NCBI GenBank assembly: GCA_003001975.1
Contig: PVUG01000006.1
Coordinates: 1 to 64,000, forward strand
Reading direction: 5' to 3'
Source of the DNA: Martelella mediterranea
Lineage (GTDB): Bacteria; Pseudomonadota; Alphaproteobacteria; Rhizobiales; Rhizobiaceae
Length of the DNA stretch: 64,000 bases
Shown: positions 1 to 64,000 of the stretch, one piece after another
How the letters are laid out: every line of letters begins with the position of its first letter
How positions within the stretch are numbered: position 1 is the first letter of the stretch
The notes under the pieces: generated by a model
Database searches by the model: none
The model's input: the letters and a program-made list of their open reading frames with translations, nothing else
Told to the model about the DNA's origin: nothing
Made by a program: the position numbers and the translations under genes

Positions 1-74
1 ACACGGCCGTGAAATGCCCCAGCGCTGATGGTACTTTGTCTTAAGGCACGGGAGAGTAAGTCGCTGCCAGGTCT
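1..74 (+). rRNA. rrf: 5S ribosomal RNA, 3' part (cut by window start)
   Basis: The first ~74 bases match the 3' two thirds of an alphaproteobacterial 5S rRNA. The conserved ACACGGCCGTGAAATGCCCC segment, the GATGGTACTT loop-E region, GGGAGAGTA and the closing CTGCCAGGTCT are all recognisable. The 5' part lies outside the window. It is followed by tRNA-fMet, which is the usual last gene of rrn operons in Hyphomicrobiales, so 16S and 23S genes are expected just upstream. Confidence 0.85.
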
Positions 75-216
75 GCCAAATGCAGCATCGTTTATGTGTT
101 CACGCCAATGTGGCCTTCGGCCACGCTGCAAACAGCGCGCCAAACTGTCGGCGACGCGCGCTCGCGCTGAGCAAAGAATATCTTCTCAAAACAATCAAAC
201 GGCGACTGCCGATACC

Positions 217-242
217 AAGCCGCCGTAAAAGGCGGCTTTTTT
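217..242 (+). terminator. Terminator-like hairpin between 5S rRNA and tRNA-fMet
   Basis: AAGCCGCC pairs with GGCGGCTT around a GTAAAA loop and is followed by a run of T. It has the form of a Rho-independent terminator. It lies between two genes normally co-transcribed in an rrn operon, only 18 bases before the tRNA, so it may act as an attenuator or RNA-processing signal. Confidence 0.7.
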
Positions 243-260
243 GTTGCCTCAAAAATATAA

Positions 261-315
<55 letters not shown>

Positions 316-337
<22 letters not shown>

Positions 338-639
338 AAATTACTTATCCGATATACAAAAGCCCCGCTCGGTGAAAACCAGCGGGGCTTTTGGCGTTCG
401 GGCATCCGTACACCACTAGCGAGATGCAGTAGTCCCGCAATCGCGCCATAAGGGTCGATATCGAGACCGGCGCCGTCTGCCGATGGTGTCAGAACAATCT
501 TCTCGATCAGATCCCGCAGCGCTTCCCTCGAGCCCAGCATCTGATCGGCCCGGTTCAGGTCGGCGATAAGACCTGTAATCTGTGCGCGGTAGCGTGCCAC
601 CATCGACGGGTGGAACAGGACCGGCTCAGGGATCGTAGT
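316..639 (-). pseudogene. Large serine recombinase, C-terminal fragment
   Basis: Residues such as PEPVLFHPSMVARYR and LRDLIEKIVLTP followed by LDIDPYGAIAGLLHLA match the end of large serine recombinases of rhizobia, which carry the LIE+IVLTP and L-I-D-L-H-G-D blocks. The catalytic N-terminal domain and zinc domain are absent. The frame stays open beyond the first ATG (603) up to about 636, where it meets the IS3 remnant. So the upstream part was lost when the IS inserted or recombined. The downstream frame reads through the rrn terminator into the antisense of the tRNA 3' end, so the last ~30 residues are not native. Confidence 0.65.
358..392 (+). terminator. rrn operon terminator
   Basis: A 12-base perfect stem (AAAAGCCCCGCT with AGCGGGGCTTTT) around an 11-base loop lies 20 bases after the tRNA. 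It has A on one side and T on the other, so it can work in both directions. This is probably the end of the rRNA operon. Confidence 0.85.
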
Positions 640-941
640 TTACCAGCATGGACTGGGCTGCCTTTCTAAAGCAGCACAATCTGGTTCATTCAATGAGCCG
701 CCGAGGAAACTGCCACGACAACGCGGTCGTCGAGAGCCTCTTTAATCTTCTCAAGCGAGAACGGATACGACGAAGGGTCTATCGCTCACGCGAAGACGCC
801 AGAAGGGATGTATTCGATTACATCGAGATGTTCTACAACCCTAAACGCAAACATGCCCGCAACGGCATGCTGTCGCCAATCGACTTCGAACGACAGCACA
901 AAATCTAAACCGACGGTGTCTACAAAACGCGGGGCTATTCA
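639..941 (+). mobile_element. IS3-family remnant (transposase OrfB C-terminus and right end)
   Basis: From FTSMDWAAFLKQHNL to the stop at 908, the sequence is the C-terminal rve integrase part of an IS3 OrfB. SMSRRGNCHDNAVVESLF contains the last catalytic Glu, followed by a YNPKRKHARNGMLSP tail. About 30 bases after the stop, ACGCGGGGCTATTCA looks like the right inverted repeat of such an element. The left end, OrfA and the first two catalytic Asp residues are missing, so it cannot move by itself. Confidence 0.8.
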
Positions 942-1120
942 GTCTCACTGGTGAGAAAGCGTGTCGGTTGACCAAGCGCGGAATGGTGAATGATCAGCGG
1001 GGCATTGAGCCCGGATGCATTGGCTATCGGTTCTCCTATATCGGACCATGGGCTCTGGCCGAGCGTTCTTTCGTAGATCAGCGCGACAAGTTGATCGATT
1101 TTCTCGCTTTGTTCTTCCAT
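942..1120 (-). pseudogene. LuxR-type regulator, N-terminal fragment
   Basis: About 60 residues start with MEEQSEKIDQLVALIYE and continue LGQSPWSDIGEPIANASGL. This resembles the sensor start of rhizobial LuxR-family regulators, which open with a short helix, LIYEAAL, a W and a second helix. The frame is cut at the right end of the IS3 remnant, so the helix-turn-helix domain is missing. The family call is tentative because only the weakly conserved N-terminus survives. Confidence 0.4.
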
Positions 1121-1263
1121 TTTGAAACTTGACAGATAGTAAGATGACCGTTTTTCTCAATTTATTGCCATATGGTAGTTTGCAGCGTCTCCGAAAAGGT
1201 TAGCTATGGCTTTCAGTCCGTTTTGGATGACCAACCATCCAAGCGACGAGAAGGAGGAAAATT

Positions 1264-1698
1264 GTGTTCATGTCATATTTTTTCGATGCGGATAGCGGGA
1301 CAGTTGCACCCGTCCGGCTTCGGAAGACGAGGGCATGTGAAGATGCGCGCGAGCTGATAGGATGCGAACAGACCGATCATGTGTTTCTGGGAAGCGAGCA
1401 TGTTGTCATCTTCGACGACAACGGATTGGTTGATGGCCTGTCGAGCGTTATGCAGATCGAAGGTGTGGGAACACCCCTTGCGGCCAGTCTCGTGATCGCC
1501 GGCATCAGGTTCGGCGAACTGACGACTCCTCTGTTCAGCATTGACGAGGTTGCTTCACGCATCGATATCATGCGTCCGTTGCTGGACATGTATCAAAGTG
1601 AACCGGCCTATTCAGCCGTCGGCTTCAATATCCGGGTTGTGAAAGACAAGCCAAGAGTGCTTAATTCAACACCATCGCATTTGAAGCTTGTTGGCTGA
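1264..1698 (+). CDS. Small hypothetical protein, paralogue of the convergent gene at 1661-2128
   Basis: 144 residues, no recognised domain. The GTG start at 1264 is preceded at 1251-1257 by a full AAGGAGG Shine-Dalgarno site with a 6-base spacer, better placed than the ATG at 1270. The core motif order is FDAD near the N-terminus, then LIGCEQTDHVFL, VIFDDNGL and TPLAASLVIAGI. The protein at 1661-2128 shows the same order: ILDP, VLGYAAIDTLRL, IYFHDNGL and DPLVGRLLVVAL. The two are therefore diverged copies of one family, possibly related to DUF3846-like accessory proteins (inferred). The 3' ends overlap tail to tail by 38 bases. There is no signal peptide or membrane segment, so it is probably cytoplasmic. 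Confidence 0.7.
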   Translation: MFMSYFFDADSGTVAPVRLRKTRACEDARELIGCEQTDHVFLGSEHVVIFDDNGLVDGLSSVMQIEGVGTPLAASLVIAGIRFGELTTPLFSIDEVASRIDIMRPLLDMYQSEPAYSAVGFNIRVVKDKPRVLNSTPSHLKLVG

Positions 1699-2128
1699 CA
1701 ATTTTGATCTCGACCTTCTCGATGCGGGTTTGAAATCCCTCGACCGCGCTCACGAATGTTGTCTGGCGCGCGCAGGTGGCGCGCAATGAAGTTATGATCG
1801 GATCCATGACGGGCCTGAACAGAGACATCATTGCGTGAGCCTGTTGTGAACTCATAAACGTCCCTTCGTCGTCATCGGCAAGCGCGACAACAAGAAGCCT
1901 TCCCACCAGCGGATCGGGCTGTCCCGCTATGGTGATGTAGTGGGTCACGCCCTGCTGTAATCCATTGTCGTGGAAATATATCAGGTGCCCGCTGGGAAGG
2001 CGCAGGGTATCGATCGCTGCGTAGCCGAGAACGTCCTTGATAGCCTTCATGTCGATCTGTGGAAGGTCCACTACAAGCAGACGGGCAGCGACCGGGTCCA
2101 GAATGTAAACAATGTTCTCACGTTCCAT
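1661..2128 (-). CDS. Small hypothetical protein, paralogue of the convergent gene at 1264-1698
   Basis: 155 residues, cytoplasmic by composition. The ATG is preceded by GGAGAG with a 7-base gap, a good ribosome binding site. It shares its block pattern with the neighbour at 1264: an opening YILDP-type strand, VLGY-IDTLRLPSG, IYFHDNGLQQG, then PDPLVGRLLVVALADDD. The C-terminal third differs and has a longer helical tail. Function is unknown. Lying among recombinase fragments and resolvases, it is probably accessory (plasmid or integrative element) cargo. Confidence 0.7.
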   Translation of the reverse strand: MERENIVYILDPVAARLLVVDLPQIDMKAIKDVLGYAAIDTLRLPSGHLIYFHDNGLQQGVTHYITIAGQPDPLVGRLLVVALADDDEGTFMSSQQAHAMMSLFRPVMDPIITSLRATCARQTTFVSAVEGFQTRIEKVEIKIVSQQASNAMVLN

Positions 2129-2172
2129 AGCTCAACTCTCCGATGTGTCACCTGTTTGTGATCGCTCATTCC

Positions 2173-2730
2173 TCAAGAGGGTATGATATTGAGGTAACGC
2201 CTGAGGGTTCTTTGTGAAACGCCCAGATCGCCTGCTATCTCCATGGTTGATCTGCCCTGGGCGACGGCGCGACGGGCATCTGCCACATCGCCGGGCGTCA
2301 GGGCGGGGCGTCGTCCGACGTGCTGCCCCCGCGCGCGCGCAGCCGCCATGCCGGCCTTGGTTCTTTCGCTAATAAGCGATCGCTCGAACTCCGCCAGCGC
2401 TCCTATAATATGAAAGACAAGACGGCCTCCGGATGAGCTTGTGTCAATGTGCTCCGTAAGAGACTGGAACTCGGCGCCGCGTTGTCCCAGGTTGTCGACC
2501 AACTCGATGAGTTTCGGCAGTGAGCGGCCCAGTCGATCAAGTCTCCAGACAACGAGCGAACTGCCTGCCGAAACGGCATCGAGTGCTTCTGTAAGCCCGG
2601 GACGATCAAAGCCTTTGCCGGAAACGCCGAAGTCCGTAAAAATATGGGCACAGCCTGCTGCCCGTAGCGCGTCAATCTGGAGGTTCATGTTCTGGTCTTC
2701 GGTAGACACGCGGGCATAGCCAATCTTCAT
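2173..2730 (-). CDS. Small serine recombinase (resolvase/invertase family)
   Basis: 185 residues, the usual length for Tn3-type resolvases and Hin/Gin-type invertases. The N-terminal catalytic domain starts MKIGYARVSTEDQ with the nucleophilic Ser at residue 9. It continues with VVWRLDRLGRS (catalytic Arg cluster), the E-helix FERSLISERTKAGMAAARARG, and a C-terminal helix-turn-helix (TMEIAGDLGVSQRTLRRYL). All key residues are present, so it should be active in site-specific recombination. The start has a GAGGAAAG ribosome site. It lies 72 bases downstream of a second resolvase on the same strand, and the two are clearly related but far from identical. Confidence 0.9.
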   Translation of the reverse strand: MKIGYARVSTEDQNMNLQIDALRAAGCAHIFTDFGVSGKGFDRPGLTEALDAVSAGSSLVVWRLDRLGRSLPKLIELVDNLGQRGAEFQSLTEHIDTSSSGGRLVFHIIGALAEFERSLISERTKAGMAAARARGQHVGRRPALTPGDVADARRAVAQGRSTMEIAGDLGVSQRTLRRYLNIIPS

Positions 2731-2802
2731 TCGCTTTCCTCAAGCTGCCAAAAAGAGCGACCGGGGCCAACGCCTGGTTCGGCGACCGGATCCAGTACTG
2801 CT

Positions 2803-3372
2803 TCAGGCAGCAAACTCATCTGCTTTCTTCAGCCTTCGGCGAAGTGTGCGCGTTGTCGTATTATAGCGCTCGGCGACAACCTTTATCTTTTCACCTCCTT
2901 CACGGATGGCCCTTGCCGCTTCAACAACATCGGCATCCGAAAGTCCGGGAGGTCGGCCAAGCCGCGTCCCGTTTTCCCGCGCAGCAGCCATGCCAGCTCG
3001 GGTTCGCTCGCTGATCAGCGTACGTTCAAACTCCGAAAGTGCGGCGATCATATGAAACAGCAGGCGTCCGCCGGACGAATTTGTATCAATATTCTCAGTG
3101 AGCGAATGAAAGTGAATACCTTTCTTTCCAAGTTCATCCATAAGCTGCACCAGTTGCATCAAAGATCGCCCCAAGCGATCGAGTCGCCATACGACCAATG
3201 TGTCGCCTTTTTGCAACGTTCTGAGCGTTTCCTCCAATCCGGGCCGATCAAATGCACGACCGGAAATGCCTTTGTCGCTGATGATCCTGTCGCATTGAGC
3301 TGATTTCAGGGCCGTTATTTGAAGGTCGAGGCGTTGATCTTCCGTTGAAACGCGGGCGTAACCTATTCGCAT
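2803..3372 (-). CDS. Small serine recombinase (resolvase/invertase family), second copy
   Basis: 189 residues with the complete resolvase plan. MRIGYARVSTEDQ carries the active Ser9, LVVWRLDRLGRSLMQL the Arg residues, LSEFERTLISERTRAGMAAA the long helix, and VAERYNTTTRTLRRRLKKA a C-terminal helix-turn-helix. It is probably a DNA-resolving or inverting enzyme of the plasmid or transposon from which this region derives. The divergent intergenic region upstream (3373-3607) carries repeated AAAGGG palindromes and could hold its res site. The paralogue at 2173 follows in the same direction. Confidence 0.9.
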   Translation of the reverse strand: MRIGYARVSTEDQRLDLQITALKSAQCDRIISDKGISGRAFDRPGLEETLRTLQKGDTLVVWRLDRLGRSLMQLVQLMDELGKKGIHFHSLTENIDTNSSGGRLLFHMIAALSEFERTLISERTRAGMAAARENGTRLGRPPGLSDADVVEAARAIREGGEKIKVVAERYNTTTRTLRRRLKKADEFAA

Positions 3373-3486
3373 TGCTTTGTTTTCCCAAACCTATGCCAGT
3401 TGTTCTTCAATGCCCGTAAAAATGAAGAGCAAGAAAAGCACACTGTTAACGATACCTGTTCATCAGCAGTGTCGAATATTGACAAT

Positions 3487-3607
3487 AAAGGGTCCCTTTT
3501 GTCCGCCCTGCTGCTTGTGGTGTCGTGCCCGGAAATAGCCAAGTTTTTCAACGAATGGCTCAAGAATTAAAGCCCGTGGGTTCCCTTTACCGAAAGGGAC
3601 CCCTTTT
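3487..3607. promoter_or_regulatory. AAAGGG/CCCTTT palindrome cluster between divergent genes
   Basis: AAAGGGTCCCTTT at 3487-3499 is a perfect 13-base palindrome. A second group lies at 3582-3607, where TCCCTTT-ACCG-AAAGGGA forms a stem that overlaps AAAGGGACCCCTTTT. The second group covers the AAGGG ribosome site of the small gene that starts at 3608. The spacing between the two sites is about 95-106 bases. This could be an operator pair, a resolvase recognition site, or an RNA structure that hides the start. I cannot tell which. Confidence 0.55.
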
Positions 3608-3793
3608 ATGCAGAATACGCACGGACAGATACACCAGTTTAAAAGTTGCGACAATTTCTTCCGTCGCAATGAGGAATATGTCCTTGCCGGCAGGTTCGAC
3701 GCGCATGGGCGCCAGACGGTTGCGCGAGGCCATCCTATTGGAGACGGCAGTGTCTTCGCAGCTTCAGGGCTGGCACGGGAGGGCGCGCAATGA
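3608..3793 (+). CDS. Possible small leader gene upstream of the EAL gene
   Basis: 61 codons ending TGA inside an ATGA overlap with the EAL-domain gene. Such coupling suggests the two are translated together. An AAAGGGA ribosome site lies 8 bases before the ATG, inside a palindrome. The product has a basic, polar start (NTHGQIHQFKSCDNFFRRNEE) and no recognised family. It may be real, or it may be only the 5' leader of the EAL gene. Confidence 0.35.
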   Translation: MQNTHGQIHQFKSCDNFFRRNEEYVLAGRFDAHGRQTVARGHPIGDGSVFAASGLAREGAQ

Positions 3794-4905
3794 CCGCTGC
3801 CCGGCCAAGCTACGTCACGATCGATAATCTTGATGACATCGTCCTTGTCTACGGGAGCGGAGCGGGGGAACGGGTGCTTGTCGAGGTTGCCTGCCGTCTT
3901 GATGACGCGTTGGTCGCCGGATCGCAGGGCATCAGCGTTGAGCGTTGGGGTATCGTGTTCAATGATTCAATCCTTGATTTGAACACCGCTTCACAGGTCG
4001 AGAAGGTCGTGCACGGGGCCTCGCTTCTGCCGATTAATATTTTGCAGGGGAAAGTTGTTGCAGCTCTTTCCACGCTTGCGGTGCGTCCCCATGAAGATGT
4101 TCGGTTAAGCACTGCTTCGCCTCAGTCCGGAGCAGATTATCGTGCTGACATGCACGCAGCGGCGACGGCATATGAAGCGCTGTCGGAGGGGTGCGTCGCG
4201 TTCGCGGAGCAGGCGATCAGAAATGCGGCGGGCAACGGCACGCTCTACGATGAGTGCCAGGCCAGGTTTACCTGTGAAACCGGCGAGCGGATTGCGCCAG
4301 CGGCTCATATCTCCGCTCTGGAGCGGATCGGGTTGACCGGTGCGTTCGACAAGTGGGTCGTCGAGGCGACCGTTGACAAGCTGCGAAGCAGGGCAGGCAT
4401 TCGGCTCGGCTGCAATCTGTCGGGTCTCTCCGCTCGCGTGGATAACTGGTGGCTCCATCTGTTTCCGCACCTGCTGAAGAACAGGAGCCTCGCCGAAAGG
4501 CTGGTCCTGGAAATCACCGAAACCGCGCGACCGTACAGCCTGAAGGCCGGGGCGGGATTCGTCGAGATGGTGCATCTTTTCGGCTGCCGGGTTGCGCTTG
4601 ACGATTTTGGAGCCGGTTTCAGTTCAATCGGCTTCGCCCGTGACGCCAAATTCGACATCATCAAAATTGACGGCTCCTATGTCAGGCGTCAGGTCGCTGG
4701 CGAACACACGGGCAGCATGCTCGACCTGCTGGTCAAGCTTGCCCATGCCGTCGGCGCCGACGTTGTTGTCGAAGGTATCGAAACTTCCGATGAGCAGTCC
4801 GCAGCTTTGGAAACCGAGGCACGTTGGCTTCAGGGCTATTACATCGATCGTTCCGTTGCCGCCCTGCCAACAGCAATGCCTGTGACCACGTTTGAGGCGA
4901 GGTAG
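3790..4905 (+). CDS. Degenerate GGDEF plus EAL-domain protein
   Basis: 371 residues. Residues 1-60 look like a worn GGDEF domain: IDNLDDIVLVYGSGAGERVL corresponds to the D-x-F-K...GHxxGD strand, but VERWGIVF stands where GGDEF should be, so cyclase activity is not expected. Residues ~145-360 are an EAL domain of cyclic-di-GMP phosphodiesterases. The signature reads E155-C-Q instead of EAL, but the catalytic Glu remains. So do CNLS (Asn209), EITE (Glu241), DDFGAG (Asp271-272), IKID (Lys292) and EGIET (Glu328). It may therefore still bind or cleave c-di-GMP, or act as a binding-only regulator. No membrane segment is seen. Such solo EAL proteins occur on rhizobial mobile elements. Confidence 0.8.
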   Translation: MTAARPSYVTIDNLDDIVLVYGSGAGERVLVEVACRLDDALVAGSQGISVERWGIVFNDSILDLNTASQVEKVVHGASLLPINILQGKVVAALSTLAVRPHEDVRLSTASPQSGADYRADMHAAATAYEALSEGCVAFAEQAIRNAAGNGTLYDECQARFTCETGERIAPAAHISALERIGLTGAFDKWVVEATVDKLRSRAGIRLGCNLSGLSARVDNWWLHLFPHLLKNRSLAERLVLEITETARPYSLKAGAGFVEMVHLFGCRVALDDFGAGFSSIGFARDAKFDIIKIDGSYVRRQVAGEHTGSMLDLLVKLAHAVGADVVVEGIETSDEQSAALETEARWLQGYYIDRSVAALPTAMPVTTFEAR

Positions 4906-5319
4906 CGCGTATGTTCCTGCTCTCATCCTGTGGCACCTGGGCTGGTCGGGTCATTTTTGTGGCCTCCAGGTTGACAGCCCCGCACAGCCAAAAGGGTCGC
5001 GGGCAATCCGGCGACTTTCGCGTGCTCGAAGAACGTACCCGCCGTTCACTCTGGAAAAACGGGCGGCCGCATTTTCGGGCAATGTCACGACTTGGCAATG
5101 ACGGTGACATTCCTGCGATTTGTTTTTCAAGTAAGTCACTGAAAATAAAAATAAATATCAATATACAGCTATTGGATTGCGCTCACGCGGGCATCCTCGA
5201 TCACACACGACGGCCTGGCTGAAAGCGCACCCGATCTGTCCCACTGAGGCGACGATAGCGGCCTCCCGAATACCAAAGGAAACCATCCAACTGCTTTCGA
5301 CGAAACGAAGGAAATTCCC
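4906..5319. other. 414-base intergenic region upstream of the autotransporter
   Basis: No convincing gene or RNA is seen. An AT-rich stretch at about 5135-5170 (AAAATAAAAATAAATATCAA) stands out against the GC-rich surroundings and could hold the autotransporter promoter. The autotransporter ribosome site GAAGGAAA is at 5307-5314. Confidence 0.4.
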
Positions 5320-5355
5320 ATGTATAGAGTACCAGTTATGTATAGAGTACCAATG
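5320..5355 (+). repeat. 18-base tandem duplication at the autotransporter start
   Basis: ATGTATAGAGTACCAGTT is directly followed by ATGTATAGAGTACCAATG, so the first 15 bases are repeated exactly with an 18-base period. It adds six codons per copy (MYRVPV then MYRVPM) and gives three in-frame ATG codons at 5320, 5338 and 5353. Copy-number change here would stay in frame. Confidence 0.9.
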
Positions 5356-8300
5356 AAACCGAACATCTTCCGTCATGGTGACAAAAACAATGGCGGTTGC
5401 TTCAAAAGCCGTCTGCATGTCGGGGTGTCGATCCTGGCAATCTCGTTGTCGTTTGGCATATCTGCCAACGCGCAATCCGTCGAATGGGCCGGCACTGGCA
5501 GCAGTACCGAGTGGGATAACGCAGACAACTGGAACGGGGGCGAACCGACCAAGGAGAGCGACGTTGTCGTTGACTTTGATCCCTCCGCGGGCAATGGCCC
5601 GATCGTTTCCACGCCGGGACAGTTCGCCGGTTCGTTGACAATCGGTACCGCTCTTGGCGGAAATGTGAATATCAATGGAGAAGGCGTGCTTACCACCGGT
5701 CCGCTGGTCGTGGGTGAGAATGCAAGCGGCGGTCTGTTCGTCAATGCGGGTGGCTTGCTGCTCAGTTCCGGGGCGGCGGATTTCGGGCAGACCAACGGTC
5801 GCGCCGGCACAGGCAACATCAATGGCGGGACTTGGAATCACAACGGTGCGCTTAACGTTGGCGCTGGCGGAACGGGGACGGTCAATGTCACCAATGGCGG
5901 TCAGGTTTCGACAACCGGCGCCATTACGCTCGGGAGCGTCTCCGGCGCGAGCGGCACTCTGAACGTCAGCGGGCGACAGGGTACGGTGAGCGCCTTTTCC
6001 CAGTGGTCTCACGTTGGCGACGTTCTGGTCGGCGGGGCTGGAAACGGTGCTGTCAACGTTTTCGATGGAGGCATTTTCAACGTCACGGAGGGTACGTTCA
6101 CCATTAGTGAAAACGGCGAGGTTTATATCGGCAGCGACAACCTTTCCGGAAACGCCCCGGGTGTTGGCGGCTCCATGAGCCTCGACGGTCTTCAGCTTGA
6201 CGGCAACCTCAATATCAATCAGCAAACCGGCGGCGTCACAGTGACTGGCGATCTGACCGGCGACGGCGAAATTTTCGTCAAACGCGGCGAACTGTTTCTT
6301 GAAGGTGACGGCGGCAGCTATTCCGGTGTGATCAATCTGGCATCGAACGCGACGACGGCTGCGGGCTCGGATGCTCCTCACGCAACGCTGCATGTGAGCG
6401 GCAATGTCGGAACCGGCGCGACGATCAACGGCAACCTCGACGGAAATGGAAACTATAATCCAAGCGATTCCGTGAAATCGGCCATGGCGCTCGAAGGTGC
6501 CGACGGCACCTATACCGTTGGCGCGCAGATCAACGGTTATTTCAGTAATTTCCAGAAGACTGGCGACTCTACGGCGATTCTGGATGGCGATAACTCATTC
6601 CTCCTGTCGAACATCAGCGGCAATGCTGCCGGGGCTATCGGCATCGCAGGCGGTACATTGCAGATCTCCTCCGATGGAAATCTCGGTAACGCGGCCAACA
6701 ATATTGAGCTGAGCGGCGGAACGCTGGCGACCAGCGCCAGTATGGCGACAAACCGGGACATTACCCTGGCGAGCTCCGACGGCGGTTTCAATGTCGCGAA
6801 CGATACCACTCTCGACATCAATGGAGCCATCGCCGGGTCGGGCGCTCTCAACCTTGCTGGCGGAGGTAGTCTGGACATCCGGGATGCCAACGCGGGCTAT
6901 AGTGGCGGGGTCAACGTTGCGGCCGGCACTCTGATCGGCAACGCCGGCACCATCCTTGGAGCCGTCGAAAACGCCGGGACCGTTATCTTCGATCAGGACG
7001 TTGCGCAGAGCTGGAACGGCACCACATCGGGAAGCGGCGATTTCGTCAAGGAGGGCGAAAGCACGCTCGACCTGACCGGAAGCCACGCCACGGACTGGAC
7101 CATCAACGAAGGAACGCTTGCCGCAAAGGCGGGCATGTTCACGGGTGACGTCGAAATCGCCGACGCGGCAACCTTCCGCTTCGACACGCAGTCCGATACC
7201 GAATTTGACGGCGGCATCACCGGCAGCGGTACATTCAACAAGACGCTCGGCGGAACCCTGACGCTTGCCGGCGATAATACCGCCTTTGCCGGCGATACGG
7301 TGATCAGCGAAGGGATCGTGCTGGTGGATGGCAGCCATGGCGGCAATGTCGAGGTCGATAGCCTCGGCGGCTTGGGCGGCGGCGGCTCCGTCAGCGGAAA
7401 TGTTGTCGTTGCCGACAATGGCGACCTGTTCGGACAACAGGGAGAAACGCTGTCGATTGGCGGCGATGTCGAATTGTCGAGCGCGGCCAATGTTTCCGTC
7501 ACGCTGGGCGCGCCGGAAGCAGGCTACAATCCGGCTCTTTTCGACGTGGCCGGTGATATGACTCTGGATGGCACCATCGATGTGACCGATGCCGGCGATA
7601 CCCGCGGCAACTTCCGGGCCGGTGTATACCGGATCTTCGATTATGGCGGGTCTCTCGTGAATAACGGTCTCGAAATCGGCGGCGTTCCAACCGGCTCCGA
7701 TGCTGCCGATCTGGATGTCCAGACGGCAATTGAGGGGCAGGTCAACCTCGTCAATACCGGCGGCCAGGACATGCATTTCTGGGACGGCGGCCTCGATACC
7801 AGCAAGAATGACGGAGTCGTGCAGGGCGGAGACGGCATCTGGCGTAATGGTGATGCCAACTGGACCAATATCAATGGTTCGGCCAACGCCGGTTGGAACA
7901 GCGGAATCGCGATCTTTCAAGGAGCGGCCGGCACCGTCACCATCGACGACAGCGCGACATCGGGCGGCGCCGTTTCCACCGCTGGCCTTCAGTTCATCAC
8001 CGATGGATACGTCGTCAATGGCGACGGCCTCACACTTGTCGGCGCTGAAGGCATTGCCGATATCGGCACGGATGCCGGGGTCACTGCCACGCTCGCTACC
8101 TCTCTTCAGGGGACTGCCCGGATCGACAAATGGGGTGCCGGAACGCTTGTGCTCGAGAGCGACAGCCTCGGCTATGGCGGTTCGACGCTGGTGTCCGAAG
8201 GGACGCTGCTGGTAAATGGCGGCCTGGGCGGCGATGTCGACGTTGACGGGTCGCTTGGCGGCACCGGCACGATCGGCGGCAATGTTGCGATTGCCGATGG

Positions 8301-10872
8301 CGGTACGCTGATCGGTCGACAGGGCCAGACGCTTGCCATGGGCGACCTCACGCTTTCCGAAGGCTCCGACATCGATGTCGCATTGGCCGCTCCGGGCAAC
8401 CAGACGGGCCTGTTCAACGTCAACGGCGATCTGGTGCTGGACGGCACGATCAATGTATCGGATGCGGGCGGCTTTGGCCGGGGCGCATATCGCATCATCG
8501 ATTATGCGGGCAGCCTGACCGATAACGGTCTTGATGTCGGCCTTCATCCGGGAAGCTGGGATGTTTCGGTCCAGACGGCGATTGACAGCCAGGTCAACCT
8601 TGTCGTTGGCTCGGACATCCAGTTCTGGAACGGTTCCCACACCGAAGCCGATGGCACGATCCACGGCGGCGATGGCGTCTGGCGCAATGATACGCGCACC
8701 AACTGGACCGACGAAAACGCCCAGGATGCACAGTCCTGGCAGCAGGATACCTTCGCCGTCTTCCAGGGTGAGGCGGGCACGGTGACTGTCGAAGACAGCA
8801 ACGGGCCGGTTTCTGTCGGCGGTATCCAGTTCGGCGTTGACGGCTACACGGTGGTTGGCGACCGGATCGTCCTGAATGCCGACGATGGGCAGACGGTCGT
8901 TCGCGTTGGCGATGGAACTGCGGACGGGGCCGATTATTCCGCGATCGTGGAAGCGGAACTGACCGGCGACACGGGCCTTGAAAAGACCGATCTCGGCACT
9001 CTGGTTCTCACCGGCGAAAACACCTATACCGGCGGCACCACGATCACGAACGGCGCTATCGTTCTCGGCAATGGCGGGACCAGCGGCACGATTGCCGGTG
9101 ATGTCGCGATTGGTGACGATGCGGGTCTGATCTTCAACCGTTCCGACGAATATGTCTTCGGCGGCGTGATCGCAGGTGCGGGCCAGGTTGGCCAGATCGG
9201 CACGGGCACCACTGTCCTGACGGCGGATAGTTCGAGCTTTGCCGGCAATACGGAAGTGATCAATGGCGGATTGCAGGTTGATGGTTCGCTTGGCGGCATC
9301 ATCAATGTTCGCAATGGCGCTCTTCTTGATGGCTCCGGTTCGGTTGGCGAGGTTGTCGTTCATGCCGGCGGCGCGATCGGGGCAGGGACCTCCGGTTCGA
9401 TCGACAGCTTCAATGTCGGCGATCTGACCTTCAATGGCGGCTCCTCCTATGTTGTCAATGTGGCGGCCGATGGAACCGGCGACCGGCTCTTCTCCTCCGG
9501 AGAAGTCATCATCAACGGGGGCGTGGTCGATGCCAATGCCGGAACCGGCCAGTATTCCGACCAGACGCGATACACCATCATCACGGCTGACGATGGCGTG
9601 ACGCGTGGCGGGGCGAACGAGGGTTTTGATGGCGTTACGTCGAACCTTGCCTTCCTCACTCCGTCGCTCGAATACGATGCCGACAATGTCTATCTGGTGA
9701 TGGATCGTAACGACTTCTCGTTCTGCTTGCCGGGCTCGACCGCCAACCAGTGCGCGACAGGCGAGGGCGTGGAGTCCACGGGTCCCGGCAGCGAGATCTA
9801 CGACACTGTCGTCAATCTGACGGATCCCGAAGCAAGGGATGCCTTCGATCAGCTTTCCGGCGAAATTCATGCCTCGGCAATGACGGTTCTGATCGAAGAC
9901 AGCCGCTTCGTGCGCGAAGCCACCGGAGATCATATGCGCGGTGCCTTTGGCGGCGTCGGCAAGCCGCAGCAGGTCATCACCTATGAACCTGGTATTGACC
10001 TGAAGGACCCGACGCCTCGCGCGGTGATCGTGGACGCCGAAGAAGCCCAGGGGCTTGCCCTGTGGACCCGTGGATTCGGTTCTTGGGGTGAGTTCGATGG
10101 TGACGGCAATGCCGCCGACATGGAACGCGATATCGGCGGTCTGTTCGTTGGCGCCGACGTTCCCGTCTTCGACAACATGCGTTTCGGCGTGGTTGGCGGC
10201 TACAGCCGGTCGTCGTTCAGCGTTGACGACCGCAATTCGTCCGGTTCCAGCGACAATTACGACCTGGGCATATATGGAGGCGGTCAGTGGGATCAGCTCG
10301 GTGTGAGCTTCGGTGCCAATTACACCTGGCATGACATCTCGACGGATCGGTCTGTTGCCTATCGCGGCTTCAGCGATAGTCTTTCGGCCGATTACGATGC
10401 GCGCACCATCCAGGTCTACGGTGACGTTGGTTACACCATCGATGTGGGCGAAACCAGTTTCGAGCCTTTTGCCGGTGTTGCATATGTCAACCTGAACACG
10501 GACGGTTTCACCGAAACCGGCGGTGCCGCCGCGTTGACCGGCTTTGGCAGCGAGATGAACACCACATTCACCACGATCGGTGTTCGGGCAGCCCAGGACT
10601 TCGACCTCGGCGAGGTTCAGATGACGGCTTCCGGCATGGTGGGTTGGAACCATACCTTCGGTGACGACACGCCGACGAGCAGGCATCAGTTTGCCGGCGG
10701 CAGCCCGTTCATCATCTCGGGCGTTCCGCTTGCCGATGATGTGGCGGTGTTTGAAGCCGGTCTGGATACGGCCATCAATGATGCTTTGAGCATCGGCATA
10801 TCCTATTCCGGTCAGGTCGGCGACGGTGTCTCCGATCACGGTGTGCGCGGCAATCTGAGCTGGAAGTTCTGA
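5320..10872 (+). CDS. Large autotransporter (type Va) with beta-helix passenger repeats
   Basis: 1850 residues. After a basic N-terminal extension, a signal peptide (LHVGVSILAISLSFGISANA, cut before Q) directs export. The passenger (~50-1500) is rich in Gly, Asn, Asp and Thr, with autotransporter-associated beta-strand repeats such as GTLTLAGDNTAFAGDT and GTLVLTGENTYTGGTT. It includes a ~297-residue unit present twice. Residues ~1580-1850 are the outer-membrane beta-barrel: LWTRGFGSWGEF, repeated aromatic strands, and a final Phe (LSWKF). The protein is expected to be displayed on, or released from, the cell surface. The start at 5320 has GAAGGAAA five bases upstream; 5353 is an alternative. 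The ligand is unknown. It probably shares a transcript with the SapC- and IalB-like genes. Confidence 0.92.
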   Translation: MYRVPVMYRVPMKPNIFRHGDKNNGGCFKSRLHVGVSILAISLSFGISANAQSVEWAGTGSSTEWDNADNWNGGEPTKESDVVVDFDPSAGNGPIVSTPGQFAGSLTIGTALGGNVNINGEGVLTTGPLVVGENASGGLFVNAGGLLLSSGAADFGQTNGRAGTGNINGGTWNHNGALNVGAGGTGTVNVTNGGQVSTTGAITLGSVSGASGTLNVSGRQGTVSAFSQWSHVGDVLVGGAGNGAVNVFDGGIFNVTEGTFTISENGEVYIGSDNLSGNAPGVGGSMSLDGLQLDGNLNINQQTGGVTVTGDLTGDGEIFVKRGELFLEGDGGSYSGVINLASNATTAAGSDAPHATLHVSGNVGTGATINGNLDGNGNYNPSDSVKSAMALEGADGTYTVGAQINGYFSNFQKTGDSTAILDGDNSFLLSNISGNAAGAIGIAGGTLQISSDGNLGNAANNIELSGGTLATSASMATNRDITLASSDGGFNVANDTTLDINGAIAGSGALNLAGGGSLDIRDANAGYSGGVNVAAGTLIGNAGTILGAVENAGTVIFDQDVAQSWNGTTSGSGDFVKEGESTLDLTGSHATDWTINEGTLAAKAGMFTGDVEIADAATFRFDTQSDTEFDGGITGSGTFNKTLGGTLTLAGDNTAFAGDTVISEGIVLVDGSHGGNVEVDSLGGLGGGGSVSGNVVVADNGDLFGQQGETLSIGGDVELSSAANVSVTLGAPEAGYNPALFDVAGDMTLDGTIDVTDAGDTRGNFRAGVYRIFDYGGSLVNNGLEIGGVPTGSDAADLDVQTAIEGQVNLVNTGGQDMHFWDGGLDTSKNDGVVQGGDGIWRNGDANWTNINGSANAGWNSGIAIFQGAAGTVTIDDSATSGGAVSTAGLQFITDGYVVNGDGLTLVGAEGIADIGTDAGVTATLATSLQGTARIDKWGAGTLVLESDSLGYGGSTLVSEGTLLVNGGLGGDVDVDGSLGGTGTIGGNVAIADGGTLIGRQGQTLAMGDLTLSEGSDIDVALAAPGNQTGLFNVNGDLVLDGTINVSDAGGFGRGAYRIIDYAGSLTDNGLDVGLHPGSWDVSVQTAIDSQVNLVVGSDIQFWNGSHTEADGTIHGGDGVWRNDTRTNWTDENAQDAQSWQQDTFAVFQGEAGTVTVEDSNGPVSVGGIQFGVDGYTVVGDRIVLNADDGQTVVRVGDGTADGADYSAIVEAELTGDTGLEKTDLGTLVLTGENTYTGGTTITNGAIVLGNGGTSGTIAGDVAIGDDAGLIFNRSDEYVFGGVIAGAGQVGQIGTGTTVLTADSSSFAGNTEVINGGLQVDGSLGGIINVRNGALLDGSGSVGEVVVHAGGAIGAGTSGSIDSFNVGDLTFNGGSSYVVNVAADGTGDRLFSSGEVIINGGVVDANAGTGQYSDQTRYTIITADDGVTRGGANEGFDGVTSNLAFLTPSLEYDADNVYLVMDRNDFSFCLPGSTANQCATGEGVESTGPGSEIYDTVVNLTDPEARDAFDQLSGEIHASAMTVLIEDSRFVREATGDHMRGAFGGVGKPQQVITYEPGIDLKDPTPRAVIVDAEEAQGLALWTRGFGSWGEFDGDGNAADMERDIGGLFVGADVPVFDNMRFGVVGGYSRSSFSVDDRNSSGSSDNYDLGIYGGGQWDQLGVSFGANYTWHDISTDRSVAYRGFSDSLSADYDARTIQVYGDVGYTIDVGETSFEPFAGVAYVNLNTDGFTETGGAAALTGFGSEMNTTFTTIGVRAAQDFDLGEVQMTASGMVGWNHTFGDDTPTSRHQFAGGSPFIISGVPLADDVAVFEAGLDTAINDALSIGISYSGQVGDGVSDHGVRGNLSWKF
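7330..9070 (+). repeat. Internal ~890-base passenger repeat, two copies plus a partial third
   Basis: The unit from about residue 671 (GGNVEVD..., NNGLEIGG, MHFWDGGLD, GDGIWRNGDANWT, KWGAGTLVLESD) recurs from about residue 968 (GGDVDVDGSLGG, DNGLDVG, IQFWNGSH, GDGVWRNDTRTNWT, LGTLVLTGEN). A shorter third copy (LGGIINVRNGALLDGSGSVGEVVV) follows near 9290. The copies have diverged, so the duplication is old. Confidence 0.75.
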
Positions 10873-10900
10873 TGACCGGTACGACTGATCGCAACCAAAA

Positions 10901-10922
10901 GCTCCCGGCCGAGGCCGGGAGC
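10901..10922 (+). terminator. Strong hairpin after the autotransporter gene
   Basis: GCTCCCGGCC and GGCCGGGAGC form a perfect 10-base stem with a 2-base loop, starting 28 bases after the autotransporter stop. A T-rich stretch (CCTCTTTTCT) follows after a gap. It lies before the best SapC-gene start (10959), so it is intergenic. It probably lets only part of the transcription through, or protects the upstream mRNA. Confidence 0.6.
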
Positions 10923-10958
10923 GACGCTGCCTATCCTCTTTTCTACAGGAGGCCCGTC

Positions 10959-11663
10959 GTGCTCCGTTTTGAAGAGCATGGCAAAAAAGCCATTGCGCCG
11001 CAATCGGATTACCGTTTCGCAGCAAAGACCAACGCTGTGCCTGTTTCCGTCGCGGAATTCAGTTCGGCCGTTTCACATTACCCCGTCGTTTTCGCGGAAG
11101 GCGAACTCGCGCCGGTTGTCGTGCTTGGCCTGAAGCAGGGCGAAAATCACTTCCTCGAAGCGGACGGCAACTGGCGGCGGGAGACCTATGTCCCCGCCTA
11201 CCTTCGCAGATATCCGTTCATCCTTGCGCAAACGCCCGGACAGGACAGTCGCGCGCTTGCCGTGGATGCTGAAAGCGAGAGGTTCGTGGAACTTGCCGAT
11301 TCCGATCCGGACAGGCGCATATTCAACGCGGATGGCGCCCCGTCGCCGATCACCGGCCAGATACTGGCGTTCTGCGAAGCCTATCACCAGCAGCACCTGC
11401 ACAGCGTTGAATTCGTCAACGCGCTCAAGGAAGCGGACCTGCTGGTTGCCAGGCATGCAAACATGCGTTTTCCGGACCGGAGCAGATACCAGCTCGGCGG
11501 CTTCAGGATCGTGGATCCGGATCGCTATCGAAAACTTCCGGCGGAAACGCTTCAGGTGTGGCACGAGAAGGGGTGGCTCGATGCCATCGCTCTTCACCTT
11601 GCGTCACAGAAGAACTGGAATCTGCTCATGAAACTGGATCGTGACCGGACGGAGGCTGCATGA
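10959..11663 (+). CDS. SapC-family protein
   Basis: 234 residues from the GTG at 10959, which has a perfect AGGAGG 6 bases upstream. An in-frame ATG at 10872 overlaps the autotransporter stop but has no ribosome site of its own and would place a strong hairpin inside the coding region, so I prefer 10959. The protein matches the SapC family: SDYRFAAKTNAVPVSVAEF, a YPVVFA block, LGLKQGENHFLEADGNW, YVPAYLRRYPFIL and a C-terminal LHLASQKNW. Family members are named after a Campylobacter S-layer locus but their biochemical role is not established. No signal peptide is seen. The position between an autotransporter and an IalB-like exported protein suggests a role in surface-protein biogenesis (inferred). 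Confidence 0.8.
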   Translation: MLRFEEHGKKAIAPQSDYRFAAKTNAVPVSVAEFSSAVSHYPVVFAEGELAPVVVLGLKQGENHFLEADGNWRRETYVPAYLRRYPFILAQTPGQDSRALAVDAESERFVELADSDPDRRIFNADGAPSPITGQILAFCEAYHQQHLHSVEFVNALKEADLLVARHANMRFPDRSRYQLGGFRIVDPDRYRKLPAETLQVWHEKGWLDAIALHLASQKNWNLLMKLDRDRTEAA

Positions 11664-12295
11664 TGAAGAGAGTTGCAAAGTCCATGCTGGGGGCGGGAAT
11701 AGCCGGCCTGGGCGTGTTTGCCGTGATCGCTATGACCTCGGGCCAAGGGGCTGATGGAGGCGCCGACACCCTTGTAGCGCCCGCCCGGGCGGAAACAGTC
11801 GAGGTGGCACAAGCCGAGAAGCCGGCTGAGGCAGGATCAGCCCCTGTTACTCTGGCGAACGGTGCTACCACGGTTCAGGAGAGCTATGCCGATTGGCAGG
11901 TGACTTGCGGAATCCGCGAACAGACCAAAATCTGCACCATGGTCCAGCAGCAGACCAATGCCGAAACGCGCCAAAGAGTTCTGGCAATCGAACTGACGGT
12001 CAACGGCGACGGGCTGGAGGGCGCGCTGGTGCTGCCGTTCGGCATTCTTCTTGACAGCGGCGTGGCGCTTCAGGTCGACGATGGTGAACGGGGAGAGGCG
12101 TTACGGTTCAGGACCTGCCTGCCGACCGGCTGCGTTGTGCCGCTTGAATTCGATAGCGGCTTCACGGCCGCCCTGGTTAAAGGCGGCACGCTGAAAGTGC
12201 ATACTGTCCAAAATGATCGTCAGGAAATCGCGTTCCGTATTTCGCTCCGCGGTTTCAACGCAGCGCGAAATCGCATCGCAGAACTTTTGGGCTAG
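11660..12295 (+). CDS. IalB-family (invasion-associated locus B) protein
   Basis: 211 residues, overlapping the SapC-gene stop by four bases (ATGA). A second ATG at 11663 has the better distance to the GGAGG site. An N-terminal hydrophobic segment (MLGAGIAGLGVFAVIAM) is followed by a low-complexity Ala/Glu linker and then the IalB domain. That domain shows ESYADWQVTCG, KICTMVQQQT, an AIELTV strand, LPFGILLDSGVALQVDD, FRTCLPTGCVVPLEFD and a final FNAARNRIAEL helix. Four Cys residues could form two disulfides, in keeping with periplasmic location. IalB was named from Bartonella erythrocyte invasion, but family members are common in non-pathogenic rhizobia, so virulence should not be assumed. 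Confidence 0.85.
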   Translation: MMKRVAKSMLGAGIAGLGVFAVIAMTSGQGADGGADTLVAPARAETVEVAQAEKPAEAGSAPVTLANGATTVQESYADWQVTCGIREQTKICTMVQQQTNAETRQRVLAIELTVNGDGLEGALVLPFGILLDSGVALQVDDGERGEALRFRTCLPTGCVVPLEFDSGFTAALVKGGTLKVHTVQNDRQEIAFRISLRGFNAARNRIAELLG

Positions 12296-12331
12296 AACGC
12301 CGTGCGTCCATCCGGACACATAAAGGAAATA

Positions 12332-12375
12332 GCCGGATCATCAGACGGTTCACATTGATCGCCCGATGATCCGGC
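12332..12375. terminator. Inverted repeat between the IalB and L,D-transpeptidase genes
   Basis: GCCGGATCATC (12332-12342) pairs perfectly with GATGATCCGGC (12365-12375) across a 22-base loop. There is no T-run, so it may be a Rho-independent terminator only in a broad sense, an RNA stability element or an operator. Confidence 0.45.
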
Positions 12376-12443
12376 GACCGTCAAATAACGGGCTGGACGG
12401 GCGCTTGCGGCGGGAAACCAAGGCCCGTCAGGAAAGTATCACA

Positions 12444-13052
12444 ATGCGCCTTGCCTACCTTTTTTGCCTGTGCGGTCTGGTCCTTGTGGGCTGCACGACG
12501 GTGCCGACCAACTATCTGTCGGAATACTACGCCACCATGGATGACGAAGAGCATGTGGTCGCGGCCGTCGATCCCCAGGACCTGGACCTGGAAAACCTGC
12601 GTCAGGTCGTCCCCTATCGATCGCCCTATAAGCCGGGCACCATCATCGTCGATACCGCCGCGCGGTTTCTCTATCTGGTGCAGGCGGGAAATACGGCAAT
12701 CCGCTATGGGATCGGGGTTGGCCGCGAAGGCATGGAGTTTTCGGGCAGCGCAGTGATAAACCACAAGCGCAAATGGCCAGGCTGGACGCCCACGCCCGAC
12801 ATGATCAGGCGCGACCCCGAACGGTACGGACAATATGCCGACGGCGTGCCGGGCGGGGCGTCCAATCCCCTGGGCGCCAGGGCGCTCTACCTCTTCAAGG
12901 ATGGCCGTGACACGCTGTTTCGGATACACGGCACGACCGAGCCATGGAGCATTGGCAAGGCATCGTCTTCAGGCTGTATCCGCATGATCAACCAGGACGT
13001 CATCGACCTTTACGAACGCGTGGAACCCGGCGCAACCGTTGTCGTCATTTGA
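12444..13052 (+). CDS. L,D-transpeptidase lipoprotein (YkuD domain)
   Basis: 202 residues from the ATG at 12444, which has AGGAAAG seven bases upstream and starts a lipoprotein signal peptide (MRLAYLFCLCGLVLVGC, lipobox Cys). The longer frame from 12366 would bury this signal. The YkuD domain spans ~60-200: GTIIVDTAARFLYLV, YGIGVGREGMEF, a WPGWTPTPDMI block, and the catalytic HGTTEP...SSSGCIRM with His and Cys. Such enzymes cross-link peptidoglycan 3-3 or attach outer-membrane proteins to it. As a lipoprotein it should sit in the periplasm. It is downstream of, and in the same direction as, the autotransporter locus, but the hairpin at 12332 separates them. Confidence 0.92.
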   Translation: MRLAYLFCLCGLVLVGCTTVPTNYLSEYYATMDDEEHVVAAVDPQDLDLENLRQVVPYRSPYKPGTIIVDTAARFLYLVQAGNTAIRYGIGVGREGMEFSGSAVINHKRKWPGWTPTPDMIRRDPERYGQYADGVPGGASNPLGARALYLFKDGRDTLFRIHGTTEPWSIGKASSSGCIRMINQDVIDLYERVEPGATVVVI

Positions 13053-13388
13053 AAGGTGGAATGTGCCGGATCAAGCACAAGTGTCCTTTCCAGGAAGGTT
13101 TCACATCTATTGTACGCGCCGCTTGTAATGTGTCGGGCAGAAAGAACCAATGAACCGGTGGGGCCTCATCCGCCCCTGTGTATGATAGCTCCTCGGCACA
13201 CTGGCGTTGCTCACGAAAAGAGCCGCTGGCTTTAATATACATTTGGTGCCCCTCACTATGGATCGAGGTCGGAAGCACACGTCTGACGCCGGAAATCCAA
13301 TAATATTCCCATTTCGGGCATAACCGTATTGCCTAACGGTCTGAAAAGTTGTGTTTTTGGGTCAATATTTATCGATGCAATGAATGGC
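13053..13388. other. Intergenic region before the exonuclease-helicase gene
   Basis: About 330 bases without a gene that I can support. It must hold the promoter of the large helicase gene. No strong ribosome site is visible near any of the candidate starts (TTG 13329, ATG 13380, ATG 13389). Confidence 0.4.
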
Positions 13389-16300
13389 ATGACAAAACAC
13401 TATACCGACTTTCTCCAGCGCTGCCTCTCGATCGACCTTGAGGTCAACCCGAAAACTGCCGAAATCTTCGCATTTGCCGCCGTGCATATCGACAAGACGC
13501 CGCCGCTCCTGTCGCGGAAAGGGGAGCTTGAGAACGACCTGGACCGTCTTGAGGCTGCATTGGACGGGGTCGAATTTCCTGTCGGCCACAATTTCCTGCG
13601 ACACGATATGGAACACTTGTGTGCGTCACGTCCAAAATTGCGGAATGTCCTGAAAGCGCCAATCGATACGCTTTGGCTCAATCCCCTGGCCTTTCCAAGA
13701 AATCCATATCACCATCTCGTCAAACATTATCATGATGGCCGCCTGCAGGCCGGCCACATCAATGACCCGGAACTTGACGCACGTCTCGTTTTCGACGTTC
13801 TGGCGAACCAGCTCAACGCCTTTGAGAAACTGAACATCGAGCGGCCGGATGCCGTTACCGCCTATCACTTCCTGACGACGCGCCTCGAATATTCAGCCGG
13901 TTTCGATGCTGTATTTCAGCGTATTCGCGCGGCAGGCCTCCCGGAAAAAGCCGAGGCGTTCGCGGCGATACGAAGGCTTTTGCAGGGGCATAGTTGCACC
14001 AAACGACTGGAACAAACGCTGGGTCGCCTCAACAGCCCCAAAATCGGCTGGCCCATGGCATATGCTCTGGCATGGATATCGGTTGCCGGCGGCAATTCGG
14101 TAATGCCTCCCTGGGTCAGGGCCCAGTTTCCCGAGGCGGCTCTGATCATACGGCATTTGAGAGACACCTCATGTGGAAATCCGAACTGCGCATGGTGTGC
14201 GGAAAAAAACGATCCCTTGCGTGCCCTCCACAAATGGTTCGGGTTCGAAGCCTTTCGCGCAGATCCTGTCGACAAGGAGACGGAACGTCCTCTTCAGGAA
14301 ATCATTGTTGACGAGGCGATGTCTGGTCGAAGCCTTCTGGGAATCCTGCCGACGGGAACCGGAAAATCCATCTGCTATCAAATTCCCGCTCTTTCCAGGT
14401 TCGACAAAACAGGCGCCCTGACCGTCGTCATTTCTCCTCTTGTCGCGCTGATGGGGGATCAGGTGCAGGGAATGGAACGCGCCGGCATTTCCTCGGCCGT
14501 TACGATCAACGGAATGCTGTCCATGCCCGAGCGGCAGGACGCCTTGGACAAGGTCCGGATGGGCGAAGCCGCGATATTGATTATCTCGCCGGAGCAGCTT
14601 CGGAGCGTCTCCGTTCGATCAATCCTGGCGCAACGCGAAGTTGGATTCTGGGTTCTGGATGAGGCGCACTGCGTATCGAAATGGGGCCGCGACTTCAGGC
14701 CGGACTACCGTTACATCGGTCGTTTCATCAAGGAGTTTTCCGGCGATCTGCCGCCGGCCCCGGTCATCTGCTTGACCGCAACCGCCAAACCCGAAGTGGC
14801 GCGCGATATCCAGGAACATTTCAAAAGCCGCGTCGGCATCGATCTGATCGTTCGCGATGGCGGCGCCTCACGAGACAATCTGCAATTCGATGTCATACCG
14901 ACGCAAAAGGGCAGCAAACTTACCGACATCCTCAATGTGATTTCGCAAAAGCTTCCGCCCGATGGGGCGTCGGGCGCGATCGTCTATTGCGCCACACGCA
15001 AGGAAACGGAGCGTGTGGCCGGGTTCCTGAAACAACAGGGATTTTCCGCCGAGCATTATCATGCCGGCCTCAGCCCCGAGGCCAAACGGGACATTCAGAA
15101 GCAGTTCCAGAACGGGGATTTGAGGGTAATCGCCGCGACCAACGCCTTCGGAATGGGGATCGACAAGCCGGACATACGGCTCGTCGTTCACGGAGATATA
15201 CCGGGGTCGCTGGAAAACTACCTGCAGGAAGCCGGGCGTGCCGGGCGGGACCGCGAGCCGGCCGACTGCGTGCTTCTTTTCACGCAGGAGGATATCGAAC
15301 GGCAGTTTTCCCTTTCCGCGCGCTCGCGTCTGGCCCGGCACGAAATCAGCGCGATCTTGAAGGCGATGCGCCGTATCGACGAGCGCACCCGGAAGACAGG
15401 CACGATCGTGGCGACATCCGGGGAAATTATCCGCGCGGAGAAGGATCAGGAATTCGCGCGCGACAGTGCAACCGATGACACGCGCATCAAAACGGCGGTA
15501 TCCTGGCTGGAGGAGCCTGCGCTTGTAAGCCGTGAGGAAAACCGTGTTCAGGTTTACCCATCCTCTCTGTTGGTCCGCACACTGGAAGAAGCCGAAGCCC
15601 TTCTGCGCAAGGCGGAGATAACCGAGACACGGCGCCGGGAACTGCTTTCCGTCGTTCGTCTTCTGATGAATGCGCCGACCGATCAGGGAATTTCCACGGA
15701 CGAGCTCTGCGGCGCCAGCGGCCTTTCCATGCCGGCCATGAACAAGGCGCTTGCGGACCTTGAAACGCTGCGGATCGCCCGCAATGACATGGCGCTCACC
15801 GCTTTCGTCCATGTCGGGGTCGAGGGGCATTCCCAAGCCCGTCTAGACCGGGTTTCGCGCCTCGAGAAGGAACTCATCGACCGCATGCGGGAAATGGCCC
15901 CGGATGTCGAGAATGAGGTGGAAAACCCGCTTCATCTGGCCGAAATCTGCCAGGCCCTGCGCAATGCTGGTTTTGCCAATGCAAGACCGGATATCGTGGA
16001 AAAGTTGTTGCGCGGTATGGCGCGGGACGGCCGCGATCAGGATGGCGAACAAGGTGATATCCGGCTTCGCAAGGCAACGCGCAATACATTGATGGTTGCT
16101 TTGCAGCGCCCGTGGGCCGCCATCGACCAAACGGCGAAACTTCGGTGGCAAACGGCCGCGCTTTTGTTGGATCATCTTGTGGGGAAAGTCGCGAGGGGCG
16201 ACCGAGGCAAGGACATTCAGGTCGAAACAACCGTGGGAGACCTTCTGTCCGCCCTGACCGGAGACGTGCTGCTGCAATCAGATGGTATTCGCGATATGAC

Positions 16301-18500
16301 AAAACAGATGGAGCGCTCGCTTCTCTGGCTGCACGAGCAGGAGGTTATCACTCTGGGAAAGGGGCTGACAGTCTTCCGGCAAGCCATGACTGTTCACCTC
16401 AACCCCGAAGGCGGCAGGTTTACCCAAAGCCATTTCCTACCACTCGAAGAGCATTATCGCGAACAGACGATCCAGACCCATGTGATGGCGGCCTACGCGG
16501 AGAGGGGGATCGAGAATTCCCAACAGGCGGAGAGACTGTCCGAGGATTATTTCACGCTGGAGCAGGACGCTTTTCTGCACCGGTGGCTGCCCGGAAAAGC
16601 AAGCGAAATCCGCCGCCAGACGACCAGTGCATCCTGGAAAGCGATTGTCGATGAACTGGCGAACCGCAATCAGCAAAACATCGTTACCGATGATCGGGAG
16701 CAGACCAATGTTCTCGTGCTCGCCGGTCCCGGATCGGGAAAGACGCGGGTTCTGGTGCACCGGATCGCCTATCTGCTGCGGGTGAAGCGGGAGGATCCCC
16801 GCGGTATTCTTGTGCTCAGCTACAACCGGCATGCCGTGACCGAGATCCGCGCGCGTCTGCGCCATCTCATCGGCGATGATGCCATTGGCGTGACCGTGTC
16901 GACATGCCATGCGTTGGCAATGCGTCTTGTCGGGGCGAGTTTTGCAGGCACGACCGCCGAAACACGGGATTTCAACGCGATCATCATGGAGGCGGTTCGT
17001 CAGTTGAACGGGGAGGGATTGAGCAAATCCGAGGCCGAAGCCCAAAGGGACGCGCTTATTCAGGGATATCGCTGGATTTTGGTGGACGAATACCAGGACA
17101 TCGGACCGGAGGAATATGCCCTGATCGCGGCCGTCGCGGGCCGATCTCTCGCGGATACGGATCTGCGGCTGAGCCTTTTTGCCGTCGGAGATGACGATCA
17201 GAACATCTACGCTTTTGCCGGCGCTTCCATCGACTACATCCGGCGTTTCGAGGAAGATTACCGGGCCAGGCCTGAATTCCTGACCGAGAACTACCGCTCC
17301 ACCCGTCATATCATCCAGGCGGCCAACGACGTCATTGGGCGGTCCAGGGACCGCATGAAGCGGGGGCATGATATTTCGATCAATGCCGGCAGGAGCATGG
17401 AGCCGGCAGGCGGATACATGGCCGCCCATGATCCCATTGCACAGGGACGCGTCCAGTTGCTGGACTGCACCGCCGGAGACGCGGCGCAGGCTGTCGCTGC
17501 CGTGGATGAGCTTGTGCGCCTGTCGCATCTGGACCCGGATTGGGATTGGGGGCGCACAGCCATTATCGCGCGAAACTGGAAACACCTTGCGCCGGTACGC
17601 GCCTATGCGGAGCAGCTTGATATTCCCGTCGAGGTGGCAAACGAGAAGGTTCTGAATATCTGGCGGCTTCGCGAGATGCAGACCCTCATTGCCGAACTGC
17701 GCCGGGAACCGGTGAGAATGCTCCTGGCCGAAGATGTCCTGAACATATTGAAAGAACAACCGAACAGTCGCTGGACGGAACTGATCACCGAAGGTATCGT
17801 TGATCTGAAACAGGAATTCGGAGAGAAATCCATTCCCGTCTCCGAGCTTGTGGAATGGTTTGCGGAATGGTCGCAACTCACCCGCAAGAGACAACGGGGT
17901 CTGCTCCTGTTGACCGGGCATCGTTCCAAGGGCCTTGAGTTCGACCATGTGGTGATTTTGAACGGAGGGTGGAGCGCAGCTGCATCTCAAGGTGAGGACG
18001 CTGACGCAACGCGGCGTCTTTTTTATGTGAGCATGACCCGCGCTCGCCGGACCCTGGCCGTCATGACCTGCGCAGAACATCCCTTTTTGAAAGAACCGGG
18101 CGACAATATTCTGAGGCGGAAAATTCCGGCAACATCTTCCCACATTCTGAAACACGAGAAGCATTACCAGGTGCCGGATCTCGAAACTGTCGATCTTTCA
18201 TATGCCGGCCGATTGGGCCGGCTGAATGAAACGCTTTCTGCTATATCCCAGGCAAATGTCGACGATAAGGTCCGGCTTGTATCCAGAGATGACAGATGGT
18301 TTGTTCTCGACGGGCAAAATCGCGTTCTGGGCCGGATGGCGAAAAACTGGTCGCCGCCCAGGGGGCATGACTTCCTCGAAGGGCATATCGGCGCGGTAAT
18401 CCGGTGGCGAAAAACAGATAATGATGAGGCCTATCATCACCTGATCAAAAGACAAGAATGGGAAACGGTGCTCCCCGAACTGGTTTTCGTACGGCGTTGA
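13389..18500 (+). CDS. Exonuclease-RecQ-UvrD triple-domain helicase
   Basis: About 1703 residues from the ATG at 13389; ATG 13380 or TTG 13329 would add 3 or 20. Residues ~10-180 form a DnaQ-like DEDDh 3'-5' exonuclease: SIDLEVNP with Asp16 and Glu18, VGHNFLRHDMEHL, and HINDPELDARLVFD. A Cys cluster (CGNPNCAWC, ~260) may bind zinc. Residues ~300-700 form a RecQ-type SF2 helicase with LPTGTGKS, LDEAHCVSKWG, ICLTATAKP, NAFGMGIDKPD and LQEAGRAGRDREP. Residues ~1090-1600 form a UvrD/Rep-type SF1A helicase with LAGPGSGKTRVLVHR, LVDEYQDIG, GDDDQNIYAFAGAS, ENYRSTRHII, TGHRSKGLEFDHVV and FYVSMTRARRTL. All ATPase and nuclease motifs look intact. The combination suggests DNA repair or foreign-DNA processing. 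The role is inferred; no partner gene is obvious. Confidence 0.9.
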   Translation: MTKHYTDFLQRCLSIDLEVNPKTAEIFAFAAVHIDKTPPLLSRKGELENDLDRLEAALDGVEFPVGHNFLRHDMEHLCASRPKLRNVLKAPIDTLWLNPLAFPRNPYHHLVKHYHDGRLQAGHINDPELDARLVFDVLANQLNAFEKLNIERPDAVTAYHFLTTRLEYSAGFDAVFQRIRAAGLPEKAEAFAAIRRLLQGHSCTKRLEQTLGRLNSPKIGWPMAYALAWISVAGGNSVMPPWVRAQFPEAALIIRHLRDTSCGNPNCAWCAEKNDPLRALHKWFGFEAFRADPVDKETERPLQEIIVDEAMSGRSLLGILPTGTGKSICYQIPALSRFDKTGALTVVISPLVALMGDQVQGMERAGISSAVTINGMLSMPERQDALDKVRMGEAAILIISPEQLRSVSVRSILAQREVGFWVLDEAHCVSKWGRDFRPDYRYIGRFIKEFSGDLPPAPVICLTATAKPEVARDIQEHFKSRVGIDLIVRDGGASRDNLQFDVIPTQKGSKLTDILNVISQKLPPDGASGAIVYCATRKETERVAGFLKQQGFSAEHYHAGLSPEAKRDIQKQFQNGDLRVIAATNAFGMGIDKPDIRLVVHGDIPGSLENYLQEAGRAGRDREPADCVLLFTQEDIERQFSLSARSRLARHEISAILKAMRRIDERTRKTGTIVATSGEIIRAEKDQEFARDSATDDTRIKTAVSWLEEPALVSREENRVQVYPSSLLVRTLEEAEALLRKAEITETRRRELLSVVRLLMNAPTDQGISTDELCGASGLSMPAMNKALADLETLRIARNDMALTAFVHVGVEGHSQARLDRVSRLEKELIDRMREMAPDVENEVENPLHLAEICQALRNAGFANARPDIVEKLLRGMARDGRDQDGEQGDIRLRKATRNTLMVALQRPWAAIDQTAKLRWQTAALLLDHLVGKVARGDRGKDIQVETTVGDLLSALTGDVLLQSDGIRDMTKQMERSLLWLHEQEVITLGKGLTVFRQAMTVHLNPEGGRFTQSHFLPLEEHYREQTIQTHVMAAYAERGIENSQQAERLSEDYFTLEQDAFLHRWLPGKASEIRRQTTSASWKAIVDELANRNQQNIVTDDREQTNVLVLAGPGSGKTRVLVHRIAYLLRVKREDPRGILVLSYNRHAVTEIRARLRHLIGDDAIGVTVSTCHALAMRLVGASFAGTTAETRDFNAIIMEAVRQLNGEGLSKSEAEAQRDALIQGYRWILVDEYQDIGPEEYALIAAVAGRSLADTDLRLSLFAVGDDDQNIYAFAGASIDYIRRFEEDYRARPEFLTENYRSTRHIIQAANDVIGRSRDRMKRGHDISINAGRSMEPAGGYMAAHDPIAQGRVQLLDCTAGDAAQAVAAVDELVRLSHLDPDWDWGRTAIIARNWKHLAPVRAYAEQLDIPVEVANEKVLNIWRLREMQTLIAELRREPVRMLLAEDVLNILKEQPNSRWTELITEGIVDLKQEFGEKSIPVSELVEWFAEWSQLTRKRQRGLLLLTGHRSKGLEFDHVVILNGGWSAAASQGEDADATRRLFYVSMTRARRTLAVMTCAEHPFLKEPGDNILRRKIPATSSHILKHEKHYQVPDLETVDLSYAGRLGRLNETLSAISQANVDDKVRLVSRDDRWFVLDGQNRVLGRMAKNWSPPRGHDFLEGHIGAVIRWRKTDNDEAYHHLIKRQEWETVLPELVFVRR

Positions 18501-18516
18501 CAAACCTCGGTAATGG

Positions 18517-18742
18517 AGTCGTCTCCAATAAGGCAGTCTTGGTGGCGCTGGCCGTTCTGCCGGACGGTACGAGGGACGTACTGAACGGGCGGTTGCAGGC
18601 CAGTGGGAGAGCCAAATTCGGGATGGCCATTACCGGTGGAGAGATGTGGGAGCCGATTGCAACCGTGATGATGGGTGGTCTCGGACTGGCGGCTTTCTGG
18701 GTGCCGGCGCTTTACCGCACGTTGATGAGGGAGAAGCAATGA
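18517..18742 (+). pseudogene. RND efflux permease, C-terminal scrap
   Basis: The last ~40 residues (MWEPIATVMMGGLGLAAFWVPALYRTLMREK) resemble the final transmembrane segment of RND pumps, where PIA-x-xMIGGL...VVPALYRxL is typical. A few residues between GLGLA and VPALY appear deleted. The upstream part (NGVVSNKAVLV) recalls the conserved N-N-A-I-V-L-V helix of the same family, joined out of register. Probably a decayed internal-deletion remnant and not a functional gene. Confidence 0.45.
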
Positions 18743-19087
18743 CCGGGTCCGCAAATTCACGCCGGTTCTGCGGGGTGGCGTGATAAGAGCGCATCAGCGC
18801 AGAAGATTTCGTTCCGATGGTGACGTCGGTACAGAACATCGGCTACGCCTGAGATGTCGGCGCTGAACTATAAAACCGGTCATTTGAAGAAATCAATTTT
18901 GCAGACCGTCCGTCTGGTGAAACTGATATTCAGGGCGTGGTTTTCACTGCTGTCGGGCTGCAAGGAAGACGTTTGTGGCAGAGCTGTGCTTCAGGACTTC
19001 GGGCGCCCCCCGTGCGTTCTACACTTATTCGAGAGTTTACAGAATTGTGCGGCGCGCCTGTTTTGGAGCGCCGGATGAAGGCTGTCC
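18743..19087. other. Intergenic region, no feature seen
   Basis: About 345 bases between the RND scrap and the end of the iron permease gene. I see no gene, no RNA and no clear terminator. In particular it holds no iron ABC ATPase gene, which would be expected downstream of the permease. Confidence 0.5.
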
Positions 19088-20821
19088 TTATTGCTGTGCC
19101 CGTGACAGACCGGAGACCTTTTCGGTGGCGTGGCGGGAACCTGTGCGCGCCAGGAGGAAGACGGGCAACATGCCGATCAGCACGATGATCAGGGCCGCCA
19201 GCGCCGCATCTTCATAGGTGCCGCGCGCCGCTTCGCCATAAAGCAGGGTGGCGAGGCTTTCGAAGTTGAGCGGGCGCAGAAGAAGCGTGGCGGGCAGTTC
19301 CTTCATGCAATCGACGAAGACCAGCAGGCCGGCCGCCGTCAGCGCCGTCCGCGACAGCGGCAGGTGCACCCTGAACGCCGATGCCGAGCGGCCGTGGCCG
19401 AGCGTGCGCGCGGCATGGTCGTAGGATGCCGGTATGCGGCTCAGACCGGCCTCGATTCCGCCCGAGGCGATGGCGAGAAACCGGGCCGTATAGGCATAGA
19501 CGAGCGCGCCGCCGCTTCCCATGATCAGCAGGCCGGTCGAAAACCCCAGCCATTGTCGTGCGCTCTGGTCGATAAAGCGGTCGAAGGCGGCGACAGGGAT
19601 CAGGATGCCGATTGCCAGCACCGTGCCGGGCACCGCGTAACCGAGCGTCGACAGCCTGACGAAACCCGCCGTTCTGATATTCGGGGAGGTGCGGTTGGCA
19701 TAGGCGACGATGAAGCCGAGAAGGAGCACGAGACCGGTGGCGATCAGTGAAACCGAAACCGTGTTGACGGCCGCGCGTACGATATAGGGCGAAATGCCGG
19801 CAAACTCGATGCGCCGGAAGGCTGCGATCGCCAGATAGGCGAAAGGCCCGACAAAGCCGATGAGGATCGGCAGAAAGCCGAGGGTGAAGGCGACAGCGGC
19901 CCTGATGCCGCCAAGACGATGCGGCGCCATGGCGCGCGCGCGCTGGGCGCCGGCCGCAAAGCGCTGCCGCCTGCGGGCCAGCCGCTCCAGCATGACGAGC
20001 GTGACGACGAACAGCAGCATGGCGACGGCGATCTGCGCGGCGCCCGGCAGGTCCGTGCGCACGATCCAGGTGGTGTAGACGGAGGCGGTCAGCGTCCGCA
20101 CGCCGAGGAATTGCGAGGCGCCGACATCGTTGAGCGCTTCCATCAGCGCCAGGCTGACGCCGACCGCGATGGCCGGACGGGCAAGGGGCAGAGCCACCCG
20201 CCAGAACACGCCCGCGCGGGTGGCGCCGAGCGTGCGCGATACTTCCACCAGGCTGGCGGCCTGGGTGAGAAACATCATGCGCGTGGTGAGATAGACATAA
20301 GGATAGAGCACGAAGCCGAACAGCATGATCGCGCCCCACATGGCGCGGATATCGGGCAGGCGGAACTGCCGCGGGCTGGTATAGCCGAGCATGTCGCGAA
20401 TGATGCCCTGTATGGCGCCCAGCGGGCTCAATATGTCCATATAGGCATAGGCCATGATGTAGGTGGGAACGGCCAGCGGCAGCAGCAAAGCCCATTCCAG
20501 AATGGCCCGGCCGCGAAAATCATAGGCCGTCACCAGCCAGGCGGTTCCCGTGCCGATAATGGTGACGAGGATGCCGGTTCCGATGAGAAGCGTCAGCGTC
20601 GTGCGGGCCGCCTTCGGCAATATTTCGGCGATGATATGCGACCACAGCGTCCCCGTGTCGGCCATCGCCGTCACGATGATGGTCAGAACCGGCAGGGTCG
20701 CAAGACAGGCAATGGCAAACGCGAACGCGACCCACCCATTGAAGGTGGGCCGCGCACGTCTGCGAGGCAGCGTTGAAGCCGGATCGACCATGGCAAAAGA
20801 AGATGGCGGAGGGGCCGCCAT
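19088..20821 (-). CDS. fbpB: Ferric-iron ABC transporter permease (FbpB/AfuB type)
   Basis: 577 residues forming a fused double permease with about 12 membrane helices. Each half has an EAA loop: VSRTLGATRAGVFWRVALPLARPA in the first and AARTLGHGRSASAFRVHLPLSRTA in the second. Other family blocks include LLLPLAVPTYIMAYAYMDIL and ALNDVGASQFLGVRTLTASVYTTW. This is the FbpB/SfuB layout, which moves Fe3+ across the inner membrane together with FbpA and an ATPase. It starts 12 bases after the stop of the binding-protein gene, so both are in one operon. No ATPase follows, so the transporter must borrow one or is incomplete. The ATG at 20821 has AAAGGG just before it. Confidence 0.93.
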   Translation of the reverse strand: MAAPPPSSFAMVDPASTLPRRRARPTFNGWVAFAFAIACLATLPVLTIIVTAMADTGTLWSHIIAEILPKAARTTLTLLIGTGILVTIIGTGTAWLVTAYDFRGRAILEWALLLPLAVPTYIMAYAYMDILSPLGAIQGIIRDMLGYTSPRQFRLPDIRAMWGAIMLFGFVLYPYVYLTTRMMFLTQAASLVEVSRTLGATRAGVFWRVALPLARPAIAVGVSLALMEALNDVGASQFLGVRTLTASVYTTWIVRTDLPGAAQIAVAMLLFVVTLVMLERLARRRQRFAAGAQRARAMAPHRLGGIRAAVAFTLGFLPILIGFVGPFAYLAIAAFRRIEFAGISPYIVRAAVNTVSVSLIATGLVLLLGFIVAYANRTSPNIRTAGFVRLSTLGYAVPGTVLAIGILIPVAAFDRFIDQSARQWLGFSTGLLIMGSGGALVYAYTARFLAIASGGIEAGLSRIPASYDHAARTLGHGRSASAFRVHLPLSRTALTAAGLLVFVDCMKELPATLLLRPLNFESLATLLYGEAARGTYEDAALAALIIVLIGMLPVFLLARTGSRHATEKVSGLSRAQQ

Positions 20822-20833
20822 CCCTTTCTGACT

Positions 20834-21862
20834 TTAGTTTTCGAACGTATCGAAGTTCAGGCGGTCGACGATCTCGCTGGCGGTCGTGCGGTGCGGCAGG
20901 ATCTCGTTGAGAGCAACCGTGTCGGGCACGATTTCGCCGAAGGATGCCACGATCGGATGCGGTTCGGCCGTCGCGGTGATCGGATGTTCGAAATTGGCCT
21001 GCGCATAGAGCTTCTGGGCGTCGTCGGAAACCAGATATTCGAGAAGCGCTACGGCTTCCTCGCGGTTCGGCGAGTGGGCGGCAACGCCGGCGCCGGTGAT
21101 GTTCACATGGGTTCCGCCATCCTCGAATGTCGGGACGATCACCTTGATCTCATCGGCCCAGCCGACCTGCTCCGGTCCGCCGCCGCCGCTTTTCATGCGG
21201 CCGACATAATAGGAATTGCCGACGGCAATGTCGCAAATGCCCGCAGCGATGTCGCGCGCGCCATCACGGTCACCGCCGGCGGCTGGGCGTGCCTGGTTGG
21301 CCTTGAGGCCCGCCAGCCATTCTTCGCCCGCCTCTTCGCCGTGATGGGCGATGTAGGACGCAAACAGAGCCGTATTGTAAGGATGCTGGCCCGAGCGGAT
21401 GCACAGGCGGTCGCGCCATTCTTCGCTGGCAAGATCCTCATAGGTGATGGAATCGATATCCAGGTCGCGGGCGGCATAGACGATGCGCGCGCGGCCGGAA
21501 AGCGCAAACCAGTTGCCGTCGGGATCGCGCAGCGCTTCCGGGATCGCCGTTTCCAGCGTTTCCGATGAAGCCGGCTGGGTGAGACCGGCGTCGACGAGAT
21601 CGATCAGCGCGCCGAAGTCCACGGTCATGAGAATGTCGGCGGGCGAGCTTTCCCCCTCGGCCCGGACGCGTTCGACCAGCCCGTCCTGCAGGAACACGGT
21701 GTTGACCGTCGTGCCGGTTTCCTCGGTAAAGGCTTCGAGGATCGGCTGGGTCAGCCCCGGTTCGCGGGTGGTATAGATATTGACCTCCTGAGCGAGTGCC
21801 GAGCACGCGGCCCCCAGGGCGATAATGCTCGTGGCGGCAGTAACTTTTGCAGTATGTGACAT
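20834..21862 (-). CDS. fbpA: Periplasmic ferric-iron-binding protein (FbpA type)
   Basis: 342 residues with a signal peptide ending ACSALA-Q. The mature protein starts VNIYTTREPGL and has the cluster-D fold of iron-binding proteins. Landmarks are TVFLQDGLVERVRAEG, DILMTVDFGAL, GRARIVYAARD, IRSGQHPYNTALFASYI and the paired Tyr of GNSYYVGRM, which bind Fe3+ in this family. AGGAGAGG precedes the ATG. An iron-responsive box lies 51-65 bases upstream. It heads a two-gene operon with the permease. Confidence 0.93.
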   Translation of the reverse strand: MSHTAKVTAATSIIALGAACSALAQEVNIYTTREPGLTQPILEAFTEETGTTVNTVFLQDGLVERVRAEGESSPADILMTVDFGALIDLVDAGLTQPASSETLETAIPEALRDPDGNWFALSGRARIVYAARDLDIDSITYEDLASEEWRDRLCIRSGQHPYNTALFASYIAHHGEEAGEEWLAGLKANQARPAAGGDRDGARDIAAGICDIAVGNSYYVGRMKSGGGGPEQVGWADEIKVIVPTFEDGGTHVNITGAGVAAHSPNREEAVALLEYLVSDDAQKLYAQANFEHPITATAEPHPIVASFGEIVPDTVALNEILPHRTTASEIVDRLNFDTFEN

Positions 21863-21912
21863 TGCCTCTCCTTGTCGTTCCGATGGGTCTACGGTGGGAG
21901 AGATTCAATACA

Positions 21913-21927
21913 TGATTAAATAAGTCA
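21913..21927 (-). promoter_or_regulatory. Iron-responsive operator (RirA IRO-box type)
   Basis: TGACTTATTTAATCA on the minus strand fits the rhizobial IRO consensus TGA-N9-TCA bound by the [Fe-S] repressor RirA. The first part overlaps a TTGACT -35 element. The position, just upstream of a ferric uptake gene, fits repression in iron-replete cells. Confidence 0.7.
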
Positions 21928-21948
21928 ACATTTATTTGTTAAGCAAAA

Positions 21949-22920
21949 TCAACGGTTCTCGTTTTCGGTGATCGTTTTCGGCCGCGACCTTCCGGAATAA
22001 GGCGCGCACCGGTGATCAGGCCCGGAAATTCGGCAGGTTTCACATTTGCGTGACCGGCCATATTGATGGGCTGCATCTGGAATATCCCTTCGCCGCGCGC
22101 CGGAGATGACAGGGGCTTTCGATAGCAGAAGGCCACAATGTCGGTCGTCTGCATGTAGGGACACCACCATGTGCCTGGCCATCGGGATAGAGTAATTCCC
22201 GAAGAAAGCCGGTATGATGCGTCCCACACGGGTCGAACCCGTGAAGTGGATGCGCCGGACATGGGGATGCGCGATCAAGGTGTCGACCACCTCGGGTGCG
22301 TTGGTGATCAGGTTGACGACCCCTTCGGGGATGCCGGCGTCGGCAAAGCATTGCGCCACCAGCCCATGCGTCCGCGGCGTTTGTTCAGAGGCCTTGATGA
22401 CCACGGTATTGCCCAGCACCAGCGCTGCTGGCACCGAGGCCCCGACCAGCAGGGCCGGCGCGTTCCACGGCACCAGGCTTAAAACCACGCCGGCGGGCTT
22501 GCGGATCGCCATCATCGTGCGTTCCGGGTTATCCGAAGGGATCGCCTCTCCGGTCAGCCCCTGATAGGCCGCGCCTGCCGCGAAGCGGAGCTTTTCACAG
22601 AGCACCTTGACGTTGTAGGCGCCCCAGCCAGCGGGGCCGCCCATCTCCGCCGTGATCGCGGCGGACAGTTCCGATGCGCGCACCTCGACGGCATCGGCCG
22701 TGGCCAACATGAAGTGTCGACGTCGATGGGGCGGAAGCGCGGCCCAAGGACCGAAAGCATGCTGCGCGGCCTCGACGGCGCGGCGAACGTCGGCCACCGT
22801 CGCGGCGGCCGCCCGGGTCGCGATGCCGCCCGTGAAGGGATTGGTGGACTGGTAGGTCGCTCCGTTTTCGGAAGACGTCCAGCGCCCTGCGATGAAGAGA
22901 GATTGCTCAGCGACGGTCAT
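21949..22920 (-). pseudogene. Aldehyde dehydrogenase, truncated
   Basis: The first ~235 residues are a good ALDH N-terminus of the vanillin/salicylaldehyde dehydrogenase type: LFIAGRWTSSENGATYQSTNP, VPWNAPALLVGASVPAALVLGN, VIKASEQTP and IHFTGSTRVGRII. After that (near 22200) the sequence loses all family similarity, and the catalytic Glu and Cys are absent. The remaining ~85 residues are read-through, rich in Arg and Ser. It overlaps the preceding flavodoxin-like fragment by four bases (ATGA), so both were once one operon. Not expected to be enzymatically active. Confidence 0.8.
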
Positions 22921-23369
22921 GGATCGCTCCTTGTATCATGTGGGATTTCCGCGACGCGAACGCCGTAGAGACGCGCGGTTTCGAGGTCGCCTTCCGACAT
23001 CTCCTCGGGCGCGGCGTCCGCGTCCGACTGTGCCATCGGGCCGATATAGGAGCCGATCCGGTTCGGGTCGTCGCGCTTGGAAGCTTTCACGTTCGACGGT
23101 TTGATGCCGAGGCTTACCCAGATGCCGCCATGCTGCCCGGCGAGCAGAACGAAATATTGCAGCGTGTTGAGCTTGTCGCCGTTGAGCGTGGCGCTGTTGG
23201 TGAAGCCGCCGAAGATCTTGTCCTTCCACTTCTCGGCGGACCAGGGCTTCGAGCTGTCGTCGGCGAACTTTTTGAACTGCCAGCTCGGCCCGCCCATAAA
23301 TCCCGTTGCGAGGATCGCACCGAGGAAAGCGGTCGCCGAGAGGGCATAGAGGAGTGCGCAGGAGGCCAT
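22917..23369 (-). pseudogene. NAD(P)H-dependent FMN reductase/flavodoxin, N-terminally truncated
   Basis: From about residue 18 (AILATGFMGGPSWQFKKFAD) to the end, this matches flavodoxin-family reductases: SSKPWSAEKWKDKIFGGFTNS, ATLNGDKLNTLQYFVLLAGQHGG, IWVSLGIKP, RDDPNRIGSYIGPMAQSDADAAPEEM and GDLETARLYGVRVAE. The first ~75 residues of the family, with the phosphate-binding loop, are missing. They are replaced by an unrelated hydrophobic stretch that joins an SDR fragment in the same frame. It is a chimera and very likely dead. Confidence 0.75.
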
Positions 23370-23510
23370 GATCGTGCCCTGAACCGGGGTGACGTTGCGC
23401 TCGATCTACCGCGCGGCCCTGTCGAGCTCCGCCCGGCGGCGGTCAGGAATGAAAACATATGCGTCTTCGGCGAGGAAACCCCTGGCGATGGCAGCGCAGG
23501 CCAGATGATA
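23370..23510 (-). pseudogene. Short-chain dehydrogenase scrap with in-frame stop
   Basis: Minus-strand translation gives ACAAIARGFLAEDAYVFIPD-RRRAELDRAAR, then a TAG at 23406-23408, then IERNVTPVQGT. This corresponds to the FVAEGAYVFITGRRQAELD and NVTGVQGD blocks of classical SDR enzymes. Both ends are missing, and it is joined to an IS5 fragment upstream and a flavodoxin fragment downstream. Confidence 0.65.
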
Positions 23511-23529
23511 CTGTGAACCGTAAATAATG

Positions 23530-23643
23530 AAGGGCCTCCAGAAAAAGCCGGTCATCTCGGCCTTTGTCGCCACGGCGGGGCAGTGACGCCCGGAAAAACT
23601 CAAGCGAGACACGCCAGTCGTCTTCTATCACCTTCGTGCTCAT
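23530..23643 (-). mobile_element. IS5-family transposase, N-terminal fragment
   Basis: MSTKVIEDDWRVSLEFFRAS followed by LPRRGDKGRDDRLFLEALHY is the start of an IS5-family (IS427-like) OrfA found in many rhizobia and acetic acid bacteria. It stops matching after ~38 residues, where the SDR scrap begins. The insertion explains one breakpoint of the decayed genes. Confidence 0.7.
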
Positions 23644-23938
23644 GCCGACCTCCAGCAAGCCGTCATCCTAGGAACCAGGCAAAGTTAATATGGGGAATCC
23701 CATTTTTCCAAGCTGCGGTAATCCATCCACACCGACCAAATTGAAACGCAGGACCCTGCAGCGGCAGGTCAGCGCGGAGAGCATCTCAAATACGCATGAG
23801 ACATTCGGTACCAGGTGTGGCGGATTGTGTTCGTCGTCCGGACCACTATGATGTCCGGGTGATGTCTCAAGCCGGCGAAGGCACGGTGGTGAGTATCACA
23901 CGGATGATCGTCCTGCACAGGGACGTTTGGAGATGAAA

Positions 23939-25005
23939 ATGGCGAAAAAACTTGGCGCATGGGTCGCAACTATTGTCGTTGTCGCGGTTGCGGCGGGCGG
24001 TTACGCTGCTTGGCGTAACTTGAACGGTGAAGGCCTTCCCGAAGGCATTGCCGGCGGCAATGGCCGTATCGAGGCGACCGAAATCGATATTGCCGCCAAG
24101 ACCGCCGGACGCATCAGCGAAATTTTCGTCAACGAAGGTGATTTCATCGACGCCGGCGAAAAGCTGGTGCAAATGGACACAAGGCAACTGGAAGCGCAGA
24201 AGCGCGAGGCCGAGGCCAGCCTGCGCAGCGCTAAAACCGGCCTGGATACGGCCAATGCCACGATAGAACAGGCAAAAGCCGAAAAGCGGGCCGCCGAAGC
24301 GATCGTCGAGCAGCGGCAGGCTGCTCTCAACTCTGCCCAAGCCACTTATGAACGGGCGCAAAGGCTGGTGCAGACCAACGTCACCTCCAGACAGGCGCTG
24401 GAAAATGCCGAGGCCACGGCGCTGCAGGCGAAAGCAGGTCTGGCGGCCGCTCAAGCCTCTTCGGCTGCCGCAAGCGCGGCCATCAGCACCGCACAGTCGC
24501 AGCTAGCAAAGGCGGAGGCGGCCATCGATGCCGCACAGGCCAGCATTGATTACATCCAGACAATCATCGATGACAGTGTGCTGACGGCGCCGCGTCCCGG
24601 CCGGGTGCAGTACCTCGTTGCCCAGCCGGGCGAGGTTGTCGCCGCGGGCGGCCGGGTTCTCAACATTGTCGACCTGACCGATGTCTACATGAATTTCTTC
24701 CTGCCGACGGAACAGGCAGGGCGCACCGCGATAGGCGCGGAAGCGCGGCTGGTGCTCGACGCCGCGCCGCAACTCATCATTCCCGCCAGCATTTCCTATG
24801 TTTCCGATGTCGCGCAGTTCACGCCGAAGGCGGTGGAAACGGAAATCGAGCGCCAGAAACTGATGTTCAGGGTGAAAGCCCGCATCGCGCCGGAGCTGCT
24901 GGCAGAGCATATCGACCTCGTCAAGACCGGCCTGCCGGGTATGGCCTATGTGCGCCACGATGCCGCCACGCCCTGGCCGCAGATGCTTGACGGAAATCTT
25001 GCCAA

Positions 25006-25009
<4 letters not shown>
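23939..25009 (+). CDS. HlyD-family periplasmic adaptor subunit (YhiI type)
   Basis: 356 residues from the ATG at 23939, which has GGAG six bases upstream; ATG 23933 is an alternative. A single N-terminal membrane helix ([19 protein letters not shown]) anchors it. A lipoyl half-domain ([20 protein letters not shown]) follows, then a long Ala/Gln/Glu-rich coiled-coil hairpin (~70-205), the second lipoyl half ([19 protein letters not shown]) and a beta-barrel domain. It should bridge the inner-membrane ABC exporter encoded next to an outer-membrane channel. The stop overlaps the next start (ATGA). The trio HlyD-RbbA-YhhJ is a conserved export operon of unknown substrate. Confidence 0.92.
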
Positions 25010-27768
<2,759 letters not shown>

Positions 27769-27771
27769 GTC

Positions 27772-28884
27772 ATGCGATTTTACAATATCCTCCAGCTCGG
27801 CATCAAGGAACTGCGCGGCCTCGGGCGCGACACGCTGATGGTTATTCTGATCATCTATGCGTTTTCACTTTCGGTCTACACAGCCTCGGTCGCCCTGCCG
27901 GAGACGCTCAACCGCGCGGCCATCTCCGTCGTCGATGAAGACCGTTCGGCGCTGTCGCAGCGTATTCTCGATGCCTTCTACCCGCCTTACTTCATCACGC
28001 CGGAGATCGTCACCACGGCTGAGATGGACGCTCGGCTGGATGCGGGCACATCGACCTTCGTGCTCGATATTCCGGTAAATTTCGAAAAGGATGTTTTGGC
28101 CGGTCGCCAACCGGAACTCCAGCTCAATATCGACGCGACGCGGATGACCCAGGCGTTTACCGGCAACACCTATATCCAGCAGATCATCGACCGGACCGTC
28201 GCCGAATATCTGAACCGTTCTCCCGGCGGTAGCGACATTCCGGTCAAGCTCGATATCCGCGCCCGCTACAATCCGCAGCTCAGCCAGATGTGGTTCGGTT
28301 CGATCATCAATATCATCACCAGCATTACGATGCTGTCGATGATCCTGTCCGGTGCGGCGCTGATCCGCGAGCGCGAGCACGGCACCATCGAACACCTGCT
28401 CGTCATGCCGGTCACCGCCTTCGAAATCATGGTCAGCAAGATCTGGTCGATCGGCCTCGTTGTTCTCGTTGCCGCCGCCCTGTCCCTGGTGATCGTCGTC
28501 CAGGGCATTCTCAAGGTGCCGGTCAACGGCTCCATGGCGCTTTTCCTGTTCGGCAGCGCTCTGATGCTGTTTGCCATGTGCTCGCTCGGCATTTTCCTTG
28601 CGACGGTTGCCGGCTCGATGCCGCAATTCGGACTTTTGCTGATGCTGGTGCTGCTGCCGCTGCAGGTGCTTTCCGGCGGGCTGACGCCGCGCGAAAGCAT
28701 GCCGCAATTCATTCAGGACATCATGCTGCTGGCGCCCAACACCCATTATGTAACGCTGTCTCAGGCCGTGCTGTTTCGCGGCGCGGGCCTCGATGTCGTC
28801 TGGCCGCAACTTGTCTGGCTGACGGCGATCGGCCTTGCGCTGTTCGCCATCGCGCTGCGCCGTTTCCGGGTTTTCCTGCAATAA
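27772..28884 (+). CDS. yhhJ: ABC-2 type permease (YhhJ type)
   Basis: 370 residues. An N-terminal helix (LMVILIIYAFSLSVYTASVAL) is followed by a ~150-residue periplasmic domain (ISVVDEDRSALSQRILDAF and FVLDIPVNFEKDVLAG), then five C-terminal helices with IREREHGTIEHLLVMPVTAFEIMVSKIW. That block is the ABC-2 permease signature. It pairs with the permease half of the RbbA-like protein encoded just upstream. GAGGTAGG provides its ribosome site. Last gene of the export operon. Substrate unknown. Confidence 0.92.
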   Translation: MRFYNILQLGIKELRGLGRDTLMVILIIYAFSLSVYTASVALPETLNRAAISVVDEDRSALSQRILDAFYPPYFITPEIVTTAEMDARLDAGTSTFVLDIPVNFEKDVLAGRQPELQLNIDATRMTQAFTGNTYIQQIIDRTVAEYLNRSPGGSDIPVKLDIRARYNPQLSQMWFGSIINIITSITMLSMILSGAALIREREHGTIEHLLVMPVTAFEIMVSKIWSIGLVVLVAAALSLVIVVQGILKVPVNGSMALFLFGSALMLFAMCSLGIFLATVAGSMPQFGLLLMLVLLPLQVLSGGLTPRESMPQFIQDIMLLAPNTHYVTLSQAVLFRGAGLDVVWPQLVWLTAIGLALFAIALRRFRVFLQ

Positions 28885-29233
28885 TGTCTCGCCTCTCGCC
28901 CTGGACAGGCAAGCCTGAAGTCGCCGACAAGCGCCATCCAGCTTCAGGGCACTTCCTGTCATCAGCGCCAAGGCATCCTATGTCAGACAGGCCGCAACGA
29001 TTGTAAGCCCGTCGAACCACGTGGCGAAATTCCGGATTCTCGAAATAAGGCTTCGTCATCGGCGTCTCGACAAAGGTCGAGCAGGATGCTGGCCGGGGCA
29101 GGGTTCAACTACTCGCGCTTGGTGGAGACTTCCGTTGGACAAAACGGTGTTCAAATCTTGCCCCGCCACTGTCTGACGACCGTGGTGCTGCACAACCCAC
29201 AACCCCTCAAGTTAAACGTGAGAGGTATGCTGG
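28885..29233. other. Intergenic region after the export operon
   Basis: About 350 bases without a supported gene. At 29093-29172, GGGGCAGGGTTCAAC and a later GTTCAAATCTTGCCCC resemble tRNA T-arm pieces in opposite orientation, but no tRNA cloverleaf can be drawn. It precedes a decayed IS3 element, so it may be insertion debris. Confidence 0.35.
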
Positions 29234-29671
29234 TCATCTTCGTGCCTTTTTCGGAGCACTCGTCGTTGGCTTTCCTCGCCTTGCGATGTCCATCACACAG
29301 GCGAGACTGACGCCAGACAACAATGTGTTTGCGACGAGACACAGGCATTTGCGGGTGAAGTCTTCCATGCCAGCCAGCACCCGGAAATAGATGCGTCGTC
29401 GGGACGAGCTCTGCGATGCCGTATGCTCAACCGTTCCACCGATAGAACCTCGCACGCCCGACGCTGGTTGCGCACAGATATGAGTCATTGTGTTCCACTT
29501 CACATTGGACGTCTTCATTTTTGAAACGACACCGTTCAGGGTCGTGTTGTTCAGCATGGCCTCGGCAAGCGGCTTTTTCGGCCTGGCATTCTCATCGTCG
29601 AGCGCCTTAAGCTTTTGGACGCTCAAATTATATAATCTCCATGCGGAAGCGAACACGTTCGACTTAGGCAA
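29234..29671 (-). mobile_element. Decayed IS3-family element (OrfA/OrfB fused by deletion)
   Basis: The open frame begins with a degraded OrfA leucine-zipper region (VQKLKALDDENARPKKPLAEAML, NNTTLNGVVSK). It ends with degraded OrfB sequence: RVLAGMEDFTRKCLCLVANT, LLSGVSLACVMD and IARRGKPTT, compared with the usual DFTRECLCLVADTSLSG...ARRGRP. Most of OrfB and the start of OrfA are missing, and several conserved residues are changed. It is a fossil next to the sugar-acid locus. Confidence 0.75.
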
Positions 29672-29698
29672 ATCACGTGCTTTTATATAAACACGCTG

Positions 29699-30442
29699 TT
29701 ATTTCATCGTCTTATATTTATTGTCGACGCGGTTGCGGACGCCATCGATCATCTGCGTGCTTATCTTTTTCGCAACTGCAGACTTGCGCAGGCGGATCGC
29801 GTTTAGAAGTGCGGCATGTTGGTCAATCGTGACTTTCTTCGTGTTGGTATCAGGAAAGTAGGTCACATCGAAGACGGCGATCTGCAGTGCGGTTATGGCT
29901 TTTCCGAGTTGCTCGACAACATAGTTTTGAGCTGCTGCAATTAACGCCGCATGAAAGCGAATATCTGCCTGATTGAAACGCTCCTTGTCGGAATAGAATT
30001 TATCCATATCCTTCAAGGCCGCTTCCATTTTCGCCAAATCATCCGCACTCGCCCGCGCGGCTGCCCAACCGGCGATCTCGGGTTCTATGATCGCCCGCGT
30101 TTCAAGAAGCGTCTTGATCATTTCGTAATTGTCTTCTCCCGACAGAACCCAGTTCAGCACATCGGTATCGAGGTAGTTCCAGTCACGTCGCTCCTGAATG
30201 AAAAGGCCACGATGCTTGTGAATGACAATCAGCCCTTTTGATGCGAGGATTTTCGCGACTTCGCGAAGGGTCGCGCGGGATACGCCATAGGTGGTGCATA
30301 GCTCCGCCTCCGAAGGAAGCGAAGTTTCGCCGGCGTAGCGCCCCCTCACAATGTCGTTCCCAAAGACAGCAATTGTGGATTCGAGCTTTGTCGCCCGCCC
30401 ACTGGCTGGCTTGGAAGCATTATCGGATGTCAGCTTTGACAA
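29699..30442 (-). CDS. GntR-family regulator (FadR/FCD subfamily)
   Basis: 247 residues with a TTG start (GAGGG four bases upstream). A winged helix (LPSEAELCTTYGVSRATLREVAKILASKGLIVIHKHRGLFI) is followed by an FCD ligand-binding domain. That domain is all helical, with metal-type ligands in the pattern E-x-R near LLETRAIIEPEIAGWAA, RFHAALIAAAQN and DQHAALLNAI. FCD regulators usually bind sugar acids or other organic acids and are released from DNA by them. It lies downstream of, and on the same strand as, a yiaKLMNO-like uptake operon, so it probably senses a gulonate-type intermediate. A terminator-like hairpin separates it from the transporter genes. Confidence 0.88.
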   Translation of the reverse strand: MSKLTSDNASKPASGRATKLESTIAVFGNDIVRGRYAGETSLPSEAELCTTYGVSRATLREVAKILASKGLIVIHKHRGLFIQERRDWNYLDTDVLNWVLSGEDNYEMIKTLLETRAIIEPEIAGWAAARASADDLAKMEAALKDMDKFYSDKERFNQADIRFHAALIAAAQNYVVEQLGKAITALQIAVFDVTYFPDTNTKKVTIDQHAALLNAIRLRKSAVAKKISTQMIDGVRNRVDNKYKTMK

Positions 30443-30530
30443 GAGACCCTCGCAGTACTCACCTTTGACATGTTGTTAGCATCATTAGCAGTTTTCGTCC
30501 TTCACCAAAAATATCCGCCGCAAATAAATA

Positions 30531-30572
30531 AGTGGCACCGGCAGATGTCCACGACACATCTCCGGAGCCACT
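30531..30572 (-). terminator. Terminator of the sugar-acid TRAP operon
   Basis: On the minus strand, AGTGGCTCCGGAGATGT and ACATCTGCCGGTGCCACT form a ~17-base stem with one bulge and one mismatch, followed by TTATTTATTT. It sits 51 bases past the stop of the binding-protein gene and before the GntR gene. Confidence 0.7.
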
Positions 30573-30623
30573 CGTATCTGTCCAAACCGGTTGAGGACTT
30601 TTCAGCCGGTCTCGGCTTTTAGG

Positions 30624-31622
30624 TCAATCATCCACGCGCAATGCGTCAATCTGCTGCAGTTCAGAAGCGCCGCCGAACTGATCGACGAACGTTTCGCGAA
30701 CCCCAATTGTCGCCTCGACGAAGGGCGCCTGGTCGATGCTTTCCACAATGTCCAGGCCTTCGCCCCTGAGGAATTCAACTTCTTCGGCAATCGCCTGGTT
30801 GTTGAGTTCGCGCTGATAGTCGCCCGCTTCACGTGCCGCCTCGATGAGTGCCTCTTGCTGGTCTTCCGGCAACGCATCGAACTTGGACTTGTTCATTGCC
30901 ACGATCAGCGGGCTGTAGGCGTGATAGGACAGGGTCAGGTAATCCTGAACCTCGTACAGTTTTGCCGAAACAAACACGCCAAGCGGGTGCTCCTGGGCAT
31001 CGACGGTTCCCATCTCGAGGGCTGTATAAAGCTCACCGATCGGCATCGGCACAGGGTTGGCACCCAGAAGCTTGAAGGCCTCAATGTGAACCGGTGCGCC
31101 GGTCGTGCGTATCTTCAGCCCCTTTACATCATCCGGTGTTTGAACCGGATGTGCGGAATTGGTAATCTGGCGCCAGCCATTATCCCAATATGCAAGCCCC
31201 TGAAGGCCGACATCGTTCAACTTGTCCAGCAATTCCTGTCCGACCTCGCCGTCAAGGGTGCGGTAAGCATGGTCTGTATTCTCAAACAGGAAAGGGATGT
31301 CGAGCATACCGATGAGCGGTACCAGGCCGCTGAAATTCGATGACCCGGTGACAAGCATGTCGATTGTGCTGCCGCGCGTTCCGGTAATTGCGGCCTGGCC
31401 ATTGCCGAGCGTGCTGTCGGTGAAAATCTTCAGATCGAGCTCGCCGCCGGTCTTTTCTTCCAGCAATTCGTTGAATTTCTGTGCGCCGGCATATTGCGTA
31501 TCGTTGCGCGATGCCTCCGAGGCGAAACGCAGCGAATTTGCCTGAGCGCCATGCGTCGCCGAAAATGCGAGACCGACCCCGACGAGGGACCCGATCACGA
31601 TGTTTTTGATCGTAGCAGTCAT
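30624..31622 (-). CDS. TRAP transporter substrate-binding protein (DctP family, YiaO-like)
   Basis: 332 residues with a signal peptide ending THGAQA-N. DctP-family landmarks are LRFASEASRNDTQYAGAQKF, FNELLEEKTGGELDLKIFTD, KGLKIRTTGAPVHIEAFKLL with the conserved Arg that binds the substrate carboxylate, and MPIGELYTALEMGTVDAQEHP. It should capture a sugar acid in the periplasm for the membrane subunits encoded just upstream in the operon. Order and strand match yiaO as the last gene of E. coli yiaKLMNO, whose product imports 2,3-diketo-L-gulonate. The substrate here is inferred from that synteny. Confidence 0.92.
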   Translation of the reverse strand: MTATIKNIVIGSLVGVGLAFSATHGAQANSLRFASEASRNDTQYAGAQKFNELLEEKTGGELDLKIFTDSTLGNGQAAITGTRGSTIDMLVTGSSNFSGLVPLIGMLDIPFLFENTDHAYRTLDGEVGQELLDKLNDVGLQGLAYWDNGWRQITNSAHPVQTPDDVKGLKIRTTGAPVHIEAFKLLGANPVPMPIGELYTALEMGTVDAQEHPLGVFVSAKLYEVQDYLTLSYHAYSPLIVAMNKSKFDALPEDQQEALIEAAREAGDYQRELNNQAIAEEVEFLRGEGLDIVESIDQAPFVEATIGVRETFVDQFGGASELQQIDALRVDD

Positions 31623-31713
31623 TCTACTCTCCCAGTTTTTGTGTGATGCCGCTCAAGGTCAGGTGCGACGACAAACCCGCGGCTCAAGCTTGTCGCCACA
31701 GAAAGGGCTGACG

Positions 31714-32991
31714 TCAGGACAGCCAATGAAGCGGGGTTATGATCAACGCCGGAAACAGGATGAACAGAACGAGCAAAGCCAGCATAACGGCCAGGTACGG
31801 CGCTACCCCGCGAACACAACGCTCGAACGGTATTTGCGAAACGCCGGCGATCACATTGAGCACGTTTCCGACAGGCGGGGTAATCAGGCCGATCGAAGAG
31901 TTCAGGATGAACATCACGCCAAAATAGACCGGATTGATATCGGCGGCATTCACCAGCGGCATCATCACGGGCACAAGGATAAGAACCGTCGGCGTCAGGT
32001 CCATGACCATGCCCACGACCATAATGAAAATCATCATGACCGCCATCAGCAGGATCGGCGATCCAATCAGCGGTTCCATCAGGTCGGCAACCATCTGCGG
32101 CAGTTCGGCGATCGTGATGAGCCATGCGGATACGGCCGATGCGGCAACGAGGAGCATGACAATCGCCGTCGTTTCGGCAGCGGAATAGAGCACCTCATAG
32201 AGTTTCTTGACGTCGAGTTCACGATAGACGACCACCGAAATGAAAAGCGCGTAGACGGCAGCGACAACGCCCGCTTCTGTCGGGGTGAATATGCCGCTGC
32301 GAAAACCACCGATGATGATGACCGGCAGGAACAGCGCCCATATCCCCTGTCGAAGCGACTGCATGATTTCAGCCGGCGTCGCCTTTTCCATGGTTTCGAT
32401 TTCAGCAGTGCGGGCCTGCCACCACCATACGGCCGCCAGCGTTGCCCCCATCATCACACCCGGCGCAATGCCGGCCAGAAACAGTTGTGAAATCGAAACC
32501 CCGCTTGCGACGCCGAAAATAATGAACGGAATGGAGGGGGGGATGACCGGTGCGATGATGCCTCCGGCAGAAAGCAGCCCGACAGAGCGGCTTTCGTCAT
32601 AGCGCGCGGTTTTCATCATTGGTAGGAGAACCATCGCCAGTGCAGCGGTATCTGCGGCCGCCGAACCTGAAAGGCTTGCCATCAGCACCGCGGCAATGAT
32701 CGCGACATAGCCAAGCCCGCCACGTTTGTGGCCAACCAGCTTCATGGGGAGATCGACGATGCGCTTGGAAATGCCGCCTGCATTCATCAACTCGCCGGCC
32801 AGAATGAAGAACGGAATCGCGAGCAACGAAAAACTATCGGCGCCGTTGATAAGGTTCTGCGCCATGATCTGGCTATCGAAAAGCCCCAGATTGAGCATCA
32901 GTGCCGTGCCGCAGAGCAGTAACGAAAAGGCGATCGGTATGCCGATGACGATGCAGCCGACCAGGCTGACAAGGAAGACGATGACAGTCAT
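31714..32991 (-). CDS. TRAP transporter large permease (DctM family, YiaN-like)
   Basis: 425 residues with about 12 hydrophobic segments. Typical DctM blocks are SFSLLAIPFFILAGELMNAGG, SGSAAADTAALAMVLLPMM, IAPVIPPSIPFIIFGVASG and FTPTEAGVVAAVYALF. It forms the Na+-coupled channel with the small permease, whose stop codon overlaps this start (ATGA). A 91-base gap separates it from the binding-protein gene. Confidence 0.93.
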   Translation of the reverse strand: MTVIVFLVSLVGCIVIGIPIAFSLLLCGTALMLNLGLFDSQIMAQNLINGADSFSLLAIPFFILAGELMNAGGISKRIVDLPMKLVGHKRGGLGYVAIIAAVLMASLSGSAAADTAALAMVLLPMMKTARYDESRSVGLLSAGGIIAPVIPPSIPFIIFGVASGVSISQLFLAGIAPGVMMGATLAAVWWWQARTAEIETMEKATPAEIMQSLRQGIWALFLPVIIIGGFRSGIFTPTEAGVVAAVYALFISVVVYRELDVKKLYEVLYSAAETTAIVMLLVAASAVSAWLITIAELPQMVADLMEPLIGSPILLMAVMMIFIMVVGMVMDLTPTVLILVPVMMPLVNAADINPVYFGVMFILNSSIGLITPPVGNVLNVIAGVSQIPFERCVRGVAPYLAVMLALLVLFILFPALIITPLHWLS

Positions 32992-33467
32992 AGGGTTTCA
33001 CCTCGGGGCAATTGCCGAATGGCGCGCCAGATCCGCACGACCAGCATGACGCCGACACAGATGGCGAAAGGAATGCCGGCGGCATAAAGAACGGCAACCG
33101 GCAAGCCGCTTATGGGAAGTCGGTTCTGAAGGTTCAGTCCAGCCAACTGCCAGCAGCCGATAAGCACCATTGCGCAACACATCAGCATGGCAAAACGGCT
33201 TAAGATGAGAACGATTGCCCGCCACGGATCCGGCAAGCGGTTGAGAACGAATACGACGCGAACATGCCGGTTTTTCGCAAAAGCGGTGATCGAGCCCAGA
33301 AAGGTCAGCCATACGAACAGGTAGCGGGCGACTTCTTCAGTGATAAGAATGTTGGAGTTGAATCCGTATCGCATCACCACATTGGCGAAAACGAGAACGC
33401 ACATCAGGGCAAGCGATATGACCATCAGCGCCTTCAGCGTTTGCTGCACGGCATTTTGAATAGACAC
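32988..33467 (-). CDS. TRAP transporter small permease (DctQ family, YiaM-like)
   Basis: 159 residues from a GTG at 33467, chosen because GGGAGG lies six bases upstream; an earlier start at 33509 has no such site. Four membrane helices, with the DctQ block VMRYGFNSNILITEEVARYLFVWLTFLGS. It is the small membrane subunit partner of the large permease. Position three of the yiaKLMNO-like operon. Confidence 0.9.
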   Translation of the reverse strand: MSIQNAVQQTLKALMVISLALMCVLVFANVVMRYGFNSNILITEEVARYLFVWLTFLGSITAFAKNRHVRVVFVLNRLPDPWRAIVLILSRFAMLMCCAMVLIGCWQLAGLNLQNRLPISGLPVAVLYAAGIPFAICVGVMLVVRIWRAIRQLPRGETL

Positions 33468-33524
33468 CTTGATCCTCCCAGTGAATCTCGATGGGGCCAC
33501 TTTGCTCACGTGGCCCTTTTTTGT

Positions 33525-34007
33525 TTAACCAGCCTTGAGGCTCTCCAGCGGAAGCTTGACGACAACCTTTCTGACGCTTTCCTCCCCGGGTACCGAACAG
33601 CCGGGAGCATGAATGTCCCACGGAAACAGCACCGCGAACTCACCCGGTTTCAGAGTGACCATGGTCATGGGTTCGGCAGGCAGGTCATAGAAGATGTTGT
33701 CGTTTTCAGGCTGACCTTGCCGGGTCGCATCGGCCGCCGTCGTGAGCGGTGCCTGAGCGATCTTCTCGGCACCTGACACCACGAGGTGAATGTCGATGTT
33801 GTCCAGGTGTGATTCAGCCGTTCCTGCTTCGACCGGGTGCGTTTCCAGAGAAAACAGCTTGGCGGTCAATCCATGGCCGGAGAGAGCGACCTCGCCATCC
33901 TCAATGCTCTGAAAGTCCATCTTCGCCAGCGCATTTAGAACCGAGAAGACGGCGTCCGGAGATTCACTGCCGGCGCGTCGAAGGCATTCGAGATGTCCCG
34001 TAATCAT
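33525..34007 (-). CDS. YhcH/YjgK/YiaL-family protein
   Basis: 160 residues from the ATG at 34007, two bases after the stop of the dehydrogenase gene; the longer frame to 34049 has no ribosome site. The cupin-like family landmarks are ETHPVEAGTAESHLDNIDIH, FAVLFPWDIHAPGCSV and VRKVVVKLPL. The paired H-x-D/H and H residues are typical of metal-binding YhcH proteins, a family linked to sugar-acid and sialic-acid use but without a firmly known reaction. It corresponds to yiaL in the E. coli operon. Confidence 0.88.
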   Translation of the reverse strand: MITGHLECLRRAGSESPDAVFSVLNALAKMDFQSIEDGEVALSGHGLTAKLFSLETHPVEAGTAESHLDNIDIHLVVSGAEKIAQAPLTTAADATRQGQPENDNIFYDLPAEPMTMVTLKPGEFAVLFPWDIHAPGCSVPGEESVRKVVVKLPLESLKAG

Positions 34008-34009
34008 TG

Positions 34010-35050
34010 TCAGGCGCTCCGACCTGCAAGGGCGAGAACCTCTGCCCATACGCCGTCATCGACAACAATTCCGTTTTCCAGATGGTCCTTGCGTACACGG
34101 ACCTCGATCTGTCCCGGATAGATGACTTCCTTGCTCTTCTCATCCGGTGTCGAGCCATTGACATAATCGGCTATCCCGTCTGCCACCCGGTTGGTGAAAT
34201 CCTGCCCGCCGAGCTGCTGCGGATCGATGGCGATGAATATCTGGGAGCAGCCGGTGCAGCTTCCCTCCTGGATCTGGTCGATCTCATAGGTGGGGGCGCC
34301 TTCGGAAAGTACGGCGGCCAGCGTATCGAGCAGAATGGCAAAGCCGGATCCCTTCCAGTAGCCCATCGGCAGGATACGCATTGATTCTTCGATAGGTCCG
34401 GGTTCGGAGGTCAACTCGCCGTTTTTGTCAAAGCCGCCCGGGAAGGGCAGTTTCTCGCCTTTCAGCCGTGTGACCTGAAGCTTGCCGTAGGCATATTGCG
34501 ACATCGCCATATCAAGCACGATGTGCCCCTTGTCACGCGGCACGGCCATGACGAAAGGATTGTTGCCCAGGCGCGTATTTTGCGCACCCCAGGCGGGCAT
34601 GCAGGATTCGGTATTGGTCCAGCACATTGCAACATAGCCCTTGTCTGCAGCATGCCAGCCGAAGGCACCGCCGCGCATCCAGTGGGTCGTGTTTCGCAAG
34701 GCTACGATGCCGACGCCGTTTTTACTGGCGAGTTCCATGGAGCGGTTGCTGGCGGAAAGCGCGTTGAGAATGCCCGGTCCGCGATGACCGTCGAACACTT
34801 CAATAGCAGCGAGAGAACGAACGCGTTCCGGCTTGCCTTCCAGGTTGACCCAACCTTTTTTCACGTAGTCGACAAACCGTGCGACGCGGTTGAGACCATG
34901 CGAGTACACCCCGTCGCAACTCGCCTGCGTGTGAAACACTGCACATTGTGCTGCGTCTCCGGCGGGCATGCCCGCCTTGACGAAAGCCTCGGTGATGACA
35001 TCCCGCATCGTGTCGAAAGGTATGCGTGTCAATTGCTCTACTCCATCCAT
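34010..35050 (-). CDS. dlgD: Ldh-family oxidoreductase, 2,3-diketo-L-gulonate reductase-like (YiaK/DlgD)
   Basis: 346 residues from the ATG at 35050 (MDGVEQLTRI); a longer frame to 35161 lacks a ribosome site. It belongs to the malate/L-lactate dehydrogenase type-2 family, which uses a non-Rossmann NAD(P)H fold. Landmarks are DGVYSHGLNRVARFVDYVK with the catalytic His, GIVALRNTTHWMRGGAFGWH, NTRLGNNPFVMAVPR and GSCTGCSQIFIAIDP. E. coli YiaK reduces 2,3-diketo-L-gulonate to 3-keto-L-gulonate. The next four genes are yiaL, yiaM, yiaN and yiaO equivalents in the same order, which strongly supports this role. First gene of the operon. Confidence 0.85.
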   Translation of the reverse strand: MDGVEQLTRIPFDTMRDVITEAFVKAGMPAGDAAQCAVFHTQASCDGVYSHGLNRVARFVDYVKKGWVNLEGKPERVRSLAAIEVFDGHRGPGILNALSASNRSMELASKNGVGIVALRNTTHWMRGGAFGWHAADKGYVAMCWTNTESCMPAWGAQNTRLGNNPFVMAVPRDKGHIVLDMAMSQYAYGKLQVTRLKGEKLPFPGGFDKNGELTSEPGPIEESMRILPMGYWKGSGFAILLDTLAAVLSEGAPTYEIDQIQEGSCTGCSQIFIAIDPQQLGGQDFTNRVADGIADYVNGSTPDEKSKEVIYPGQIEVRVRKDHLENGIVVDDGVWAEVLALAGRSA

Positions 35051-35518
35051 TGGAAATTCTGAGATTTCACGAATTTTCTGCAAACAGGAGAAGAGACAGA
35101 TCGAGCGCGCCACGGCGTGCGGCGACGTTCTCTCTCTGGCTATGACACGCATCGGACACATGGCGAAGCCGCGTCGTCGGTGCAGGCATCATAATTCATC
35201 CTCCCGTAAACGATTTTCATAATCGACTGTCAATGTCTTTTAAATCGTCTGACAATGTGTATATGATTGTTTGTCGATAGTGTAAAGCCATTTTGAAAAT
35301 TAACTGATGGGCAAACACAAGATCGGCAGCAGGGGCCGCAATCGGCGTCTGCGGCTTAAAGGGAGGAGAAGCGGTGATGGAAAGCATGCGGCGCGATGCA
35401 ACGAGCGGAAACCGCGGACAGGTGCTTGCGGGTATCGTCTTTGAACAGACACCATCCACTTCTCTCAAAGCAAAAGTTGAATGTTGCTATCTCGGAATTT
35501 GAGAAGGGAGTTTTCGTT
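35051..35518. promoter_or_regulatory. Divergent regulatory region, with paired TCG(A/T)CTG(T/A)CAATGT repeats
   Basis: 468 bases between two divergent sugar-acid operons. TCGACTGTCAATGT (35223-35236) and TCGTCTGACAATGT (35245-35258) are direct near-repeats 22 bases apart, two helix turns. TTGTTTGTCGATAG follows at 35267. They lie in AT-rich DNA suited to promoters. They are candidate sites for the FCD-type GntR regulator encoded at 29699-30442 (inferred). Confidence 0.5.
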
Positions 35519-36589
35519 ATGTCTGGAATGCCTGTGAAGCAGGCGGATATCCTGCGTCTTCATGCACAGCAGGATCTGCGGCTTGAAACATGTGAGGCTG
35601 CTGCCCCGGGACTGGGGCAGGTCAGGATTGCCATGGAGCGAGGCGGCATCTGTGGATCGGATCTGCACTATTTTGCGCATGGCGGTGTTGGACAGATCCG
35701 GGTCCGCGAGCCCATTATACTGGGCCACGAAGCAGCCGGCCGCATTGAGGCGATCGGTCAGGGTGTCGATACGCTGACGCCGGGCATGCTGGTTGCAGTC
35801 AATCCCAGCCGCCCCTGTGGACATTGCCGTTTTTGCAGGTCCGGAATGGAGCGGCATTGCACGGACATGCACTTCATGGGCAGCGCTATGCATCTGCCGC
35901 ATGAACAGGGCCTCTACCGGTCGTACCTCACCGTCGACGCGGCCCAGTGCTTCGCCTTCCCCGAAGGCATCAGTGCAGGCGAAGCGGCGTGTTCCGAGCC
36001 GCTTGCGGTTTGCCTTCACGCCGTTTCGCGCGTGCCCTCTGGCGTCGACAAGCTCAATGTTCTCGTCACCGGCTGCGGTCCTATCGGTTGCCTGACGATT
36101 GCAGCGGCGAAAGCGGCAGGTGCAGCTCATATCGTCGCCACCGATCTTAATGCGGAAGCACTGGAGGTCGCCTCGAAAATGGGTGCCGATGTGACCATCG
36201 ACCTCAAGGCTCGTCCGAACGGTGTCTCTGAAGAGGGCCCTTATGACGTGGCGTTCGAGTGCTCTGCAGCCTCGCAAGCAGTGACGAGCGCCATCGAGGC
36301 TCTGGAGCCCTGCGGCGTTCTGGTCGAAGTCGGCGTTGCCGGCACGATGGACCTGCCGGTCGGACGCATGGTCGCCCGCGAAATCTCCTATATCGGTACG
36401 CATCGCTTCGACAGCGAATTTGCCGATGCCGTGAATGCCATCGGATCGCGGCGTATTGACGTGCGGCCAATCATCACCAGGACCTATCCCATGAACCAGG
36501 CAGGCGCGGCCTTCGCCCTTGCGCTGGACAAGAGCAAAAGCTGCAAGGTCCATATTGCGCTCAACGAAACAGAAGATAAGCAGGCCTGA
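35519..36589 (+). CDS. Zinc-dependent alcohol dehydrogenase (L-idonate/L-gulonate 5-dehydrogenase-like)
   Basis: 356 residues from the ATG at 35519 (GAAGGGAG eight bases upstream). It is a medium-chain dehydrogenase. The catalytic zinc site is GGICGSDLHYF and GHEAAG, the structural zinc loop is CGHCRFCRSGMERHC, and the NAD-binding turn is VTGCGPIGCLTIAAAKAAG. Closest known relatives oxidise L-idonate or L-gulonate at C5, the latter giving D-fructuronate. Co-transcription with mannonate dehydratase two bases downstream fits a route from gulonate through fructuronate and mannonate to 2-keto-3-deoxygluconate. A fructuronate reductase (UxuB) would also be needed and is not seen in this window. 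Confidence 0.85.
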   Translation: MSGMPVKQADILRLHAQQDLRLETCEAAAPGLGQVRIAMERGGICGSDLHYFAHGGVGQIRVREPIILGHEAAGRIEAIGQGVDTLTPGMLVAVNPSRPCGHCRFCRSGMERHCTDMHFMGSAMHLPHEQGLYRSYLTVDAAQCFAFPEGISAGEAACSEPLAVCLHAVSRVPSGVDKLNVLVTGCGPIGCLTIAAAKAAGAAHIVATDLNAEALEVASKMGADVTIDLKARPNGVSEEGPYDVAFECSAASQAVTSAIEALEPCGVLVEVGVAGTMDLPVGRMVAREISYIGTHRFDSEFADAVNAIGSRRIDVRPIITRTYPMNQAGAAFALALDKSKSCKVHIALNETEDKQA

Positions 36590-36591
36590 CA

Positions 36592-37797
36592 ATGCAACAG
36601 ACATGGCGCTGGTTCGGTCCAGCAGACAAGGTGACAGTTGAAACGATGATGCAGGCGGGCGTCGAGGGGGTGGTGTCGGCCCTTCATCACGTCCCGACTG
36701 GAACGGTGTGGACCACCGAGGAAATAGAGCTTCGCCGGCAGCAGATCGCAACAATGGCAAACGGGCGTCCGTCGGGACTTGGCTGGAGCGTGGTCGAATC
36801 GCTTCCTGTCTCGGAAGACATCAAGAAACAGAAGGGCGAGTGGAAAACACATACTGAAAACTGGAAGCAATCGATGCGGCATCTGGCGGCCGCGGGTATC
36901 GATGTGATCTGCTACAATTTCATGCCGGTGCTCGACTGGACCCGCACGGACCTTGCATGGGAACGGCCGAACGGTGCGCGCTGCATGCGGTTCGATCTGA
37001 TCGACTTCGCCGCATATGATATCCATATTCTCGCGCGTCCCGGGGCGGCAGAAAGCTTCCCGGTCGATGTCAGGGAGGCCGCTGCAGCCCGCTTCGCGCA
37101 GATGAGCGAAATCGATAAGGAAGCAATTGCCGGGAATGTGGTCTTCGGCCTTCCAGGCGCAGCCGAGCGTTTCTCGCTGGACGATGTCAGAACCCAGCTC
37201 GGGGAATATGACAATATCAGTGAGGAACAGCTCCAGGGGCATATGATCGACTTCCTGTCGGAAGTCGCGCCGCTCGCCGAAGAACTGGGCGTACGCCTTT
37301 GCTGCCACCCGGATGATCCGCCATTTCCGCTTCTCGGGCTGCCCAGAATTATGTCGACGCAAGCGCAATATCGAAAGATCCTTGATGCTGTCGATCTGCC
37401 GGCAAACGGTGTGACGCTTTGTTCCGGGGCGCTGGGCGCACGTCCGGATAACGACCCTGTAGCGATTATGAGAGCGCTCGGCGACCGCGTGCATTTCATG
37501 CATCTTCGCAATGTAACGATTGAGGGCGATGCTGTGATGAATTCCTTCTACGAGGATCAGCATCTGACCGGACACACCGATATGGCTGCGCTTGTAAACG
37601 CGGTCGTCGAAGAAGAGCATCGTCGCAAAGCCGCAGGACGGTCGGACTGGTCAATTCCGATCAGGCCCGATCATGGACAGGATATCCTCGACGATATCGG
37701 CCGGCAGGCGCAACCGGGATACCCCGCGATTGGCAGGCTGAAAGGTCTTGCAGAACTTCGCGGGCTCTTCGCTGCGTTCGAGTGGAAAGCCGGGTAG
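36592..37797 (+). CDS. uxuA: Mannonate dehydratase
   Basis: 401 residues, the normal length for UxuA. Family signatures are MQQTWRWFGPADKVTVETMM, GVEGVVSALHHVPTGTVW, VICYNFMPVLDWTRTDL, LCCHPDDPPFPLLGLPRI with metal-binding Cys and His, SGALGARPDNDP and VHFMHLRNV. It dehydrates D-mannonate to 2-keto-3-deoxy-D-gluconate. It starts two bases after the dehydrogenase stop, so the pair forms a bicistronic operon opposite the TRAP/DlgD operon. Confidence 0.95.
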   Translation: MQQTWRWFGPADKVTVETMMQAGVEGVVSALHHVPTGTVWTTEEIELRRQQIATMANGRPSGLGWSVVESLPVSEDIKKQKGEWKTHTENWKQSMRHLAAAGIDVICYNFMPVLDWTRTDLAWERPNGARCMRFDLIDFAAYDIHILARPGAAESFPVDVREAAAARFAQMSEIDKEAIAGNVVFGLPGAAERFSLDDVRTQLGEYDNISEEQLQGHMIDFLSEVAPLAEELGVRLCCHPDDPPFPLLGLPRIMSTQAQYRKILDAVDLPANGVTLCSGALGARPDNDPVAIMRALGDRVHFMHLRNVTIEGDAVMNSFYEDQHLTGHTDMAALVNAVVEEEHRRKAAGRSDWSIPIRPDHGQDILDDIGRQAQPGYPAIGRLKGLAELRGLFAAFEWKAG

Positions 37798-38138
37798 TTC
37801 GCTCCAGGCGTGAAGGTTCGACAAAACGCCAACTGAAGTGCCTTCAGGTCACACAGGCGCCGAATGGCGGGATGTGTGAATTTGGCGTGGTTCTTCCTTT
37901 GACCGTGACATGCCGGTTCTTGCCAATCCAGACAGGAACCGGCACGTCCTAATCGTCGTCCCCTTGTGTTTCTCGCTCTCGGCGGGGCCTATCCCGCGCG
38001 ACCCATTCATCGTTTTGGGTCTCAATATCCCGTTTCTATCTTTTGCATCAGAAAAAAATGCATCTGATAAATTTGCAAATGCAAATTTTCTGTTCTATCT
38101 TCCGTTTTCAGAGGAGACTGAAATCAACGGAGGAGTGA
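37798..38138. other. Intergenic region between the uxuA end and the TRAP (gra) operon
   Basis: 341 bases without a gene. TGCCGGTTC (37911-37919) and GAACCGGCA (37936-37944) form a 9-base stem around a 16-base loop, without a T-run. The AT-rich part at 38040-38110 contains near-repeats (TGCATCAGA, TGCATCTGA) and the MarR-type site at 38073. GGAGGAG at 38129-38135 is the ribosome site of the next gene. Confidence 0.5.
38073..38084. promoter_or_regulatory. Candidate MarR operator 1 (TTGCAAATGCAA)
   Basis: TTGC-AAAT-GCAA is an inverted repeat, 54 bases before the TRAP binding-protein start. Two further copies of the pattern TTGYAAATRCAA lie upstream of the hydroxylase (41003) and of marR (46397). 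The shared site suggests one regulon. Confidence 0.65.
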
Positions 38139-39146
38139 ATGTCCAGATTTCTGCAGGCGGCCGCCTTTATGGCGTTGTCCGCGCTTTCGGCGGCGCCCGT
38201 CATGGCCGCCGATTATACGCTGAAAGTTTCATCGCCGACGAACAGCGATGTCATTTTGAAATGGATGGAGGGTTTCAAGAAGGGCGTCGAGGCGAAGACG
38301 GACGGCGCGATCGAGGTCCAGCTTTTCCCGGCCAATCAACTCGGTCAGATCCCGGCAACGGTTGAAGGCGTTGCCATGGGAACGATCGAGGTGACGGCGC
38401 CGGCATCGTCCTTCTTCGTCCAGTATGACAAGAAGTTCGAGGTGCTGGACGTTCCCGGCCTGTTCGGCGATCTGGCCGAGGCGCAGAAGGTTCTGGCCGA
38501 CCCGGACGTCGAGGATCATCTGTCGGCTTACGCCGCCGATCAGGGCATGGAAACCATCGCCGCCTTTCCCCATGGTCCGCTCGGCATTCTCAGCGTCAAA
38601 CCCATCGACACGATCGCTGCGCTGAAGGGGCAGAAGATCCGTGTGGCGGGGCCATCGGCTCTGGCGACCGGCCCTCTGGAGGCGCTCGGCGCCTCGCCGA
38701 TCTCTATGCCGCTTGGCGAGGTTCTGCCCGCCATGCAGAACGGCGTCGTCGACGGTCTGATCGCCGGCCTGCCGGTCTTTACCACCGGCCATTACTACGA
38801 TGTTGCCAAGGGGCTGACCGTGCTGCCGGAAAGCTACATGGTGGTGACGGCGGTGGCGAGCCAGTCGTTTCTGGACATGATCGGTCCGGAACTGGCCGAT
38901 GATGTGCGGGCTGCCGCACGCGAGGCGCTGACCGAGGCCAACACCTGGAATCTCGACGCAGTCGAACAGGTCAAGTCGATCTGGGAGAAAAACGGCGGCA
39001 AGATCCTCACCCTCTCGCCGGAGGACCAGAAGGCCTATCTGGACGCCGTGGCCGGGATCATGCCGAAAGCGGAAGCCGATAACCCCGACCTGGCCGATGA
39101 AATCACCTTCATGCAGGACGCCGTGAAGCGGCTCTCGGCCCAATAA
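38139..39146 (+). CDS. TRAP transporter substrate-binding protein (DctP family), gra locus
   Basis: 335 residues with a signal peptide (FMALSALSAAPVMAA-D). DctP features: LKVSSPTNSDVILKWMEGF, QLFPANQLGQIPATVEGV, KGQKIRVAGPSALATGPLEAL with the conserved Arg, and MPLGEVLPAMQNGVVDGLIAG. It is first of three TRAP genes directly before the gamma-resorcylate genes and has the same operator motif. The substrate is therefore probably gamma-resorcylate or a related aromatic acid (inferred). TRAP systems for aromatic acids are known but less common than for C4 acids. Confidence 0.92.
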   Translation: MSRFLQAAAFMALSALSAAPVMAADYTLKVSSPTNSDVILKWMEGFKKGVEAKTDGAIEVQLFPANQLGQIPATVEGVAMGTIEVTAPASSFFVQYDKKFEVLDVPGLFGDLAEAQKVLADPDVEDHLSAYAADQGMETIAAFPHGPLGILSVKPIDTIAALKGQKIRVAGPSALATGPLEALGASPISMPLGEVLPAMQNGVVDGLIAGLPVFTTGHYYDVAKGLTVLPESYMVVTAVASQSFLDMIGPELADDVRAAAREALTEANTWNLDAVEQVKSIWEKNGGKILTLSPEDQKAYLDAVAGIMPKAEADNPDLADEITFMQDAVKRLSAQ

Positions 39147-39163
39147 CAGTCATACGGATATAA

Positions 39164-39190
39164 GGGCGCGGACGTCTCGGCGCCGCGCCC
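39164..39190 (+). terminator. Intercistronic stem-loop after the binding-protein gene
   Basis: GGGCGCGG pairs with CCGCGCCC around an 11-base loop, 17 bases after the DctP stop. There is no T-run. Such stem-loops often protect the mRNA of abundant binding proteins so that it outlasts the permease part. Confidence 0.6.
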
Positions 39191-39205
39191 TCGGGAACAC
39201 GTTTA

Positions 39206-39679
39206 ATGAAACACGCGCTCGATACGATTTCGCGCTGGTTGATGACCGCGCTTGCCCTTCTGCTCATCCTTATGGTCCTGATGATCTGTCTCGGGGTCGC
39301 GTTGCGCTATATCTGGGGCGTCACCCTGCTGTGGCTGGATGAATCGCTCGTCTTCAGCATGGTCGGGATTGTCTTCATCGGCGCTATCGGCGTGTCGCAG
39401 AACAACCAGCATCTGCGGATGTCGCTGCTGTCCGACAGTTTCTCCAAACCACTCAGGCGTTTTCTGGGGCCGGTCGAACATCTGGCCACCGCCGGGATCT
39501 GTCTCTACGTCGCCTGGTACTCCTTCAGCGCCATCAGCCGTTTGTTTGCACGCGGAACGCTGAGCAATATGGCTGAGGTGCCGCTGTGGCTGGTGCAGGG
39601 CACCGTGCTTGTCGGCCTTGTCGGCATGGCGCTGATTGCGATTGTCCGGCTGTTTGAATCGCTGCGCGGGGGTGAATGA
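39206..39679 (+). CDS. TRAP transporter small permease (DctQ family), gra locus
   Basis: 157 residues with four membrane helices. The DctQ block LGVALRYIWGVTLLWLDESLVFSMVGIVFIG is clear. It forms the membrane part of the TRAP system with the DctM-type protein encoded two bases downstream. No special feature beyond the operon context. Confidence 0.92.
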   Translation: MKHALDTISRWLMTALALLLILMVLMICLGVALRYIWGVTLLWLDESLVFSMVGIVFIGAIGVSQNNQHLRMSLLSDSFSKPLRRFLGPVEHLATAGICLYVAWYSFSAISRLFARGTLSNMAEVPLWLVQGTVLVGLVGMALIAIVRLFESLRGGE

Positions 39680-39680
39680 G

Positions 39681-40961
39681 ATGATCTGGACACTCGTCGT
39701 TCTTCCCGTCGTGCTGATGCTCTTGGGTTACCCGATCTTTCTGGTGCTGCTGGCGGCCTCCGCCGCAACCATGGCGCTGACGATGCATCTGCCGCTGCTG
39801 GCGCTGCAGCAATATCTGTTTTCCTCCGTCAATGCCTATACGCTGCTGGCGCTGCCCTTCTTCATCTTCGCCGGCGAACTGATGGACCGCGGCGGCATCG
39901 CCAGCCGCCTCATGGACCTGATGCGCGCCAGCATGGGCCGCGTGCCGGGCAAGGTGCCGTTGACGGCGATCTCCGGCGGCGCGGTCTTCGGGGCGATCAC
40001 CGGCGTCGGCGCGGCCTCGGTTGCGACCGTCAGCAAGGTTATGCTGCCATCGCTGCGCGAGGACAAATATGACGACGCCTATTCCGCCGGGCTGCTGGTT
40101 TCCGTCGGCGCGGTCGGCGTGATCCTGCCGCCATCAATCCCGATGATCGTCTATGCCGCGGCGGCGGATCAGTCCATTCCGCGCCTTTATGCCGCCGGCA
40201 TCGTGCCGGGCCTGCTCATCGTCGGCCTGCTGGCGCTGCACGCCTTGTGGGTCGGGCGCAGGACGCGAAGCGGCAGCGAGGATGCCCTGTCGCTCGGCCA
40301 CTTCCTGCATGCTCTGAAACGGGGCGTCTGGGCGGCCGGCGTTCCGCTGGTCATCATCGGCGGCATTTATGGCGGCGTGTTCTCGCCGACGGAAGCCGCC
40401 GGCGTCGCCTGTCTCTATGCTTTTGCGGTCAGCTGTCTGGTCATGCGGGAGCTGACGCTGGCCGATCTTCTGGCCGCAGCACGCGTGACCGTTTCCTTCA
40501 CGTCGCAGATCATGATCGTGATTGCCTGTGCCGGCGTGTTCTCCTGGCTGATCACCGTCAATCAGGTGTCGGGCCAACTGGTCGCGCTGATCCAGCAGAT
40601 GGCGCTGCCGACATGGGTCCTGCTCATTGCGCTCAATATCCTGCTCTTGATCGTCGGCTGTCTGATCGATCCGCTGTCGGCCATTCTGCTTTTGACGCCG
40701 CTGTTGCTGCCGATCATCACGGCGGTCGGCATCGACCCGGTTCATTTCGGCATCATCATGACCGTGAACCTCGCGATCGGCCTGTTCACGCCGCCGTTCG
40801 GGATCAACATCTTCGTCATGCAGGTGGTTTCCGGCATGTCGTTGCGTACCATCTACAGGGGCATCCTTCCCTTTGCCCTGATCTATCTCGTGGCACTGCT
40901 GCTGATCACCTATGTCCCTGAAATCTCGAATGCCGGCGTGGCTATCCTGATCGGAAAATAA
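39681..40961 (+). CDS. TRAP transporter large permease (DctM family), gra locus
   Basis: 426 residues from the ATG at 39681, one base after the DctQ stop; an upstream in-frame start at 39636 would overlap DctQ without a ribosome site. About 12 helices; blocks ALPFFIFAGELMDRGGIASR, GVGAASVATVSKVMLPSL, VILPPSIPMIVYAAAADQS, VFSPTEAAGVACLYAF and NLAIGLFTPPFGINIFV are typical of DctM. It is the ion-coupled substrate channel for the binding protein at 38139. Confidence 0.93.
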   Translation: MIWTLVVLPVVLMLLGYPIFLVLLAASAATMALTMHLPLLALQQYLFSSVNAYTLLALPFFIFAGELMDRGGIASRLMDLMRASMGRVPGKVPLTAISGGAVFGAITGVGAASVATVSKVMLPSLREDKYDDAYSAGLLVSVGAVGVILPPSIPMIVYAAAADQSIPRLYAAGIVPGLLIVGLLALHALWVGRRTRSGSEDALSLGHFLHALKRGVWAAGVPLVIIGGIYGGVFSPTEAAGVACLYAFAVSCLVMRELTLADLLAAARVTVSFTSQIMIVIACAGVFSWLITVNQVSGQLVALIQQMALPTWVLLIALNILLLIVGCLIDPLSAILLLTPLLLPIITAVGIDPVHFGIIMTVNLAIGLFTPPFGINIFVMQVVSGMSLRTIYRGILPFALIYLVALLLITYVPEISNAGVAILIGK

Positions 40962-41002
40962 CGCCGGCCGGGCATAAAATGAGGCTTTTTGCGCCTTATT
41001 AT

Positions 41003-41014
41003 TTGCAAATACAA
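41003..41014. promoter_or_regulatory. Candidate MarR operator 2 (TTGCAAATACAA)
   Basis: It lies 38 bases before the hydroxylase start, close to where a -10 region would be (GAATTGTAATATCAAC follows). It matches TTGYAAATRCAA at all positions. The position would let a bound repressor block RNA polymerase. Confidence 0.65.
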
Positions 41015-41052
41015 GAATTGTAATATCAACTATATTCGATGGAGGAGAAACA

Positions 41053-42579
41053 ATGGATTGTGATGTCGCAATCGTGGGCTATGGCCCGACAGGAATGGCG
41101 CTGGCCGCGCTTCTGGGCCAGCAAGGCCGCAGCGTCATCGTGCTCGAGCGCTACCAGGGCCTCTACAATCTGCCCCGCGCCGCCGCTTTCGACGATGAAA
41201 CCATGCGGACGTTTCAGAAGCTCGGCATTTCGGAAAAGGTTCTGCCGGGCACCAATATCCAGCGCGGCTATGTCTGGATAAACGGCAATGACGAGGTTCT
41301 GCTCGACATCGAGTATGACAATCCCGGCCGCTGCGGCTGGCCGTCGCAGTACATGATGTACCAGCCGCATCTCGAAGACACGATGGACACGCTTGTCAGG
41401 AGCACGCCCGGCGTCGAGATCCGCAGCGGCCAGACGGTCATAGCACTTGCCGATGACGGCGAGGGCGTGACGGTCACTGCAAGAGACGAAAACGGCACGG
41501 AGCAGACCGTGCGCGCCCGCTATGTCGTCGGCTGCGACGGCGGCAACGGCTTTGTCCGCAAACATCTTGACGGCAAGCTCGAAGACCTCGCCTTCTTCGA
41601 AAACTGGCTGGTCTGCGACTTCGAAATGCGCCGCAATGTGCCGGGGCTTCCGTCCTTTCAACAGGTCTGCAATCCGGCCCAGTCGATATCGATCGTCAAT
41701 ATCGGCCCCAATCACCACCGTTTCTCCTTCCGGCTGGAAGCGGATGCGGATCGTGACGAACTGGTGAAGCCGGAAAACGTCTGGCCGCGCGTCGCCGCCT
41801 ATCTCACCCCGGATGATGCGGACCTTATTCGCGTGGCAAACTACACCTTTCTGTCCTGCGTCACTGAAAGCTGGCGCAAGGGCCGGATCATGCTGGCCGG
41901 CGATGCCGCCCACCAGATGCCGCCCTTCCTGGCGCAGGGCATGGTTTCGGGCATTCGCGACGCCCGCAATCTGGCGTGGAAGCTCGACATGGTGCTGTCC
42001 GGTTACGACGACGGGCTTCTCGACACCTACCAGAAAGAGCGCGAGCCGCATGTGCGCTACATCACCGACAAGGCCATCGAACTGGGCCGCGCCCAGACCA
42101 TGCGCGATCCCGAAAAGGCCAGGGAACGCGATGCCCGCATGATCGCCGCGCGCAAGGCCAATCACAAGCCGGACAAGCTCGTCTATCCGCCGCTGAAGGG
42201 CGGCCTGATCGACAATGACGGCGCGCTTCTGCCGCAGGGTCTGGTTTCGACGCCGGCCAGGACGGCGCTGTTCGACGAGATTGCCGGCACGGGCTGGCTG
42301 ATCGTCGCCGCCGACCGGCCCGCGCTCTCGGAGATCAGTGAAGGCGACCTTGAGAGCTGGAAGGCCATGGGCGGTTCCGATGCGGTCTTTGCCCTCACGC
42401 AGATGTTCGGCGGCGGCGATATCTGGGACACCAACGGCGTATATGGCCGCTGGTTCAGCGAGACCGGCGCGGTTGCCGCCATCGTCCGACCCGACAGCTA
42501 TGTCTACGGCCTCGCCAAGACGCCGGGCGAACTTTCAACGCTGTTGGGCGGCCTCTTGTCCGCGCTCGGCCCGCGCTGA
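41053..42579 (+). CDS. FAD-dependent aromatic hydroxylase (MhpA-like; probable resorcinol 4-hydroxylase)
   Basis: 508 residues of the flavoprotein aromatic hydroxylase class. Landmarks are the FAD-binding VAIVGYGPTGMALAALLGQQ, the CDGGNGFVRK DG motif and the second FAD motif LAGDAAHQMPPFLAQGMVSG. It is most like MhpA, the 3-(3-hydroxyphenyl)propionate hydroxylase, with a thioredoxin-like C-terminal part. The next three genes degrade gamma-resorcylate, so the natural job is probably para-hydroxylation of resorcinol to hydroxyquinol (inferred). In Rhizobium sp. MTP-10005 this step uses a two-component enzyme, GraA/GraD, so this would be a different solution. GGAGGAG lies five bases before the ATG. 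Confidence 0.85.
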   Translation: MDCDVAIVGYGPTGMALAALLGQQGRSVIVLERYQGLYNLPRAAAFDDETMRTFQKLGISEKVLPGTNIQRGYVWINGNDEVLLDIEYDNPGRCGWPSQYMMYQPHLEDTMDTLVRSTPGVEIRSGQTVIALADDGEGVTVTARDENGTEQTVRARYVVGCDGGNGFVRKHLDGKLEDLAFFENWLVCDFEMRRNVPGLPSFQQVCNPAQSISIVNIGPNHHRFSFRLEADADRDELVKPENVWPRVAAYLTPDDADLIRVANYTFLSCVTESWRKGRIMLAGDAAHQMPPFLAQGMVSGIRDARNLAWKLDMVLSGYDDGLLDTYQKEREPHVRYITDKAIELGRAQTMRDPEKARERDARMIAARKANHKPDKLVYPPLKGGLIDNDGALLPQGLVSTPARTALFDEIAGTGWLIVAADRPALSEISEGDLESWKAMGGSDAVFALTQMFGGGDIWDTNGVYGRWFSETGAVAAIVRPDSYVYGLAKTPGELSTLLGGLLSALGPR

Positions 42580-42622
42580 CGCGCGCAAACAGATCAGACG
42601 ATTTCCATCAGGAGGATAGTCA

Positions 42623-43609
42623 ATGCAAGGCAAGATCGCCCTCGAAGAACACTTCGCCATTCCCGATACGCTTCAGGATTCCGCCGGCTTCGTGCCGGGC
42701 GCCTACTGGGACGAACTCCAGCACCGGCTGCTCGACATTCACGATACAAGGCTGAAACTCATGGATGCCCACGGGATCGACCTCATGATCCTGTCGCTGA
42801 ACGCGCCGGCTGTGCAGGCCATCACCGACCGTGAAAAGGCTATCGACATTGCCCGGCGCGCCAACGACACGCTGGCCGAGGAATGCGCCCGCCGTCCCGA
42901 CCGTTTCCGGGCATTTGCGGCCCTGCCGATGCAGGATCCGGACGCGGCGGCGCGCGAGCTGGATCGTTGCGTCAACGATCTGGGTTTTGTCGGCGCGCTG
43001 GTCAACGGCTTCTCGCAGGACAGCCTGCAGGGCGGTGGCGAGACCCCGCTTTATTACGACCTGCCGCAATACCGCCCGTTCTGGGGTGAGGTCGCAAGGC
43101 TGGATGTGCCCTTCTATCTGCACCCGCGCAACCCGCTGCCGCAGGATGCCCGCATCTATGAAGGTCACCCGTGGCTGCTCGGCCCGACCTGGGCCTTTGC
43201 CCAGGAAACGGCCGTCCATGCCCTGCGCCTGATGGGTTCCGGTCTGTTCGACGAGCACCCCTCGCTGCAGATCGTTCTCGGCCATATGGGCGAGGGCATC
43301 CCCTACATGATCTGGCGGATCGACCATCGCAACGCCTGGGTCAAGCTGCCGCCGAAACATCCGGCCAAGCGGAAATTCGCCGATTATTTCAACGAGAATT
43401 TCCACATCACCACATCCGGCAATTTCCGCACCCAGACGCTGATCGACGCCATTCTCGAACTTGGCGCCGACCGCATCATGTTCTCGACCGACTGGCCGTT
43501 CGAAAATGTCGACCATGCCGCAGACTGGTTCGATGCCGCCTCGGTTTCGGAAGCGGACCGGATCAAGATCGGCCGGACCAATGCCAGCCGGCTGTTCAAA
43601 CTGGAGTAG
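42623..43609 (+). CDS. graF: Gamma-resorcylate (2,6-dihydroxybenzoate) decarboxylase
   Basis: 328 residues of the amidohydrolase-superfamily decarboxylases. The metal ligands are visible as E8 and H10 in KIALEEHFAIP, His167 in FYLHPRNPLPQD and Asp290 in FSTDWPFENVDHA. The sequence is very close to the Rhizobium gamma-resorcylate decarboxylase as I remember it (IALEEHFAIP-TLQDSAGFVPG, RLKLMDAHGI, FVGALVNGFSQ). It removes CO2 from 2,6-dihydroxybenzoate to give resorcinol, reversibly and without an organic cofactor. AGGAGG precedes the ATG. It sits in the same operon as the other three pathway genes. Confidence 0.93.
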   Translation: MQGKIALEEHFAIPDTLQDSAGFVPGAYWDELQHRLLDIHDTRLKLMDAHGIDLMILSLNAPAVQAITDREKAIDIARRANDTLAEECARRPDRFRAFAALPMQDPDAAARELDRCVNDLGFVGALVNGFSQDSLQGGGETPLYYDLPQYRPFWGEVARLDVPFYLHPRNPLPQDARIYEGHPWLLGPTWAFAQETAVHALRLMGSGLFDEHPSLQIVLGHMGEGIPYMIWRIDHRNAWVKLPPKHPAKRKFADYFNENFHITTSGNFRTQTLIDAILELGADRIMFSTDWPFENVDHAADWFDAASVSEADRIKIGRTNASRLFKLE

Positions 43610-43615
43610 GTTACC

Positions 43616-44671
43616 ATGCAGGCTTTCACACATACGGCTTCCCCCGCGCGGATCGTCTTCGGGCGGGGAACACTTGAAAGCGCGGCCGATGAGGTGCGCC
43701 GCCTCGGCGCATCGCGGGCGCTCGTCCTGTCCACGCCGCAACAGCGCGGGCAGGCCGAAACCCTGGCCGCAAGCCTCGGGTCTCTTTCCGCCGATCTCTT
43801 TGACGGCGCGACCATGCATACGCCGGTCGATGTCACCATGCGCGCCATGGCGGCCTTCGAAAAGGTCGGAGCCGACTGCATCGTCGCCATCGGCGGCGGT
43901 TCGACGACCGGGCTTGGCAAGGCGATTGCCGCGCGCAACGGCGCGCCGCAGCTGGTCATCCCGACGACCTATGCCGGCTCGGAGGCGACGCCGATCCTCG
44001 GCGAAACCGAAAACGGCGTAAAGACCACGCGCCGCGGACCGGAGATCCTGCCGGAAACGGTGATCTACGACCCGGACCTGACCACATCGCTGCCGCGCCA
44101 TCTCGCCGTCACCAGCGGCCTGAATGCCATGGCTCATGCCGCCGAGGGCGTTTACGCCCGCGACGGAAGCCCGGTCTACACGCTGATGGCTCTTGAGGGG
44201 CTGCGGGCGTTCCGCGATGCGCTGCCCGCCATCGTCGACGATCCGGACAATGCCGAAGGGCGCGACGGCGCGGTCTATGGCGCATGGCTGTGCGGCACGG
44301 TGCTCGGCGGCGTCGGCATGTCGGTCCATCACAAGCTCTGCCACACGCTGGGCGGCAGTCTGGACCTGCCGCATGCGGATACGCATGCAATTCTGCTGCC
44401 CCACACGATTGCTTTTATCGAGGAGACGGCGCCGGAAGCGCTGGCATCGGTGGCAAGCCTGTTCGGCGGCCGGGCCGGTGCGGGGCTTTACGATTTCGCC
44501 CGTTCGCTCGGCGCGCCGCTGCGACTTGCCGATCTCGGCGTCACGGAAACGCAACTGGACCGCATGGCGGAACTGGCCACGGCCAATCCCTACTGGAGCC
44601 CCCGTCCGCTCGACCGAAAGAGCATCAGAGAACTGCTTCAGCGCGCATGGGCCGGAAAGCGCCCGGACTGA
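43616..44671 (+). CDS. graC: Maleylacetate reductase
   Basis: 351 residues of the iron-containing alcohol dehydrogenase-like family. Landmarks are ARIVFGRGTL, CIVAIGGGSTTGLGKAIA (NAD(P)H binding), LVIPTTYAGSEATPILGETE, ASGLNAMAH-type TSGLNAMAHAAEGVYA, SVHHKLCHTLGG and ADTHAILLPH. It reduces maleylacetate, made by ring cleavage of hydroxyquinol, to 3-oxoadipate with NAD(P)H. It starts six bases after the decarboxylase stop. Confidence 0.93.
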   Translation: MQAFTHTASPARIVFGRGTLESAADEVRRLGASRALVLSTPQQRGQAETLAASLGSLSADLFDGATMHTPVDVTMRAMAAFEKVGADCIVAIGGGSTTGLGKAIAARNGAPQLVIPTTYAGSEATPILGETENGVKTTRRGPEILPETVIYDPDLTTSLPRHLAVTSGLNAMAHAAEGVYARDGSPVYTLMALEGLRAFRDALPAIVDDPDNAEGRDGAVYGAWLCGTVLGGVGMSVHHKLCHTLGGSLDLPHADTHAILLPHTIAFIEETAPEALASVASLFGGRAGAGLYDFARSLGAPLRLADLGVTETQLDRMAELATANPYWSPRPLDRKSIRELLQRAWAGKRPD

Positions 44672-44689
44672 TTGGAGAGGAGAAAACCA

Positions 44690-45532
44690 ATGACCCGCTA
44701 TTTTACGGAAGAGGCATCGGTCGAAACCGTCAATGAACGCGTGGGAAGCGAGGCTTCCCCGCGCCTGCGCGAAGTGATGACATCGCTTGTCAGCCATCTT
44801 CATGCCTTCGCCAAGGAGACCAACCTCACGCAGGATGAATGGGATATCGCCATCGATTTCCTCACCCGCACCGGCCAGATCTGCTCCGAGGAGCGGCAGG
44901 AATTCATCCTGCTTTCCGATGTTCTGGGCTTTTCGATGCTGGTGGATGCGATCAACAACCGGCGTCCGGAAGGAGCGACGGAAAACACCGTTTTCGGCCC
45001 CTTCCATGTCGCCAACGCCCCGATCCGACAGATGGGCGACTGCATATCGCTCGACGGCAAGGGCGAACTCTGCCGCTATATCGGCAAGGTGACGGACCTT
45101 GACGGAAACCCGGTCGAAAATGCCTGCATCGATGTCTGGTCGGACAATGCCGACAGTTTCTACGATGTCCAGCAGCCTGATATCCAGCCCAAATGGAACA
45201 ATCGCGGCCGGTTCTTCACCGGCCCGGACGGCGCCTATCAGTTCGTCGGCATCAAGCCGGTGAGCTATCCGATCCCCGACGACGGCCCGGTCGGCCAGAT
45301 GCTGGGGCATATGGGCCGCCACCCCTACCGCCCGGCGCACATGCATTTTCTGGTCACCGCCGACGGCTTCCAGAAGCTGGTCACCCACACGTTCGCCGGT
45401 GATGACAAGTACCTGGAAAGCGATGCCGTTTTCGGCGTCAAGAAAAGCCTGATCGCGCCGTTCGTGCGATCTGACGACGAAGAGACGGTCTGGCGCTCCG
45501 ATTTCGATTTCGTGCTGGTGCCGGTGGAGTAA
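44690..45532 (+). CDS. graB: Hydroxyquinol 1,2-dioxygenase (intradiol)
   Basis: 280 residues from the ATG at 44690, preceded by GGAGAGGAG; the frame could extend to 44672 but without such a site. The N-terminal helical dimer domain has QDEWDIAIDFLTRTGQICS and RQEFILLSDVLGFSMLVDAI. The catalytic beta domain has GPFHVANAPIRQMGD, CRYIGKVTDLDGNPVENACIDVW with a Tyr ligand, and HPYRPAHMHFLV with Tyr and two His ligands for Fe3+. It opens hydroxyquinol to maleylacetate. Last gene of the pathway operon; a hairpin follows. Confidence 0.94.
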   Translation: MTRYFTEEASVETVNERVGSEASPRLREVMTSLVSHLHAFAKETNLTQDEWDIAIDFLTRTGQICSEERQEFILLSDVLGFSMLVDAINNRRPEGATENTVFGPFHVANAPIRQMGDCISLDGKGELCRYIGKVTDLDGNPVENACIDVWSDNADSFYDVQQPDIQPKWNNRGRFFTGPDGAYQFVGIKPVSYPIPDDGPVGQMLGHMGRHPYRPAHMHFLVTADGFQKLVTHTFAGDDKYLESDAVFGVKKSLIAPFVRSDDEETVWRSDFDFVLVPVE

Positions 45533-45539
45533 AGCGGCG

Positions 45540-45565
45540 GGAGGCCGGATGAGACGACGGCCTCC
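45540..45565 (+). terminator. Terminator-like hairpin after the gra operon
   Basis: GGAGGCCG pairs with CGGCCTCC around a 10-base loop, just after the dioxygenase stop (45532). AGTTTCTTCT follows, a weak T-run. Confidence 0.6.
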
Positions 45566-45601
45566 AGTTTCTTCTGACAAAACCGGCCCACTCTCTCAGG
45601 T

Positions 45602-45749
45602 GTCATCCTCGTGCTTGACACGAGGATCCAGCGTCGTTTGTCGCAAACAATGAACGGCGCTGCTCCCAATATCATAACGGTCGGAACCAACTGCTCACGC
45701 TTGTCGTGCGGAGAGGTACATGGATCCTCGTGTCAAGCACGAGGATGAC
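45602..45749. repeat. Rhizobial palindromic intergenic element, inverted pair
   Basis: A 29-base arm at 45602-45630 (starting GTCATCCTCGTGCTTGACAC) is an exact reverse complement of 45721-45749. Each arm is itself palindromic (ATCCTCGTG and CACGAGGAT). A damaged third copy (TGGGTCAAGCATAAGAATGACAC) lies near 45822. This resembles the RIME-type repeats of rhizobial genomes and fills most of the 340-base space between graB and marR. Confidence 0.85.
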
Positions 45750-45872
45750 GCCGGAGAGGGCGGGAGGGCTGTGGCCAACTGAAGCGCCGGATTGATGGCC
45801 GATAGCTAACCTCGGACACCTGTGGGTCAAGCATAAGAATGACACCCGTGCAAAGAGAGCTTTGTCAGCCGC

Positions 45873-46334
45873 TCAGAGCTTCGAGATATTCCGGTTGATA
45901 TGGCGCAGCGTGCGTTTCAGCGCCTCCACGGTCTCGGGATCGAGACCGTCGACCGCCGTTTCCTCATACATCGCCGCCACGGGCATCAGCCGGTCGGCCA
46001 GATGAATGCCCTTTTCCGTCAGATTGATCTGCACGATCCTGCCATTCGTCACCGGGCGAACGCGGGAGACCAGACCGCGCCGGACAAGCTGCCCCACCAG
46101 GCGCGACAGCGTCGACACTTCCACGGAAACAAGCTCGGCAAGCTCGCTCAGCGTTTTCTCGCCCCGCTGCCGGAGCACCGCCAGAACGCGATACATCGAA
46201 AGCGTCACGTCGTGTTCGAGCAATTGGCTTGAGAAACGCTCTCCAAGTCTCACACCAACCCGATTGAGCAGATAGGGTATCGAATCGGTGAATTCATACG
46301 GCACTTCAAACATCTCCTTTGGCCGGGATGTCAC
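45873..46334 (-). CDS. MarR-family transcriptional regulator
   Basis: 153 residues from a GTG at 46334. A GTG at 46304, nine bases after AGGAG, is an alternative start. The winged helix spans LSMYRVLAVLRQRGEKTLSELAELVSVEVSTLSRLVGQLVRRGLVSRVR. VTNGRIVQINLTEKG is the wing. It is flanked by dimerisation helices. It faces the gra operon tail to tail, and a copy of the operator motif found before the TRAP and hydroxylase genes lies 63 bases upstream of its own start. It is therefore probably the repressor of the gamma-resorcylate genes and of itself, released by the aromatic substrate (inferred). A MarR-type regulator also controls the Rhizobium gra genes, as I recall. Confidence 0.9.
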   Translation of the reverse strand: MTSRPKEMFEVPYEFTDSIPYLLNRVGVRLGERFSSQLLEHDVTLSMYRVLAVLRQRGEKTLSELAELVSVEVSTLSRLVGQLVRRGLVSRVRPVTNGRIVQINLTEKGIHLADRLMPVAAMYEETAVDGLDPETVEALKRTLRHINRNISKL

Positions 46335-46396
46335 TCATCGGACACATGCCAGGCTCCCCCAATTTCCAAAGACTGTTTTAGTCGCTTATGCAATTT

Positions 46397-46408
46397 TTGT
46401 AAATGCAA
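46397..46408. promoter_or_regulatory. Candidate MarR operator 3 (TTGTAAATGCAA)
   Basis: Third copy of the TTGYAAATRCAA pattern, upstream of marR, in an AT-rich stretch. It suggests autoregulation. Confidence 0.6.
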
Positions 46409-46528
46409 CAATTAGTCTACGGGGATACATGAGCATAAGAATTTCATGCCGGCGTCCTGAAAGCTGAAAGGGGGCAGATCAGTCGTCAGCGACGAGGCCG
46501 GAGGCCGGCCCCGTCTGGATGTTTTGGC

Positions 46529-47416
46529 TTAGTCCTGACCGATTTCGAAATCGGCGAGAAGCTCAAGTGCCTTGACCATGCCGGAATGATCCCAGCCACT
46601 GCCGCCATGCGCCGCGCAGGCGTTGAACAGTTCCTGGCAGGTTGCCGTATTCGGCAGCGAAAGCCCCATCTGGCGGCCGGCGGTGAGCGCAAGGTTGAGG
46701 TCTTTCTGGTGCAGGTTGATGCGGAAGCCGGGATCGAATGTCCGCTTGATCATCCGTTCGCCATGCAGTTCCAGGATTTTCGACGAAGCGAAGCCGCCGG
46801 AAATCGCCTGGCGGACGCGCTCCGGATCAACGCCGGCGCGTGCTGCAAACAGAAGCGCCTCGCCGACGGCCTCGATATTCATGGCAACAATCATCTGGTT
46901 GGCGACCTTGGCGGTCTGCCCGGCGCCGACCGCGCCCACCAGTGTCACGTTCTTGCCCATGATTTCGAAAAGCGGTTTGACCTTTTCGAAGACCTCGTCT
47001 TTCGCGCCGACCATGATGGACAGCGTGCCGTCGCGCGCGCCGACCTCGCCGCCGGAAACCGGTGCGTCAACATATTCGCAGCCAAGCGCCGCGATCTTTT
47101 CCGCATATTCCTTGGTTTCGACGGGCGAAATCGAGCTCATGTCGATGACGATCTTGCCGGCGCTCAGGCCTTCTGCTGCACCGTTTTCGCCGAAAAGCAC
47201 CGCGCCGACATCGGGCGTGTCGGGAACGATGGAAATGAAGACTTCGCATTTCTCCGCCACCTCTTTTGACGAGGCGCAGGCGGTGATGCCTTTTGCGGCA
47301 AGGTTGTCTGCAAGCTGTTTGCGATCATAGGCGAAAAGTTCATGCCCTGCGTCTGCAAGCCGTCCGGCCATCTGGGTTCCCATGATCCCGAGACCGACAA
47401 AACCGATTTTCGTCAT
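46529..47416 (-). CDS. garR: Tartronate semialdehyde reductase (GarR/GlxR type)
   Basis: 295 residues of the beta-hydroxyacid dehydrogenase family. The NAD-binding start is KIGFVGLGIMGTQMAGRLAD, the substrate loop is DAPVSGGEVGARDGTLSIMV, and the catalytic Lys is in GAGQTAKVANQMIVAMN. Length and motifs match 2-hydroxy-3-oxopropionate reductases. It would reduce tartronate semialdehyde to D-glycerate. The preceding gene encodes the aldolase that makes tartronate semialdehyde, 41 bases upstream, which supports the GarR call over 3-hydroxyisobutyrate dehydrogenase. GGGAG ribosome site. Confidence 0.88.
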   Translation of the reverse strand: MTKIGFVGLGIMGTQMAGRLADAGHELFAYDRKQLADNLAAKGITACASSKEVAEKCEVFISIVPDTPDVGAVLFGENGAAEGLSAGKIVIDMSSISPVETKEYAEKIAALGCEYVDAPVSGGEVGARDGTLSIMVGAKDEVFEKVKPLFEIMGKNVTLVGAVGAGQTAKVANQMIVAMNIEAVGEALLFAARAGVDPERVRQAISGGFASSKILELHGERMIKRTFDPGFRINLHQKDLNLALTAGRQMGLSLPNTATCQELFNACAAHGGSGWDHSGMVKALELLADFEIGQD

Positions 47417-47457
47417 CGCTTATCTCCCTTTAAGTATCGTGTGGATGTCGGCAGGCT

Positions 47458-48249
47458 TTACGCCTGCGAAGATATGAATTTGTCGCAGAGCGCCTGGGTG
47501 GCGTTGCGGAAGACGCCGAGGTCGGAACCGACGGCGACAAGGTTTGCGCCCATTTCCAGATAGCGGCGCGCATCGGCCTCTAACGGTGCCAGAATGCCAG
47601 CCGTCTTGCCGTGGCTTTCGGCGACCGAGAACACATGGCGGATGGCTTTCTGGACATCGGGTTGTGAGGGATTGCCGAGATGGCCGAAGCCCGCGGCGAG
47701 ATCGGAGGGGCCGACGAACAACCCGTCAACGCCATCGACTGCGGCGATTTCGTCCGCCGCTTCAACGGCCTGAGGGCTTTCGATCTGCACGAGAACCGTG
47801 ATGTTCTCGTTGACCAGCTTCATGTAGTCGGGAACCGTCCCGTAATGGTTCGAGCGTTGCGACACCGAAACGCCACGCACGCCCTCAGGCGGATAGCGGG
47901 TGGCGGCGACCGCCGCTTTTGCTTCAGCCGCCGACTGCACGAACGGGATGAGGAAATTATAAAAACCACTGTCGAGCAGTCGTTTGATAATGACTGTGTC
48001 GTTCCATTGCGGGCGCACGACAGGCGCCGAGGCACTGTCTTTCAGCGCCATGAGCTGCGGTATCAGGCTCAGGACATCATTTGGCGCGTGCTCGCTGTCG
48101 AGAAGCAGCCAGTCAAAACCGGCGCATCCCAGGACCTCCGCTGTAATCGGGCTTGCAAGCGCCGACCAACAGCCGATCTGTACCTTACGCTTCAGTATGT
48201 TTTGGCGGAACTGGTTCGGAATGCCCCGATAGGGTGTGACGTCCGACAT
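47458..48249 (-). CDS. garL: 2-dehydro-3-deoxyglucarate aldolase (GarL/HpcH type)
   Basis: 263 residues from the ATG at 48249 ([16 protein letters not shown]), with AAGGAAAAGG upstream; the open frame runs on to 48375 without a good site. HpcH/HpaI class II aldolase with [61 protein letters not shown] with the metal-binding Glu, and [15 protein letters not shown] with the metal-binding Asp. It splits 5-keto-4-deoxy-D-glucarate into pyruvate and tartronate semialdehyde. The operon context with a GarR and an acid-sugar dehydratase supports this substrate. Confidence 0.88.
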
Positions 48250-48358
48250 GGCTGGTCCTTTTCCTTCCAATGTGGCAGGCAGCAAGGTGTCGCCGCTGCC
48301 GCTGTGATGATGTGTGGCGGCGGCGGCATTGTCGCGCCGCCCGGCCTGAGCCCCTGTT

Positions 48359-49108
48359 CTACATCGCATGCTCATAGGCCAGGCTTGCGCCGATCAGTTC
48401 GCGGGCGTAGGGGTCTGTGGCCTGATTGCCCAATATGGCTTCGCGCGGCAGAACCTCCGTGATGCGGCCGGCCTGCATCACGGCAAAGCGATCACACATA
48501 TGGTCGATGACGGCGAGGTCGTGACTGACCATCAGATAGGTGAAGCCTTTTTCCTCGCGCAGACGCACCAGCAGGTTGATGATTTCCGCCTGTACCGAAA
48601 CATCGAGCGCGGATGTCGGTTCATCCAGCAGCAGGACGTCCGGTTCCAGGATCAGCGCCCGGGCAATGGCGACACGCTGGCGCTGTCCGCCGGAAAGCTG
48701 ATGCGGGTAGCGATCCAGAAAACCTGCCGGCAGGCCGACTTCGACAAGTGCGCGCTCCATGCGTTCCTCGCGGTCGGCGATGCCGTGGATTTTCAGAGGC
48801 TCGCTCAAAACGGTGCGGATGGAATGGCGCGGGTGCAGCGAGCCATAGGGGTCCTGAAACACCATCTGCATGGTGCGGCAGCGTTCTTCCAGCGTCATCT
48901 CGTTGACGGACCGGTCGCCGAATTTGATCTCGCCCTTCCAGTTGTCGAAGAGCAGCGAGGCGCAGCGCAAAACCGTGGACTTTCCCGATCCGCTTTCGCC
49001 CACCAGACCGAAGCATTCGCCTTTCTCGACCGAGAAGTCGACATCGTTGAGCACTTTTATGGCGCCGAAGCTGATGGACAGCTTTTCCACACTGACCGAT
49101 TTCATCAT
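48359..49108 (-). CDS. ABC importer ATPase (Dpp/Opp family, OppF/DppF-like)
   Basis: 249 residues. [20 protein letters not shown] (Walker A), [20 protein letters not shown] (signature), [18 protein letters not shown] (Walker B) and a switch His in [14 protein letters not shown] are all intact. It starts ATGATG with AAGGAG upstream and overlaps the preceding ATPase gene by four bases. In this family two different ATPases pair. Although called peptide transporters, members also import sugars and sugar acids, which the surrounding aldarate genes suggest here. Confidence 0.92.
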
Positions 49109-49950
49109 ATCGCTCCTTCGGGATTTTCCCAGGATTGCTGGCGCTGAAGAACAGGCAATGGCGTGCGCGGGCCGCCGATATGCGGCTGGGCGGCAAGGAG
49201 GCCGCGCGTATAGGGATGTTCGGCATGGTCGAGCTCGCTGGCAGCGCGTGCTTCAACAACCTGGCCCGCATACATGATCAGCACCCGGTCGCAGAAATTG
49301 CGGACGAGGTTGAGGTCGTGCGAGATCATGATCAGACCGATGCCTTTTTCGCGCACGAGATCGTCGAGGATCTTCAGCACCTGCAGTCTTACCGTGACAT
49401 CAAGCGCGGAGGTGGGCTCGTCGGCGATCACCAGATCGGGGTTGGTCAGCAGCATCATGGCGATCATGATGCGCTGGCCCATGCCGCCGGAAACCTCGTG
49501 CGGATAGAGATCGTAAACCCGTTCCGGGTCGCGGATCTGCACGGCTTCCAGCATGTCGATGGCGCGCTTTCTGGCCTCCGCACGGGAGCATTTGAGGTGT
49601 GTCTGGTAGGCTTCGGCAACCTGCGCGCCGCAGCGCTGGATCGGGTTCAGCGAGAATTTCGGGTCCTGAAGGATCATCGACATGCGTGCGCCGCGGATCT
49701 TCAGCATATCCCGCTCGCTGGCCTTCATCAGGTCGATATCCGCAAAGCGCATCGACTGCGCCGTGATATCGGCTGTTGGCAGCAGTTTCAGCAGGGCCCT
49801 GCCGACGGTTGATTTTCCCGATCCGCTTTCGCCGACAATGCCGAGCCGTTCGCGCCCGAGGGTGAAGCTGACATTGCGCACGGCAGGTGCGGGCGTACCG
49901 CGGTAGTGGATCGACAGATCCCGGACATCAAGGATGGGGTGTTCGGACAT
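49105..49950 (-). CDS. ABC importer ATPase (Dpp/Opp family, OppD/DppD-like)
   Basis: 281 residues with [57 protein letters not shown] and [18 protein letters not shown]. The C-terminal oligopeptide-transporter extension ([12 protein letters not shown]) is present, although it lacks the usual Cys cluster. It pairs with the next ATPase encoded downstream. GAGGTAAGG lies before the ATG. Confidence 0.92.
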
Positions 49951-49954
49951 GTCC

Positions 49955-50857
49955 TTACCTCCGGTTCATCTGTTTGGGATCGAGCGCGTCACGCAAGCCG
50001 TCGCCTAAAAGGTTGAAGGCGAGACTGACGCAGAGAATGGCGATGCCCGGAAATGTCACTAGCCACCAGCTGTCGATCATATACCGGCGTCCGGTGGCGA
50101 TCATCGCGCCCCATTCCGGCAATGGCGGCTGCGCACCAAGCCCGAGGAAGCCGAGACCGGCGGCCGTCAGGATGACGGTGGCCATGTTCAGCGTCAGGCG
50201 GATGACGACGGATGGCAGGCACATGGGCACGATCGAGCGCCAAATGATGCGCGCCGAGGAGGCACCCTGCAACCGCGCTGCCGAGATATAGTCGGCACGG
50301 CGGAAGGTCAGCGTTTCCGCGCGCGCAAGGCGGGCAATCGGCGGCCATGCCGTCAGCGAAATCGCGATGATGGCGTTGTTGAGGCTCGGGCCCAGGGCGG
50401 CAACGAAGGCCAGCGAAAGGATCAGGGACGGGAAGGACAGGAAGATATCCGTCAGCCGCATCAGGGCGTTGTCGATCCGTCCGCCGAAATATCCGGCAAC
50501 GGTGCCGATGAAAAGGCCGATCGGCCCGACGACGATGGTCACCAGAAAGATGATCCTGAGCGTGATCCGCGAGCCATAGAGAAGACGGCTGTAGATATCG
50601 CGTCCCAGCTCATCCGTGCCGAAAAAGTGTTCGGCGCTCGGCGGCTGAAGCGTTGCCTGCAGGTTCTGGACATAAGGATCGCTGGTCGCCAGAAGCGGCG
50701 CAAACAATGCGCACAAGAGCAGTATGGCCAGCACGAGAAGGCCGAATGCGGAGGTCGGAGACTTCACCAGGAACACGAGAATGTTCTTCAGCGTTCCCAG
50801 CGATTGCAGCGGCACGGCGCTTTTCTTTGCGGCAAGCGGTTTGGTGATATCGGACAT
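49955..50857 (-). CDS. ABC importer permease (DppC-like)
   Basis: 300 residues with an N-terminal helix, the DppC-type start STSDPYVQNLQATLQPPSAE and HFFGTDELGRDIYSRLLYGS. About five further helices follow, with an EAA loop near RAADYISAARLQGASSARIIWRSI-type sequence. It is one half of the membrane channel; the partner is the DppB-like protein encoded two bases upstream. Confidence 0.92.
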   Translation of the reverse strand: MSDITKPLAAKKSAVPLQSLGTLKNILVFLVKSPTSAFGLLVLAILLLCALFAPLLATSDPYVQNLQATLQPPSAEHFFGTDELGRDIYSRLLYGSRITLRIIFLVTIVVGPIGLFIGTVAGYFGGRIDNALMRLTDIFLSFPSLILSLAFVAALGPSLNNAIIAISLTAWPPIARLARAETLTFRRADYISAARLQGASSARIIWRSIVPMCLPSVVIRLTLNMATVILTAAGLGFLGLGAQPPLPEWGAMIATGRRYMIDSWWLVTFPGIAILCVSLAFNLLGDGLRDALDPKQMNRR

Positions 50858-50859
50858 GG

Positions 50860-51882
50860 TCAGCGTGTCCTTGGGTCAAATACGCGATAGAGAACATCGG
50901 ACAGGATGTTGAGGCAGATGAAGATCAGCCCGACGAGGAGAACGCAGGTCATCACCGCGTTCATGTCTCCGATACGCAGGTTTGATGTGAGGTACTGGCC
51001 AAATCCCGGCCAGGCGAAAACGGTTTCGATCAGAACGGCGCCCTCGAGCAGCGCGCCATAGGCGAGCGCCACGATGGTGACGAGCTGAACGCGGATATTG
51101 ATGAAGACGTGCAGCCAGATCGTCTGTCGCTGGCTCAATCCCTTCACCCGCGCCGTGGTCACATACTCCTGATTGATCTGGTCGAGCATGAAGGAACGGG
51201 TCATGCGGGTGATATAGGCGGCGGAAGAATAGCCGAGCAGCGAAGCGGGGAGTATGATGTGGTGGATCGCGCTTCTGAAAACCTCCCAGTCGCCGGCAAG
51301 CGCGCTGTCGATGAGAAGGAAATTCGTGCGTTCCGGCACCATGCCGATATAGAACTGGCTCATTCTGCCGGAGCCGCCGACCCAGCCGAGATTGGCGTAG
51401 AATATCAGCAGGCCGATCATGCCGGTCCAGAAGATCGGCATGGAATGCCCGAGCAGGCTGAAAACGCGGATTGCGTGATCGGGCCAGCGATCCTTCTTGA
51501 CAGCCGCCAGAACACCCAGCGGAATGCCAAGCCCGGCGCCGACGAGAATGGCGAAGGTCGCCAGTTCTATCGTGGCGGGAAGAACGTGCAGGATATCCTG
51601 GATAACGGGCTGGCCGGTGCGAATGGACGTCCCGAAATCGCCGGTGAACACATCGCGGATATAGAAGAAGAACTGCTGCCACATCGGCCTGTCGAGACCG
51701 AGCTGATGGTAGACGTTTTCATAGACTTCCTTGGTGGCATCCTCGCCGACAATGGCGCGAACCGGGTCGACTGGCATGACGCGGCCGATCACGAAAGTCA
51801 GAACCAGCAAACCGAAGAGCGTGACAAGGATAGACCCGACCCGTTCCACCAGGCCGCCGGCGCGACCTGACTCATTTTGCAT
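50860..51882 (-). CDS. ABC importer permease (DppB-like)
   Basis: 340 residues from the ATG at 51882, which has GGGAGGAG five bases before it; the open frame extends to 51936 without one. Family features: RVMPVDPVRAIVGEDAT, FFYIRDVFTGDFGTSIRTGQ, PATIELATFAILVGAGLGIPLGV, and the loop VTTARVKGLSQRQTIWLHVFIN. First permease of the operon. A hairpin separates it from the binding-protein gene. Confidence 0.92.
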   Translation of the reverse strand: MQNESGRAGGLVERVGSILVTLFGLLVLTFVIGRVMPVDPVRAIVGEDATKEVYENVYHQLGLDRPMWQQFFFYIRDVFTGDFGTSIRTGQPVIQDILHVLPATIELATFAILVGAGLGIPLGVLAAVKKDRWPDHAIRVFSLLGHSMPIFWTGMIGLLIFYANLGWVGGSGRMSQFYIGMVPERTNFLLIDSALAGDWEVFRSAIHHIILPASLLGYSSAAYITRMTRSFMLDQINQEYVTTARVKGLSQRQTIWLHVFINIRVQLVTIVALAYGALLEGAVLIETVFAWPGFGQYLTSNLRIGDMNAVMTCVLLVGLIFICLNILSDVLYRVFDPRTR

Positions 51883-51948
51883 GTCAACTCCTCCCAGAGT
51901 TTTGAAAGAACGCCCGTTTGGGCGGTTCTGTGTCACATGTTGGTTAAT

Positions 51949-51959
51949 CTGTTATACAG
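51949..51959. promoter_or_regulatory. Candidate GntR-type site CTGTTATACAG
   Basis: A near-palindrome (CTGTTATACAG versus CTGTATAACAG) in the 180-base gap between the binding-protein and permease genes. It resembles the TATTACA half-sites upstream of the divergent FadR-type regulator gene. It may be an internal promoter operator. Weak. Confidence 0.35.
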
Positions 51960-52012
51960 AATACCTGTGCCAATAACAGATTCCATGCCCGTCATTGCCT
52001 GAACCGGCATCT

Positions 52013-52043
52013 GCAGGCGCGGAAATCAAATGTCCGCGCCTGC
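52013..52043 (-). terminator. Stem-loop between the binding-protein and permease genes
   Basis: GCAGGCGCGGA and TCCGCGCCTGC form a perfect 11-base stem with a 9-base loop. In the direction of the operon (minus) no T-run follows, so it is probably an mRNA-stabilising element that raises the amount of binding protein. On the plus strand it is followed by TTTTT and could stop antisense transcription. Confidence 0.7.
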
Positions 52044-52064
52044 TTTTTGAAGGCGTCTCGAGGC

Positions 52065-53657
52065 TCAGCGGTTCTTCACCACATCCTCAAATCTGGACAC
52101 CCAGGGATCGATGATGAGGCCGTCGACATCATTCTGGTAAGCCGCCGTGACCACGCGTTCGGAGAACGGCTGGATGGACGTCACCTTTTCGTCGATCAGG
52201 CGCTGGATATCCTCATACATGGCGACCTGCTTTTCCTGATCGCGTTCAACCAGCGCGGCCTCGATCATCGCATTCAACTCATCGTCCTGATAGCTGGTGC
52301 GCCAGCCCTGATAATTCGTCAGCCCGGCTTCCTGGCTGTTGTCAGGATTGTAGATCAGGGCGCGCAGATTGGAGTCGGGGTGGGGCTGCTGGCCGCCGCC
52401 GCCGCGTCCGACCAGAAGAGCAAACTCCCGTTCCCGCATCGCGCCGTAGATCTGGCCGCCGTCACCGGTAATGATTTCGGCGTTGATGCCGGCCTGTGCG
52501 AGCGTGCCCTGAATGGCTGTTGCGCTGTCGAGAAACTGCTGGGCCGAAATCACCCGGATCGAGGTGTCGAAACCATCCGGATAACCGGCCTCTGCCAGCA
52601 GCTCCTTGGCCTTTTCGATGTTCAGCTCATAGCCCGGATCGGGCAGGGCGCCGAACGCCGAGGTGTTGACGGGCCGCTGCCGTTCGACGCCGAAATACGG
52701 CATGATCGCGCCATTGATGCCCTTGTAATCGATCAGATAACGAAGCGCTTCACGCACTTTCTGATTGCCGAAATGCTCGTCCTTCATCGATACGGCCAGA
52801 TAATAGAAACCGGCGCTGGGTTCGGTCTCGACGGTCAGGCTTTCTTCTTCCGAAAGGGCCTTGAGGTCGGAGGCCGACAGGGAGAAACCGACGTCGAAAT
52901 CACCCTGTTCGAGCCCCAGGCGCTGGGTCTGCGATTCAGGCAGGTGACGCATCAGCACACGCGCCATTTGCGGTGCGTCGCCCCAGAATTCGTCGTTGCG
53001 GGTCAGGATCACATATTCATTGGCCCGCCACTGGCCGAGGGTGAAGGCGCCCGAACCCGCCGAATTGTTGGTCAGCCAGGCGCGGCCCATGTCACCGTCT
53101 TTTTCGTTTTCCTGTACCAGCTTGGAATCCAGGATCGAGCCGACCCCGGCCTGCGCCAGATACATGAGGATCAGCTTGGGGTCGTCCTTTTGCGGCAGGT
53201 TGAGCGTAAACGTCAGGTCGTCTTCAACGACAAATTCCTTGTCCACGTTTTCTGCGGTGAACCCGCGGCTCTTCAGGCCCGAAGATTGCGCCAGATTGAG
53301 CTTGAGATTGCGGTCAAAGCTGAATTTGACGTCATGTGCCGTCAGCGGATTGCCCGAGGCGAAGACAACGTCCGGCTTCAGATGGAAGGTGACCGACATG
53401 TTGTCGTCGGCAATGTCCCAGCTTTCGGCGAGACGCGGTTCCAGCGCCTTGGTCTTGGGGTCGAGCTCGACCAGCGCATCATAAAAATTGTTGAGGATCT
53501 GCACGGCCTCGCCGCCGGTGATCGCCGCCGGGTCCATGGTCAACACATTGGTCATGTTGAAGGCCGCGATCAGCTGATTGTCCGGCGTTTCGGCAAATGC
53601 CGGAGCGGATGTTGCAAGAAGCACTGCCAGTGCAGTGCCTGTCAGAAGATGTCTCAT
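52065..53657 (-). CDS. ABC importer substrate-binding protein (DppA/OppA family)
   Basis: 530 residues from the ATG at 53657 (GGGAGG four bases upstream; a TTG at 53669 is unlikely). The signal peptide is LTGTALAVLLATSAPAFA. SBP family 5 landmarks are LAESWDIADDNMSVTFHLKPDVVFASGNPLTAHDVKFSFDR, with GSGAFTLGQW, YFGVERQRPVNTSAFG and ELLAEAGYPDG further on. It binds the substrate in the periplasm. The operon joins it to an acid-sugar dehydratase upstream and GarL/GarR downstream. An aldarate (for example glucarate or galactarate), not a peptide, is therefore the likely ligand (inferred). Confidence 0.92.
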   Translation of the reverse strand: MRHLLTGTALAVLLATSAPAFAETPDNQLIAAFNMTNVLTMDPAAITGGEAVQILNNFYDALVELDPKTKALEPRLAESWDIADDNMSVTFHLKPDVVFASGNPLTAHDVKFSFDRNLKLNLAQSSGLKSRGFTAENVDKEFVVEDDLTFTLNLPQKDDPKLILMYLAQAGVGSILDSKLVQENEKDGDMGRAWLTNNSAGSGAFTLGQWRANEYVILTRNDEFWGDAPQMARVLMRHLPESQTQRLGLEQGDFDVGFSLSASDLKALSEEESLTVETEPSAGFYYLAVSMKDEHFGNQKVREALRYLIDYKGINGAIMPYFGVERQRPVNTSAFGALPDPGYELNIEKAKELLAEAGYPDGFDTSIRVISAQQFLDSATAIQGTLAQAGINAEIITGDGGQIYGAMREREFALLVGRGGGGQQPHPDSNLRALIYNPDNSQEAGLTNYQGWRTSYQDDELNAMIEAALVERDQEKQVAMYEDIQRLIDEKVTSIQPFSERVVTAAYQNDVDGLIIDPWVSRFEDVVKNR

Positions 53658-53732
53658 GTCTCCTCCCAAAGGTTCTTTGACATCGTTGCTGGTGTCCGGC
53701 CTGTCATTCAGGCCGGGGCAAAGGCGCGCCGT

Positions 53733-54881
53733 TTACGACACGCGGTTGTTTTCGATCAGTTCGAAATTGATATCCTCGCCAAGGCCCGGGCGATCCGGCA
53801 CGTGAACGTAGCCGTCCGCATCCATCGGGTCGGAAAGCGAATTGAGGTAGTCGAAGCCGTCGTCATATTCGAGGAAGGGGTGCAGTAGGCCGCGCTCATA
53901 CCATTTGCAGGCCTTGGTCGCGGCAACCACATGCAGGTTCATCGCGGTATTGCCATGCACTTCGCAGGTCATGCCGAAGCTTTCCGCCAGGTGCATGGTC
54001 TTGAGCGCCGGCGTGATGCCGCCGACATCGTTGACGCCTGTGCGGAGAATATCGCAGGCCCCGGACGTGATCCATTCGGCGCGGTGCCAGTGCTTGCCGG
54101 CAGCGCTTTCCGGGCCGACGACGGGTATGTCGAGATTTTCTGAAAGCCAGCGATAGGATGACATCGACTGTTCATCCATCGGTTCCTCGATCCACGCGAA
54201 ACCCAGCTTTTCCAGCCCGCGCCCGAGTTCCAGCGCCTCGACCCGCGAATACCAGTGAAAGGCATCGATCATCAACTCGATATCCGGCCCGACGGCCTCC
54301 CTGACGGCAGCACACGCCTTCAGGTCCATCTTCACATCCGGTGCCCAGCTGACGGGCGGCATCCATGTGTGCAGCTTGATGCCCTTGTAGCCGCGTGCCA
54401 CCAGTTTTTCGGCAAAACGGCCATAATCCTCCGGCGTGGAGAGGCCGCCTTCCAGCTCATCGCCGCACATGATCGAACCATAGGCCAGAACCTTGTCGCG
54501 ATAGCCGCCGATCAACTTGTAGACAGGTTGGTTCGAGGCCCGGCCGGCGAGATCCCACAGCGCGCAGTCGACGGCTGCCAGCGTCCGGTCCGTCAGCTGT
54601 GCCGCTGAGCCGCGCTGCCAGTGTGCCAGTTCCTGCCAGAGACGTTCGCGGTCGCGATAGTCCTGACCAATCAGGACTTTGCGAACGAATTTGTCGAGAA
54701 CGTGCGGGCGTACCACTTCGGGCGGGCAGAAGGTGTATCCCTTGTCTCCGTCTTCCGTGGTGATGGTGAGCATGGCCTGCTGGACGTCGTGCTCCGGACC
54801 GGGATGGCCGTGTCCGGCGCTGTCGCTGTGCCGCCGCGTCTTGTGCCTGAAGGTGCAGGCCGAGACATCCGAAATAAGCAA
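53733..54881 (-). CDS. Enolase-superfamily (mandelate racemase-like) acid-sugar dehydratase
   Basis: 382 residues with a TTG start at 54881 (GGAGG 10 bases upstream). Capping domain first, then the barrel. GIKLHTW is the strand-2 motif, reading K-x-H. The Mg2+ ligands are Asp in ELMIDAFHWYS, Glu in AWIEEPMDE and Glu in VVGPESAAGK. The His-Asp dyad is in RTGVNDVGG and TCEVHGNTAMNLH. This is the layout of aldarate or aldonate dehydratases. GarL and GarR equivalents in the same operon suggest the product is 5-keto-4-deoxy-glucarate, so the substrate is probably glucarate, galactarate or a close isomer (inferred, exact sugar unknown). First gene of the operon. Confidence 0.85.
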   Translation of the reverse strand: MLISDVSACTFRHKTRRHSDSAGHGHPGPEHDVQQAMLTITTEDGDKGYTFCPPEVVRPHVLDKFVRKVLIGQDYRDRERLWQELAHWQRGSAAQLTDRTLAAVDCALWDLAGRASNQPVYKLIGGYRDKVLAYGSIMCGDELEGGLSTPEDYGRFAEKLVARGYKGIKLHTWMPPVSWAPDVKMDLKACAAVREAVGPDIELMIDAFHWYSRVEALELGRGLEKLGFAWIEEPMDEQSMSSYRWLSENLDIPVVGPESAAGKHWHRAEWITSGACDILRTGVNDVGGITPALKTMHLAESFGMTCEVHGNTAMNLHVVAATKACKWYERGLLHPFLEYDDGFDYLNSLSDPMDADGYVHVPDRPGLGEDINFELIENNRVS

Positions 54882-55127
54882 GGTCGTTCTTCCTCCCTGA
54901 ATGCAGCGCTCACGGTCCCTGGCTGGTGGCGGTGCTGCGCATTATTAATTTGTATTACAGCTTTGTATGACATATATTTTCGACACGTCAACCGCAAAAC
55001 CGATGTTATTCAGCCGAAAGCCACTTGAACGAACGGTCCGTGGCGGTAATTTTCGTTTTGGGGGAAGGCGGTGTAATAGATAGGTTATTACACAGGCACA
55101 GCGCAGAGAGGGGCCGGAGCGGAGAGA
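54882..55127. promoter_or_regulatory. Divergent aldarate/FadR control region with TATTACA-type sites
   Basis: Between the divergent dehydratase and regulator genes. TTGTATTACAG (54950-54960) and TTGTATGACAT (54963-54973) are tandem GntR-like sites. GTGTAATA (55071-55078) and TATTACAC (55086-55093) form a perfect 8-base inverted repeat with a 7-base spacer, 35 bases before the regulator start. All share TGTAATA/TATTACA half-sites, which is what a FadR-type dimer would bind. The inverted repeat probably gives autoregulation. Confidence 0.7.
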
Positions 55128-55871
55128 ATGACGGATATCATCGAGACGAGAAACGCGCCGGAAGCCCCGCGCACACGCGTCAGCCTGATCGCGGAAGGTC
55201 TGCGCAGCGATATCGAGAGCGGCCGTTTCAAGCCCGGAGACCGGCTGCCGAGCGAGTCGGAACTGACCCGCCTGCACGGCGTCAGCCGCACTGTGGTCCG
55301 CGAGGCCATCAGCCTGCTGCGCTCCGAGGGGCTGGCCGAAGCGCGCAAGGGCTCCGGGGTTTTTGCCCTGGACCCGGTCAGCGCCCGGCGGCGGCATCCG
55401 TTTTCCGATCTCGATACCGAGCGGCTTTCCGGCGTGATCGAATTGTTCGAGCTGCGCAGCGCGTTTGAAATCCGCGCCGCCGCGCTTGCCGCCGGTCGCC
55501 GTTCCGCAGCGCAGATCGATGCAATCGTGAAGGCGAATGACGACATCGCCAACTGTTTTACCACGGGGGAATCGACCAGAGCGGCAGACTTCGCCTTTCA
55601 CTACGCGATCGCGCAAGCCTCGCAGAACAAGCGTTTTCCCGAATTCCTGTCGCTGATCCGCCCTGGCATCGTCCCGCGTGTCGAACTTGAAGCCCATGAC
55701 GGCACGCCGCGGACCTATGTGCCGAACCCGAAAATGGTGGAAGAGCACGAACGTATCGTCGATGCGATCATCGACGGTGACCCCGAAGCTGCGGAAGAGG
55801 CAATGAAGGACCACCTCGAGGGCAGTCTCGGCCGCTACCGCGCCATGCTCAAGGGCGCGCGCGCCGGTTGA
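55128..55871 (+). CDS. FadR-subfamily GntR regulator of the aldarate operon
   Basis: 247 residues. Winged helix LPSESELTRLHGVSRTVVREAISLLRSEGLAEARKGSGVFA, then an FCD domain with FEIRAAALAAGR, DFAFHYAIAQASQNK and EHERIVDAIIDGDPEAAEEAMKDHL. The conserved Asp/His residues are typical of metal-dependent FCD sensors for sugar acids. It is divergent from the dehydratase/ABC/GarL/GarR operon, separated by GntR-like operators. It probably represses that operon until the sugar acid or its keto-product is present (inferred). Confidence 0.92.
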   Translation: MTDIIETRNAPEAPRTRVSLIAEGLRSDIESGRFKPGDRLPSESELTRLHGVSRTVVREAISLLRSEGLAEARKGSGVFALDPVSARRRHPFSDLDTERLSGVIELFELRSAFEIRAAALAAGRRSAAQIDAIVKANDDIANCFTTGESTRAADFAFHYAIAQASQNKRFPEFLSLIRPGIVPRVELEAHDGTPRTYVPNPKMVEEHERIVDAIIDGDPEAAEEAMKDHLEGSLGRYRAMLKGARAG

Positions 55872-56201
55872 CGATCGTGCCGGTGACCGTCCGCGACCGC
55901 TTCAGCTGGGTCTGCTGACTATCCGGTGTGCGCGGCACTCCGGAAGGGCTGTGCCATTGTCGGCGTTTCCGTCAAACGACCTGCCAATATAATCGCGTGC
56001 AGTGGGGCTATCCTGCGGCCAACGGCCTTGGATCGCCGAGCGTATTGGGTTGAATGTTTTTCCGGAACGGTGTGATTGGGGGGTGTTTCACCACGCTCTG
56101 ACCCTCCGCTGAAAGCTTCCGACAAGTTTCTTTGCGATCTGTTTCCGGGAAAAACGCGCGCCGGGGAGGAGGGGCGAGCAGGTCGAAATCGGAGCCGTTG
56201 C
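55872..56201. other. Intergenic region before the MFS promoter
   Basis: About 330 bases after the FadR-type gene. I see no gene and no clear terminator. The next recognisable signals are the MFS promoter and operator at 56202-56262. Confidence 0.4.
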
Positions 56202-56262
56202 TTGACACATGCGCTGCGATGCGTATCTCTGAATAATATTCCAAGAATCGATTTGGAATATT
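56202..56262 (+). promoter_or_regulatory. MFS gene promoter with AATATTCCAA inverted-repeat operator
   Basis: TTGACA (56202-56207) is a consensus -35 box. TATCTC (56224-56229), 16 bases later, is a fair -10 box. AATATTCCAA (56235-56244) and TTGGAATATT (56253-56262) form a perfect 10-base inverted repeat with an 8-base spacer, right at the expected transcription start. A repressor there would block initiation. No regulator gene lies next to it, so the repressor is encoded elsewhere. Confidence 0.75.
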
Positions 56263-56305
56263 AATGATCGGCGCCAGGCTGCGTCTTCAGAGAAGGATAT
56301 CCCCC

Positions 56306-57493
56306 ATGGATGCAACCGACGCTTCCGAAAAGTTCGAGGCAAACTGGCCGGCCGTATTTGCCGTGTCCTTTGCGATGTTCGCACTCGTGTCGGCGGAGCT
56401 TCTGCCCATCAGCCTGCTTTCGCCTGTCGCCGCCGATCTTGATGTTGCGGTCGGGGCCGCCGGGCAGGCCGTGACGCTGACGGCGATCACCGCCGCTATT
56501 TCAAGCCCGCTCTTCGTTCTCGGCGTCGGCCGTTTCGACCGGCGTCCGCTGGTTCTCGGCCTTGCCGTCATTCTTGCCGTTTCGGGCCTGCTTTCGGCTG
56601 TCGCGAGCAGCCTCTGGGTGCTGCTTGTGGCGCGCTTTTTGCTGGGCGTTGCGCTTGGCGGCACCTGGGCCATGGTCACCGCGCTGGCGTTGCGGCTGGT
56701 GCCGCCGCAAAAGGTCGCGCGCGCCATGTCGATCATTCTCACAGGCGTTTCCGCCGCAAGCGTCGTCGCACCGCCTGTGGGCGCTTATCTCGGCGAGGTC
56801 TGGAACTGGCGCGGCACGTTCATCGTTGCCGCCGTGCTGGGCGTGATCGCGGTTGCGGGCCTCCTCGCCACGTTGCCGAAGCTGCCGCCCGCAGCAGCGC
56901 CGGGGCTGGCATCGTTCCGGATCACGCTGACCCGCGGCGCGGTGCTGGCGGGGCTGGCGACGGTTTTCCTCGTCCTGTCCGGCCACTATGCCGGCTTCAC
57001 CTATATTCGCCCCTTCTTCGAACAGGTCGCGGCGCTCGAAATCAACGCGATCTCGTTTGCGCTGCTCCTGTTCGGTGCCGGCGGCGTTATCGGCAGCATG
57101 ATCGGCGGCATCTGGGCATCGCGCAGCGCTGCTCTGACGGCCAGTGGCTCGGCTGTCGGGCTCATGCTTGCCGCGGGCTCCCTCATGTTTGTGGACCCCA
57201 CGCCTGTTGCCGCCAGCGCTGCGACTGCGATCTGGGGTTTTGCCTTCGGCGTGTTTTCGGTGGCAATCGCGACCTGGAATGCCGAGGCGGCGTCCGATCA
57301 TGCCGAAGCCGTCGGCGCGCTTCAGGCGACCAGCTTCCAGGTCGCCATCGCACTCGGGGCGGGGCTGGGCGGCATTGCCGTTTCGGCTTACGGGCCGGTG
57401 GGCGTGCTGGTCTTCACCTGCGCGGCGGCCCTGCTTGGTGCGGTCCTCATCCTTGCGGCCGGTTTTCGGATGCGCCAGCAACGGACCGCGTGA
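56306..57493 (+). CDS. MFS efflux transporter (DHA1 family)
   Basis: 395 residues from the ATG at 56306 (AGAAGGA eight bases upstream). Twelve membrane helices. The start FAMFALVSAELLPISLLSPVAADL, GRFDRRPLVLG in the helix 2-3 loop, and the motif C-like LTGVSAASVVAPPVGAYLGE mark a drug/metabolite antiporter of the arabinose/purine efflux type. It probably exports a small toxic or signalling compound. The strong operator upstream suggests inducible expression. Confidence 0.9.
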   Translation: MDATDASEKFEANWPAVFAVSFAMFALVSAELLPISLLSPVAADLDVAVGAAGQAVTLTAITAAISSPLFVLGVGRFDRRPLVLGLAVILAVSGLLSAVASSLWVLLVARFLLGVALGGTWAMVTALALRLVPPQKVARAMSIILTGVSAASVVAPPVGAYLGEVWNWRGTFIVAAVLGVIAVAGLLATLPKLPPAAAPGLASFRITLTRGAVLAGLATVFLVLSGHYAGFTYIRPFFEQVAALEINAISFALLLFGAGGVIGSMIGGIWASRSAALTASGSAVGLMLAAGSLMFVDPTPVAASAATAIWGFAFGVFSVAIATWNAEAASDHAEAVGALQATSFQVAIALGAGLGGIAVSAYGPVGVLVFTCAAALLGAVLILAAGFRMRQQRTA

Positions 57494-57579
57494 CCGGCAA
57501 ATGCAAACCCGCGCGGGCTAACGGCGATTGATGCCTGTTTCTTTCGGGGAGCGCTTGCCCCGAGCCTGCTTCCGACGGT

Positions 57580-57783
57580 TTACGACTGTTCGGAATCCGG
57601 CAGGAAAACCTGTTCGATCGGCAACTCGAAGAGCCGTGCAATCGTAAAGGCCAGCGGAAGGCTCGGGTCATAGCGTCCGCGTTCAAGTGCATTGACCGTT
57701 TGCCGCGAGACCTTCAGGCGCGTGGCAAGATCGGCCTGCGACCACTGCCTTTGCCGGCGCAGTTCCTGGATCCGGTTGTTCAT
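57580..57783 (-). CDS. Small XRE-family DNA-binding regulator
   Basis: 67 residues from the ATG at 57783, which overlaps the stop of the membrane-protein gene (ATGA). It is almost only a helix-turn-helix: RIQELRRQRQWSQADLATRLKVSRQTVNALERGRYDPSLPLA, then FELPIEQVFLPD, the usual end of stand-alone XRE regulators of this size. Translational coupling with a membrane protein is typical of two-gene XRE/DUF modules. The pair probably represses itself through the TGTAAAG sites upstream. Confidence 0.9.
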   Translation of the reverse strand: MNNRIQELRRQRQWSQADLATRLKVSRQTVNALERGRYDPSLPLAFTIARLFELPIEQVFLPDSEQS

Positions 57784-58148
57784 CTGAAACGAAACTTTCC
57801 GACGATGACGCCGACGAACCAGATTGCCGCCATGAGCGGCCACACCATGAACATCGAAAGCCTGGGGAAGCCGATGCCTTCGAGGAAACCATAGCTGAAG
57901 GTGATCAGGGCGGTTCCGGCAAAGGCGACCGCGAGCGCTTCCAGCTGCACCCTGCGCTGCAGTTCATCCAACTGACGAATGCAGCGGACCACGACAACGC
58001 AGATGAACAGGGCGGGAAGCATCGGCAGGAGCGCGATCGACAAGCGCAGTGCGTTGCCCTCGAGGCCGTTGCCGAGGAGATGCTGGGAGAAGATCAGCAG
58101 CGCCGCATAAGCGGCCAGCCCGGCGATCATGTAAAGCAGTTGGCGCAT
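57780..58148 (-). CDS. Four-helix membrane protein, partner of XRE regulator
   Basis: 122 residues from the ATG at 58148; the frame extends to 58202 without support. Four hydrophobic segments: LLYMIAGLAAYAALLIF, LSIALLPMLPALFICVVVV, ALAVAFAGTALITFSY and FMVWPLMAAIWFVGVIVG. A charged loop (RCIRQLDELQRRVQLEA) sits between the second and third. No known function. It overlaps the regulator gene by four bases, so the two proteins probably work together, perhaps with the membrane protein sequestering or signalling to the regulator (inferred). Confidence 0.8.
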   Translation of the reverse strand: MRQLLYMIAGLAAYAALLIFSQHLLGNGLEGNALRLSIALLPMLPALFICVVVVRCIRQLDELQRRVQLEALAVAFAGTALITFSYGFLEGIGFPRLSMFMVWPLMAAIWFVGVIVGKFRFR

Positions 58149-58159
58149 GGTGGTTACCC

Positions 58160-58182
58160 TGTAAAGTAAAGTCTCCTTTACA
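58160..58182. promoter_or_regulatory. Inverted repeat TGTAAAG-N9-CTTTACA upstream of the membrane-protein/XRE operon
   Basis: Perfect 7-base half-sites, 12 bases before the start at 58148. A third half-site (CCTTTACA) lies at 58212-58219. Likely the autoregulatory operator of the XRE protein. Confidence 0.7.
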
Positions 58183-58293
58183 GATAGAGGGGTAATTGGC
58201 AACGTGTCAAGCGACCTTTACATTTTCCGCTGGAAACGCATGGCCCCTAGGTTTACTCCTGTCTGTCATGGCGCAAAGCGGCTTCTGTAAACC

Positions 58294-58331
58294 GCCACCT
58301 CGCACCGGACAGGACGCCGGTGCGAGGTGGC
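58294..58331 (-). terminator. Long perfect hairpin after the copper-protein gene
   Basis: GCCACCTCGCACCGG and CCGGTGCGAGGTGGC form a perfect 15-base stem with an 8-base loop, 62 bases past the stop of the YcnI-PCuAC gene. On the minus strand only GGTTTAC follows, so the T-run is poor, but the stem is strong. Confidence 0.7.
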
Positions 58332-58392
58332 ATTTGGAATAGCCTGGAGCGCCATGCATCCATTCTGATGCAGCAGAAACAGGCGCGAAGGC

Positions 58393-59391
58393 TCAGTGCG
58401 CCTTCATGTCGCCATGGTCCATTCCGGGCATGTCGTGGCCGGCTTCCTTTGCGGCGATGCTTCCCACCGGAAACGGCACTACGACCGTGCCGGCCTCCTC
58501 GAAGGTCAGTTCGACATTAATGACCGTATCCTCGACGAGCGGGCCGTTAAGATCCATGAACATGATGTGCATGCCGCCGGGCTTCAGCGTCACGGTTTCA
58601 TGCGCGGGAACCGGAATGCCGTCGGGCATCTGATACATCTTCATCACATCGCCATCCATGCGCATGTTGTGAAGCTGCAGCTCGCTGGCGGCGTCGGAGG
58701 ATGCGCCAACAAGGCGGTCGTCGGTATCGCCATTATTGGTGATTGACAGAAAGCCGCCGCCAACCGGCGCGCCGGGCAGGGTGGCGCGGGCAAAGGCGCC
58801 ATCGATTTCCAGATCGCCAAGCGTGACGGGCCCCGGCGTCATGGCTTCGGGAGCGTTCTGGTGATGGCTGTGTCCGGTTTCGGCGGCGGTGACGGTCAGT
58901 TTCGGCGCGCGCTCGCCTTCGCCGGGCTCGCCCATGCCGGTCCAGTGATTGGCGCTGCCATCGGCGCAGAGCTGTTCAACGGGGAAATAGAGTTCCGTTC
59001 CGGGGGCGATGTCGGCCGAAAGCGAACCGCGCATCACGAATTCATCATAGTGGGCGTCCGGCAGTTCGCCGCCTTTCCAGATCACCGCGGTCACGCCGTC
59101 GCTGACCGGCGTGCCGTGGTGCATATAGGTATCGGCATAGGCGCCGGTGACGGTTTCGAGCTGCCAGCCGGCATGCGGCATCGGCTTTGCGCTATAAAAA
59201 CCCTCCGGCACCCTGACCCGGATTTCGGTGGTTGCCGCGCCGTCGCAGCCATGGGGCACGCGGATAACGGCCTTGTAGCTGCCGCCGGCTGCCGCGTCGG
59301 CGGTTTCAAGCGTCACATGGGCGTTGGCGGCGGAAAGGCTGGCAAGGCTGATTGCGCCGGCCCAGGCGAGACGGCTCATGAACATGGTCAT
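58393..59391 (-). CDS. YcnI (DUF1775)-PCu(A)C fusion copper protein
   Basis: 332 residues. The signal peptide is SRLAWAGAISLASLSAANA; the mature protein starts with His (HVTLETADAAAGG), the residue that binds copper in YcnI proteins. Residues ~25-170 form the YcnI domain (RVPEGFYSAKPMPHAGWQLE and DGVTAVIWKGGELPD). Residues ~190-325 form a PCu(A)C copper chaperone domain with LHNMRMDGDVMKMYQM, HETVTLKPGGMHIMFMDL and a Met/His-rich tail (HDMPGMDHGDMKAH). It probably receives Cu in the periplasm and delivers it to cytochrome oxidase or stores it. The DUF2946 gene lies upstream. Confidence 0.92.
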   Translation of the reverse strand: MTMFMSRLAWAGAISLASLSAANAHVTLETADAAAGGSYKAVIRVPHGCDGAATTEIRVRVPEGFYSAKPMPHAGWQLETVTGAYADTYMHHGTPVSDGVTAVIWKGGELPDAHYDEFVMRGSLSADIAPGTELYFPVEQLCADGSANHWTGMGEPGEGERAPKLTVTAAETGHSHHQNAPEAMTPGPVTLGDLEIDGAFARATLPGAPVGGGFLSITNNGDTDDRLVGASSDAASELQLHNMRMDGDVMKMYQMPDGIPVPAHETVTLKPGGMHIMFMDLNGPLVEDTVINVELTFEEAGTVVVPFPVGSIAAKEAGHDMPGMDHGDMKAH

Positions 59392-59453
59392 GGAAAATAC
59401 TCCGTTTGCAATTGTCGTGATTTCACGGACCCTGAAAGGCCCTTGTTGCGGAA

Positions 59454-59816
59454 TCAGACAGCAAATGGCGGTGCGCGCGGATTGTAATGCTTCGTGTAGA
59501 AGGCGCGGGACGGGGTCTCGTCCTCAAATGCAAGATCATGCGCCACAAGGCAGGTATAAGCCGGGACGGCTTCATCCGGTGGCGGCGGCAGAATGGCGGC
59601 GTTCTGGCGGCAGGCATGGCAGGGACCGTGACTTGCGGTCGCGTCATCGGCTGGGCCGCCACCGCAGAGAACGCTCTGCGACGATGCCAGAAGCGAACCG
59701 GCATCATGGTGTGTCAAAGCCGGCATAAAGGGCTGATAGACAAAGGCCAGCGCAAGGACGGCGATCACGGCCAGTGCCGCCGCCAGTTCCCGCATTGCCG
59801 CCTTCAGTCCCCGCAA
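59454..59816 (-). CDS. DUF2946-like protein
   Basis: 120 residues from a TTG at 59816 that has GGGGAGG eight bases upstream; the frame is open further to 59870. An N-terminal membrane helix (AAALAVIAVLALAFVYQPFM) precedes a mainly periplasmic Cys/His motif (SVLCGGG...HGPCHACRQNAAILPPPP), which fits the DUF2946 family commonly found beside copper genes. The metal role is inferred. It ends 62 bases before the start of the YcnI-PCuAC gene on the same strand, so the two may be co-transcribed. Confidence 0.75.
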   Translation of the reverse strand: MRGLKAAMRELAAALAVIAVLALAFVYQPFMPALTHHDAGSLLASSQSVLCGGGPADDATASHGPCHACRQNAAILPPPPDEAVPAYTCLVAHDLAFEDETPSRAFYTKHYNPRAPPFAV

Positions 59817-59976
59817 GCCTTGAACCTCCCCTGCATTCCGTTGTTTCGCCAAAGCGCGAACCCGCGCCATTTCGGCAAGACAAGCATCGAAATCGCACGT
59901 TATTGCAACTTGTCAATTTGACGCAAGCAAATTGAGGGCGGCGTTCAACCCTTGCTCTTGCGGGCCGTCTCGATGA

Positions 59977-60000
59977 CGCCCGGCTCTCAACGGCCGGGCG
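59977..60000 (-). terminator. Hairpin after the AztD-ZinT gene
   Basis: CGCCCGGC and GCCGGGCG pair around an 8-base loop, 28 bases beyond the stop of the zinc-protein gene. On the plus strand CTTGTTTTCT follows; on the minus strand the T-run is missing. Confidence 0.5.
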
Positions 60001-60027
60001 CTTGTTTTCTGCATGGCTGCGTCGGGC

Positions 60028-61803
60028 TCAGTGCGCCAGCATCTCGTCGACGACTTCGTCGGCGTTGAGCGATGACGGGTAATAGGTCGGCCAGTTTTCG
60101 AGTTCGTCCAGCAGCGCCGCGCGGTCATCACCCCAGTAGAGGTGGAAGTGATAGGCCTTGGCCGGTGCGATGATGTGGTCGGAGAACTGGATGAACTGCG
60201 GCGCGGCTTCGTCGCCTTCGCTCTTTTCGAAGATGAACCGGACGCCCCTGTTGCCCTTGGGGTAGGTCAGGATTTCGTAGCCGTCGCTTGTATATTCGGC
60301 GGCAACGGGCTGGCCGTTCTCGTAGAAGGTGACGGTATCGCCGTTAATGGTGATCCGCTCGACATCGGTCTTGTAGCCGATCTGGTAATAGGCTTTGTAC
60401 TCCGCAGCGGTCATGCTGCCAGATTCGGCCTTGTGTTCCATCACCGGATCGAGCGTTCCGTCCTGAAGATAGGGATAGACCGACTGCCAGTCGCCGGCCC
60501 AGTCGGAAAGCGCGCGCCCGGCAACCTGGCTGTCTTCGAAATAGCCCTTGGCGATTTGCGCGTCGCCGTGGTCGTGCGCGTGATCATGTTCGCCTTCGTG
60601 CACCGTGCCGCTGCCGCCGGCAACGGCGATGTTGTAGGGCATGCCGCCGACGTCGATGGCGCCGATCTGCCTGAAGTCGTCCTTGGCGATGCGGCGGACA
60701 ACGCCGGCCTTCGGGTCGCTCATGACGATCTCGTCACCGGCCATGGCGATGCGCGGTCGCGGGTCGTTCCAGTGGCCGTCCATCGAATAGGGTTCGGTGA
60801 CTTTGGCGCTGGTCGTCAGGCTGCTGCCCAGAATGTCGACCTGGTGCAGGCTGCCGTCTTCGGTCAGCACATAGCCGAAGCGGGCATCGGCCGGATCAAG
60901 CGCGAAGTCGACGCGGCGGAAGGGCAGTTCGATATAACTGAAATGCGGTTCATCGGCCGGGTCGATGACGACAAGGCCATCGGCGCCGTAATTGCCGAGA
61001 AACGCCTGCATGCTTTTGACGCCGAGCAGGGTTCCCGTGGTCTGGCCCTCCGGCAGGTCATCCGGATAGGTCAGCATTTCGAAGACGGGGCCGTCCTCGC
61101 CGGGTGTCACGGTCAGCACGCCTTCCTGGCAACCGGCTGCAAGGTAGGCGCCGGAAAAGGCTTCGCCGTGAATGCCGGTGCAGGTCGCAACATCGCCGGC
61201 CGGCGTGCCGTCGGCCTCAACGGCGCGCAGGCCGATGCGCGTGCCATCGACCGGCGTGTCGGTTGCAACGCTCGTGACCCAGAAATCGCCGACGGGGGCC
61301 GCAAAGCCGTGATGGGCGCGGTCCTGCTTCAGCTGGCTGGTTTCAAACGCGCCATGGGAAAGCGCGTGCGCATCGACGATTGCGGCATAGCCGCCCTTGT
61401 CGAAATTGATGACCACCTTGCCATCATGATCGATGATGTGGAACGGACGCGGGCCGGTAAGCGCGCCCTCGATGGCAACCGGGTCTTCGATATCGATATC
61501 GGAATGGCCGCCATGGGAATGCAGCGAAATGCCACTGTCGATGAAGTGCACCGCATCGCTGTCCGACTGGACGGCGACGATGGCCGCGCCCTCGTTGACG
61601 GCAAAGAGTTTGGTCTGTCCCGTGGTGTCGAAGGACCAGCGGTTGTCGGGTTGGTCGAGGTCGAACGCCGTGATTTTCGCGTCAGTGTGGTCGCCGACGA
61701 AAACGCGATAAAGAGTGACGCTGTCCTCATGATCTTCGGCGAAGGCCGCCGGCGCGCCGATCGAAACCGCGAGCGCGGATACACCCAGTATCCATCGTTT
61801 CAT
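60028..61803 (-). CDS. AztD-ZinT fusion, periplasmic zinc chaperone
   Basis: 591 residues. The signal peptide is GVSALAVSIGAPAAFA. Residues ~25-395 resemble AztD, a beta-propeller zinc chaperone: YRVFVGDHTDAKITAFDLD, a His-rich HSHGGHSDIDIED, GKVVINFDKGGYAAIVD and DVGGMPYNIAV. A His-rich linker (EGEHDHAHDHGD) leads to residues ~410-591, a ZinT domain with YFEDSQVAGRALSDWAGDWQ, SVYPYLQDGTLDPVMEHKA, YYQIGYKTDVERI and AYHFHLYWGDD. Two families that normally occur as separate proteins are joined. It should collect or buffer periplasmic zinc, perhaps for an ABC importer encoded elsewhere, since no aztABC or znuABC is in the window. Zur-like boxes lie upstream. Confidence 0.88.
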   Translation of the reverse strand: MKRWILGVSALAVSIGAPAAFAEDHEDSVTLYRVFVGDHTDAKITAFDLDQPDNRWSFDTTGQTKLFAVNEGAAIVAVQSDSDAVHFIDSGISLHSHGGHSDIDIEDPVAIEGALTGPRPFHIIDHDGKVVINFDKGGYAAIVDAHALSHGAFETSQLKQDRAHHGFAAPVGDFWVTSVATDTPVDGTRIGLRAVEADGTPAGDVATCTGIHGEAFSGAYLAAGCQEGVLTVTPGEDGPVFEMLTYPDDLPEGQTTGTLLGVKSMQAFLGNYGADGLVVIDPADEPHFSYIELPFRRVDFALDPADARFGYVLTEDGSLHQVDILGSSLTTSAKVTEPYSMDGHWNDPRPRIAMAGDEIVMSDPKAGVVRRIAKDDFRQIGAIDVGGMPYNIAVAGGSGTVHEGEHDHAHDHGDAQIAKGYFEDSQVAGRALSDWAGDWQSVYPYLQDGTLDPVMEHKAESGSMTAAEYKAYYQIGYKTDVERITINGDTVTFYENGQPVAAEYTSDGYEILTYPKGNRGVRFIFEKSEGDEAAPQFIQFSDHIIAPAKAYHFHLYWGDDRAALLDELENWPTYYPSSLNADEVVDEMLAH

Positions 61804-61818
61804 ATTTGCTTCTCCTTG

Positions 61819-61837
61819 TATGGTATAACGTTACATT
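61819..61837 (-). promoter_or_regulatory. Zur-like box 1
   Basis: TATGGTATAACGTTACATT, 16 bases before the AztD-ZinT start codon, contains the core TAACGTTAC and a palindromic GTAT-AACG-TTAC arrangement similar to alphaproteobacterial Zur sites. A zinc-bound repressor here would shut the gene when zinc is plentiful. Confidence 0.55.
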
Positions 61838-61988
61838 TTTAGGCCGGTTTTTCCTTGTCCGTTTTTGATGTCAGCCGTTTTCCCGGGGTTGGGCCTGTTC
61901 CACTTCCTGCCATGTGGCTGATCACTGAGGGACCTGCTGACCGCGGCCATGAAGAATATGCTCACGCATAATCAGGAAGGGGTACGTG

Positions 61989-62009
61989 ATGTAATAACGT
62001 TACGATTAT
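61989..62009. promoter_or_regulatory. Zur-like box 2
   Basis: A second copy of the TAACGTTAC core (61995-62003), inside GTAATAACGTTAC, lies 170 bases from box 1. The 352-base space between the zinc gene and the Rrf2 gene (61804-62155) holds no other feature I can support. It may be a distal operator for the same promoter or the remains of the control region of a lost zinc gene. Confidence 0.5.
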
Positions 62010-62155
62010 AGAAGGACGATTTCAAAGGCAACCGTTTTTCTTCCGGCTCCTGAAAATCGTTTCACCATCCCCGTTTGAACGCAGCGTTGTGTGGGGGGGC
62101 TATGACCGGCGACCTGTAGCAAGGCCCGATCACTTCAAGCGGCGTAGCCTTCAAG

Positions 62156-62635
62156 TCAGCTTTTGATATGCGAAAAGGCGGCTGCCGGATTATCATCCGC
62201 GTTGGCCTGGAGGGCGGCAAATCGCTGCTCGAAATCCTGCGCCAGGTCTTCCACCGCGATCTCGGAGAACTGTTCCAGCAGCCGGCGTTCAGCCTCCTGC
62301 ATCGCAAGCTCAAGCCGGGCGTCGACGGCCTTTTCCACCAGACAATCGGCGGGGTCCGCGCCGGGGCCGATGTTGAACGGCGGCGGGCTGCCGATCGCCT
62401 CGTAGACATCCCGCAGCGATATCGCGCTCAAGGGCCGCGCCAGATGCCAGCCGCCGCCATGGCCCTTTTCGGAGATCAGAATCTCTTTTTCACGCAGCCC
62501 CGCCATCATGCGCCGCACCACGACCGGGTTGGTCGAGATCATCCGCGCGATCTGATCCGAGGTCGCGCGCTCGACGTGCCGATCGAGATGGATCAGCACA
62601 TGCAGCATACGGGACAGGCGAAGATCGCGCGGCAT
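62156..62635 (-). CDS. Rrf2-family transcriptional regulator
   Basis: 159 residues. The winged helix is near the start: RLSRMLHVLIHLDRHVERATSDQIARMISTNPVVVRRMMAGLREKEIL. The wing is EKGHGGGWHLARPL, and SLRDVYEAIGSPPPF follows. Only one Cys (in ADPADCLVEKA) is present, so an NsrR/IscR-type three-Cys iron-sulfur cluster is unlikely. It is more like the cysteine-poor Rrf2 proteins found divergent to thioredoxin-reductase-like genes, which is the case here. Confidence 0.9.
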   Translation of the reverse strand: MPRDLRLSRMLHVLIHLDRHVERATSDQIARMISTNPVVVRRMMAGLREKEILISEKGHGGGWHLARPLSAISLRDVYEAIGSPPPFNIGPGADPADCLVEKAVDARLELAMQEAERRLLEQFSEIAVEDLAQDFEQRFAALQANADDNPAAAFSHIKS

Positions 62636-62769
62636 GAAATGGCTCCCTGTTTTTCGCTGGCCTCTGTCTAACAGGTATCACGCAACAATGAAAGTTTCGT
62701 GTCTTGTCACGTCTGGCGATTTCATGTAACTCATAAAAATACATTAAAGGATAAACACAGGATCGGACC

Positions 62770-63684
62770 ATGGATCACGATGTTCTCATTATCGGCGGCA
62801 GCTTCGCCGGCATGTCCGCCGCCATGCAGCTGGCCCGGGCGCGAAAGGCGGTACTGGTGCTGGATATCGGCATGCCCAGAAACCGCTTTGCGGTGACATC
62901 GCACGGGTTTCCGGGGCAGGATGGGCAAAGCCCGGCCGATATCAAGGCGCGGCTGCGCGAAGAATTAAGCGCCTATCCGACCGTTCGTTTTCACGATGGA
63001 GCGGCCCTGTCCGCCCGGCGTGAGGGTAGCGGGTTCCGCGTTTCCCTTGCTGATGGCGGCGAAGTCACCGCGTGGCGGATCGTCCTTGCCTATGGCGTGC
63101 GCGACAGCCTGCCGGATCTACCCGGCCTTGCCGAGCGCTGGGGCGCAAGCGTGCTGCATTGCCCCTATTGCCACGGTTATGAGCTCGACCGGCAGCCGGT
63201 CGGCGTGCTGGCGCGCGACGAGAAGGCCTTTCATCAGGCCATGATGCTGCCCGACTGGGGGCCGACGACGCTGTTTACCGGAATGGCATTCCGCCCGACG
63301 GCGGAGCAGGTGCAATCGCTGAAGAGCCGTGGCGTGCAGATCGAGGAAACGCCGGTGGCGGAACTGATCGGAACCGCTCCGGCGCTCGAAGCCGTGCGGC
63401 TTGAAGACGGGCGGATAATTGCGCTGGCGGGCCTGTTTCTCGCACCGCAGACCGCGCCATCCAGCGACATCGCGGCGCAACTGGGCTGCGAAATGCAGGA
63501 CGGACCGACCGGCCCCTATATTGCAGTCGATCAGACGCAGGCGATCACGGTTCCCGGCGTCTTTGCCGCCGGCGATCTTGCAAGCCCGATGCCGAATGCG
63601 ACCGTTGCGGCGGCAGCCGGCGTGATGGCCGGAAGCGCTGCCCATCGCTCACTGATCTTCGATCCTGAGCTCATCAGCATATGA
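62770..63684 (+). CDS. Thioredoxin-reductase-like FAD/NAD(P)-dependent oxidoreductase
   Basis: 304 residues. FAD-binding start VLIIGGSFAGMSAAMQLARA, a redox CPYC disulfide in VLHCPYCHGYEL, and a closing GVFAAGDLASPMPNATVAAAAG are visible. The second nucleotide-binding fold is reduced: the GxGxxG of NADPH sites is replaced by GVLARDEKAFHQAMM, so NADPH use is uncertain. It is divergent from an Rrf2 regulator, a pair common in rhizobia. It probably handles oxidative or electrophile stress (inferred). Confidence 0.9.
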   Translation: MDHDVLIIGGSFAGMSAAMQLARARKAVLVLDIGMPRNRFAVTSHGFPGQDGQSPADIKARLREELSAYPTVRFHDGAALSARREGSGFRVSLADGGEVTAWRIVLAYGVRDSLPDLPGLAERWGASVLHCPYCHGYELDRQPVGVLARDEKAFHQAMMLPDWGPTTLFTGMAFRPTAEQVQSLKSRGVQIEETPVAELIGTAPALEAVRLEDGRIIALAGLFLAPQTAPSSDIAAQLGCEMQDGPTGPYIAVDQTQAITVPGVFAAGDLASPMPNATVAAAAGVMAGSAAHRSLIFDPELISI

Positions 63685-63768
63685 GCCGGCCATGACCAGG
63701 CTGCTGTGTTTCTTCAGCAGCGTTCCGGCGTTATCAAAGCGGTGAAAAGCAGCGTTGTTTTAGCGAGT

Positions 63769-64000
63769 TCAAGGTCGGGCAATCTGGCTGTTCTCTGCTG
63801 CTTCGGCATCGTCAGGCGCCGGATAATAGTCGCCCTTGTCGGCAACGAAGATGTGCTTGCCGATGCGCAAAGCGGAGGTATCCTCCAGGCAACCGGCGGC
63901 GATGCCGATGCCGGCCTCGCCATTCATGCGATAAAACAGGCTGGATCCACAATGCGCGCAGAAGCCACGTTTTGCCCGGTCGGACGATGCGTACCATCGC
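63769..64000 (-). CDS. GFA-family (Gfa/CENP-V fold) protein, C-terminal part; start beyond window
   Basis: The minus-strand frame reads RWYASSDRAKRGFCAHCGSS, then LFYRMNGEAGIGIAAGCLED, then LRIGKHIFVADKGDYY, and stops at 63769. The F-C-x-x-C-G-S zinc motif and the KHI-F pattern are characteristic of GFA-domain proteins. Named after glutathione-dependent formaldehyde-activating enzyme, most have no proven reaction. The first part of the gene lies past the window end. Confidence 0.88.
   Translation of the reverse strand, partial: RWYASSDRAKRGFCAHCGSSLFYRMNGEAGIGIAAGCLEDTSALRIGKHIFVADKGDYYPAPDDAEAAENSQIARP

Follow-up and report, generated by a model that had tools for sequence, protein, structure and literature searches.

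The first 64,000 nucleotides of contig PVUG01000006.1 of Martelella mediterranea (the window) contain a gene that joins, in one chain, an N-terminal DEDD-type exonuclease fold, then a RecQ helicase core and then a UvrD/Rep helicase core (Table 1). The open frame spans positions 13329 to 18500 of the forward strand and offers two in-frame starts (TTG at 13329, ATG at 13380) upstream of the ATG at 13389. Since most homologues begin to align at residues 1 to 15, the start probably lies near this last ATG. The earlier note had described three DNA-processing engines joined in one protein, and this was confirmed: a single open frame encodes the 1703 residues, and 78 of the 93 loci compared contain a frame of 1590 aa or more that aligns, in a conserved order, across all three parts. 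In the remaining 15 the frame is shorter, broken or truncated by a contig edge. The gene thus belongs to a coherent family. The 93 loci were assembled from 12 plasmid loci, locus L009 and the 80 best among 580 relatives, some of which may resemble the protein in the UvrD part alone. Annotated records name the relatives 'RecQ family ATP-dependent DNA helicase', and no description of a DEDD-RecQ-UvrD fusion was found in the literature searched, which lay largely outside subscription journals.

Table 1. Features of the fusion gene and its immediate neighbours (window coordinates; residue numbers start at the ATG at 13389).
Feature	Coordinates	Strand	Evidence or remark
Upstream neighbour, L,D-transpeptidase (YkuD)	12366..13052	+	Pfam
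Whole gene	13389..18500	+	1703 aa counted from ATG
DEDD-type exonuclease fold, residues about 8-165	13410..13883	+	alignment, profile, model, Foldseek
Codon of Asn125, at position of DEDDh catalytic His	13761..13763	+	alignment and HMMER
Helical stretch, residues 166-290, with four nearly invariant Cys (203, 262, 267, 270)	13884..14258	+	alignment, model
RecQ-type SF2 helicase core, residues about 295-660	14271..15368	+	Pfam, NCBIfam, core similarity to WRN, alignment
Middle region, residues 661-1080	15369..16628	+	DprA_WH sole Pfam hint (E 0.042); helices and short strands in model
UvrD/Rep-type SF1A helicase core, residues about 1085-1560	16641..18068	+	Pfam, alignment, Foldseek, sequence profile
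C-terminal strand-rich domain, residues 1590-1703	18156..18497	+	model; conserved in family
Downstream neighbour, ABC transporter permease (BPD_transp_1)	19088..20821	-	Pfam

The surroundings of the gene were analysed by Pfam. The upstream genes encode an EAL protein, an autotransporter, SapC, IalB and the L,D-transpeptidase, in agreement with the surface locus of the earlier note. Downstream lie the ABC permease, a binding protein, one protein without a match, a HlyD-type protein and an ABC transporter. The ten neighbour proteins thus appear to serve surface, signalling and transport functions, apart from the unmatched one, and none was recognised as a defence protein. The mobile debris of the earlier note was not confirmed on the downstream side: the interval from 18.50 to 19.08 kb holds no ORF longer than 107 aa, and the two ORFs searched matched no solved structure. 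Our impression of an RND-pump remnant at 18458-18742 was dropped, as it had no PDB match. No integrase match at E≤1e-6 was found on the contig. Comparison with 13 genomes of the genus (its own included) revealed no syntenic flank pair, which would mark an empty site, among the matches listed. Composition was uninformative as to foreign origin (GC 0.578 for the gene vs 0.596 for the window; tetranucleotide rank 10 of 59). Elsewhere in the window, a stretch of about 39 bases (12289-12327) has many similar copies in the genomes of the genus, and about 700 bases (22209-22900) share 93% identity with a segment of contig C3 of the Martelella genome.

A Pfam scan of the whole protein detected DEAD with Helicase_C and UvrD with UvrD_C, and no exonuclease at E≤1. 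The RNase_T model, without a match in the Martelella protein itself at this threshold, was matched by 7 of 64 family members scanned singly (best E 4.5e-5). A profile built from 64 sequences over residues 1-290 and compared with PDB matched Staphylococcus aureus DinG (E 1.3e-4) and a TREX1 homologue (E 3.9e-4). The structure model of the region, obtained from 53 sequences, had a mean pLDDT of 92.7. When it was submitted to Foldseek, DinG was again the best match, followed by T7 DNA polymerase, Escherichia coli Pol II, the TREX1 homologue and RNase T, with weak E-values (best 2.6e-3, none below 0.001) and a probability of up to 1.00. Further matches were other polymerases having such a domain, which is inactive in some of them.

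The four acidic metal ligands are conserved in the alignment of 79 sequences (D16 in 77, E18 in 77, D73 in 78 and D130 in 79, the remainder being gaps only). The residue located five positions before D130, where a DEDDh enzyme carries its catalytic histidine, is Asn in 75 sequences, Ser in three, Ala in one and His in none. In the two HMMER alignments checked, Asn125 pairs with the His of DinG and with that of the TREX1 homologue. The protein had been presented in the earlier note as a DEDDh exonuclease with all catalytic motifs intact; the Asp-Glu-Asp-Asp ligands are indeed kept, but the label has to be corrected, since the histidine before the last Asp is replaced by asparagine. The geometry around Asn125 is uncertain because the block directly preceding it (residues 111-120) has the lowest confidence of the model, with a pLDDT of 52. 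The four cysteines of the helical stretch that follows are present in 77, 77, 77 and 78 of the 79 sequences, respectively, a pattern that may correspond to a zinc or FeS site.

The ATPase motifs are intact in both helicase cores. In the first, the landmarks are the Walker A lysine K326, the DEAH box at 424-427 and QEAGRAGR at 613-620; the Walker lysine, DEAH, TAT and the motif VI arginines occur in 78 or 79 of 79 sequences. The Walker A, DEAH and QEAGRAGR motifs of the RecQ part and the motifs of the UvrD part are invariant or nearly so, although the conservation of two UvrD motifs, AGPGSGKT and DDDQNIY, is biased, as both served as search patterns for homologues. The protein passed the subfamily-level NCBIfam model of the RecQ family, TIGR00614 (315.3 bits vs a cut-off of 219.8), and fell far short of the RecQ equivalog (355.8 bits vs 640.2). 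The RQC zinc/winged-helix and HRDC domains are associated with the RecQ family, and neither had a Pfam match at E≤1 in a scan of the protein. The second core was recognised in Pfam by PF00580 (135.5 bits) and UvrD_C (50.4 bits), each above its cut-off. The model of residues 630-1703 (pLDDT 82.6, pTM 0.57) matched UvrD, PcrA and Rep in Foldseek (2is1, E 1.6e-22), then AdnB, AddA, RecB and GajB, and a sequence profile gave a similar picture. This motor is near PcrA/UvrD, yet far under their equivalogs (150.8 bits vs 1144.45 for UvrD). The C-terminal 110 or so residues (1590-1703) matched no known family; a HIRAN-like domain, suggested by one of 45 members at E 0.24, was rejected.

The distribution of the family was examined at several scales. 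A full-length relative was present in 2 of 101 near genomes, the Martelella genome included, and a match at E≤1e-150 in 10 of 385 genomes of the class, again including its own, some of these matches being partial. The gene is therefore accessory. The host genome carries in addition a separate, ordinary RecQ gene (C4:565). At least 80% of the protein was covered in one place in 19 of 72,556 plasmid records, with identity as low as about 31% in some of them, and none of 50,697 phage records had one place covering 80% of it. Among predicted viral contigs, from which 80 loci were kept, L159 to L162 contain the gene at near full length, either as phage cargo or as host flank. In L159 it adjoins an O-like phage replication gene, and in L162 a CI-like repressor gene and a phage transposase gene, of the Mu type by our reading, lie nearby. 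Other relatives (L052, L056 and L119) sit on records titled chromosome. In two genomes (G497 and G506, loci L059 and L071), the gene has a second match on another contig, in two pieces in the former and partial in the latter.

The relatives are spread over several bacterial phyla, which are intermingled in parts of a tree of 67 rows: the label of phylum requires 10 changes there, against a minimum of five. The label is still clustered, since shuffling gave a mean of 17.6 changes and none of 200 shuffles as few as 10. Cross-phylum groupings include Desulfobulbus with Cupriavidus (support 94) and Methylobacter luteus with Sterolibacterium (support 88). Binning errors may contribute to such groupings, as many rows are MAGs.

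We then compared the neighbourhoods of 91 loci. No universal partner gene was found among their neighbour clusters, the largest of which reach 13, 8, 8 and 6 loci, and no GajA-type nuclease was recognised among the recurrent clusters. In the 13-locus cluster two members are annotated, one as an ATP-binding protein and the other as a response regulator. With the widest cluster restricted to 13 of 91 loci, the conserved housekeeping context that would speak against a defence role was not seen. A large helicase with a 7clg-like core recurs about 0.15 to 0.9 kb from the gene in L040 (8459-11593), L041, L115 and L118 (1149-5006); it has six matches in 50 genomes, and the two best each lie about 0.9 kb from the gene.

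The six-locus cluster corresponds to a NOV_C/DUF3883 protein, as found in three scanned members and, by the NOV_C search, in all six loci. DUF3883 is called a novel restriction-endonuclease domain in PMC3710099. In the 50 genomes that are the sources of 50 of the 80 genome loci, NOV_C had 25 matches in a total of 241 Mb. Six of these, in six genomes, lie within 5 kb of the gene vs 0.078 expected (P 3e-10), and the same six matches make up the count within 10 kb vs 0.13 expected (P 6e-9); the P values are descriptive, because NOV_C was picked after recurring in the same loci. These and the following Poisson values assume uniform placement, count kin genomes as independent and use rounded genome sizes. 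Among the six loci, L049 and L052 are close relatives, and in L119 the NOV_C gene adjoins a broken copy. For the type I methylase N6_Mtase, with 124 matches in the 50 genomes, two lay within 10 kb vs 0.65 expected, so that an excess near the gene was not significant at this distance (P 0.14); the 20 kb range held four (P 0.03), of which two belong to the closely related L049 and L052.

Defence genes were also encountered at single loci, given here as picked examples and not as a count. In the Scytonema plasmid copy (L239), DISARM drmA, drmB and drmC are located about 2.4 to 7.7 kb upstream. The gene stands next to type III Res and Mod in L107, a Hhe/PDC-S37-like helicase in L042, an AbiLi-like ATPase in L084, the defence reverse transcriptase RT_II-A in L049 and PDC-M21B in L102. 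CRISPR I-D genes lie 4 kb from the Thiothrix copy (L034), and a type I restriction-modification system lies about 1 kb from the Allochromatium copy (L035). In Aliarcobacter, genes for ParA, ParB and replication lie next to it. The Thiothrix and Allochromatium plasmids each carry, apart from the fusion gene, another gene annotated as a 3'-5' exonuclease (L034:18685-19266, about 1.6 kb from the fusion gene, and L035:25521-26138, about 8.5 kb from it, respectively).

At E≤1e-10, the 103 nearest genes matched 215 PADLOC families, while 103 far genes (7-10 kb away in the same loci) matched 231 and 103 control genes matched 14. These numbers count families, not matching genes, and are inflated by redundant models. 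The near and far sets were chosen by hand, not blind, from 160 and 152 genes, and 33 of the 103 near genes came from plasmid loci; the controls were 103 of 304 genes on 19 stretches of large contigs, taken from 10 genomes of the set. A simple greedy script was used for ORF calling. As the far genes match as many families as the nearest ones, the signal indicates an island rather than a partner.

Several known systems share part of this architecture. WRN, the human Werner protein, likewise carries its exonuclease domain ahead of a RecQ core within a single polypeptide, and its RecQ core resembles that of the Martelella protein; its exonuclease is of the DEDDy type and it has no UvrD part, whereas the Martelella protein has a DEDD fold with Asn and a UvrD core in addition. 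RecBCD, AddAB and AdnAB are helicase-nuclease machines with UvrD-like motors and a RecB-type nuclease; the Martelella protein differs in being a single polypeptide, in its RecQ motor and in having a DEDD fold in place of that nuclease. A search of the PADLOC catalogue with the full protein, as the earlier note had suggested, gave matches to the RecQ part (DpdF, PsyrT) and to the UvrD part (GajB), each resembling one helicase only, and none across the whole protein to one system component, among the 25 of 86 matching families listed. In Gabija, GajB is a UvrD-like helicase, by profile and fold match, that is paired with a nuclease; in the Martelella protein, RecQ and the DEDD fold are instead contained in the same chain, and a GajA-type partner was not recognised among the recurrent neighbour clusters. 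Gabija has been proposed to block the circularisation of linear DNA devoid of RecBCD (PMC12407980). DinG of the Gram-positive type, the best match of the exonuclease, likewise combines an N-terminal DEDD exonuclease with a helicase, but has the His and an XPD-type helicase where the Martelella protein has Asn, RecQ and UvrD. According to PMC12525004, Bacillus subtilis DinG is a 3'-5' single-strand exonuclease tied to replication stress, which degrades linear ssDNA 3'-5' and whose ATPase neither stimulates nor inhibits this activity.

The relatives are scattered over phyla, plasmids and virus-like contigs, sometimes beside anti-virus genes, so that the protein may be an uncharacterised machine for defence or for processing invader DNA. 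Our best reading, to which we give roughly even confidence, is that it is an accessory DNA-processing machine, spread horizontally and most likely selected mainly for defence by action on invading DNA. The anti-mobile-element role put forward from the Martelella sequence is in this respect partly supported: plasmids, viral contigs and the tree support a link of the family to mobile elements, the link to defence is more weakly supported, and the Martelella locus itself does not provide one. RecQ and UvrD motors both translocate 3'-5', and both motors of the fusion would be expected to do the same. The protein could load onto DNA that is entering the cell or being replicated, at 3' ends, gaps or forks, where the motors would unwind the DNA and strip proteins off it, while the exonuclease domain would trim or merely grip the 3' strand. 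Trimming would perhaps be slow, as this domain lacks its general base. The cut might be made in some hosts by a DUF3883/NOV_C protein, by analogy with GajA beside the UvrD-like GajB in Gabija; for the Martelella protein, the parallels with Gabija and with DinG are inferred.

The main rival, a real possibility though not a probable one, is an accessory repair or fork-restart protein of large replicons, with a layout like that of WRN or DinG, exchanged as a fitness gene and without any role against invaders. RecQ and UvrD are families of repair helicases, and the Martelella locus lacks a recognised defence neighbour, as do, by eye, many other loci among those listed. The relation of the exonuclease to DinG, linked to replication stress in B. 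subtilis (PMC12525004), points in the same direction. However, the gene is rare among relatives of a host that has its own RecQ, phyla are mixed on the tree, and NOV_C and single defence genes occur next to it. We consider it quite unlikely that the protein is a tool with which plasmids or phages handle their own DNA on entry or during replication, or counter host nucleases: the plasmid copies, the partition and replication genes in Aliarcobacter and the phage genes close to the copies in L159 (replication) and L162 (repressor, transposase) would fit, but no phage record carries the gene at 80% coverage in one place, L052, L056 and L119 are chromosomal by title, and the restriction-modification, DISARM and reverse transcriptase neighbours are of the host-defence type. 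Finally, an ordinary housekeeping RecQ or UvrD fused by chance, as the database name might imply, is very improbable given the separate RecQ of the genome, scores far under both equivalog cut-offs and full-length presence in just 2 of 101 near genomes.

Returning to action on invading DNA, a bolder version, which we hold to be doubtful, is that the family forms a new anti-invader class that couples two 3'-5' motors of different superfamilies. The DEDD domain, with Asn in place of His in almost the whole family, would act in it as a slow or non-cutting sensor of 3' ends and so license the motors, and in some hosts a DUF3883/NOV_C nuclease would be provided in trans. The altered site also makes the family a natural test case for whether a DEDD domain functions without its general base. 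A family so far named only as a RecQ helicase is thus a conserved three-engine protein, mobile, partly linked to defence and with an altered nuclease active site, and represents a testable defence candidate.
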